Positions 1 through 33,735 of a stretch of 33,735 bases of DNA are shown here, one piece after another (position 1 is the first letter of the stretch; every line of letters starts with the position of its first letter). Source of the stretch: Spirochaetaceae bacterium. GTDB taxonomy: Bacteria; Spirochaetota; Spirochaetia; Treponematales; Breznakiellaceae. Under the pieces are notes generated by a model, which saw only the letters and a list, made by a program, of their open reading frames with translations, did no database searches and was not told the origin of the DNA. The position numbers were made by a program, and so were the translations under genes. Where the stretch lies: the NCBI GenBank assembly GCA_031257255.1, contig JAIROZ010000191.1:1-33735 (forward strand). The letters run 5' to 3'.

Positions 1-37
1 TAGAGTTCTTTATTCTCTTTCATATATTTATCAAACT

Positions 38-110
38 TAACGGTTCTAACTCCGCTAATCAGCATATATCGGATAAAAAACTACCCACTACGCACTACTC
101 ACTACCCACT
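38..110. repeat. Degenerate copy of dispersed hairpin/heptamer repeat
   Basis: Positions 38-72 resemble the core of the repeat at 8671-8806 (shared TAACG, TCCG, TA and ATATCG blocks in the same order). They are followed at 84-110 by about four copies of the heptamer CNCACTA (CCCACTA, CGCACTA, CTCACTA, CCCACT), which is the reverse complement of the TAGTGNG heptamers in the left arm of that repeat. The second arm is not clearly present here. Related words (CAGTGG, CCACTGT) recur at 150-186. Assignment to the same family is inferred from visual alignment. Confidence 0.5.
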
Positions 111-166
111 CAAAAAAAACACCGCTCAGACAAGCGTTCATATATATTGAACAGTACAGTGGCTAC

Positions 167-192
167 CCACTGTCCACTAACAGTGGTTTTTT
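167..192 (+). terminator. Terminator-like hairpin with T6 tract
   Basis: CCACTGT (167-173) pairs perfectly with ACAGTGG (180-186) across a 6-nt loop and is followed at once by six T residues (187-192). This is the shape of an intrinsic terminator for plus-strand transcription entering from before the window. The stem is made of the same CACTGT/CAGTGG words as the dispersed repeats, so it may be a repeat remnant that acts as a terminator. Confidence 0.5.
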
Positions 193-247
193 GCCTTCGC
201 TTGAAGGCTTAAAATACGCGCTCCGTAGGGAGGCGTTAATAAAAAGC

Positions 248-293
248 GATACACGGCAGGCTATAGCGTAGGAAACTTACCCCGCCGTGTATC
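248..293 (+). promoter_or_regulatory. 10-bp inverted repeat in leader region
   Basis: GATACACGGC (248-257) and GCCGTGTATC (284-293) form a perfect 10-bp stem around a 26-nt loop. It lies about 60 nt before the start codon at 355 and has no T tract, so it is more likely a leader RNA structure or operator than a terminator. Function unknown. Confidence 0.4.
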
Positions 294-318
294 AGTGACT
301 TTGTACAGAGGTAATGAA

Positions 319-361
319 GTTACCAAAAGTAACAAAGTTTTAGGAGAGTGTAACATGTTAC
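319..361 (+). promoter_or_regulatory. GTAAC/GTTAC half-sites flanking the RBS
   Basis: GTTAC (319-323), GTAAC (329-333) and the perfect 12-nt palindrome GTAACATGTTAC (350-361) surround the ribosome binding site AGGAG (342-346). The palindrome contains the ATG at 355. Pairing among these copies could expose or hide the RBS, or they could be protein half-sites. Only the sequence symmetry is seen; regulation is inference. Confidence 0.35.
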
Positions 362-1077
362 ACAACAAAATTGGAGGCGGTTTTGCGAATGTTCCAGCCG
401 GAGAGCGCAAAACCACGGCGGCTCTGCCGCGAGGCAACGGTTTAAGGAGGGCAGCATTAAAGAAAGGTTTAATGGTAACAATGCTTGCCGCCTTTATCGG
501 AAGCGGCGTCTTCGCGCAAGACGGCGGCGATTGGAAAGGCAGGTTGTTTAACCTGAAATCCGGACCTACCAAACAAAACGGCGTCTTGTTTGTCGACCTT
601 GGCTACACGCTTGGGTATCTAATGCTTGGCGGCTTTGGTTTGGGCGCGGGCTGGGAACAGAAAGTCAACAAAAACTGGACATGGCTTGTAAACGGCGCGT
701 TTGGTATTTATGGAGATGAATTTTGGCTCTACAAATACAGCGCCGTCGACTTTGGCGCAGAAGCGAGCGCCCGTTATTACTTCTTTGGAAGCGCTGTAGA
801 TAAACTCTTTATCAATGCCGGGCTTGGCTTTACCTACTATAGTTGGACATACGAATGGACTGGTCTTTCCGATAAAGAAACCTACGGCTGGGGAGCGCTT
901 ACCATTCCAATTTATGCGGGCTGGAAATTCATTCTCGGTCCGGGTTTTGTAGCGGAAGTTGACATAGGTTACAGGGTCGGCATTGGCATAATAAAACCGG
1001 ACGGTTATACAAGCGGATACAATTCACCCTCTATGGGCGGCTTTATCGGCGGGCTTCGCTTAGGCTGGGCTTTCTAA
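355..1077 (+). CDS. Small outer-membrane beta-barrel protein (hypothetical)
   Basis: This encodes a 240-residue exported protein with no family name that I recognise. The start at 355 is chosen because AGGAG at 342-346 sits 8 nt before it; the frame is open from 295, and an internal ATG at 472 lies right at the hydrophobic segment. A signal peptide is visible (LKKGLMVTMLAAFIGSGVFAQ, cleavage after FA or FAQ), but it is preceded by about 37 extra residues, an unusually long n-region. The mature part has alternating aromatic/glycine strands (for example GFGLGAGWEQ, SARYYFFGS, GLGFTYYSW) and ends LRLGWAF with a C-terminal Phe. This is the usual pattern of an 8-10-stranded outer-membrane barrel recognised by BamA. 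It is followed by a long hairpin and a convergent gene. Barrel nature fairly likely; function unknown. Confidence 0.75.
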   Translation: MLHNKIGGGFANVPAGERKTTAALPRGNGLRRAALKKGLMVTMLAAFIGSGVFAQDGGDWKGRLFNLKSGPTKQNGVLFVDLGYTLGYLMLGGFGLGAGWEQKVNKNWTWLVNGAFGIYGDEFWLYKYSAVDFGAEASARYYFFGSAVDKLFINAGLGFTYYSWTYEWTGLSDKETYGWGALTIPIYAGWKFILGPGFVAEVDIGYRVGIGIIKPDGYTSGYNSPSMGGFIGGLRLGWAF

Positions 1078-1086
1078 TTCTAAGGA

Positions 1087-1140
1087 AACGCTGATGCGGC
1101 AAGCCTCAAAAACTAAAGGCTTGCCGAGTTAATCAGCGTT
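1087..1140. terminator. Long hairpin between convergent genes
   Basis: AACGCTGAT (1087-1095) pairs with ATCAGCGTT (1132-1140), and the inner CGGCAAGCCT pairs with AGGCTTGCCG, giving a nearly continuous stem of about 20 bp just after the stop at 1077. It lacks a T tract on either strand. It may be a transcript 3'-end stabiliser or a bidirectional stop between the convergent genes at 355 and 1234. Confidence 0.5.
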
Positions 1141-1233
1141 GCCCTAAAGACACAGGATTCAAGATAAACACCCGCAGTGCGATACATAGATTGTCGTTCC
1201 TTTAAGTGTGCTTTCTTAGCCCCGTCCCGGCGG

Positions 1234-4200
1234 CTACATCATAGCCTCGATACGGCGGCGAAGGTCGTTGATTTTTACGGAATTCTGGTTTGCGGGATTT
1301 TGCAGCAAGCGTTGTACTATAGAAAGCGCGATGATGGTATTGCCGCGCTGAAGTTCGCTTACGGCGCGTATGTAGTTCTGCTCGGTTGAGCGGTCGATAA
1401 CCGTTACATTTTGACGCGCAGTTGCCAGTTGTAAACGGTCTTTTAACGCCATTGCGTCCGTACTGTTCGGGTTTATGCGCAATGCTTCGTTTATAAGCGC
1501 CAAGGCATCCTCGTATCTTGGCGGAGTACCCATAAGCCCTTTTGCGCGGCGGACAAGCGCATCGGCGCGGGTAACAGCCGAATTATCCTGAGGCGGAACG
1601 CGGAGCCCTATGTCAATTTCCGCCTGATAAAGAGCGCGTTGTATGCCCGGATAATCCGGTTTTATTTCGGCAAGATTTTGCATATCGGCGTACGCTTCCC
1701 GCGAGCCGCGTTTTGCCTCCGCAATAGCCGTTTGCAGACGGAGGCTAAAGGCTCTTTCAAAATTTTCTTTTTCCAAAATCTGGTCTATGCGAAGGTCGAG
1801 AATACCGGCATCGCGGTTTATAGGAAAGAGTACACGAATCTCATTTATCTGCCCCTTTGCCGCGTGGAGTTTTTGCTCGCCCTCCCCGCGCTTTCCAGCG
1901 CCTATCAGCGCAATGCCGTCATCATAATTCTTTTGCGCGGAATTCAGCAGTTGACTCATTGTCTTGTAAAGCGGAGAAGTCTGAGGTACAGTCCGCCCCG
2001 ATTGCAGCGAAAGCGCCCCCCGCGCAAGAGAAAGCCAGTACGCTACCTCCGGTTCGGGCGTCGTACTAACGACAGCCCAGCGGTTTGAAGCCCGCATAAG
2101 TACTTCCTCGGCATTCTCGTACTCCCCGTCAAAGTAGAGGGCGCGTCCCTTAGTTACCATAGCGCGTACTTCGCCTATGACCATTTCGTACTCTATGCGG
2201 GCAATTTCCGCGTTAAGCGGCACAAGTTGCTCGTCCCAAATCTTATGTATGGCATCAGACTCCTGAATTTCCAGCGATGAGTTGTAAAGTTCCGCCGTTT
2301 TCCCCGTCTCTTCCCGCGCCTTGTCAAAATTCCGCGCTTTTAGCGCTTCTCTGGCAAGTACAAGACGGCTGTCGCCTTCACGCTTTAGCGCTTCCGCCTC
2401 CGTTACACGCGCCTTTGCTTCGGCGCTTTTTATGCCGGAGTCCTCGCTTAACGCCCTAAGCCTGTTTATCAAAGAGTCTAATTCCTTTTGAAGAGCGGTA
2501 AAATTCTTTCCACGCGGTATGCGTTCCGGCTCATTATTCAACGCGGCGCCGGCGTTTTCCGCTTCTTCCAGCGCTGTTTTTAGTTTGCCGGAAAACCCAC
2601 TAAACAAAGCAAGCGCCTGCGCCGGATAGCGGGCGGTATATACATCGCCCGATTCGTTTTTTTTCTTCTCGCCTGCCAAAAAAGCATCCGCCCGCGCCTT
2701 ATCTTTTTCCAGCGCGGCGGTTTCTACACCTAACTTTTGCGCTACCAGGGTAAAGTAACGGATTACGCTTGTCTCTTCATCCTTTAGTATTTGACCGGAG
2801 AGTCCCTGCATAATTGACCGCGCATTTACAAGCGCCGTTTTGCCATTGGTTATGTCAACGCCCGCGCCTATATTGCCGATGGCGGTAATGTCGGCTTGTA
2901 CCCCTTTAAGCCCGTCATCTAAAATACCTGCCATTTCTGTAAGTTCGGCGCGGTTTTGTGTTTCAATTTTTAGCGCGTCCGCTATGGGAAGGCGTCCTTC
3001 TTTTACTTCGATAACGGAGTCGGAAAAAGTCTGACGGGATGTAAATGCGCTGTACGATGCCCCCGCCTGCGCCGCGCCGTTTTCGTAGTTGACCGCCTTT
3101 GCCAGAGCGCGGCTGTTTGCGTATATTTCCGCCTTTGCGGCGGGAACCGCCGAATCAAAAATGCTAATATGGGCGCTATCATCCCCGGCGGTAAAAGAAA
3201 TGTACTTTTGAGCCAGCGCCTCAAACCCGGCGGCAATTTCCGCGCCGCTTTGCGCCGTCTGCAGCGCGGCGTTCCAGTTACCCGCCGAAAGTTCCTGCCA
3301 GATGTTATCCTGAGTATCCAGCAGCGCGGCGATATATTTTTCTTCCAGAATTGGATAGACAAGATTCCAGTAGGCATCGTACGCGCCAAGCATACCTTCG
3401 CGGACACTCTGAAATTCGCGCCCGGTTATCAGATATGAGATAACAAAAAGCCGGCTTACCGCATTCCTGCCGATTCCGGCTTCTGTAAGCGCCTCGCCTT
3501 CAGTTTCAAAGTAATTCTTTATTACCTCCGCCTGATTTTTTATGGTAATGAGGGCGTTCATGGCATCCGCAGCCAGACGGGAAGCGGCGAGGAGCCCGTT
3601 TTTTGAGGCAATGCCGTCTTCCAGCCGCGATGCCTGAGAGGCTGAATTCCGCAGCGCGGCTGCTGTACGGGCAAGAGTTTCCGTGCCGGATGTAAGCGTT
3701 TGCAGATTTTGCCGGACTGTATTTTCGATTTCGTCTCCGACCTTAGCCTCACGGAATTCTTCGGCATATAGGCTAAAACCGCTCTGATATTTGAGCAGGG
3801 CGGCGTTAATTTCACCCTTATCGAGAAGCATCCGCGCCTCTATCATTATGCGGTTAAGGTCGCGTCCGTAGCGGGAAAACCGCGCCGAAATAAAAATCTG
3901 GTTTACGACATTCCGCGTATTATCGCTGCGGGCTGCCGCTTCTATTTCCCGCAATTTTTTGCTTATAGCAAGGATTTTGTCCAGGTCTTCCGGGTTTTGT
4001 TCGGCGGTATCCATAAGGACTTTGGCAAGCGTATCGTAAGATTGAGTGAGCATTAAGATTGAACGCATACGTTTTTGTGCGCTGTCAAAATGGTCTTTTT
4101 TTTCCGAGGCTGTTTTAACAAGTAATTTTAGCGCTTCCTTGTAATTTTTTTCGGCTATCAGTATGTCGGCGGCGGCAAGGTCTGTTTTTGTTTCTTGTTT

Positions 4201-4317
4201 TTCTTTACTCCCCATGGAGGCGGCAGGAAAAGCGCAGAATACAAATAGAAGTACAGCAATAAGACGCGCAAACACCATATCACTAAGATACCATTGAAAT
4301 GATTTAATGTAAAACAC
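1234..4317 (-). CDS. Large exported helical protein with C-terminal TPR repeats
   Basis: The 1,027-residue product has an N-terminal hydrophobic segment (MVFARLIAVLLFVFCAFPA, about residues 14-32) typical of a signal peptide. Almost all the rest is Ala/Glu/Lys/Leu-rich helix. A TPR-like unit near residues 40-70 (AADILIAEKNYKEALKLL) and more after about 880 (RYEDALALINEALRINPNSTDAMALKDRL) indicate a TPR/solenoid scaffold in the periplasm. The frame opens with GTG at 4317, overlapping the upstream cyclase gene by 14 nt; ATG at 4278 directly before the hydrophobic segment is an alternative, and neither has a strong RBS. It is the last gene of a barrel-cyclase-TPR operon, so a structural or sensory partnership with the cyclase-like protein is plausible. 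No enzymatic motif seen. A Treponema-specific family is likely, but I cannot name it. Confidence 0.8.
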   Translation of the reverse strand: MFYIKSFQWYLSDMVFARLIAVLLFVFCAFPAASMGSKEKQETKTDLAAADILIAEKNYKEALKLLVKTASEKKDHFDSAQKRMRSILMLTQSYDTLAKVLMDTAEQNPEDLDKILAISKKLREIEAAARSDNTRNVVNQIFISARFSRYGRDLNRIMIEARMLLDKGEINAALLKYQSGFSLYAEEFREAKVGDEIENTVRQNLQTLTSGTETLARTAAALRNSASQASRLEDGIASKNGLLAASRLAADAMNALITIKNQAEVIKNYFETEGEALTEAGIGRNAVSRLFVISYLITGREFQSVREGMLGAYDAYWNLVYPILEEKYIAALLDTQDNIWQELSAGNWNAALQTAQSGAEIAAGFEALAQKYISFTAGDDSAHISIFDSAVPAAKAEIYANSRALAKAVNYENGAAQAGASYSAFTSRQTFSDSVIEVKEGRLPIADALKIETQNRAELTEMAGILDDGLKGVQADITAIGNIGAGVDITNGKTALVNARSIMQGLSGQILKDEETSVIRYFTLVAQKLGVETAALEKDKARADAFLAGEKKKNESGDVYTARYPAQALALFSGFSGKLKTALEEAENAGAALNNEPERIPRGKNFTALQKELDSLINRLRALSEDSGIKSAEAKARVTEAEALKREGDSRLVLAREALKARNFDKAREETGKTAELYNSSLEIQESDAIHKIWDEQLVPLNAEIARIEYEMVIGEVRAMVTKGRALYFDGEYENAEEVLMRASNRWAVVSTTPEPEVAYWLSLARGALSLQSGRTVPQTSPLYKTMSQLLNSAQKNYDDGIALIGAGKRGEGEQKLHAAKGQINEIRVLFPINRDAGILDLRIDQILEKENFERAFSLRLQTAIAEAKRGSREAYADMQNLAEIKPDYPGIQRALYQAEIDIGLRVPPQDNSAVTRADALVRRAKGLMGTPPRYEDALALINEALRINPNSTDAMALKDRLQLATARQNVTVIDRSTEQNYIRAVSELQRGNTIIALSIVQRLLQNPANQNSVKINDLRRRIEAMM

Positions 4318-6325
4318 TGTTTGCGGACAGGGCGGCGTGTAGTTCTTTGATAGTGGTTACAGACGCAAGAGTTTGCATATTCCCACGCGCCGCATCTTGA
4401 ATTTCCATGCCGTTAATGCGCCCGCATTCCTCAAACAGATTCATCGAATCCTCTACCGTACTCATATTTAGCACGGCAAATACACGAAGCGGCTTATTTT
4501 TACCCTTTACCATAATGCTGGGCATTTCGGCGGTATGTACCGCGCCGCCGAGCAAATTTTGGGTCTTTTCCGATATGAGTATATCGGTATCAAACACATC
4601 GTTTGGTCCTTCAAGCCGGGATGCCAGATTCACCGTGTCGCCTATCACGGTGTACTCCATCCGCGTTTCGCAGCCTATCTGTCCGGCTATCAACTCGCCG
4701 GAATTGATGCCGCAGCCCATTTTAATTGGAGGCGCAAGGTGCCAAAATTGCTCAAAGCGTTCCGCATTCAAATTATAGAGCGCAAAACGCATCATAAGGC
4801 AGGCGCGGACGCAACTTAGCGCCCATTTTTCTTCATTAAAAAAAGCGCTCCCGTCCACATCCGCCGCCCCCCAATGCGCCATTATTACAACACCGCCTTG
4901 AGTTAGGAATTTGTCTACTATTCCTCCGGTACTCATTATGCAGGGGACTATGCGCTCTAAAAATTTATTTACAAATTCTACCACCGTCCGCGCCCTAAGT
5001 CCGCCGGTCATATTCTCAAAATCTCTGATAAATACAAAGCAGACTGTGGCATTCCGGTTTATGCCGGTACGGGTAAGGCGTTGTTCGCGGGCAAGTTTTA
5101 CAAGCGCCTTGTTGGTAAAGCGCTCAAAATTTTCAAGGCTGTAACGCATACCGATAAAACTTTCTGTTAGTACGCCGATTTCGTCCTTGCTGTCCGCCTT
5201 TAGGTTGAAGTTATAGTCGCCGTTTTCTATTTTTTGCGCCGCCTGAGTTAATTTTTTTAGCGGACGCGATAGTGTCCGCGAAAATAAACCTATTAGCGAT
5301 ACAGACAGAGCGAGCACCGCAAAACCCAAGAACAGATTGCGCCGTGTTGTAGCCGCAATGCCGCTGAGTACCACATCCGAAGAAATCAAGGTTATCAGTA
5401 GTACTTCTCCCTCTCCCCGTGAATCATTTAGCGAAATTTTTTGATGGGCGGATATGTAAGTAACGCCGTTTTCATCTTTGCGCAAACTCTGAATTTCGTT
5501 TCCCCCCTCTCCTATAATTCCGGCGATATACGGCGCTCTTGCCATATTTACGCCGCCTAGTACAAGCGAAAGGTCAGGATGAGCGATAACTTCGGCATTT
5601 TCGTTCAATAGAATGTTGATATTATCCCCGCCGCCAAAACTTTGGGTAATGTAGGTCGTGGAAAAAATGACGGCGGCGGCGTCCCGTTTTACAACTGCGG
5701 CTTTCGCCGTCCGCTGGTTGAGAGGAAAGAAAAAAGCTGCAAGCGGAGCGCCCAAAGCAGGCGAGGCATTTTTAGCAAGAGCGCGTCCTGCCCGTACCTC
5801 TTTTAGAAAATCCGCTTCTTCTATGTATGCCCTTATGCTTTCTTCGCTTACAAAAATGGCGCTAAGCATGGGCATATTGGGATAAATGTTTATTTTTCCG
5901 TCTTCCTCCGCGACAACTATGCAGGCGGCAAAAGGATTTTCCGCAAAAAAAGACGCGGTATTGGCGGCGGCGCTTCCGCCGATGTTTGTGTAAAGCAAGA
6001 GTTGCGCCGAAGAGCGGATATTGTGAAGTATGAGTGATACGGTATGGGCGTTGCGCCGGTTTACGCTAAAGTTGACATCTTCCGCAGTAAGACGTATATC
6101 GGCGCTTAATAAAAATGACACCATTACTGTTATAGCCCCCAGAGAGACTACGAGCAGTACCGAAATAATGCTTACAAGTTTAAGCATTATTGAACGTTTT
6201 GTACGGGTTTGCTCAGTCCGGGTTTGCGGAGTCTGACGCCGTAAAGGAGTGGGGATTTGCCGCGCAGCCGGCTGCCGCGTCCGCTTTCCGCTCAGAATGG
6301 TTTGGGCGCGGTTTAAGAGTCCCAT
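4304..6325 (-). CDS. Membrane class III adenylate/guanylate cyclase-like protein
   Basis: A 673-residue sensor. It has a basic N-tail (1-46), TM1 (about 47-73), a periplasmic Cache-like domain (about 75-325), TM2 (about 331-349), HAMP (about 350-403; SRPLKKLTQAAQKIENGDYN) and a class III nucleotide cyclase domain (about 425-620). The substrate/transition-state segment TVIGDTVNLASRLE is intact (Asp563, Asn566, Arg570), as is VDKF (Lys472). By my alignment, however, the first metal-binding Asp of the usual DIRGF motif is Phe432 in VFIRDF, and the second (usual GDAVMAFWG) is a Val in GVVIMAHWG after a small insertion. If correct, two-metal catalysis is compromised and the domain may sense or bind nucleotide. 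The start at 6325 lies right after the barrel gene's stop; ATG at residue 47 is an alternative. Known architecture: ligand-sensing periplasmic domain controlling cyclic-nucleotide output. Confidence 0.88.
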   Translation of the reverse strand: MGLLNRAQTILSGKRTRQPAARQIPTPLRRQTPQTRTEQTRTKRSIMLKLVSIISVLLVVSLGAITVMVSFLLSADIRLTAEDVNFSVNRRNAHTVSLILHNIRSSAQLLLYTNIGGSAAANTASFFAENPFAACIVVAEEDGKINIYPNMPMLSAIFVSEESIRAYIEEADFLKEVRAGRALAKNASPALGAPLAAFFFPLNQRTAKAAVVKRDAAAVIFSTTYITQSFGGGDNINILLNENAEVIAHPDLSLVLGGVNMARAPYIAGIIGEGGNEIQSLRKDENGVTYISAHQKISLNDSRGEGEVLLITLISSDVVLSGIAATTRRNLFLGFAVLALSVSLIGLFSRTLSRPLKKLTQAAQKIENGDYNFNLKADSKDEIGVLTESFIGMRYSLENFERFTNKALVKLAREQRLTRTGINRNATVCFVFIRDFENMTGGLRARTVVEFVNKFLERIVPCIMSTGGIVDKFLTQGGVVIMAHWGAADVDGSAFFNEEKWALSCVRACLMMRFALYNLNAERFEQFWHLAPPIKMGCGINSGELIAGQIGCETRMEYTVIGDTVNLASRLEGPNDVFDTDILISEKTQNLLGGAVHTAEMPSIMVKGKNKPLRVFAVLNMSTVEDSMNLFEECGRINGMEIQDAARGNMQTLASVTTIKELHAALSANSVLH

Positions 6326-6329
6326 CCTG

Positions 6330-7181
6330 TTAATACCCGCCTTCCGGCGGATAGAAATCGCCGGGCTTTCTTTTGGGCGGTTTTTCCGGCGCTGGTTTTT
6401 TGGTAGAAGGCTTAGGCGCGGCGGGCGTTCTTGGTTTTGAAGGATAGCCCAGCAGATTCGACACTTTTATGCCAAACGACAGCCTGAAAGAAACGCCCAA
6501 TCCAAAAAATTGCGGGTCTGAAAAATCTTCGGGCGCATTTGTAAACTCTGTATTTTTCATATATTCGGTATCGAGTCCGGAAGGCAATTTAATGTCCATT
6601 AGGAGTTCGCCCCGGAAAAAAATATGCTCTGTAAGTTGATAATCCGCGCCCGCCCCTACCCTGAACCAAAAAGCGTTCCAATAGTATGGTTTTCCAAATG
6701 CGTTTCCTTCTTTTGTGTCGGCAAACTCATCATAGTCTTTGCTATAAGACTGAGAAATATAGAGATTTGTTTCAAAGCCTGCCAGCGGAAAAAATGTAAC
6801 CTTTCCTACATAAAAAGGATATTTGAGCAGCAAACCCAGTCCTATATAGACGCCGCTCAGATTATAGTCGCCGGCAAACCCTTTGTAAGATTTAAGTGTT
6901 TCGTTGTATTTGAGAGATGTACTCGCAAAGAAAAAATTGATGCTGCCTTCAACATAAGTAGCGTCTACAAAAAGAAATTGACCTACGCCGCCTACGCCGT
7001 ATCCTTGTTTATATTCACCTTCAGGACGGCTTACCAGTGTTAATCCGGTGTAATTGTAACCAAAATCCAGACCAATGCCGGCATCTATGTCCAGGGCGGC
7101 GAGCGTCCCGCCCCGCGCCGCCTGCGCCGCAAAAACAATCAAATAAAGCGCGATTCCCGAAAATCTTCTCATGACATTCAT
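6330..7181 (-). CDS. Outer-membrane barrel protein with Lys/Pro-rich tail
   Basis: A 283-residue exported protein: signal peptide at residues 1-22 (MRRFSGIALYLIVFAAQAARG), then alternating beta strands with aromatic girdle residues, and a last strand FGLGVSFRLSFGIKV near residue 235. A Pro/Lys-rich tail of about 40 residues follows (KPSTKKPAPEKPPKRKPG), which could reach peptidoglycan or other envelope polymers. It is clearly related to the 306-residue protein at 24517-25437: both share the FLFxDAxxVE strand, the FFP(L/M)xGxxxN strand, the D(Y/F)xxTxxxFFRxE(L/F)L segment and the closing strand, then a low-complexity tail. First gene of the operon with the cyclase-like and TPR genes (gap 4 nt). 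The family name is not known to me. Confidence 0.75.
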   Translation of the reverse strand: MNVMRRFSGIALYLIVFAAQAARGGTLAALDIDAGIGLDFGYNYTGLTLVSRPEGEYKQGYGVGGVGQFLFVDATYVEGSINFFFASTSLKYNETLKSYKGFAGDYNLSGVYIGLGLLLKYPFYVGKVTFFPLAGFETNLYISQSYSKDYDEFADTKEGNAFGKPYYWNAFWFRVGAGADYQLTEHIFFRGELLMDIKLPSGLDTEYMKNTEFTNAPEDFSDPQFFGLGVSFRLSFGIKVSNLLGYPSKPRTPAAPKPSTKKPAPEKPPKRKPGDFYPPEGGY

Positions 7182-7580
7182 AAACCTTATCCAAACTGAA
7201 ATTTCGGCATAGGTTTAATATGATTATCGGAAAACCGCGCAGTCTTCTTAAAAAAGATTGCCGGTTTTGGCAGAGCAAAAGCATTTATATAGTCCACAGA
7301 TTGACGCTGATTTTGTCCAAAAATAAGAAATATATTTTTGTGTTTCTTTTTTTATATGGATTTCTTTGTAGCGGTTTTCAGGCTTATCAGTTTGAAATTC
7401 ATTTTCTTTGAGGATATTGATATACTACGGATTGTTCCATTCATTTTAATTTCTTGCTCTGTTTCTTGGTCAATTATTGGCATAGTATTTTTTTATAAAA
7501 CAATGGACTTGTACAATAAACAGTAAAATCCCGCAAAGGCGCGCAATTCTTTGAGCGCCTTTGCGTCAATATTTCCGGCG
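7182..7580. other. AT-rich gap without a convincing gene
   Basis: This 0.4-kb stretch is visibly richer in A/T than its surroundings. It contains the upstream region of the barrel gene (7181) and the terminator of the lipoprotein gene. A plus-strand frame at about 7356-7526 could encode a 56-residue hydrophobic peptide (MDFFVAVFRLISL, then ILRIVPFILISC). It has no ribosome binding site or recognisable motif, so I do not call it a gene; it could be a remnant of acquired DNA. Confidence 0.45.
7532..7565 (-). terminator. Intrinsic terminator of the BMP lipoprotein gene
   Basis: Reading the minus strand, CGCAAAGGCGC (7565-7555) pairs perfectly with GCGCCTTTGCG (7542-7532) across a 12-nt loop, followed by GGATTTTAC. 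It begins 15 nt after the stop codon of the lipoprotein gene at 7581. The T tract is short but the stem is strong. Confidence 0.7.
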
Positions 7581-8657
7581 TTATGGGCGCACCGAGCCGA
7601 TATAGGCATTTAGCGCGGCGGTGTCCATACCAAAGGCGGTGTCTATCTTTATTTGACCGCCTTTTATCTGCTCTGTTAGTCCGCCGATTTTTTCACGGAT
7701 GGCGGCGGGGACTTCAGCCTGATAAATAGAATTGTCGGCAAGCCCTATACAGTCCTCATTTATGCCGAGGACTTCCCGTGTGCCCCAGGGAAGCGTTCCT
7801 TCTTTGGCACGGCTGACGGCAAGGAGTATCGACTGGTCAACGCGCTTTAGCACGGACGAAATGATACGCTGCGCCATTGCCGGGTCGCTTGACTGGAAGA
7901 ACATACCTTGGTCGTTGTCCACGCCTATCGCATAGCGCCCTCTGTCTTTGGCGGCTTCTATCGCGCCGTTGCCTGCCCGCGCCGCAACCGAGAATATTAC
8001 ATCCGCGCCTATGTTGTACTGAGCAAACGCGAGTTCCTTAGCCTTGGCGGTGTCCTCAAAGTTACCTACATAGGAGGGAATGACCTTAACATCCGGCTTT
8101 TCGGCTTTTGCCCCCTGAATGTAGCCTACAAGGAAGTCGTTGATTACGGGAATGTTCGTGCCGCCGACAAAGCCGACTATGCCGGACTTGCTCATCGCGG
8201 CGGCAAGGACGCCGGCAAGATAGGAGCCTTCGTTCTGCTTGTACTCCATCGAGTAGACATTTTTGTTGGCGCCGTCTGCGTAGTTTACGCTTGTATCGTA
8301 CATGATGATTTTCTGATTAGGATAATCTTTAGCGATACGCTCAACGATGTCCGTCATCTGCCATGTGCCGCAGACCACAATGCCATAGCCCTCATCGCAG
8401 AGGTCGCGCAATGCGGGCTCCCATTTGGATTCGTCATAACCCATTTCAACGGCGCGGGTTTTTAGCCCCAGTTCATTTTTGACTAACGCCATTCCATTGT
8501 TAGCCGAATCCTGAAAAGACTTGTCTCCCAGACTCCCGTTAATAAGGAGCGCGACAGTCAAATCCCCGCCTCCAGCAGCTTTTGCCTGCTCTTTTTTCTG
8601 GCAGGCGCTAAATGCGGCAGTTATCAAAACCGCCGATAAAATAAATTTTCTTAACAT
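7581..8657 (-). CDS. tmpC: BMP-family nucleoside-binding lipoprotein (TmpC/PnrA-like)
   Basis: A 358-residue lipoprotein with lipobox LITAAFSAC (lipidated Cys19), then the BMP/PnrA periplasmic binding fold. Family hallmarks include GSLGDKSFQDSANNG near residue 40, GIVVCGTWQMTD, the MEYKQNEGSYLAGVLAA hinge block, GFVGGTNIPVINDF, GADVIFSVAARAGNGAIEAA and AIGVDNDQ. In Treponema pallidum PnrA (TmpC, TP0319) these segments line the purine-nucleoside pocket; the Phe after GDKS and the Phe of DVIFS match the base-stacking residues by position. The lipoprotein should feed an ABC importer, but no permease or ATPase gene adjoins it: the gene stands alone between a hairpin repeat and a terminator. AGGAGA at 8669-8664 precedes the ATG by 6 nt. 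Nucleoside specificity is inferred. Confidence 0.92.
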   Translation of the reverse strand: MLRKFILSAVLITAAFSACQKKEQAKAAGGGDLTVALLINGSLGDKSFQDSANNGMALVKNELGLKTRAVEMGYDESKWEPALRDLCDEGYGIVVCGTWQMTDIVERIAKDYPNQKIIMYDTSVNYADGANKNVYSMEYKQNEGSYLAGVLAAAMSKSGIVGFVGGTNIPVINDFLVGYIQGAKAEKPDVKVIPSYVGNFEDTAKAKELAFAQYNIGADVIFSVAARAGNGAIEAAKDRGRYAIGVDNDQGMFFQSSDPAMAQRIISSVLKRVDQSILLAVSRAKEGTLPWGTREVLGINEDCIGLADNSIYQAEVPAAIREKIGGLTEQIKGGQIKIDTAFGMDTAALNAYIGSVRP

Positions 8658-8670
8658 AATTTATCTCCTA

Positions 8671-8806
8671 GTTAGTGGGTAGTGGTCAGTGGTCAGTGGT
8701 CAGCAGGTTCAGGTCGATATATGTTCTCTAACGAAGAACTGTCCGTTAGTTCCGCCATATCGCGTTGAACCGGTGCTGTTCACTGTTCACTGTTCACTGT
8801 CCACTA
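8671..8806. repeat. Hairpin-forming intergenic repeat with heptamer arms
   Basis: The whole interval folds on itself. The left arm (8671-8711) consists of TAGTGGG/TAGTGGT/CAGTGGT heptamers ending GGTTCA. The right arm (8766-8806) starts TGAACC and contains CACTGTT, CACTGTT and CACTGTC, ending CCACTA. Inside lie the nested pairs CGATAT/ATATCG and CTAACG/CGTTAG. The left end touches the RBS (8664-8669) of the BMP gene, and the right end coincides with the TAG stop (8804-8806) of the OmpA-like gene. A second member lies at 22815-22964 and a degenerate one at 38-110. No transposase is encoded. Confidence 0.8.
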
Positions 8807-10741
8807 TTTTTCCAATACAAATTCTACACGGCGGTTTTTCCAGCGGTTGGCGCTGTCTCTGCGGTCAACGACCGGTCTTGTGCCGCCTATGCCCGCCGCG
8901 TTAAGGCGGTTCTTTACCTCATGGTCTACAAGATACTGCCGCACAACATCGGCACGGCTCTGCGACAGCGGTCCCAGATTGTCCTGTTTTTCCTCACGCT
9001 CGGTTCCCGTTACATTGTTCGCGTGTCCCTCCACAGTAACGCGGTATTCGGGATAACGCTGAAGCGCTTCCGCCACGCGGTCAAGTATGCGAATGTTTTT
9101 TTCGATACCAGCCTGATTAAGCCCCGGTCCGGGTTTGTCGTAGACCGCCTTGTTTTCCACAAAGGTAATCGCCGGTACACGGATGATGAGCCGGTTGCCG
9201 TCTCTGCGGACGAGGATATCTACGGTAATAATCCCTTTAACTTCGGCGGTCTGTTCCTGAGTGTCCTGCACGGTAAAAATGTACGGGTAGTCCATCGCGG
9301 ACTCGACCTCTTCTTTGCCGTCTGAGGATTTGCCGTTCCATGTAAGGGCGGAAGGAATGTCCGACTTGCCGTTAGCCGTCCAGAAGGTTTTGCCGGTGGG
9401 GTCAAGGATGACAAAATTCCACGAAGCAAGTGGGATTTGCCGCTGTACATCCAGTTTAATGTTGAGTATGTCGTTGCTTCCGTCCCCGTCCGGGCTAAAA
9501 CGCTCCGGGCTTGTGGTAACGGCGGCAATAGGCGGAGCGCCGCAGGCAAACGGCTGAGTTTCCGCCCGAACAGTGGAGCCGCTTGAGTAGGTAATTTCCA
9601 GTTTGCCTACAAAACTACCCATCGCTATGCCGCCGGTGCTAAGTTTGCCGTTCCAATCAAAGGTGAGTTGCCCGCTTGAAGGGAATTTTTCGCTGCCGCG
9701 AGGGCGGGAAAATACAGCCTCCGAGGTTACATTCCCAGCGCCGCCGCTAACCGCCGTGCCGCCTGTGGAAACCGGCACTACCTTAAAATTCCACGAGTCT
9801 ATCTTTCCGGCATCGCTTGCCTTGAGAGTAAAGGTCTGCGATTTGGTTTTACCTTGCGGCGCTACTTCGGCAAAGGCGCGTCCCGCTTCGGCTTCCTTAG
9901 GCGTGGGGTCGTAGCGTATGTTTGTAACGCCTGCCGGCGGAGATTTGTTGCCTGCCAAGTCAACGGCGCTTATCGAGTAGGTGTAAATGCCGTCCGGGAG
10001 CGATACACCCGCGTTGTCCGTGCCGTTCCAGACTACAGCCGGCGGCGAGGCATCGCGCCAGTCAAACGACCATACCGTTTTGCCCGCTTCGTTTACGATT
10101 TCGCCATGCCACAAGTCTTCGCGGCTGCCGGACTGCCCTATAGCGAGAGACGGCTTGGCGGACTGCCCGAAGTTTTTTTCCGCGTCCGTAGGCTGTTTGA
10201 GCGTAATGGACGGCGGCGTTGTATCGACTATAACCGTATAGCGCGGAGATTCGCCGTAGTTGCCGTTATCATCCTCAGCGGAAAAATAAAAGGTATAAGT
10301 CCCGTCCGGAACCTGCGCCCCGGCAGCCGTCTTTCCATTCCAGACGACATTTTTAGGGATGGGAACGCTTTTTTTCGGCTTGATAAAAGCGGCAAGTATC
10401 GCCTTTACATTTTTGGGGTCGATTGCAGGCTCGTCAATTTTTGCGTCCTGAGTATACACCTCGCGCCCGGCGCTGTCGGCAACAACAAATTTCCACGAAT
10501 AGATAAACCGGCTGTCCGTTATCGAAAACGGAATAGAGAGTTCATCCTTTACGCCATCGCCGTTAGGCGATATATAGTAGCGTTCCTGCGCGGCTGCCTT
10601 AGTTGCCCCCAGCGAAATGAACACCGTTACAAGGACAAGCGGCGCAAGCGTTGCAAGCGTTGCAAGCGGCGCAGGCATTGCATAGGGCGTACAACCCGGC
10701 GTATTGCCTTTCGGCGTGTTACGCAAATTCTGATTTTTCAT
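8804..10741 (-). CDS. OmpA-family protein with FlgD-type Ig-like repeats
   Basis: The 645-residue exported protein starts with a long signal sequence; its hydrophobic part includes LATLATLAP, encoded by GCAAGCGTT-type 9-bp repeats at about 10638-10675. The body carries SPNGDGVKDE (about residue 58) and FSPDGDGSNDIL (about 420), plus four FlgD-like Ig modules recognised by WNG...DG(T/I)Y (VVWNGKTAAG, VVWNGTDNAG, FDWNGKLSTG, LTWNGKSSDG) separated by DTTPP-type linkers. The C-terminal ~110 residues are an OmpA peptidoglycan-binding domain (VTVEGHANN...LSQSRADVVRQYL...GGTRPV...NRWKNRRVEFVLEK), with the Asn/Arg residues that bind diaminopimelate or ornithine. It probably ties an outer-membrane complex to peptidoglycan. 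RBS AAGGAG overlaps the upstream gene's stop (gap 9 nt), so coupled translation with the barrel gene at 10751 is likely. Confidence 0.88.
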   Translation of the reverse strand: MKNQNLRNTPKGNTPGCTPYAMPAPLATLATLAPLVLVTVFISLGATKAAAQERYYISPNGDGVKDELSIPFSITDSRFIYSWKFVVADSAGREVYTQDAKIDEPAIDPKNVKAILAAFIKPKKSVPIPKNVVWNGKTAAGAQVPDGTYTFYFSAEDDNGNYGESPRYTVIVDTTPPSITLKQPTDAEKNFGQSAKPSLAIGQSGSREDLWHGEIVNEAGKTVWSFDWRDASPPAVVWNGTDNAGVSLPDGIYTYSISAVDLAGNKSPPAGVTNIRYDPTPKEAEAGRAFAEVAPQGKTKSQTFTLKASDAGKIDSWNFKVVPVSTGGTAVSGGAGNVTSEAVFSRPRGSEKFPSSGQLTFDWNGKLSTGGIAMGSFVGKLEITYSSGSTVRAETQPFACGAPPIAAVTTSPERFSPDGDGSNDILNIKLDVQRQIPLASWNFVILDPTGKTFWTANGKSDIPSALTWNGKSSDGKEEVESAMDYPYIFTVQDTQEQTAEVKGIITVDILVRRDGNRLIIRVPAITFVENKAVYDKPGPGLNQAGIEKNIRILDRVAEALQRYPEYRVTVEGHANNVTGTEREEKQDNLGPLSQSRADVVRQYLVDHEVKNRLNAAGIGGTRPVVDRRDSANRWKNRRVEFVLEK

Positions 10742-10750
10742 ATTAACTCC

Positions 10751-11836
10751 TTAATCGTTCTTTATATTGCCGATTTTTATCTCCGGCGGTATCGTGTCGC
10801 GGACGCCGAAACTTGCCGCCGCCCCTATCGAATAGAGATGAACATCCTTTTCGCGCATCTGCCATACCCCGTCTACAGTTATGTCCGTCTGGTCAAAACC
10901 GCGTTTCTTAAAGAGTTGGCTCCCCGATGTGTTCACCGCGAACTTGACGCCTATGCCGATGTAGGGCAAATGAATGCTCTTATCGGGGTTAAAATCCGAT
11001 ACCAATTCCTGCGCGTTCAAATCCCAGCCTGCGGAAATGTACAGGAATTCGGCAACCAAAGCCTGCAAACCGGCGTTAAAGGCAAAGTTGGTAAAAGCGG
11101 GAAATGCTATGTCCATAGAAATGCCGAGCGCAAAATTATTTGCTTCTACAAGATGAGCGGCAACGCCTATCTTCGGCGTAATAATGCCGGGGTACATACG
11201 GATTTTTATCTCGTCTATGCCTTCCGGCGGTTTTGGACCAAAATTGCTGTAGGTCTTGCCCAGATTTTGCAAGGCAACGCCGAAGCGCAACTGCCGGAAG
11301 AACGCGACCTGCTCAAAACGGAGCCATGCGCCTACATCGGCGGCAAAATAAAAGTCGCGGAAGTCTTCTTTATAGGTAAGAGCGCCTCCTGTTACCGACA
11401 GCCCCAGATAGAAGTGCCGTGTTACATCACGCGCCCAGCCGAGCCTTCCGGCAAAGGCATTGCCTATTCTTAGCGCTTCCTCGCCCATAACGCCGTTAAA
11501 GCCGAGCGAAAAAACACCGAGCCTTGTGGGGACGCTTCCGCCAAGCCTAAGGGCAACGGCGTGTGTAACATCGTCCTCAACAAAGGCATTCAGTATGCCG
11601 GCGTAGCCTAAGTCTAGCGCCGGACACTGTAAATCGGCGGGCAGCGCCGGATTCATAATGAGTGAGTACGAGCCCGCCGAAAATAACGGACCGCCCGCCG
11701 CCGAGTTGGCGCTTGTAATAAAGCGCGGATGCCCGTAAAGCCACAAACTTTCGCTCCCCGGAAGCTGATTATCCTCCGCAAAAAGAGCGCCCGCGCACAA
11801 AAAAAGCGCGGCAAAGTATTTATTAACGTATTTCAA
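10751..11836 (-). CDS. Outer-membrane barrel protein, FadL/PorV-like
   Basis: A 361-residue exported protein with signal peptide MKYVNKYFAALFLCAGALFA. The mature N-terminus contains NSAAGGPLFSAGSYSLIMNPAL, the kind of Ala/Asn-Pro-Ala motif found in FadL/PorV-like barrels, followed by about 14 alternating strands (for example FYLGLSVTGGALTYKEDF, FGVALQNLGKTY, YISAGWDLNA). The end, DTIPPEIKIGNIKND, resembles the DTTPPSITL linker of the OmpA-like protein encoded 9 nt downstream; the two are very likely partners (barrel plus peptidoglycan anchor). Start is TTG at 11836, supported by AGGAGG at 11850-11845. The closest named group I can suggest is the spirochaetal UPF0164/FadL-like family; that link is uncertain, while the barrel prediction is firm. 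Confidence 0.78.
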   Translation of the reverse strand: MKYVNKYFAALFLCAGALFAEDNQLPGSESLWLYGHPRFITSANSAAGGPLFSAGSYSLIMNPALPADLQCPALDLGYAGILNAFVEDDVTHAVALRLGGSVPTRLGVFSLGFNGVMGEEALRIGNAFAGRLGWARDVTRHFYLGLSVTGGALTYKEDFRDFYFAADVGAWLRFEQVAFFRQLRFGVALQNLGKTYSNFGPKPPEGIDEIKIRMYPGIITPKIGVAAHLVEANNFALGISMDIAFPAFTNFAFNAGLQALVAEFLYISAGWDLNAQELVSDFNPDKSIHLPYIGIGVKFAVNTSGSQLFKKRGFDQTDITVDGVWQMREKDVHLYSIGAAASFGVRDTIPPEIKIGNIKND

Positions 11837-11898
11837 TCTATACGCCTCCTAAATCGTTATGCTAGTCTAACGACAGACGCGGGGTTTGGGTAGGGGGC

Positions 11899-11925
11899 TT
11901 GCGCTTTTCTTTACTTTGATATAAT
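11899..11925 (+). promoter_or_regulatory. Sigma-70-type promoter for M23/bactofilin/purN
   Basis: A perfect -10 TATAAT (11920-11925) is preceded by TTGCGC (11899-11904) with a short 15-nt spacer. Transcription would start near 11932. This rules out the earliest in-frame ATG at 11929 as a start and leaves a leader of about 80 nt before ATG 12013. Confidence 0.6.
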
Positions 11926-11983
11926 CTGATGCAGACTATAAAAAGGCAAAAATTTTGGGCTGTTTTTAAGTTTTTGGAGAAAA

Positions 11984-12016
11984 ATGCCGATAGTTACAAG
12001 GGATTTTGCGGTATGA
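11984..12016 (+). CDS. Candidate 10-codon leader peptide coupled to M23 gene
   Basis: ATG at 11984 follows TTGGAGA (11974-11980) and opens a 10-residue frame, MPIVTRDFAV. Its TGA (12014-12016) overlaps the ATG at 12013 of the peptidase gene as ATGA. This arrangement is typical of translational coupling, although the M23 frame is also open upstream. No direct evidence that it is translated. Confidence 0.3.
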   Translation: MPIVTRDFAV

Positions 12017-13065
12017 TGAAAATTCACGACTATAAAAGAATGGAGAATAACTTTGTAAAAAAAGTTAAGTCTCTGTTCATCTCATCGGGGCATGCCGTTG
12101 CATGGTTCTTCACTTGTTTGTTTAATGCGTTAAAACGCCGTTATACTATTGTTTTTGTTCCCCATTCAGAGCGTAAAGTATATAATCTGCATGTTACCTT
12201 TGCTTCGCTCTGCGTGGCGGTTGTAATTTTAGGCGGTATTGTGGCATCATTCTTCTGGTACACGGCTTCTTACCGCGTTCAACGCGATGTTTATTCCAAA
12301 AAAGACGCCCAACTCAAAAATACTCAGGCAAGCCTTGACCAACTGCGGGACGAAATGGCTTCTTTATGGAAGGAAGCGCGGAATTTTCAGCAGGCGCTCT
12401 CCGGCGTCTTTAACACGCTCGGCATAGACCCCATACGCGACAGCGAAACTCAGGCTAGTTCCGGCGACCTCTCTTCGTTCTTCGATACCCACGAAACAGC
12501 GGACGGCAGATTGCGGGAAACCAACGAAATAAAAAATCTTGCCAACTATCTCTCTCAGGCTGTTGAGCCTATCAAAGAGATGGGTACCTTACTCGACTCT
12601 CAAAGCGCGATACTCTCCGAGGTGCCTAATATTTGGCCCATCAAGGGCGGAATTGGGCATATTTCTATGTTTTTTGGTGAAAATCCGAACCCCTTTACCG
12701 GTCAACTCTATGTACACAAAGGCATAGACCTTTCCACATACAGACAGGGCGACCCGGTTGTGGCGACCGCAGACGGGCAGGTTGTTACCGTAGATGTAGA
12801 CCCCGGCTTTGGCAACTACATTATTATCCGGCATAAACACGGCTTTTATACCCGTTACGGACACCTAATGAAGTTTGCAGTCCGGGCTGGACAGCGCGTT
12901 CAGCAAGGCGAGACTATAGGCTATATAGGTAATACAGGACAATCGACCGGACCTCATCTTCATTATGAAGTCCACATTGGTTCCGATGTTGTAGACCCAT
13001 ATAAATTCCTCAATATTCGTTCAACGGCAGGGCGGGTGAACCTTGGCAATGGCGGCAAAAGTTAA
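12013..13065 (+). CDS. Membrane-anchored M23 family endopeptidase
   Basis: A peptidoglycan DD-endopeptidase of the LytM/M23 type, 350 residues from ATG 12013. The frame is open from 11929, but that ATG lies before the predicted transcription start. Order: short cytoplasmic tail, TM helix at about 60-84 (FASLCVAVVILGGIVASFFW), coiled coil at about 92-135 (KKDAQLKNTQASLDQLRDEM), linker, then the M23 domain from about 205. The zinc ligands are all visible: H235 and D239 in HKGID, and the last HxH of GPHLHYE (H315/H317), plus the catalytic H of RYGHL (H284). The enzyme should therefore be active, unlike the divergent EnvC/NlpD domains. The next gene is a bactofilin overlapping its 3' end; this pair (as in Helicobacter Csd1/CcmA) controls cell curvature, which suits a helical spirochaete. 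Confidence 0.9.
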   Translation: MMKIHDYKRMENNFVKKVKSLFISSGHAVAWFFTCLFNALKRRYTIVFVPHSERKVYNLHVTFASLCVAVVILGGIVASFFWYTASYRVQRDVYSKKDAQLKNTQASLDQLRDEMASLWKEARNFQQALSGVFNTLGIDPIRDSETQASSGDLSSFFDTHETADGRLRETNEIKNLANYLSQAVEPIKEMGTLLDSQSAILSEVPNIWPIKGGIGHISMFFGENPNPFTGQLYVHKGIDLSTYRQGDPVVATADGQVVTVDVDPGFGNYIIIRHKHGFYTRYGHLMKFAVRAGQRVQQGETIGYIGNTGQSTGPHLHYEVHIGSDVVDPYKFLNIRSTAGRVNLGNGGKS

Positions 13066-13537
13066 TCGTTCAGACTATTCCCTCAATACCATTATAGGTC
13101 CGAACACCAGCGTTTGGGGCGATGTTGAAGCAGGCGGCTTTACCCGCGTAGACGGCGCTCTGCACGGCGACCTCTCCGCCAAAGGACGCATTGTAATAGG
13201 CGAGAAAGCCTGCCTAAAAAGCAGCATAAGCGGCACCTCCATAACTATAGGCGGCATCGTTTACGGCAATGTAATAGCAACCGACAGGCTCATTCTTCTT
13301 TCTACAGGGTTAGTGGTAGGCGATGTGATAACGCGCCGTATTCAGGTTGATTATGGCTGCCTTGTTCACGGAAAAATCGTAGTCTGCAAGGACGAAGAAA
13401 AAATGAAAGCCGCGCTCGCCGAACATCACGATGCCGAAGGTGTGCGCCAAACACTGATAAACCGGATTGCCGGCAAGGCACCGGCAGACGCGCCTACTGC
13501 TTCCGCAAGCGGCGCAAGCGCCCCCTCAACAACATAA
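13049..13537 (+). CDS. Bactofilin
   Basis: A 162-residue cytoskeletal protein that polymerises without nucleotide. The central DUF583/bactofilin beta-helix is seen as regularly spaced short repeats: NTIIGPNTSVWGDVEAGG, TRVDGALHGDLSAKGRIVIG, SISGTSITIGGIVYGNVIA, TGLVVGDVITRRIQVDYG, HGKIVV. The C-tail is Ala/Ser/Pro-rich and disordered. ATG 13049 is preferred; a TTG at 13043 is in frame. The gene overlaps the M23 gene's 3' end by 17 nt, so translation is probably coupled. In other bacteria bactofilins position M23 peptidases at curved wall regions. The N-terminus (MAAKVNRSDYSLNT) is short, as in CcmA-like members. Confidence 0.93.
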   Translation: MAAKVNRSDYSLNTIIGPNTSVWGDVEAGGFTRVDGALHGDLSAKGRIVIGEKACLKSSISGTSITIGGIVYGNVIATDRLILLSTGLVVGDVITRRIQVDYGCLVHGKIVVCKDEEKMKAALAEHHDAEGVRQTLINRIAGKAPADAPTASASGASAPSTT

Positions 13538-13538
13538 A

Positions 13539-14204
13539 TTGAACATAAAACGCTGCGCCGTTCTTGTATCGGGAGGGGGCACTAACCTTCAGGCTTTACT
13601 TGATGCCGAAAAGCGCGGTGAACTTCCACACGCAAAAATTTCGCTTGTAGTTTCTTCCGAACCTGCCGCTTACGCGCTGGAACGGGCGCGAAAGGCGCAA
13701 GTCGAAACAGTTGTACTGCCGGAAAGCGATTTTTACAAAGACGCTTATTTTGACAAGAACGCATACTCGCAAAAGTTGCTCAGTCTATTGCGCCAAAAAC
13801 AGATTGATGTTGTAGCGTTGGCGGGTTTTTTGGTCATAGTTGACGAGCCTGTGCTTTCGGCATACCGGGGGCGGATTATCAACATACACCCAAGCCTTAT
13901 TCCAAGTTTTTCCGGCGATGGCTTTTACGGGCTGTTTGTTCACGAGGCGGCGCTAAAACGCGGCGTTAAAATTACAGGCGCTACCGCTCATCTTGTAAAT
14001 GAAATAACGGACGGCGGCAAAATCCTCCTGCAAAAAGCGGTGGAAGTGCGCAAAGATGATACGCCGGAAACTTTGCAGCGCCGTGTAATGGAAGAAGCGG
14101 AATGGATAATACTCCCGCAAGCGTTGGAAATGGTCTGCGCGGACTGTAAAAGTCAGCGTAAAGACGGAGCGCCGTCCTGCATATCCGAGCGGTCTAGTAC
14201 CTGA
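13539..14204 (+). CDS. purN: Phosphoribosylglycinamide formyltransferase (GART)
   Basis: Transfers the formyl group of 10-formyl-THF to GAR, the third step of purine synthesis. From TTG 13539 the product is 221 residues (MNIKRCAVLVSGGGTNLQALL), the right length for PurN. The TTG lies 1 nt after the bactofilin stop; the frame is open further upstream, but that part overlaps bactofilin. Seen: nucleotide/GAR loop VSGGGTNLQ, folate-site GFLVIV, catalytic NIHPSLIPSF (Asn and His), and ITGATAHLVNEITDGGKILLQ with the catalytic Asp of TDGG. Its 3' end overlaps the convergent HD-GYP-like gene by 52 nt, which is unusual. Its presence suggests at least partial de novo purine synthesis, unlike T. pallidum. 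Confidence 0.93.
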   Translation: MNIKRCAVLVSGGGTNLQALLDAEKRGELPHAKISLVVSSEPAAYALERARKAQVETVVLPESDFYKDAYFDKNAYSQKLLSLLRQKQIDVVALAGFLVIVDEPVLSAYRGRIINIHPSLIPSFSGDGFYGLFVHEAALKRGVKITGATAHLVNEITDGGKILLQKAVEVRKDDTPETLQRRVMEEAEWIILPQALEMVCADCKSQRKDGAPSCISERSST

Positions 14205-15298
14205 GTAATGTAGATTCCCTTTGAGTCGGTTGTAAGGATTTTGTTTCTGCCGTCCGGCGTCTGTTCATCAAACACTTGCACAATGGGGCAGCGCGGGTCG
14301 GCGGGATTTGCGTCTACCACTTGCGCCTTTTTGCCGTTTGATAAAACCACATACAAGCCTATAGGAAAAAGCGACAGGTTACGGACGAGCGCGTTCAATA
14401 CACTGTCATCGTACTGTTTGTTTTCGTTACGGAGCATACGGAGCATTCCGTGGTACTCGTCTTCCGCATCCTTGTGCGGGCGGTTAGTGGTTATCGCTTC
14501 GTACGAACAGACAACCGCAATGATTTTTGAATAGAGCCCTATGCCGTTTCCATTCAATTTTGAAGGATAACCAGAGCCGTTTTCGCGTTCATGATGTTCC
14601 ATAGCCGGAACGCATACCGAAAGTGGAAAATCATTGGCGCGGAGTAAATCATAGCCAAGCGAGGGATGCATATAAATCATTTCTCTTTCGGCGGAAGTCA
14701 ATTCTGTATCGCTAAGATAAACTTTGGAAGGAATGCACACCATCCCGATTTCGTGAACCAGCGCCGCCGCGCCAAGTTCAATCAGTCTGTGAATGGGAAG
14801 CCTGAACGACTGCCCCAGGACAAGAGAGATAATAGTACACTTTACGGCATGGGATAGTTGGTAACTTTCCTCGGCAACATTGTCAATATTTTTGAGTACT
14901 TGCAGCAGAAAACGGCGGTTTTTGTTTATCGCGCTGATAACATCCTTAATTTTTTCCGCCACATCACTAAAACGAATCTGCTGTTTTAGGGAAGCGGATT
15001 CAAACAATTCGCCAGTCCACTCTTTTAGAAGAGCGCAAAAACGCTCGGCTTCCGTTACGCAGCCCGCGTCATTCTGAGTGAATTCACGCTGTTCGCGGGC
15101 TGTTCCCTGAAAGGTATCTCTTGGCACTCCCGCGCTGTAAACGGTGTCAAAATTCCAAGCGGAAAGAGCATTCAACACCCCTTTAGTTATGCTTATTTCT
15201 GGAGTTGCCAGCAAAAAACCTTCGTCCAAATATACTTCGTCTGTAAAATAAGAACCGGCTTGCAGCGCGCTGACATTATAATTTCGGGTTTCGCTCAT
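14153..15298 (-). CDS. HD-GYP-like phosphohydrolase domain protein
   Basis: A 381-residue cytoplasmic protein: unique N-terminal ~100 residues, then an HD-GYP-type domain (about 145-345) and a small beta-rich C-terminus. HD-GYP proteins normally hydrolyse cyclic di-GMP. Visible signature residues are H150, H211, HH235-236 and GSGYP (242-245). The eponymous HD is H182-E183, and the usual HDIGK reads HEIGM, so one metal ligand is Glu instead of Asp and the Lys is lost. It may be a divergent active subgroup or a c-di-GMP/nucleotide-binding regulator. It lies 132 nt downstream of ftsZ on the same strand, behind two perfect hairpins, and overlaps purN tail to tail by 52 nt. Confidence 0.8.
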   Translation of the reverse strand: MSETRNYNVSALQAGSYFTDEVYLDEGFLLATPEISITKGVLNALSAWNFDTVYSAGVPRDTFQGTAREQREFTQNDAGCVTEAERFCALLKEWTGELFESASLKQQIRFSDVAEKIKDVISAINKNRRFLLQVLKNIDNVAEESYQLSHAVKCTIISLVLGQSFRLPIHRLIELGAAALVHEIGMVCIPSKVYLSDTELTSAEREMIYMHPSLGYDLLRANDFPLSVCVPAMEHHERENGSGYPSKLNGNGIGLYSKIIAVVCSYEAITTNRPHKDAEDEYHGMLRMLRNENKQYDDSVLNALVRNLSLFPIGLYVVLSNGKKAQVVDANPADPRCPIVQVFDEQTPDGRNKILTTDSKGIYITQVLDRSDMQDGAPSLR

Positions 15299-15330
15299 AT
15301 TTCTACTATAATATATTTTTTGCGAATATG

Positions 15331-15371
15331 TGAGGCTGTTGCAAAAGCAACCGACTTTTGCAACAGCCTCA
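15331..15371. repeat. Perfect 17-bp inverted repeat downstream of ftsZ
   Basis: TGAGGCTGTTGCAAAAG (15331-15347) and its exact reverse complement (15355-15371) flank a 7-nt loop. No T tract follows on the minus strand, so it is not a classic terminator. It lies 33 nt before the HD-GYP-like start codon and could sequester that gene's leader or be a REP-type element. Confidence 0.75.
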
Positions 15372-15387
15372 TGTGTATCAGACTCTT

Positions 15388-15416
15388 CCTTAGCGGGACA
15401 GAATGTCCCGCTAAGG
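15388..15416. repeat. Perfect 13-bp hairpin downstream of ftsZ
   Basis: CCTTAGCGGGACA (15388-15400) and TGTCCCGCTAAGG (15404-15416) form a perfect stem with a 3-nt loop, beginning 15 nt after the ftsZ stop codon. With the neighbouring 17-bp hairpin it gives two strong structures in the 132-nt ftsZ/HD-GYP gap, which probably stop or process the dcw transcript although there is no clear T tract. Confidence 0.75.
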
Positions 15417-15430
15417 TTAGAGCGATAGTT

Positions 15431-16621
15431 TTAGCCGCCGGACGCAAGCCGCCGTCTGTCATCTTCAACAAGATGTAAACCCTTACGGAGGTATGGGGGA
15501 ACATCGAGGTTTGCTTCCACTGCTTGATATGTGCCGGACAATCTGTGCCCGGCACCGTATTTATCCGCATCCATCTTTGGAAAGATTTTATCGTAATCAA
15601 ACAATTCGCTGCCGGTTTTTCCAGCCTCGCCGGTTTTGGTATCGCGCGCGGCGCTTCCCCGAAAGCCGGTCGCTATCACGGTCACCTGAACCTTGTCTTC
15701 CATGTTTTCGTCAATAACATAGCCGGACTTTATGTCGACATCCGGGTCGGCTTGTTCGGTAACTATGTTCACAATCTCCTGGAATTCCTGAATCGAAAAA
15801 TCGCGCCCGCCGGCTATGTTTACAAGAACATGGCTTGCGCCCGCTATAGAACTCGACTCGTAAAGAGGGTTATTTATCGCGTCATTGGCGGCGGCGGCGG
15901 CGCGTCTGTCGCCTGCCCCTAAGCCTATGCCGAGCAGGGCATCTCCTTTGTCCTTCATTGCCGCCTTAACATCGGCAAAGTCGATATTTATTTCGCCCGC
16001 GCAGGTTATTATATCCGAGATAGCCTCTATACCCTCACGGAGTACATCATCCGCCTTGCGAAACGCCTCCATTACGGGAAGGGGCTTGTCGGATAACTTC
16101 ATTAGATTTGAATTGGGAATAACGATGAGCGTGTCAACATTTTTTCTAAGTTCATTTATGCCTTCTTCGGCTATACGCATACGGCGGGCGCCCTCAAACG
16201 AAAACGGCTTGGTAACAACGCCCACAGTGAGCGCTCCCGCCTGACGGGCAAGCGCCGCGATAACCGGAGCGCTCCCCGTGCCGGTACCGCCGCCCATTCC
16301 CGCTGTAACAAAGACCATATTAGCGCCGGCAAGGGCGTTTCGTATCATGTCCTCGTCCGCCTGAGCAGCCTCTTTGCCGACTTCTGGATTGCCGCCCGCG
16401 CCAAGTCCCTGCGTAGTCTTTCGTCCAATGGGGAGTTTGCTTCCGGCGCGGCATCTGTCCAATGCCTGCGTGTCCGTGTTTACCGCGATAAACTGCACAT
16501 TTTCTATGCCGTGTTCTATCATGCGGTTTACGGCGTTAGACCCGCCGCCCCCCGCTCCAATAACTTTGACTACTGTAGGGCAGCGCGATGGCAGCCCTCC
16601 TTCTAAAACCTCAAAATCCAT
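15431..16621 (-). CDS. ftsZ: Cell division GTPase FtsZ
   Basis: A 396-residue tubulin homologue that forms the Z-ring. Seen: [15 protein letters not shown] (20-34), NTDTQAL, the GTP signature [10 protein letters not shown] (110-119), the synergy-loop INIDFADVK (211-219) that completes GTP hydrolysis in the next subunit, and a variable linker ending in the conserved C-terminal peptide [11 protein letters not shown], which binds FtsA. The tail continues about 20 residues beyond that peptide ([14 protein letters not shown]). Start ATG at 16621 has GGGAGGG at 16632-16626. A good -10 element lies in the 95-nt gap after ftsA, so ftsZ probably has its own promoter in addition to operon read-through. 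Confidence 0.98.
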
Positions 16622-16625
16622 ATAT

Positions 16626-16655
16626 CCCTCCCGGATTTTTCAAAAATATATTATA
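16626..16655 (-). promoter_or_regulatory. Candidate ftsZ promoter and RBS
   Basis: In the ftsA-ftsZ gap the minus strand carries a perfect -10 TATAAT (16655-16650) and a strong RBS GGGAGGG (16632-16626). No good -35 stands at 17 nt; TTGAGG lies 14 nt upstream. Just after the ftsA stop is a weak GCGC-AAAA-GCGC hairpin followed by T5, a possible partial terminator. Confidence 0.45.
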
Positions 16656-16716
16656 GGAACAAATAATAGCCTCAAGTATTACCGGTTCCCTCAAAAAGCG
16701 CTTTTGCGCCAATTTG

Positions 16717-17982
16717 CTAAAAAAATTCATTGCGAATCCAATTTCTTAATTTGGAAAAAATGCCGAAAAACGGCTCTCTTGTTTTTTCCACAGGGGCGGG
16801 GGCGCTTCCCGCCGAAGCCCCCCTGTCCGCAGTCCTGTCCCGCGCTTCCAGCACAAGCCCCACAGCGGCGGCGTACAAACTGTCGCGGAATTCGCCGGTA
16901 ATTCCCGGCACTGGGAGCGGAACGCCGACCCGCACCGGCATGTGGAAGATAGACGATGCCATATCCGCCGCGCCGAGCAATTTTGCGCCCCCCCCCGTGA
17001 GTATTATACCCGCTCCAAGCGGTTTGCCCCCTGTAAGATGCGCCAATTTTTCTTTTACCATTAAAAAGATTTCTTCCATACGCGCCCTGATAATGGCGCA
17101 GATTTCGGCGCGGGGCACAGGAAACGGCGAGCGTCCCCCCATGCCCGGCACTATGATGTCATCCCCCGGTTCCAGCAAAGCATCCCAGCAGCAGCCGTCC
17201 TCAATTTTGATTTTTTCGGCTGTTTCGGCGCTGACATTCTTTACAATGGAAATGTCGGCGGAGACCTGCGCCCCTCCGGCGGGAACGCTTGCCGTTACGC
17301 AAGCCGCCCCCTGATGGTAAACGAGCATATTTGTTGTGCCGCCGCCCAGGTCGATAAGGGCGCAGCCCAAATCTTTTTCTTCCTGAGTCAGCACGGCGCG
17401 TCCCGCCGCAAGTGTCTGTAAAATAAGCCCTTCCACATGGAAACCGGCGCGGTTTACGCATTTTACAAGATTTTGGGCGCTTGTTATCGAGCAGGTAACA
17501 ATGTTGGCATCACATTCTATACGCACGCCTATCATACCGAGCGGATTGCGTATGCCGGGCTGCCCGTCGAGCGAATAAACCTGAGGAATAACATCAAGGA
17601 TTTGTCTGTCCGTGCCGAATTTGAGCGCTTTGGCAATTTCGAGCGCCCTTTCGATGTCGTCCCGCCCCACTTCGCGTTGATTATTCCGCACTGTCAAAAC
17701 AGACGCCTGTCCGTGCGAAATAAGGCTTTCGATATGTCCGCCGCCTATACTAACCCAGCAATTTTCAACAACACGCCCGCTCATCATTTCGGCGGCTTCT
17801 ATGGCGGCGGTAACGGAGCCTATGACCGCTTCGATATTTACCACCACTCCTTTGCGGAGCCCTGTGGACGGGCTTACGCCCACTCCGGTTATTTCGAGCG
17901 CTCCAGACTCGTTTATTTCCGCGATAATAGCGCACACCTTGGATGTGCCTATATCTAAACCCACGACCAAATCATCGCTCAT
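16717..17982 (-). CDS. ftsA: Cell division protein FtsA
   Basis: A 421-residue actin-like ATPase that tethers FtsZ to the membrane and activates septal synthesis. Seen: VVGLDIGTSKVCAIIAE (phosphate 1), the 1C/SHS2 insert following EVGRDDIERALEIAKAL, ALIDLGGGTTNMLVY (phosphate 2), GIILTGGGAKLLG (adenosine motif), and an amphipathic C-terminal membrane helix FFGIFSKLRNWIRNEFF preceded by a disordered linker. Its ATG overlaps the ftsQ stop as ATGA (4 nt). FtsZ follows after 95 nt. All expected elements are intact. Confidence 0.97.
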   Translation of the reverse strand: MSDDLVVGLDIGTSKVCAIIAEINESGALEITGVGVSPSTGLRKGVVVNIEAVIGSVTAAIEAAEMMSGRVVENCWVSIGGGHIESLISHGQASVLTVRNNQREVGRDDIERALEIAKALKFGTDRQILDVIPQVYSLDGQPGIRNPLGMIGVRIECDANIVTCSITSAQNLVKCVNRAGFHVEGLILQTLAAGRAVLTQEEKDLGCALIDLGGGTTNMLVYHQGAACVTASVPAGGAQVSADISIVKNVSAETAEKIKIEDGCCWDALLEPGDDIIVPGMGGRSPFPVPRAEICAIIRARMEEIFLMVKEKLAHLTGGKPLGAGIILTGGGAKLLGAADMASSIFHMPVRVGVPLPVPGITGEFRDSLYAAAVGLVLEARDRTADRGASAGSAPAPVEKTREPFFGIFSKLRNWIRNEFF

Positions 17983-18854
17983 AGCGTCCCCCCGCCGGCG
18001 GCATATACGTTTTCAAGCGCGTATGTTGTACGCGAATTACTACCGCCATGCCCGCGTATTTTGTAAGATGCCGTTCCTGTGCGAAAGTCAATTTCCTCTA
18101 CATCCATATTTTTTTCCGCAAATACATCGAGCAAAAGCAGCATATAGCGGAGTTTGTCTTCGTTAAGGGCGGACATCCTTATTTTTGTTTTAGTATACTC
18201 TGGATACACAATCAAGTCAAAGGTACCCGACGCTTTACGGTTTATATATATTTCCGAAATTGAATCAAGCAATTCGCCGGAATTTTCCTTTAATGTTAAT
18301 AAGTTTGACAGCAAACTTTTATATTCATCGCCTGCTTTATAGCCGGTTTCTACATCGCCTTCAAAAAGTCCCGATATAAGCGGAGTTTCCGGCAGAGCGC
18401 CGTCCTTTGGTTTGCCAATCGAAAACACAACGCCGTTTCCGTCAATAAGCGCCGGCAATGATTTTCCAGCGCCCGTTAAACTGAACGCGGCGGCGCGGCG
18501 CGGCGTCAATTTTATATTGAGCGTATCCGGGAAGCGTTTTGAAACAACAGCGGTTTCTACCTGCGGCAATTTTTCTAGATTATCTTTTGCGCGTTTTTCA
18601 TTTATTGACATATAAGAACTGCCTGCCGTAATTTCCGCCGCGCTTAAAACGAGCGATTTTGGAAATGTATCCATCCCGGATACATTTATCCGCGACAGCG
18701 GCATGCACGGGCTTACTATAAACAGCCAGACAAATTCCGCGCCTAAAAGTATACATAGGACAAACACAAACTTTTTTAGCGCTTTTTCATATTTAAATGA
18801 AGGCTCTTTTGCGCCTTCCTCTATGTCTTCATTTTGAATATATTTATCTTTCAT
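17979..18854 (-). CDS. ftsQ: Cell division protein FtsQ/DivIB
   Basis: A 291-residue bitopic protein of the FtsQLB complex: cytoplasmic tail of about 30 residues, one TM segment (about 29-48, FVFVLCILLGAEFVWLFIV), then a POTRA domain (PLSRINVSGMDTFPKSLVLSAA, through VETAVVSKRFPDTLNIKLTPR) and a beta domain (PLISGLF, SEIYINRKASGTFDLIVYPEY) ending with a short tail. The sequence is diverged, as is usual for FtsQ, but the TM-POTRA order and the position between ftsW and ftsA settle the identity. It overlaps ftsW by 4 nt at its start and ftsA by 4 nt at its end, indicating coupled translation. Confidence 0.93.
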   Translation of the reverse strand: MKDKYIQNEDIEEGAKEPSFKYEKALKKFVFVLCILLGAEFVWLFIVSPCMPLSRINVSGMDTFPKSLVLSAAEITAGSSYMSINEKRAKDNLEKLPQVETAVVSKRFPDTLNIKLTPRRAAAFSLTGAGKSLPALIDGNGVVFSIGKPKDGALPETPLISGLFEGDVETGYKAGDEYKSLLSNLLTLKENSGELLDSISEIYINRKASGTFDLIVYPEYTKTKIRMSALNEDKLRYMLLLLDVFAEKNMDVEEIDFRTGTASYKIRGHGGSNSRTTYALENVYAAGGGTL

Positions 18855-20035
18855 ATATTTTCCTTTGCGGGGCGCTCCGCATGTGCGTTATTTCCATGCG
18901 CCGCATTCTCTCCGGCTGTTACAAACGGGCGGCGCGAAACATTGACAGCAATTCCGCAGGCGGCAAGCGTTACAAGCAAACTCGACCCTCCGGCGGAAAA
19001 GAAAGGCAGCGGTACGCCTGTTGCCGGCACCGCTCCGCCCGCAACCGCTATATTCAGCAGAGTTTGTGATACCAAAAGCGTTATATAAGCAAAACAAACA
19101 ATGCCCGAAAAATTAGAAGATGCGCGGGCGGCGGCGCGGTAGCCGCGCGCGGCAAATACAAGCATAAGCGCAAAAAACATTATTATGCCGGCAAAGCCCG
19201 CTTCTTCGCAGTAGGCGGCAAAAATAAAGTCCGAGTGCACTTCCGGGACGCTTGCCACGGCGCGGGTGCTCTGCCCTATGCCCTTGCCCCAGAAACCGCC
19301 GGAATTTATTGTGAGTACAGATGCCCTGACCTGATAGTCTGTGCCGAGCGGGTCTGTGGGCCAAAGAAAACTCATTACACGGAGGAGGCGGTACTCTTTT
19401 GTTAAAACGAGGAGTACCGACACCGGTATCAGTATGGCGAGGGCGCTTACAAAGTAGCGCATCTTTACGCCGGATATGCAGAATACGGCGAGCGCGTTTA
19501 TCGAAATAAATACGGCGTCCGAAAAATTATTCTGCGAATATATCAGAATAAAAAACAGCGCTGTAACAATAGTAGGCGGCAGTATACCCGCTGTAAAACT
19601 ATCCAGTCTATCGCGTTTTTTATCGAATATATGAGCAAGATAGAGCGGCAGCGCAACCTTGACAATTTCTGACGGCTGCAGAGAATATGAACCAAAACGG
19701 AGCCAGCGTGTAGCGCCGTTTTTTTGCATGCTTATGCCGGGAATAAATGTAAGTATGCAGAGTACAGCGGAAAGAAATATAAGGAACGGCACGCACATTC
19801 TTATGAATTCAATTTTGATACGCGAAAGAATAATAAATACGGCAATGCCGGCAAGCGCGAGGACGCTTTGACGGGAAATAATATACAGAGTATCTCCTTC
19901 AAATATTTTTTCCGCAAAATGAGTCGAGGCTGTCCAAAGCGTAACCAAACCCGCGCCTGTAAGGAGCAGTACACTCGCTACAAATATATGGTCGCAGTAT
20001 GCGCGGTTTGAAGGCGCCGTTTCTAAAGCAAACAA
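18851..20035 (-). CDS. ftsW: Septal peptidoglycan glycosyltransferase FtsW (SEDS)
   Basis: A 394-residue polytopic SEDS protein with about ten TM helices that polymerises lipid II at the septum with a class B PBP. Seen: LQPSEIVKVALPLYLAH, GTDYQVRASVLTINSGGFWGKGIGQ, VPEVHSDFIFAAYCEEAGF (catalytic-loop region) and ATGVPLPFFSAGGSSLLVTLAACGI, all SEDS signatures. Start is TTG at 20035 with an AGGGGAAG-type RBS just upstream; the mraY stop is 10 nt away. The partner PBP (ftsI) and murG, often next to ftsW, are not in this cluster and must be elsewhere. RodA is the alternative name, but the dcw context favours FtsW. Confidence 0.95.
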   Translation of the reverse strand: MFALETAPSNRAYCDHIFVASVLLLTGAGLVTLWTASTHFAEKIFEGDTLYIISRQSVLALAGIAVFIILSRIKIEFIRMCVPFLIFLSAVLCILTFIPGISMQKNGATRWLRFGSYSLQPSEIVKVALPLYLAHIFDKKRDRLDSFTAGILPPTIVTALFFILIYSQNNFSDAVFISINALAVFCISGVKMRYFVSALAILIPVSVLLVLTKEYRLLRVMSFLWPTDPLGTDYQVRASVLTINSGGFWGKGIGQSTRAVASVPEVHSDFIFAAYCEEAGFAGIIMFFALMLVFAARGYRAAARASSNFSGIVCFAYITLLVSQTLLNIAVAGGAVPATGVPLPFFSAGGSSLLVTLAACGIAVNVSRRPFVTAGENAAHGNNAHAERPAKENI

Positions 20036-20045
20036 AATTCTTCCC

Positions 20046-21122
20046 CTACTGAATTTTTAATGTCGACAAGGCGATGATGGCAAACAGAGCGCCCAATATC
20101 CAAAAGCGCGTTACCACTTTTGTTTCCGCCCAGCCTGATAATTCAAAATGATGATGTAAAGGCGCCATTTTGAATATGCGCTTTTTTGACGCCTTATAGC
20201 ATAACACCTGTATAATTACAGATGCCGCTTCCAGTACAAAAACACCGCCTATGATTATCATCAATATTTCTTTTTTTATCAAGAGCGAAATAACGGCAAT
20301 AACGCCGCCCAGGCTTAAACTGCCCGTATCACCCATAAAAACATCCGCCGGATGGGCATTAAACCACAAAAAGCCCACGCAAGCGCCTATCGCGGCAAGG
20401 CAAAAAATTGTTAGTTCGCCGCCGTCATCAATGTATGGAATCCCCAAATAGCCTGACCAGTCAACGCGCCCTGTCGCGTAAGTTAATATCGCAAGTGTAA
20501 TAAAAACAAATATAAGCAGCCCTGCCGCAAGCCCGTCAAGTCCGTCGCTTAAATTGACGGCGTTGCTTTCTCCCACAATTAACAGTACAGCAAACGGAAT
20601 CCACAATGCGCCCAAATCAATTACCGGGTTCTTAAAAAATGGTATATATATTGCCGTTGATATATGCAGGCGAAAATACAATACGCAGACAATAATGGTT
20701 GCAAGCGCAAACTGCATAATGAGTTTTCGTTTTGCCGAAAGCCCGTCTGAATTTTTTGCCTTTATTTTGAGGTAATCGTCAATAAAACCTATAGCGCCAA
20801 ATCCGGCAAAACTTGCCGCCGTTATCCATACAACCTCGCTTTCTATATCCTGCCAGCATAAAACCGAAACCAGCACCGAAAGAATTATTAGTACGCCGCC
20901 CATAGTGGGAGTACCGCCCTTGCTCAAATGAGTCGCGGGACCGCAATCGCGTATAGTCTGCCCTATTTTTAAGCGCCGCAATTTTTCGATTATAGCGGGA
21001 CCTGCCGCATAGCAGATAAGCAGTGTTGTAAGCGCGGCATAAGCGGCGCGAAATGTTATATACTGAAAAACATTAAACGCAGTCCAGTACTTGTAAAGCG
21101 GGTATAAAAATTTATAGAACAT
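20046..21122 (-). CDS. mraY: Phospho-MurNAc-pentapeptide transferase MraY
   Basis: A 358-residue inner-membrane enzyme making lipid I from UDP-MurNAc-pentapeptide and undecaprenyl phosphate. About ten TM helices are visible. Key motifs: HLSKGGTPTMGGVLI, FIDDYLKIKAKNSDGLSAKRK (the DD pair), GESNAVNLSDGLDGLAAG (catalytic Asp/Asn), FNAHPADVFMGDTGSLSLGG, and the HHHFELSGWAETKVVTRFW loop near the C-terminus. Length and order match typical MraY. Its ATG directly adjoins the murF stop (0 nt gap), consistent with a continuous dcw transcript. Confidence 0.98.
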   Translation of the reverse strand: MFYKFLYPLYKYWTAFNVFQYITFRAAYAALTTLLICYAAGPAIIEKLRRLKIGQTIRDCGPATHLSKGGTPTMGGVLIILSVLVSVLCWQDIESEVVWITAASFAGFGAIGFIDDYLKIKAKNSDGLSAKRKLIMQFALATIIVCVLYFRLHISTAIYIPFFKNPVIDLGALWIPFAVLLIVGESNAVNLSDGLDGLAAGLLIFVFITLAILTYATGRVDWSGYLGIPYIDDGGELTIFCLAAIGACVGFLWFNAHPADVFMGDTGSLSLGGVIAVISLLIKKEILMIIIGGVFVLEAASVIIQVLCYKASKKRIFKMAPLHHHFELSGWAETKVVTRFWILGALFAIIALSTLKIQ

Positions 21123-22526
21123 TCACAGCCCCTTCTCCACCCGTTCCAGTTCGCAGGAACGGCTGCCTTTTAATAAAATCAAAGCGCCGGTTCGCAGGAC
21201 GGCGCGTACATTTTTAATAAGCGCGTCTATATCATTTGTTTGATACATATACATTTTTGCGGCACATTCCGCCATGTGCGCGGCGGTAACTTCTGTTTCT
21301 TCTCCAAATAGAAACACCGCGTCCGCGCCGGATGCCGAAAGGCGCTCTCCCAGTCTGCGGTGTTCGCTTTCTGTTTCGGCTCCCAATTCGCGCATAGCGC
21401 CTATAATGTATATTTTTTGAGGATACTTGCCGCCGTCTGCCGCCTGTAATTCATCGCACATAAGAAGCGCCTTTTCCATAGAGGCTGGATTTGCGTTGTA
21501 ACAGTCGCGCACAAGCATATAACGCAAGCCCGCCTTTGTCTGCGCTTCCAGCGCCTGCGCCCGCCCAAAGAGCGGTTTTACCGCCTCCAAGCCCGCCGCT
21601 ACAGCGCCGCCGCTTATGCCGCTCCAGCGGGCTAAGGCAATGGCGGCAATGGCATTTTCGGCATTGTGCTTTCCCGGCAGCGGAAAACGCGCCTTGCGCC
21701 CGTCCCAGTGAATAACGCTCCCTTCGAGTCCAAGACTTTCTACCTTTCCTGTAAATGTTTCTAATGTATTGTAAAAAATTACATTGCCTTGTACTTCATT
21801 TTTGAATATATCGGGGAATGGTACATTGTCCGGCACAAAAAGCGTTTCGTTTCCTGTAAATTTTATGGATATATCTTTTTTTTCGCGTGCTATATTTTCT
21901 AGGCTGCCGATAATGCCTATGTGGGCGCTTCCTATATTTGTAATAAGCGCGGCATCCGGTTTTAGCACGGCGGCAATTTCCGCCATCTCGCCGCGCCGGT
22001 TCATTCCCATTTCAAAGATGCCGGTCTCGTGTTCTTTGCGTATATTGAATACGGACAGCGGCAGCCCGGAATCGGAGTTCAAATTGCCTTCGTTGTAAAC
22101 TATATTTTTTTCCCGCGCAAAAATTGACGCGCATATTTCTTTTACCGTTGTTTTGCCGGATGAGCCTGTAATGCCAATTTTGAATAATGTATCAAATTTT
22201 GATACATACAGCGCCGCGATTTTTTGCAGGGCGGCAAGTGTATCATCAGCATATATAATACTGATTTTTGCATTTATATTTTTTAGTACATCGCTTTTAT
22301 TTTTTTCTATAACAACGCCCGCCGCTCCGGCTTTTACCGCGTCCGGTACAAAGTTATGCCCGTCTGCCCGCTCTCCTTTAAGGGCAAAAAACAAACTGCC
22401 TGCCTGTGCCTTACGCGAGTCTATGCAAACATTTGTAAAAAAATCCGGCGCGTTATCTCCGCAAGGCAGCGCCGTAAAACCCGCGCCGCGCAATTCCTCG
22501 AATTTTAGCAGGGCATTAGTTTCCAT
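21123..22526 (-). CDS. murF: UDP-MurNAc-tripeptide D-Ala-D-Ala ligase MurF
   Basis: Adds D-Ala-D-Ala to UDP-MurNAc-tripeptide, the last cytoplasmic precursor step. From ATG 22526 (METNALLKFEELRGAGF) the product is 467 residues, a normal MurF length; a longer open frame to 22601 would overlap ftsL. Seen: substrate-recognition segment VCIDSRKAQAGSLFFALKGERADGHNFV, ATP loop GITGSSGKTTVKEI, NLNSDSGLPLSVF, FEMGMNRRGEM, ITNIGSAHIG (Mg-binding region), GKHNAENAIAAIALA and RDCYNANPASMEKAL. Its start overlaps the ftsL stop (ATGGAAACTAA, 11 nt) and it abuts mraY. MurE, MurD and MurC are not encoded nearby. Confidence 0.96.
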   Translation of the reverse strand: METNALLKFEELRGAGFTALPCGDNAPDFFTNVCIDSRKAQAGSLFFALKGERADGHNFVPDAVKAGAAGVVIEKNKSDVLKNINAKISIIYADDTLAALQKIAALYVSKFDTLFKIGITGSSGKTTVKEICASIFAREKNIVYNEGNLNSDSGLPLSVFNIRKEHETGIFEMGMNRRGEMAEIAAVLKPDAALITNIGSAHIGIIGSLENIAREKKDISIKFTGNETLFVPDNVPFPDIFKNEVQGNVIFYNTLETFTGKVESLGLEGSVIHWDGRKARFPLPGKHNAENAIAAIALARWSGISGGAVAAGLEAVKPLFGRAQALEAQTKAGLRYMLVRDCYNANPASMEKALLMCDELQAADGGKYPQKIYIIGAMRELGAETESEHRRLGERLSASGADAVFLFGEETEVTAAHMAECAAKMYMYQTNDIDALIKNVRAVLRTGALILLKGSRSCELERVEKGL

Positions 22527-22803
22527 TACGCCGTCCGTAAATATGGATTTGCAGTACTTCTTCCGGTTCTTTTTTATCGAGCATAAGCGTATCGCGGGCA
22601 AATTCCTCGATACGCACGGGAGAGGTAAGCCCGGAGATGTCGGTTAGCAGTTGCTTGTTTGTATCGACAAGCGCCTGCTGTTCCGCTTCCAGTTTTGCCA
22701 TCTCTTTTTTGAGCGCGTCAAACCTGTCCGCCTGCGCCGCCGCCGCCCCTAACGCAAGCGGTATGCTCAAAACAAGCGCATATAAAACAAAAATCTTCTT
22801 CAT
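22516..22803 (-). CDS. ftsL: FtsL/septum-initiator-like small membrane protein
   Basis: A 95-residue bitopic protein: N-terminal hydrophobic helix (residues 4-23, IFVLYALVLSIPLALGAAAA), a heptad-rich coiled coil (about 28-58, DALKKEMAKLEAEQQALVDTNKQLL) and the conserved FtsL/DivIC tail VRIEEFARDTLMLDKKEPEEVLQI. It belongs to the FtsQLB complex that activates FtsWI. Size, topology and position between rsmH and murF identify it even though FtsL sequences diverge. RBS AAGGA (22813-22809) lies against the end of the hairpin repeat at 22815. Its stop is overlapped by the murF start codon. Confidence 0.88.
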   Translation of the reverse strand: MKKIFVLYALVLSIPLALGAAAAQADRFDALKKEMAKLEAEQQALVDTNKQLLTDISGLTSPVRIEEFARDTLMLDKKEPEEVLQIHIYGRRNGN

Positions 22804-22814
22804 ATATATCCTTA

Positions 22815-22964
22815 TTAGTGGACAGCGGTTAGTGGACAGTGGACAGTTTCAGTTCTGGAAGAAAACCAAATACTAACGCATATAACTTTGTTAGTACTGA
22901 TATGCCAAACTGAACTACTGTCCACTGTTCACTGTTCACTGTTCACTGTTCACTGTTCACTGTC
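22815..22964. repeat. Second hairpin/heptamer repeat, between rsmH and ftsL
   Basis: The left arm (TTAGTGGACAG, AGTGGACAGTGGACAG, TTTCAGTT) pairs with the right arm (AACTGAAC, ACTGTCCACTG). The core contains TACTAAC (22871-22877) opposite GTTAGTA, matching the CTAACG/CGTTAG core of the copy at 8671. The right arm has five perfect CACTGTT copies (22923-22957) and a sixth CACTGTC, against two plus one in the other copy, so copy number varies. The left end touches the ftsL RBS; the right end runs into rsmH and provides its last codons and TGA stop. Confidence 0.8.
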
Positions 22965-23896
22965 TTCTCCACTACCCGCAACTTGGCGCTGCGGGAAGGC
23001 GGATTTGAACGCAATTCTATGCCGTCTGCCGTTACCGGCTTTTTGGTAACAAGACGGCACTCCCCGCTCTTATTTATCGGCATATTTCTATGCTCTTTTT
23101 CGCGGAAGAAGTTCTTAACGATACGGTCTTCCAACGAATGAAAACTGATAACACCCATGCGCCCGCCTGCTTTGAGCGCCCCGAAAGCCGCCTCAAGCCG
23201 CCGTTCAAGGCGTTCCAGTTCGCCGTTTACGGCTATGCGGAGCGCCTGAAAAGTCTTCGTTGCCGGATGCATGCCTCGCGCCGGGACGCCGCCCGGCATG
23301 GCGGAGGCAACAATGGCGGCAAGGGCGGCTGAAGTTTCTATCCTTGAGCGCGCCCTTGCCTTCACTATTGCCGAGGCAATGCGGCGGCTATGCCTCTCTT
23401 CGGCGTTATGCCAGAGCAAATCCGCCAACTCATCCTCGCGGAGAACGGCAAGCAAATCCGCAGCGCTCCGCCCATATCCGGTATCTATCCTCATATCCAA
23501 AGGCTCATCCTTACGGAAACTGAACCCCCTGCCCCCTTGCTCATAATGAAAAAGGGACACCCCCAAATCAATGAGGATAATATCCGCCTTTCGGCAGGCG
23601 CATTCGCCGGAAAAAAAATCTTCCGACCAGCACCGGCAAAATTGAACACGGCTTCCAAAACGCGAAAGCCGCGCCTTCGCCCGTTCCAGAACCGCGCCGT
23701 CCGCGTCAACGGCTGTAAGATGGAGCGCCGGAAAGCGCGACAGAAATGCCTCGCTGTGCCCACCCTCCCCTACCGTGCCGTCAATCATCCATGCGTCCGC
23801 GTCCGCAGACGCGCCGTCCGTTCCCGCCGTTTCCAGAACCGCTCCCAACAGTTCCAGAGTTTCGGCAAGCAGTACCGGCGTATGGATGATAGTCAT
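22943..23896 (-). CDS. rsmH: 16S rRNA m4C1402 methyltransferase RsmH (MraW)
   Basis: A 317-residue SAM-dependent enzyme methylating N4 of C1402 in 16S rRNA. Seen: HTPVLLAETLELL, SAM loop MIDGTVGEGGHSEAFL, LTAVDADGAVLERAKARL, the IILIDLGVSLFHYEQGGRGFSF motif (usually DLGVSS.Q.D...RGFSF; here slightly diverged), PLDMRID, HPATKTFQALRIAVNGEL, and GVISFHSLEDRIVKNFF. The last residues (KTVNSEQ) and the stop codon are encoded by CACTGTT repeats of the adjoining intergenic element, so the native C-terminus seems to have been replaced by repeat-derived sequence. It follows mraZ by 2 nt. Confidence 0.97.
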   Translation of the reverse strand: MTIIHTPVLLAETLELLGAVLETAGTDGASADADAWMIDGTVGEGGHSEAFLSRFPALHLTAVDADGAVLERAKARLSRFGSRVQFCRCWSEDFFSGECACRKADIILIDLGVSLFHYEQGGRGFSFRKDEPLDMRIDTGYGRSAADLLAVLREDELADLLWHNAEERHSRRIASAIVKARARSRIETSAALAAIVASAMPGGVPARGMHPATKTFQALRIAVNGELERLERRLEAAFGALKAGGRMGVISFHSLEDRIVKNFFREKEHRNMPINKSGECRLVTKKPVTADGIELRSNPPSRSAKLRVVEKTVNSEQ

Positions 23897-23898
23897 CG

Positions 23899-24363
23899 TT
23901 AAAAGAGACCGGCAAGCACTTCCGCGGCGGCTTCAACCTTGCCGCCGCCGTCCGCTTCGCCGGAGTAACTTCTGTAGGCGTCCGCATCCCAAATCTCGAT
24001 ACGCCCGCCCAAACGCATGACAACACATTCACGCTTCAAATTTGCCCATTCGCGCAAAGACTGAGGAACGGCAAGCCGCCCCAGTTTGTCGAATTCGATA
24101 TTAACCGCCCAGCCTAGAAAATGGCGCTGTAAAAGCCTGACATCCTGCTTCATCGCGTTGGCGCTCTCCAGTTTTGCGGCAAATTCCTGCCACTTGTCCG
24201 GGGAATATGCCCACAAACACTTGTCTATACCCCGCGTAATTACGAGTTCGGCGCACGGATGGTCTTTATCCGATATGCTGTCCCGCACACGCTGAGGAAA
24301 GGTAAACCTTCCCTTTTCGTCCAGAGTACTGTTATAGCCGCCGCTCAGTGTTTGCTTATCCAC
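23899..24363 (-). CDS. mraZ: Transcriptional regulator MraZ
   Basis: A 154-residue protein of two SpoVT-AbrB-like halves that forms a ring and represses the dcw operon. The two DxxxR motifs are present: LDEKGRFTFP and FDKLGRLAVP. The C-terminus carries an additional tail (SYSGEADGGGKVEAAAEVLAG) of unclear role. Start is GTG at 24363, with GGAGA as RBS; the start codon itself forms part of the last of the 10-nt-spaced boxes described separately, so binding of MraZ would cover its own translation start. First gene of the dcw cluster, directly followed by rsmH. Confidence 0.96.
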   Translation of the reverse strand: MDKQTLSGGYNSTLDEKGRFTFPQRVRDSISDKDHPCAELVITRGIDKCLWAYSPDKWQEFAAKLESANAMKQDVRLLQRHFLGWAVNIEFDKLGRLAVPQSLREWANLKRECVVMRLGGRIEIWDADAYRSYSGEADGGGKVEAAAEVLAGLF

Positions 24364-24394
24364 AAATCTCCACTTTTCTCCGCTGTTCTTCCAT
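24359..24394 (-). promoter_or_regulatory. Putative MraZ-binding boxes
   Basis: On the minus strand GTGGA (24363-24359), GTGGA (24373-24369) and GCGGA (24383-24379) recur at exactly 10 nt, with a fourth, ATGGA (24394-24390), 11 nt further up. MraZ in other bacteria binds three or four G-rich boxes with 10-nt period upstream of mraZ. These boxes lie between the -10 element and the start codon, which suits autorepression. Confidence 0.7.
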
Positions 24395-24421
24395 TGTTAC
24401 GCTAAAGAAAAAAAGTGTCAA
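24393..24421 (-). promoter_or_regulatory. dcw (mraZ) promoter
   Basis: The minus strand has a perfect -35 TTGACA (24421-24416), a 17-nt spacer and a -10 AACAAT (24398-24393, 4/6 match to TATAAT). Transcription would start near 24386, leaving a short leader that contains the MraZ boxes and the RBS. Confidence 0.7.
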
Positions 24422-24516
24422 TGCCGATACTAGTGAATTCGGCTCTTTTTTTAGAGGAAAATTTAGTGAGTACTTAACAGAGAAGTAGTGTTACAGGAAT
24501 ATGCGGAAAAACTGTG

Positions 24517-25437
24517 TTACTTTCGGGGGGCTGCCTTAACACGCTGTCCACCGCCGCTATTCTTGCTGCCGTCTGTACTAGCGCCCCCCGCGCCGCCGCC
24601 GCTATAGTTGTAACGCTTTTTTAGTTTTAGACCTAAGCCCAATTTAACGGAAAGATTTTTTGGAGCGCCTTCTATACTTTGAGTACCGCCCCCATCCAAA
24701 AAAACAATTTGATACGAATAGAATTCCCACATATTGAACATCTGAACACCGTACAAAAATTCAAACCGGAAGTAAAAGGCATCTGTAATGTCAAAATCAA
24801 AGCCCAAGCCTGCCTTTAGCCAAAGATTGTTCAAACTGCCCGCGCCAACCGCGCCGTACATTATCCGCCGCTCTCCTTGCGGAAAGGCATCCGGTTCTGC
24901 CTGCGGAGTCATATATTGCATCGTAAGCGGACTAGCCGCCGTAAGCAACTCGCCGTTTTCCTTGCGCCCAAAAAGAAAGATGTTAAAATTTGCCCCCAGC
25001 ATCGGAAAAAAAGAAAACCGCCAGACCTTAACAGGAATCTTTACAAAAAGACTCCAGCCTAAAGTCCCTGTAGAAGCGATTTTATCTACAGGAAAAACGC
25101 TTTCGCCTTTTTCATAATTCTTTCCGCTGCTGGCATCATAAACAGGACCTTCCGTCCAAAATGCGTCTTTTGTGCTAAAGGAGCCGTTATCCAGCCCAAA
25201 ATCTACATTTAATTCGACAAATTTAGCGTCAAAAAATAAAAACCCGCCGCCGCCGGAATTTACCTGCTTGTTTAATAAAGTACTATGCAGGGAATCGCCC
25301 GCTACATTCTTTATTGTTGTTCCGGTATTCGAGTAAAATCCGCCCAGTCCTATGCTCAGGTCGAGCGCCGCGCACGGAACGGCGCAAAATAATGCCAAGA
25401 GCAGCCCCGTTATTATATAGGTTAGTGATTTTCGCAT
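24517..25437 (-). CDS. Outer-membrane barrel protein, paralogue of 6330-7181
   Basis: A 306-residue exported protein: signal peptide MRKSLTYIITGLLLALFCAVPCAA, then beta strands (GGFLFFDAKFVELNVDFGLD, GWSLFVKIPVKVWRFSFFPMLGANFNIF, WLKAGLGFDFDITDAFYFRFEFLYG) and a final strand LSVKLGLGLKLKKRY. The tail is Gly/Ser-rich (SGGGAGGASTDGSKNSGGG). The strand motifs and the tail-after-last-strand layout match the protein at 6330-7181, whose tail is Lys/Pro-rich instead. It lies just upstream of mraZ on the same strand with 153 nt between and no clear terminator. Divergent from the P-loop gene at 25520. Function unknown. Confidence 0.75.
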   Translation of the reverse strand: MRKSLTYIITGLLLALFCAVPCAALDLSIGLGGFYSNTGTTIKNVAGDSLHSTLLNKQVNSGGGGFLFFDAKFVELNVDFGLDNGSFSTKDAFWTEGPVYDASSGKNYEKGESVFPVDKIASTGTLGWSLFVKIPVKVWRFSFFPMLGANFNIFLFGRKENGELLTAASPLTMQYMTPQAEPDAFPQGERRIMYGAVGAGSLNNLWLKAGLGFDFDITDAFYFRFEFLYGVQMFNMWEFYSYQIVFLDGGGTQSIEGAPKNLSVKLGLGLKLKKRYNYSGGGAGGASTDGSKNSGGGQRVKAAPRK

Positions 25438-25470
25438 AGTCCTGCTTAAATTTTCGGCATTTTTACCCCA

Positions 25471-25514
25471 GTAGGTAAACCCTACTACAGTGTAGGAACA
25501 GAAACGGTTACAAT
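25471..25514. promoter_or_regulatory. Triple GTAGG/CCTAC element and promoter in divergent gap
   Basis: GTAGG (25471-25475), CCTAC (25481-25485) and GTAGG (25492-25496) form two overlapping inverted repeats in the 82-nt gap between divergent genes, an operator-like layout. On the plus strand TACAAT (25509-25514) resembles a -10 box only 5 nt before the ATG at 25520, so the downstream mRNA could be leaderless. No matching -35 is clear. Confidence 0.4.
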
Positions 25515-25519
25515 AACTT

Positions 25520-26398
25520 ATGCTACTTGACTTTATCTTCCAGCCGGACGCCGTAAAAACATTCGCGCTTGTGGGACCAAGCGGAACGGGAAAAAGTTTT
25601 CAGGCAAAATTTGTGGCGCGTAAACAGCGTATCGACCTTATCATCGATGACGGACTTTTAATACGGCATGCGTCCATACTGGCAGGTCATTCGGCAAAGA
25701 AAGAAAAAAGTTTTATGGCGGCGGTTAAGGCGGCGCTTTTTGACGATAAGACGCGGCGCGATGAAGTTGCCCGCGTCCTTCAGGATGAACGCTACAAACG
25801 CATACTGATACTCGGCACTTCAGAAAAAATGGTAAACAAGATAGCGGCGCGTCTACAACTGCCGCTTCCCTCAAAAATTATCAGAATAGAAGATGTAACC
25901 AGCCAAAAGGACATAGAAAATGCGCGCCGCATACGCGCCGTAGAAGGAAAGCATGTAATACCCGTTCCGGGTGTCGAAGTAAAACGCGCTTACCCGTCCA
26001 TCTTTTTTGAGGTTATCCGCATATTCCGAAGAAAAATGGTTTCCGGAGCCCTCACCGTTCCCGAATCGCACGAAAAATCGGTGGTAACGCCCTCATACTC
26101 GCGCCCTAACGAATTATTTATTTCGGAAACCGCGCTAAGCCTTATGGTGAAGAACTGTGTTGACGAGTACAACCCCAAGTTCGCCGTCCGGGGCATAGAA
26201 ATTAAGCGGTCGCCGGAAGGCTCTTCCGAGTCAAAACCGGGCTGCCAGGTGGTAATAACGCTCGATATTCCGCTCGGCACTCAACTGGAAAATACGATAA
26301 CCGGGCTTAGCGCCTATATTGTAGAAAATATTGAGCATTTTACAGGAATTTTGGTCGCAAAAGCGCTTGTTATTATAGACAAAACTTTAGAGATGTAG
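25520..26398 (+). CDS. P-loop ATPase with Asp23-like C-terminal domain
   Basis: A 292-residue cytoplasmic protein with two parts. Residues about 14-170 form a small P-loop domain: Walker A GPSGTGKS (19-26), LIIDDGLLI (Walker B-like), and RILILGTSEKMVNKIAARL. Residues about 200-292 (ELFISETALSLMVKNCVDEY, then AVRGIEIK, CQVVITLDIPLGTQL, ITGLSAYIVENIEHFTGILV, ALVIIDKTL) follow the Asp23/YloU-type pattern: ISxxA helix, two beta strands, then the VxxxIExxTGxxV-type helix. Asp23-family proteins of Gram-positives act in the envelope; the fusion to an ATPase is unusual and I do not know a named family. No RBS precedes the ATG, and a -10-like TACAAT lies 5 nt upstream, so a leaderless transcript is possible. 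Function unknown. Confidence 0.75.
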   Translation: MLLDFIFQPDAVKTFALVGPSGTGKSFQAKFVARKQRIDLIIDDGLLIRHASILAGHSAKKEKSFMAAVKAALFDDKTRRDEVARVLQDERYKRILILGTSEKMVNKIAARLQLPLPSKIIRIEDVTSQKDIENARRIRAVEGKHVIPVPGVEVKRAYPSIFFEVIRIFRRKMVSGALTVPESHEKSVVTPSYSRPNELFISETALSLMVKNCVDEYNPKFAVRGIEIKRSPEGSSESKPGCQVVITLDIPLGTQLENTITGLSAYIVENIEHFTGILVAKALVIIDKTLEM

Positions 26399-26466
26399 TA
26401 TACTTGTACAAAATCTTTGTAAGCTGAAGGGGCTTTAGTAGGATTCCCTCAGAATAGGAGTAGAAA

Positions 26467-27642
26467 ATGAAGAAGAAGTACTTGGGGATTGTGCTTTTGA
26501 CAGCGCTGGTATTGGTTCCGGTGTCTGCTCAGAGCAAAGTGAGTCCGACAAGGGCATCAATTGCCACAGCGTTGTTCGAGGTTGTCTCTGATGGGGGCAG
26601 TTATGACGCGGAAACGTTGTGCCGTGAACTTGAAGAGCGGTTTGAAGTTTACAACCGCCTGTTCAGGTTTAACCGCGATTCGCTTGCCGGTCCGTTGAAG
26701 GTTGTCGCGTTTACCGACAAAGCCGCCTATGACGACTACATTAAGTCGAAGTTAGGTTCCACACGGGACGGGGCGGTCTACCTGCACTACAATCAGGCGG
26801 ACAAACGTGAACTTGTCGTTCACAGAGGAAGCGCCGAAGAGCAGCGCATGCTGCCTCATCAGGCGTTTATTCAGTATTTGCGGGCGTTTATTCCGTATCC
26901 GCCCACATGGATGCGCGAGGGCTTTGCCATATACTTTAACACATTAAAGTACGACAAAGATTCCCGTGAACTGCGTTACGAAGAAAATCTTTCGTGGCTC
27001 GAAACAGTAAAGAATCTTGGCAACCAGCATCCTTCGCTGGAGCAGGTATTCCTGGCGGATGTAAAAGGCGCTCCAGAATACTTTCAGCCGATTTCCTGGG
27101 CGGTTGTATCGTTCCTGCTAAATAACGGCGGTTCCGGCGACTATTTCCGCTCTCTTACCGACTCGTTCAAGGTGCTTAACGCGGGTAAATCTGCCGGCGA
27201 TAACGCGCAGGCTGTTCTTAACGAACTTATCAGTTTTACCACGCTCCAGCAGATTACAAGCGACTACTTTGCTTATATAGCCAGCCGCAAAACATTTGCC
27301 GAACTGGTACAGGCAGGTCAGGATTCCTACACCAATAAAAATTGGAAGGAAGCAGAGAACTATTTCCTGAGCGCGCTCTATCAAAAGCCCACTCACTATG
27401 CGCCGTACTACTATCTTGGTCTTCTTGCCTACGAGCAGAAGGACTACGACCTTGCCGAGCGCTATTATCGTTCCGCCGTCCAGTACGGTGCCGATGCCGC
27501 TCTGGTGAGTTATGCTCTTGGTATAAACGCGGCTACCGCCGGACGCAATGACGAGGCTATAACTTATCTGCAAGAAGCAGCCCGTGTAGCGCCCGACCGT
27601 TACAAAGAACGCGCCGACAGCATAATCATCCGTCTGCGCTAG
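26467..27642 (+). CDS. Exported TPR protein with degenerate peptidase-MA-like domain
   Basis: A 391-residue exported protein: signal peptide MKKKYLGIVLLTALVLVPVSAQ, an alpha/beta middle domain (about 30-260) and three or four C-terminal TPR units from about 285 (YTNKNWKEAENYFLSALYQKPTHYAPYYYLGLLAYEQKDYDLAERYYRSAV). The middle domain recalls the DUF1570/peptidase-MA layout, where HExxH is followed by PxWLxEGxAxY. Here the second part is intact (PPTWMREGFAIYF), but the first reads HQAFIQ, so the catalytic Glu and the second His are Gln and the site is probably inactive. TAGGAG precedes the ATG by 7 nt. It is followed by a hairpin and a strong terminator. Likely a periplasmic protein-binding scaffold; a lipoprotein is excluded (no Cys after the signal). 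Confidence 0.82.
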   Translation: MKKKYLGIVLLTALVLVPVSAQSKVSPTRASIATALFEVVSDGGSYDAETLCRELEERFEVYNRLFRFNRDSLAGPLKVVAFTDKAAYDDYIKSKLGSTRDGAVYLHYNQADKRELVVHRGSAEEQRMLPHQAFIQYLRAFIPYPPTWMREGFAIYFNTLKYDKDSRELRYEENLSWLETVKNLGNQHPSLEQVFLADVKGAPEYFQPISWAVVSFLLNNGGSGDYFRSLTDSFKVLNAGKSAGDNAQAVLNELISFTTLQQITSDYFAYIASRKTFAELVQAGQDSYTNKNWKEAENYFLSALYQKPTHYAPYYYLGLLAYEQKDYDLAERYYRSAVQYGADAALVSYALGINAATAGRNDEAITYLQEAARVAPDRYKERADSIIIRLR

Positions 27643-27647
27643 TACAA

Positions 27648-27673
27648 TGCTGATAAACTTTGGTTTATCAGCA
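27648..27673. terminator. Perfect 11-bp hairpin after TPR gene
   Basis: TGCTGATAAAC and GTTTATCAGCA form a perfect stem with loop TTTG, starting 5 nt after the stop codon. There is no T tract; the true terminator follows at 27704. It may protect the mRNA 3' end. The right half plus flank (ATCAGCATATAT...CGGATAAA) resembles positions 58-77 of the window. Confidence 0.65.
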
Positions 27674-27703
27674 TATATTGCACGGATAAATTTCAGTATT
27701 TTC

Positions 27704-27727
27704 AACCCCGCTAACGCGGGGTTTTTT
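27704..27727 (+). terminator. Strong intrinsic terminator
   Basis: AACCCCGC-TAAC-GCGGGGTT followed by a run of T (to 27727): a GC-rich 8-bp stem, 4-nt loop and T tract on the plus strand. It ends the TPR gene transcript. On the minus strand the stem could also stop transcripts of the GH3 gene ending at 27756, though with a weaker U tract. Confidence 0.92.
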
Positions 27728-27755
27728 GTTGGTTATGCAGGCTGTCCGGTATGTT

Positions 27756-29417
27756 TTACTTTACTTTGTATGGTATGCTGCCCCGCGCTTCAAGTTTGCC
27801 TGCCATAACGGAAAAGCCGGCGGCAAGCGACTCGTAAGTGTCGCTGTAAACAGCAATTACCGCGTCTACCCAATCCATGCGTTCCAGCCGCGAAGGGCTT
27901 AATGCCGAAATAACTACAATACGCTTGCCTAGCGGGCGAAATGCGCGGAGGGTATCAAGCCCGGCATCTTTATTAAGATAGAAAACTATTGTTCCGGCGG
28001 CGGCGGCGCGGCTCATAAGTCCGGCACTTACTGTGGAATCCCCATAACCGGACGCGCCGGCATAAGCGGTATCTCTCAACTTAAAAAATTCCTTTGTGTC
28101 CCCCACAAAAAGCAGGCTCTCAGTCTGACTCGATTTTAGCGGAATGACATTCCGTTCATTTTTGACAAGCGTTACAGCCCTCACCGCCAAATCCGTAAAG
28201 AATTTAGCCCCCTCTGCGTCAGGCAATTCCTCCCGTACACGCTCAGGATTCGGGATAAGCGGCACCGCCTTCTCTCCTTTAAGGTATTTGAGTTTTACAA
28301 TGAGGACGCGCCGCGCCGATTCGCGCACACGGGAACGGAATTCCTTGTCCGTCCCCATATCGCGGAGCAGATTGACCCAAATTGCCTCGTCCATAGCCGG
28401 CGTCTGGGACATCATTACAATGTTGTTGCCGGCAAGAAACGCCGCCTTCGCCGCCCGCGACAAACTGCCCGCGCTCATAGTCGCCCCATCCATGGCAAGG
28501 TCGTCTGTAATTATCAAGCCCTTAAAACCGGTTTTGCCGCGCAGCACATCTTCCAGAAACCACCGCGACTGACTTGCGGGCGTTTCGTTCGCTTCGGTTT
28601 TGGGAAATGCGAGATGCCCGCTCATTATCGCGGGTACGCCCTCTTTTGCCAGCATACGGTAGGGCACAAGTTCGCGTTCCCAGAGGGTATCAAAGTCAAT
28701 ATTGATTTTGGGGAGGAATTTGTGTGAGTCGAGCGGTGTGTCGCCGTGTCCGGGAAAGTGTTTGGCGGTCGGTATAACACCCGCCGCCTCCAGCCCCTTG
28801 GCAAAGGCGATGCCCAAAAGCCCCGCCTTTACCGGGTCGTCCCCAAAGGAACGCGCCCCAATCATCGTGTCGTGGTTCGTAAACAGGTCTACCGTGGGGG
28901 CAAAGTTCATATTGATACCGAGCACGGCAAGTTCTCTGCCTATATAATAGCCGGAAAGGTAGGCATCTTGCGGGTAACCGGACGCGCCGGCAGCCATTGC
29001 GCCGGGTGCCTTACTGGTCTGTCCTTTTACATGGCGCACCGGTCCGCCTTCCTGGTCGGTTGCCACAAGAAGCGGAATGTTGAAGCGCCCCCGTAAAGCC
29101 AGCCGCTGGAACCCGCCTATTGTGGATGCAAGCCGCTCCGTGTTGACCGGTCTTTGCTTGTCTTCTGTATTCCAGCCGAATACCTTTACCCCGCCGAGCG
29201 CCCTCCGGCTTATCCATTCCGTTATCGCGGGCTCCGGTCCCGTCATCCATTCCTTCCAACCGAACATAAAGACTTGAGCGAGGGCTTCCTCGTCCGTCAT
29301 CGCGTTCAGTATGTTTTCGGCAAGTTCTTCCGGCGGGACATCATCGTTAAAACTTATTGCGGATACGCCGAGCGCCCCGCTCATCAGTATCAATAATAGA
29401 AGGAAAAAATGCTTCAT
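27756..29417 (-). CDS. Exported GH3 beta-N-acetylhexosaminidase (NagZ-like)
   Basis: Cleaves terminal beta-GlcNAc, probably from peptidoglycan fragments or chitin-type sugars. From ATG 29417 the product is 553 residues with a signal peptide (MKHFFLLLLILMSGALGVSA), so it acts in the periplasm or outside, unlike cytoplasmic E. coli NagZ. The GH3 N-domain (about 25-350) shows LLVATDQEGGPVRHV, NMNFAPTVDLFTN, RSFGDDP, the loop AKHFPGHGDTPLDSH (catalytic Asp/His dyad of NagZ) and LIITDDLAMDGA (nucleophile Asp). A C-terminal domain (about 370-550) resembles the extra domain of two-domain NagZ. The open frame continues to 29513 into an inverted-repeat arm; I reject that start because it puts 32 repeat-encoded residues before the signal peptide. 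No clear RBS precedes 29417. Confidence 0.92.
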   Translation of the reverse strand: MKHFFLLLLILMSGALGVSAISFNDDVPPEELAENILNAMTDEEALAQVFMFGWKEWMTGPEPAITEWISRRALGGVKVFGWNTEDKQRPVNTERLASTIGGFQRLALRGRFNIPLLVATDQEGGPVRHVKGQTSKAPGAMAAGASGYPQDAYLSGYYIGRELAVLGINMNFAPTVDLFTNHDTMIGARSFGDDPVKAGLLGIAFAKGLEAAGVIPTAKHFPGHGDTPLDSHKFLPKINIDFDTLWERELVPYRMLAKEGVPAIMSGHLAFPKTEANETPASQSRWFLEDVLRGKTGFKGLIITDDLAMDGATMSAGSLSRAAKAAFLAGNNIVMMSQTPAMDEAIWVNLLRDMGTDKEFRSRVRESARRVLIVKLKYLKGEKAVPLIPNPERVREELPDAEGAKFFTDLAVRAVTLVKNERNVIPLKSSQTESLLFVGDTKEFFKLRDTAYAGASGYGDSTVSAGLMSRAAAAGTIVFYLNKDAGLDTLRAFRPLGKRIVVISALSPSRLERMDWVDAVIAVYSDTYESLAAGFSVMAGKLEARGSIPYKVK

Positions 29418-29443
29418 TATCGTACATTTTAGCGGGACATTGG

Positions 29444-29519
29444 CGCGGGGTCTATGTACATTGGGCGTGAGCGTATGCGTGTGTTCGCTAGGCTGCTGTC
29501 GCAAATCCGCCATCCGCGC
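29444..29519. repeat. Left inverted-repeat arm with outward mini-ORF
   Basis: Inverted copy of 30082-30150. On the minus strand it contains ATG at 29513 opening MADLRQQPSEHTHTLTPN, which runs in frame through the arm into the GH3 signal peptide (joining at Met 29417). The outer block contains the palindrome ATGTACAT. Confidence 0.75.
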
Positions 29520-29648
29520 AATAAATGGCGTTGGCGGGGATGGGTGTTAGTTATGGATGCGGGCGGTGCCGCCTCCATTCCGCCGTGCTCGCAGTTTTGC
29601 CTACCATTTGGATTTATTATCAGCAGGTAAGGTTATTACTAAAAAGTG

Positions 29649-29999
29649 CTATTTTAGACGGCGCTTTATTTCTTCCAGAGAGCAGCCTTGTTCAAGAAGG
29701 GAGAGTACATAGTTTTGCCCCTGCGCTACGCCTTGCGAGATACCCTGCGCTAAGCCCTGCGAGATACCTTGCGCTAAGCCTTCTCTGCGGGCGCTTATCA
29801 GGTCATTTTGCCGGTCAACCTCGTACTTGTATTCACTCAAAAGCCGCGCTCGCTCTACTTCGTCCCGGCTTATCGTTATCAATACATCATTTGCCATTTT
29901 AATTCCTTCTTCCTTCCCTATTATCTCGTTTATCTTATCCCGTTTTGCCTTGTCCGTCAAATACCGGAAATATACCGCCCACTTCTCCACTGCCGTCAT
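29649..29999 (-). pseudogene. Rpn-family PD-(D/E)XK nuclease, C-terminal fragment
   Basis: A 116-residue frame matching the C-terminal part of Rpn/PD-(D/E)XK family putative transposases. It starts MTAVEKWAVYFRYLTDKAKRDKINEI, continues through a helical stretch (ISRDEVERARLLSEYKYEVDRQ) and then a repeat-rich Gln/Gly linker (EGLAQGISQGLAQGISQGVAQGQ, an 8-residue LAQGISQG unit encoded by 24-bp direct DNA repeats at about 29727-29785). It ends in the family's usual short terminal helix, LLEQGCSLEEIKRRLK. Full-length members have about 280-320 residues with the nuclease core at the N-terminus; that core is absent. The frame stays open upstream only to a TAG at 30050-30048. It is therefore a remnant, or a linker/tail-only protein, inside the inverted-repeat unit. 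Confidence 0.75.
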
Positions 30000-30081
30000 A
30001 AGCGCGGCGGGTTTGGACAGGCGGCTTCCTCTCTCTAGGGCAAAAGCCTATATTATTTTTAATATGTTTTTGCCCTGTCTG

Positions 30082-30150
30082 GCGCGGATGGCGAATTTGC
30101 GACAGCAACCTAGCGAGCGCTCGGATGCCCAATGTACATAGACCCCGTGC
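30082..30150. repeat. Right inverted-repeat arm with outward mini-ORF
   Basis: Inverted copy of 29444-29519, shorter by 8 nt in the central variable segment. On the plus strand ATG at 30088 opens a 17-residue frame, MANLRQQPSERSDAQCT, ending with a TAG inside the arm. Its first nine residues match those of the left arm (MADLRQQPS) except for one substitution. It lies 13 nt from the end of the lipoprotein gene (30163). Confidence 0.75.
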
Positions 30151-30162
30151 GATGCCCCCTGA

Positions 30163-31353
30163 TTATTTTAGCAGACGGTCTGTGTGCCACCAAACAAGTT
30201 TTGCTTCATAAATTCCGGCAAGCAGCGCGGAAATGATGCCGTCTGCGGACACATCAAAGGCAAAAAATTGCAGTTCGCTGTTGTCTACGCGGATGGCGCC
30301 GTGCGCTTTTTCTGCGCCCGTTTGACTATCTAAAACGAGTATCGAAAAGCCGTTGTCTACAGGAAAGTAGAAAAAAACCGAGCCGCCGGACATTGCGCCA
30401 AACATTGTATAAAGCAAATTTTCTGTACTGCGGCGGTTGTTTACAGTGATGCTGCCTTCGTAGAATGGAATATCAACATTGCCCTTGATTTCGCCTGTGG
30501 CGGCATCAATAGACCAGAGTACCGAGCGGTCGGGTTCTCTGCCGGTTTTGGTTTGCGTTATTTCATCAATAATTTCGTGGTCATAATCAATTTTTAGGTA
30601 TATGGTACGGGAATCCGGCGCGGCGGCAACTCCGTTTAAGACCGCTAACAGTTTGTCGCGGTCTTGCGGAACAGGCAGCGCCGAATCTCGTATTTTTGTT
30701 GTAGAAATGAGTATGCCGGCGCTGTCAAACCAGTAGATAACCGCGCCATGGGGAAGTTTGCACACTACCGCAAGTTCATCATTTACAGATGTATAAACAT
30801 TTTCGATATACGAAAATGGGCGTCCGCCCGGACCCTCCTGTCCTAGATAGTCAACAAAATTACCATCTACATCAAAGCGAAGCACTGTCCATGCAAGGAG
30901 CGCCCGTTCATCGCTGTCGTATGAATGGCGTTCGGAAGAAAGTTTATCTGCTACATAAATGTTCCGGCGCGAATCAACGGCAATAACACCGGGTTCTTGA
31001 AGTGGCCACGCGACAGCCCAGCGGGTTGCGCTCATCGTGTCAGACTTTGCCTTTAGAGTGAGGGGGATGGGGTTCGTTTCATCATTGTAAATCATAAAGA
31101 GAAGGTCGCCGAAAGAAGTGTAACGAAGTACCTTAGCGCCCGCGCCGTTGGCTATGTAAAAAAGCCCGTCCCTCATCGCAAGCGCAGTCCGCGCTCCGCT
31201 GCGCTCGCCTTGCAGTTTGAAAAGGTCGAGTTCATCCTCAAGTTTACCTATTCTGAATGTCCATAATTCTTCACGGTCAATCGAAACTTCACCATTTTTT
31301 AGACACGCAATACAAAAAACCACCGAAAAAATGAGTAACAAACGAAATTTCAT
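30163..31353 (-). CDS. Beta-propeller-like lipoprotein (hypothetical)
   Basis: A 396-residue lipoprotein with lipobox VVFCIAC (Cys17) and an N-terminal hydrophobic helix. The mature part is rich in short beta strands repeated about every 45-60 residues with NHL/six-bladed-propeller-like words: GLFYIANGAGAKVLRYTSFGDLL, GVIAVDSRRNIYVADKL, VLRFDVDGNFVDYLG, VIYWFDSAGILIS, ILVLDSQTGAEKAHG. This resembles a conserved spirochaete lipoprotein family of propeller type, but I cannot name it with certainty. It is preceded at 15 nt by the SRP RNA gene on the same strand and has no evident RBS, so it may be transcribed by read-through from the SRP RNA promoter. No catalytic motif seen. Confidence 0.75.
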   Translation of the reverse strand: MKFRLLLIFSVVFCIACLKNGEVSIDREELWTFRIGKLEDELDLFKLQGERSGARTALAMRDGLFYIANGAGAKVLRYTSFGDLLFMIYNDETNPIPLTLKAKSDTMSATRWAVAWPLQEPGVIAVDSRRNIYVADKLSSERHSYDSDERALLAWTVLRFDVDGNFVDYLGQEGPGGRPFSYIENVYTSVNDELAVVCKLPHGAVIYWFDSAGILISTTKIRDSALPVPQDRDKLLAVLNGVAAAPDSRTIYLKIDYDHEIIDEITQTKTGREPDRSVLWSIDAATGEIKGNVDIPFYEGSITVNNRRSTENLLYTMFGAMSGGSVFFYFPVDNGFSILVLDSQTGAEKAHGAIRVDNSELQFFAFDVSADGIISALLAGIYEAKLVWWHTDRLLK

Positions 31354-31368
31354 GGTATAAGTCCAAAA

Positions 31369-31471
31369 TCCGGGCAGGAGTGTCCACGGCGCAACGCTTA
31401 CCAGTTACCGTTGCTTCCTTCCGGACCTGGCGGGGTTCACCGGCAGCAACTCGCATGGTTCCTGCCACGGA
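31369..31471 (-). ncRNA. ffs: Signal recognition particle RNA (4.5S type)
   Basis: On the minus strand the domain IV core is nearly identical to other bacteria: CCAGGTCCGGAAGGAAGCA (about 31429-31411). The ends pair as expected: TCCGTGGCAGGA at the 5' end (31471-31460) with TCCTGCCCGGA at the 3' end (31379-31369), with one bulged T. Length is about 103 nt, the small bacterial type without an Alu domain. A promoter with proper spacing lies just upstream. It scaffolds Ffh for co-translational targeting of membrane proteins. Confidence 0.96.
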
Positions 31472-31476
31472 TTTTT

Positions 31477-31505
31477 AGCATAGCATATCTGTTAAGAACT
31501 GTCTA
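31477..31505 (-). promoter_or_regulatory. SRP RNA promoter
   Basis: On the minus strand TAGACA (31505-31500; 5/6 match to TTGACA), a 17-nt spacer and TATGCT (31482-31477). The predicted start 6-7 nt downstream (about 31471) agrees with the 5' end derived from the RNA structure. Confidence 0.75.
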
Positions 31506-31551
31506 GGTACGCATTGTTTGTCATATATGGACAGTGTGCGGCGGATGTTTT

Positions 31552-32619
31552 ATGATACTGCGTATGCTTGTTTATAAAGAATTGGCGCGTCCTCTGGAGG
31601 GAGAAAATCCGGCGGGCGAGGATTTATCCTACGACCCGCGCTATCTTGAAATGGACACTCTGGCGGCTGGTACGCCGGGCAGTCAGATTGGGAATTCATC
31701 TATCGAAGGTCATGCCGCCGACTGGAAAAAATTAAAAGAGCGCTGTCTTGCGCTCTGGGAAAAAACAAGGGATTTGCGGATAGCGGTCTACCTTGTGGTA
31801 GCGGAAACCGCCGGCGGAATGCTTGCGGACTGCGCAGATGCGCTCAAATTGCTTCTCTTTTTGATTCGGGACATGTGGGAACCGGTGTACCCGCGCCTTG
31901 ACCCGGAAGATGACAACGACCCCACCGAGCGGCTCAATATTATGGCAATGCTTTCTCCCGAACCGGGCGCGTTTAACGACCCGGTAATGTTCCTCTCCAA
32001 GTTTCGGGCTATGCTTCTGTCTCCCCCGCTGCCGTATACGCTGCGGGACCATCTCATCTCTATAGATGAACTGGAAACTGTAGACGGCAAAACCATTGAC
32101 CCCAATCTCATTACTGCCGAAATGATGGGAATTCCGCTAACGGAGATAGAAAAACAGGCGGCAGCGGCGCGGGATATTCAGGAAACCATTAAGGCAATTT
32201 GCGCCGCCGCCAACGAAAAACTTTCCGATGGCTATTCTCTTGGTATGTTATCCCTATCCGTAGAGGTAGACAGGCTTTGTAAATTCTATACCGGCTATAT
32301 GGAATCCTATGGCGGCGGAACGGCAACAGCCGAACCATCCGAGGCGGAAAACGGCGACAGCCCCGATTCGGCGGAGGTTCCGGTTCAGCGTGGAAATATA
32401 AAGATTGCTTCCTATAAACCGGAAAACAGGGCGGAAGCGCTTCTTCTTTTGCGAAAGGCATCAGAATATTTTCAGCGTGAGGAACCGAATAGCCCTATTC
32501 CCCTCCTTGTAAACCGCGCTCTGCGGCTTTCCGAGATGAATTTTATCGAATTGATTGAAGACATTGTGCCCGATGCCCTGCCGCGTGGAAAGGAAATTCT
32601 GGGAGTAAAAGAAGGTTAG
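31552..32619 (+). CDS. tssA: Type VI secretion TssA-like (ImpA-domain) protein
   Basis: A 355-residue cytoplasmic protein with the ImpA N-terminal domain (about 8-145): PLEGENPAGEDLSYDPRY, AADWKKLKERCLALWEKTRDLRIAVYL, then WEPVYPRLDPEDDNDPTERLNIMAML, all characteristic of TssA. The linker is acidic and Ser/Pro-rich (about 250-275). The C-terminal segment (RAEALLLLRKASEYFQREEPNSPIPLLVNRAL, then MNFIELIEDIVPD) is the short helical end seen in small TssA proteins. TssA initiates or caps the T6SS sheath at the baseplate. ATG 31552 is preferred over in-frame GTG 31534. No other tss gene is in the window. Its TAG overlaps the convergent radical SAM gene's TAA within TTAG (32616-32619). Name is firm at family level; role here is inferred. 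Confidence 0.88.
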   Translation: MILRMLVYKELARPLEGENPAGEDLSYDPRYLEMDTLAAGTPGSQIGNSSIEGHAADWKKLKERCLALWEKTRDLRIAVYLVVAETAGGMLADCADALKLLLFLIRDMWEPVYPRLDPEDDNDPTERLNIMAMLSPEPGAFNDPVMFLSKFRAMLLSPPLPYTLRDHLISIDELETVDGKTIDPNLITAEMMGIPLTEIEKQAAAARDIQETIKAICAAANEKLSDGYSLGMLSLSVEVDRLCKFYTGYMESYGGGTATAEPSEAENGDSPDSAEVPVQRGNIKIASYKPENRAEALLLLRKASEYFQREEPNSPIPLLVNRALRLSEMNFIELIEDIVPDALPRGKEILGVKEG

Positions 32620-33722
32620 GACAGTGCTTTCCTAGTCCGCTTGTCGTGTTCGCGCCCTTCCAGCGTCTTGTTATGGCAGAACACGATGTCGGCGCGGTTT
32701 TCGTTCCAAAGGTGGAACGCGCCGCCTTTACAGTCGGCGAATGAAGTACAGCGGGCGCAAAGACCGCGCTTCATCCAATTACGGTTACGCATCAGCGCAA
32801 AACGGGTGTTCCATACATCAAGAAAATTATCGCGGTAAATGCTGCCCTGCGCAAAGGCGCGGTTAATATTGGGGCAGGCGGAAATAGAGCCGTCAATAAG
32901 TACCGAAGCAATGTTGATTCCCGCCCGGCAGAAAAAGAAAGAATCGCGCACATGGTTTTCGTATATACCGGTATATGCCTCGCAGCTAAAGGTAACGCCA
33001 ATACGGCGGGCGGCGCGTTCATTTTTGATAAACCGCATTAGTGTATTTAATTCGGCGCTGTTTAATGAAAAATCTTCCACTCCGGCGGCGCGTCCAATGG
33101 GCGCGATGGTAAACAAGCGCCATGCCTTTATGTTTTTTGATATAAGCAAATCCCGCAGCGCTTCAAGTTCCTGTATATTTTTTTTATGTACGCATGTTAC
33201 AACATCATAATTAAGGCGCGGCGCGCCGCTGCTTCGCCGCGTATTCGCTATTAAGCAGAGCGCATTCAGCGCCGCGTCAAAACTATCCGTCCTGCCGCGC
33301 AGATGATTGTGCGTTTCTTTTAACCCGTCAAGGCTTACGGTAATTGTACTCATTCCCGCGTCAAGCAGTTTTGAATGTATATCTTTTGTGTATATAAGCC
33401 CGTTGGTAACTATACCCCAGAAAAAACCATGCGCGGCAAGACGCCTGCCGCAGTCCGCCAAATCGCGGCGCATAAGCGGTTCGCCGCCGGTTATTTGTAT
33501 GCTTATGCTGTGCGCCGGATACACAGTTTTGAGCGGCAGAATCGCGTTCAAAAAATCATCAAAAGGCATATCGGCAGGGGCGCTGTCCGCGCCGCCGCAG
33601 TCGGAACCGCAGTGCAGGCAGCGCAGATTGCAGCGCGTTGTACATTCCCAAAAAAGATACTTTAATTCGTGAAGTTTTGTTTCGTTATCGCGGAAAAGCC
33701 GGAAAAGCAAACGCTTGAACAT
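32616..33722 (-). CDS. Radical SAM/SPASM domain protein
   Basis: A 368-residue enzyme from ATG 33722; a TTG at 33731 also fits and the frame may extend beyond the window. The [4Fe-4S]-SAM motif is CNLRCLHC (CxxxCxxC, near residue 30), followed by QITGGEPLMRRDL and VSLDGLKETHNHLRG, the usual SAM-binding strands. The C-terminal SPASM region has the auxiliary-cluster cysteines: CRAGINIASVLIDGSISACPN, then GLCARCTSFADCKGGAFHLW and a last Cys in VFCHNK. SPASM enzymes usually modify a peptide or protein, but no small precursor gene is seen next to it. The N-terminus (RLFRDNETKLHELKYLFWECTTRC) recalls a radical SAM group that in Bacteroidetes pairs with a lipoprotein; that link is uncertain. Substrate unknown. 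The 3' end overlaps tssA by 4 nt tail to tail. Confidence 0.9.
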   Translation of the reverse strand: MFKRLLFRLFRDNETKLHELKYLFWECTTRCNLRCLHCGSDCGGADSAPADMPFDDFLNAILPLKTVYPAHSISIQITGGEPLMRRDLADCGRRLAAHGFFWGIVTNGLIYTKDIHSKLLDAGMSTITVSLDGLKETHNHLRGRTDSFDAALNALCLIANTRRSSGAPRLNYDVVTCVHKKNIQELEALRDLLISKNIKAWRLFTIAPIGRAAGVEDFSLNSAELNTLMRFIKNERAARRIGVTFSCEAYTGIYENHVRDSFFFCRAGINIASVLIDGSISACPNINRAFAQGSIYRDNFLDVWNTRFALMRNRNWMKRGLCARCTSFADCKGGAFHLWNENRADIVFCHNKTLEGREHDKRTRKALS

Positions 33723-33735
33723 CCTATTCAAGTTC

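Follow-up and report, generated by a model that had tools for sequence, protein, structure and literature searches.

The window, by which we mean the whole 33,735-nt stretch of DNA that was analyzed, is contig C209 of a 2.17-Mb, 210-contig metagenome-assembled genome (MAG; G000) that is 70.7% complete. The closest matches to its RsmH in a search with that protein were Treponema and Spirochaetaceae MAGs. Several of these closest relatives presumably belong to a termite-gut MAG series, as we read their isolate codes, and we take the source MAG to be a member of the family Breznakiellaceae. All genomes that were compared closely are MAGs, and genes were called with a simple codon-model open reading frame (ORF) caller.

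The window contains three copies of one repeat (Table 1). The two full copies had been described as hairpins of one design, and this was borne out by their heptamer arms, their CTAAC...GTTAG core, their folding scores, and their covariance model matches. The arms of both hairpins form inverted repeats of 31 to 33 nt that are 76 to 81% complementary, and the folding z scores were -8.6/-9.3 for the first copy and -7.1/-5.7 for the second, with 0 of 200 shuffles folding as well. A third stretch, at 38-110, had been taken for a degenerate copy. It is part of a true copy that is cut by the contig end rather than a decayed remnant, and it carries a core variant that is shared with contig C200 of the same genome.

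Table 1. Repeat copies in the window, their parts, and the adjoining genes
Feature	Position	Strand	Remarks
Copy cut by the contig end: partial core and right arm	1..112	+	Covariance model R1, 1.8e-9; 5' side missing
Bmp/PnrA-type lipoprotein ORF	7581..8657	-	Neighbor of the 8672-8807 copy
Full copy, intergenic form	8672..8807	-	Covariance model R1, 2.8e-25; folding z -9.3 on the - strand
Heptamer arm, TAGTGGG/TAGTGGT/CAGTGGT units	8673..8705	+	Inverted repeat I1, 33 nt, 76% complementary
Dyad core with CTAACG...CGTTAG hairpin	8706..8773	.
Heptamer arm, CACTGTT units	8774..8806	+	Terminal 8804-8806 is TAG on the - strand and ends the OmpA-like ORF
OmpA/CHU_C-type ORF	8804..10741	-	Neighbor of the 8672-8807 copy
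ftsL	22516..22803	-	Pfam DivIC; neighbor of the 22815-22964 copy
Full copy, right arm extended	22815..22964	+	Covariance model R1, 2.3e-30 for 22815-22949
Dyad core of second copy	22848..22916	+	Of the window cores, nearest to the coding-copy type
Right arm, 6 CACT heptamers in register	22917..22964	+	Holds the rsmH stop TGA (22943-22945) and encodes the rsmH C-terminal residues
rsmH	22943..23896	-	Pfam MraW; neighbor of the 22815-22964 copy

The preliminary description placed both full copies exactly between the stop codon of one gene and the ribosome-binding site of the next. The spacing is correct, but both the OmpA-like ORF and RsmH have their stop codons within the arms. Because the units repeat every 7 nt, a TAGTG/CAGTGA tract puts a stop into each of the three frames over a span of 21 nt, and any ORF that enters such an arm therefore ends in it; the apparent exact fit arises because the arms supply the stops. 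Among the non-coding copies with a neighboring stop codon, the stop was no more than 10 nt from the edge in 22 of 42, and many non-coding copies sit between a stop codon and a start 6 to 54 nt further on. Tracts of ACAGTGG are open in all frames (TVDSGQW).

Two further features of the window were observed. Segments of the region 111-360, namely GGTTTTTTGCCTTCGYTTGAAGGC and the leader of an unknown ORF at 295-1077, recur beside other copies of the element (loci L210, L201, L044, L197, and L041); they form a second repeated family, perhaps the leader of a multicopy surface protein gene. A 1,027-codon ORF on the minus strand (1234-4317) had no Pfam match above the cutoff.

Architecture and distribution of the repeat

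Before any model was built, arms were paired by heptamer register alone, which gave 30 elements with a sharp mode at 134 nt. In the unit, about four RRYAGTG heptamers make up the left arm and about four CACTRYY heptamers the right arm, with a dyad core of 70 to 80 nt between them. Copies oriented by their cores can be aligned, as follows: TCCGTTCAGGAAGnAAAnCAAGTACTAACGCAGATAACTTCGTTAGTACTGATATATCGGACAAAAATCTG. The left and right halves of the core each occur in more than one type and are variously combined among copies, which suggests from the sequences that copies have exchanged parts. The heptamer pattern CACTGTTCACTGTTCACTG, with two mismatches allowed, matched the genome 69 times (35 + 34), versus 0 for the reversed control, and a degenerate version matched 411 times, again versus 0. 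The similarity is thus far above that of random low-complexity heptamers.

The arms vary in length in 7-nt steps, and free heptamer tracts reach 14 units; the suggestion that the arms change by replication slippage is plausible in view of these steps. The same core bears at least four kinds of heptamer (ACAGTGG, GTAGTGG, ACAGGGG, and CCGGTTG), often unlike on the two sides, and the arms therefore turn over faster than the cores. RNAalifold predicted the arm helix only, with a covariation term of +0.29; given this near absence of covariation support, selection on RNA structure was rejected.

Compound elements were also seen. In the right flanks of loci L062, L199, and L060, the tail (half core plus arm, ACCGATATATCRGACAAAAATCTG) is duplicated. 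The same compound tail is present in three copies, the one on contig C188 and both of those on contig C185, which indicates that the element was copied after it had been modified. A palindrome of 17 to 19 nt (CGCCAACGAAGTTGGCG) lies inside heptamer arms and elsewhere (L046 near 630-650; L214, L212, and L217 of genome G001). It appears to be another small mobile palindrome nested in the heptamer-arm element.

A covariance model gave 113 hits over both strands of G000, corresponding to at least 62 places, a lower bound with 150 of 794 candidates scored; the family is thus far from confined to the window. Copies lie close to contig ends more often than expected (within 500 nt for 12 of the 62; P = 0.015), and the copy number in this MAG is probably underestimated for this reason. 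With the same model, at least 22 places were found in a MAG of the same genus (G001), and none were found in another that is 94% complete (G002). Within the bacterial family, matches to the repeat came from 33 of the 200 genomes, which represent 18 of the 57 genera. The matches from other genera that were inspected mostly have heptamer arms and a hairpin in common, with different cores; the copy in genome G015 has a similar core and AGGGG-type arms. Hairpins with heptamer arms and other cores were also observed elsewhere in the order, in several more genomes (L093, L094, L098, L099, L100, and L280 to L295), with the units ACGGTGG, GAACGGT, and TAGTGGT.

Carriage by plasmids was rejected, since a 201-nt query had no match in a plasmid collection. 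Carriage by viruses was likewise rejected: the two exact core-pattern matches in IMG/VR have no heptamer arms around them and look like chance. As a separate observation, 18 of the viral contigs in IMG/VR (L314 to L331) contain (CACTGTY)n tracts. Several lie near a start codon, and some form inverted pairs (L318, L327, and L329).

In-frame copies and empty sites in relatives

The family had been called intergenic, and this description does not hold, since 26 of the 62 copies in G000 lie within coding frames. Of these, 23 are within called ORFs and 3 are in further open frames: a 1,084-codon frame with AcrB-family domains, a frame encoding a ClpB C-terminal domain, and a 147-codon frame at a contig start. 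The frame of the core was set independently, by alignment to a reference copy. In all 24 copies tested (23 from G000 and 1 from G001), the strand and frame of the ORF equaled those of the core, with no stop. Other frames are open too in several coding copies. The single in-frame YAG slot was CAG in 22 coding copies and TAG in 0, compared with TAG in 20 of 68 other slots (P = 0.002), a count that is partly circular because TAG in that slot would end the ORF.

The insert comprises about 45 residues and belongs to one peptide family, with the consensus xVDSGQWTVDSVRSGSKxSTNADNxVSTDIxDKNLPTTHYPLPT. The hosts identified with Pfam and NCBIfam are MutS, GltX, Mfd (two inserts), MetH (two inserts), MutL, MurE, aconitase, CbiM, an M16C peptidase, a SWIM/SNF2 helicase, an ABC-F-like ATPase (two sites on contig C185), a family 2 glycosyltransferase, two FtsX-type permeases, a nucleotidyltransferase, Clp ATPase (two; ClpB), and a MiaB-like radical-SAM protein. 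In MutS, MetH, MutL, ClpB, aconitase, MurE, GltX, and others, the insert is flanked on either side by homologous domains, as judged with Pfam. No intein or intron domain was found in the ~45-residue inserts with Pfam, and no NCBIfam model matched three of the insert peptides up to E = 1. A profile of the coding peptide was matched in 5 of 150 genomes of the family, and wide use of this peptide was rejected on that count.

Filled sites were compared with the corresponding positions in related genomes. The GltX insert follows ALFNYLLARS and precedes the strand ILRLEDTD. About 30 other genomes in the order have the regions that match GltX residues 58-92 and 140-605 only 6 to 13 nt apart, and hence no insert. 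The net gain was 45 residues versus four of five aligned relatives and 40 versus G002, and in the glutamyl-tRNA synthetase structure 4gri, which we take to be the Borrelia enzyme, the loop has 4 residues versus 49 here. In MutS, the net gain versus three relatives was 37 to 43 residues, directly before the Walker A strand. The other inserts are in or near interdomain linkers and align less exactly, with net differences of 2 to 50 residues; several linker inserts align poorly with relatives. Empty sites were also found between genes. The window has a gap of 139 nt between rsmH and ftsL; of 16 relatives that were examined, 12 have the two genes overlapping or abutting, and 4 have short, element-free spacers between them.

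Diversity in the coding copies was 0.19, 0.18, and 0.32 at codon positions 1, 2, and 3 (P = 0.014), compared with 0.45, 0.45, and 0.43 for non-coding copies of the same length; diversity thus peaks at third codon positions in the coding copies alone, which we read as constraint at the protein level, although with 13 coding and 6 non-coding sequences this comparison has modest power. From the sequences, we infer that the inserts are translated and retained as part of the host protein. The folding z scores of coding copies ranged from -8.6 (Mfd) and -3.5 (MutS) to -0.4 (MurE) and +0.9 (GltX), and those of three intergenic copies were between -5.6 and -7.9. Such a range would be expected of a palindrome that is important for spreading but no longer so once it has been inserted.

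Mode of spread and competing explanations

We consider it very probable that the repeat, about 134 nt long, is a non-autonomous, selfish palindromic element and that it has spread across the genome of its Treponema-like spirochete host. Hairpin mobility, which had been suggested from the window, is supported by same-register copies at scattered sites and by the empty sites in relatives. In the mechanism that we propose, a trans-acting enzyme would act on the folded or cruciform palindrome and copy it into new sites. Copies would survive where harm is small, either in spacers, where TAGTG/CAGTGA arms supply stops, or in genes, where surface loops and interdomain linkers may tolerate insertion. 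The one stop-free frame of the element would then give a polar peptide rich in Ser, Thr, Asp, Asn, and Pro, translated within the host protein. After insertion, selection at the protein level would act on coding copies and the hairpin would decay. The arms may lengthen, shorten, and swap units by slippage and by recombination between copies or with free heptamer tracts.

Alternatively, the repeat could be a classical MITE, what is left of an insertion sequence after it shrank; the DDE transposase that moves it would then be encoded in the 30% of the genome that is missing here, or belong to families outside our search. The terminal inverted arms, small size, and high copy number would fit. However, no target site duplication was detected among 43 clean flanks (observed, 49; permuted mean, 51.7; P = 0.65), so classical DDE transposition is not supported; the arms are exchangeable tandem heptamers rather than fixed terminal repeats, and we noticed no full-length, transposase-bearing relative at the loci fetched. 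We regard this origin as unlikely, though worth keeping in mind. Two other routes were rejected by searches of the 70.7%-complete G000: no Y1 transposase (PF01797) was found, which speaks against a REP/RAYT system, and no reverse transcriptase (RVT_1) was found, which speaks against a retro-mechanism (retron, group II intron, or diversity-generating retroelement). It is also conceivable, though we think it quite improbable, that an enzyme of a new type attaches 7-nt units to the ends of the palindromic core or replaces those already there, in which case the arms would be made and not merely inherited. Similar heptamers do recur in other spirochetes and in unrelated viral contigs. If true, templated heptamer addition would be a new kind of repeat-synthesizing mobile system.

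Other explanations dispense with mobility or with a translated insert. Regulatory mRNA hairpins kept for their function, such as terminators or REP-like stabilizers and processing sites, would account for the strong predicted hairpins and for the many non-coding copies lodged between a stop codon and a nearby start. Yet 26 of the 62 copies are in coding frames, the arm helix has almost no covariation support, no U-tract was seen after the hairpins in the sequences, and relatives keep the same operon junction without any hairpin, all of which makes a regulatory role improbable. That a structured element interrupts conserved genes might instead mean that the inserts are removed or skipped, by intein-like splicing, by RNA splicing, or by bypassing as with the yeast mitochondrial byp elements. 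A single frame nonetheless stays open in every coding copy, which would be needless for bypassing; diversity tracks codon positions; the inserts have no intein or intron domain in Pfam; and some of the coding copies have a decayed hairpin. Removal or skipping is thus very hard to reconcile with the data. Finally, low-complexity heptamer tracts grown by slippage, with a common design by chance, would explain the 7-nt steps in arm length and the long free tracts, but not the nonrepetitive core common to copies genome-wide, the empty sites in relatives, or the lack of matches to the control pattern, and we give this idea practically no credence.

Comparison with known repeats

The preliminary description was right in declining to assign the repeat to the REP or ERIC families. 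Like REP/BIME, ERIC, and MITE sequences, it is a many-copy palindromic repeat with intergenic members, but REPs are 20 to 40 bp and are moved by a Y1 RAYT, whereas this repeat is 134 nt and its genome, as far as assembled, gave no match to PF01797. The inverted heptamer arms resemble the terminal inverted repeats of MITEs, which differ in having target site duplications. MITEs are occasionally inserted in frame (PMC10969869), consistent with the spirochete repeat in this respect. The TAACTGA heptamer repeats of Beggiatoaceae, Cyanobacteria, and Bacteroidetes are also tandem heptamers and are mostly intergenic; in the Beggiatoaceae genome there are two to six units per set, and an inverted arrangement occurs in 1 set in 170 (PMC4679880). 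The units here are different (the four kinds given above), with no shared core, and inverted pairs around a core are the rule rather than the exception.

Palindromic DNA that encodes peptide segments is known from other lineages. The PARCELs of Mollicutes encode tandem 25-residue (75-nt) repeats in arrays, and the same paper cites palindromic coding repeats of Wolbachia and Methanocaldococcus jannaschii (PMC2996958). The spirochete repeat shares palindromic, peptide-encoding DNA with the PARCELs and the M. jannaschii repeats; it differs from PARCELs in occurring as single inserts in housekeeping enzymes. Nematomorph mitochondria have inverted repeats within coding sequences, as here, but those are perfect, apparently actively maintained, and not one mobile family with a common core (PMC6649704). 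Palindromic elements of the Rickettsia and Wolbachia kind lose their palindromy with time (PMC6649704), which is matched by the decayed folding of some of our coding copies.

Among known elements, the protein-coding palindromic elements of Rickettsia come nearest to the repeat, nearer than any intergenic REP or MITE. Rickettsia palindromic elements and the protein-coding palindromic repeats of Wolbachia are 100 to 150 bp, occur in high copy number, and are found both between genes and in frame within unrelated housekeeping genes, whose reading frame they leave intact (PMC3767692, PMC10969869). The spirochete repeat resembles the Rickettsia elements in its length of 134 to 136 nt, its 62 places, and the strong dyad of its intergenic copies; in lying in frame, in a single frame, in unrelated genes (26 coding copies; 24 of 24 tested); and in the insert-free orthologs in relatives (GltX in about 30, MutS in three). 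It differs in its host, which is a spirochete rather than a member of the Rickettsiales, as judged by the best RsmH relatives (Treponema and Spirochaetaceae MAGs). It also differs in its arms, which are tandem 7-nt units of several exchangeable kinds, and in its large non-coding subset. No sequence relation to the families RPE1 to RPE8 was found in the NCBIfam search with three inserts; we believe that NCBIfam includes models of the Rickettsia elements.

Earlier descriptions of in-frame, protein-invading palindromes come mainly from Rickettsia and Wolbachia and in one case from an archaeon, and we know of no established mechanism for them. A literature search, mostly of papers available without subscription and including a 2026 study of Breznakiellaceae, found no report of such elements in spirochetes. 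On our best reading, the repeat would behave as an element of the Rickettsia palindromic type that is independent in sequence, belongs to another phylum, and has unusual, exchangeable heptamer arms. A second, unrelated outbreak, with dozens of copies in widely conserved enzymes of a spirochete, would make this route to new protein segments a general one. Because related genomes have many, few, or no copies (33 of 200 matched), comparing their gene content offers a way to look for the mover. The exchangeable arms, in turn, link the class of in-frame palindromes with the still unexplained heptamer repeats known from Cyanobacteria and Beggiatoaceae.
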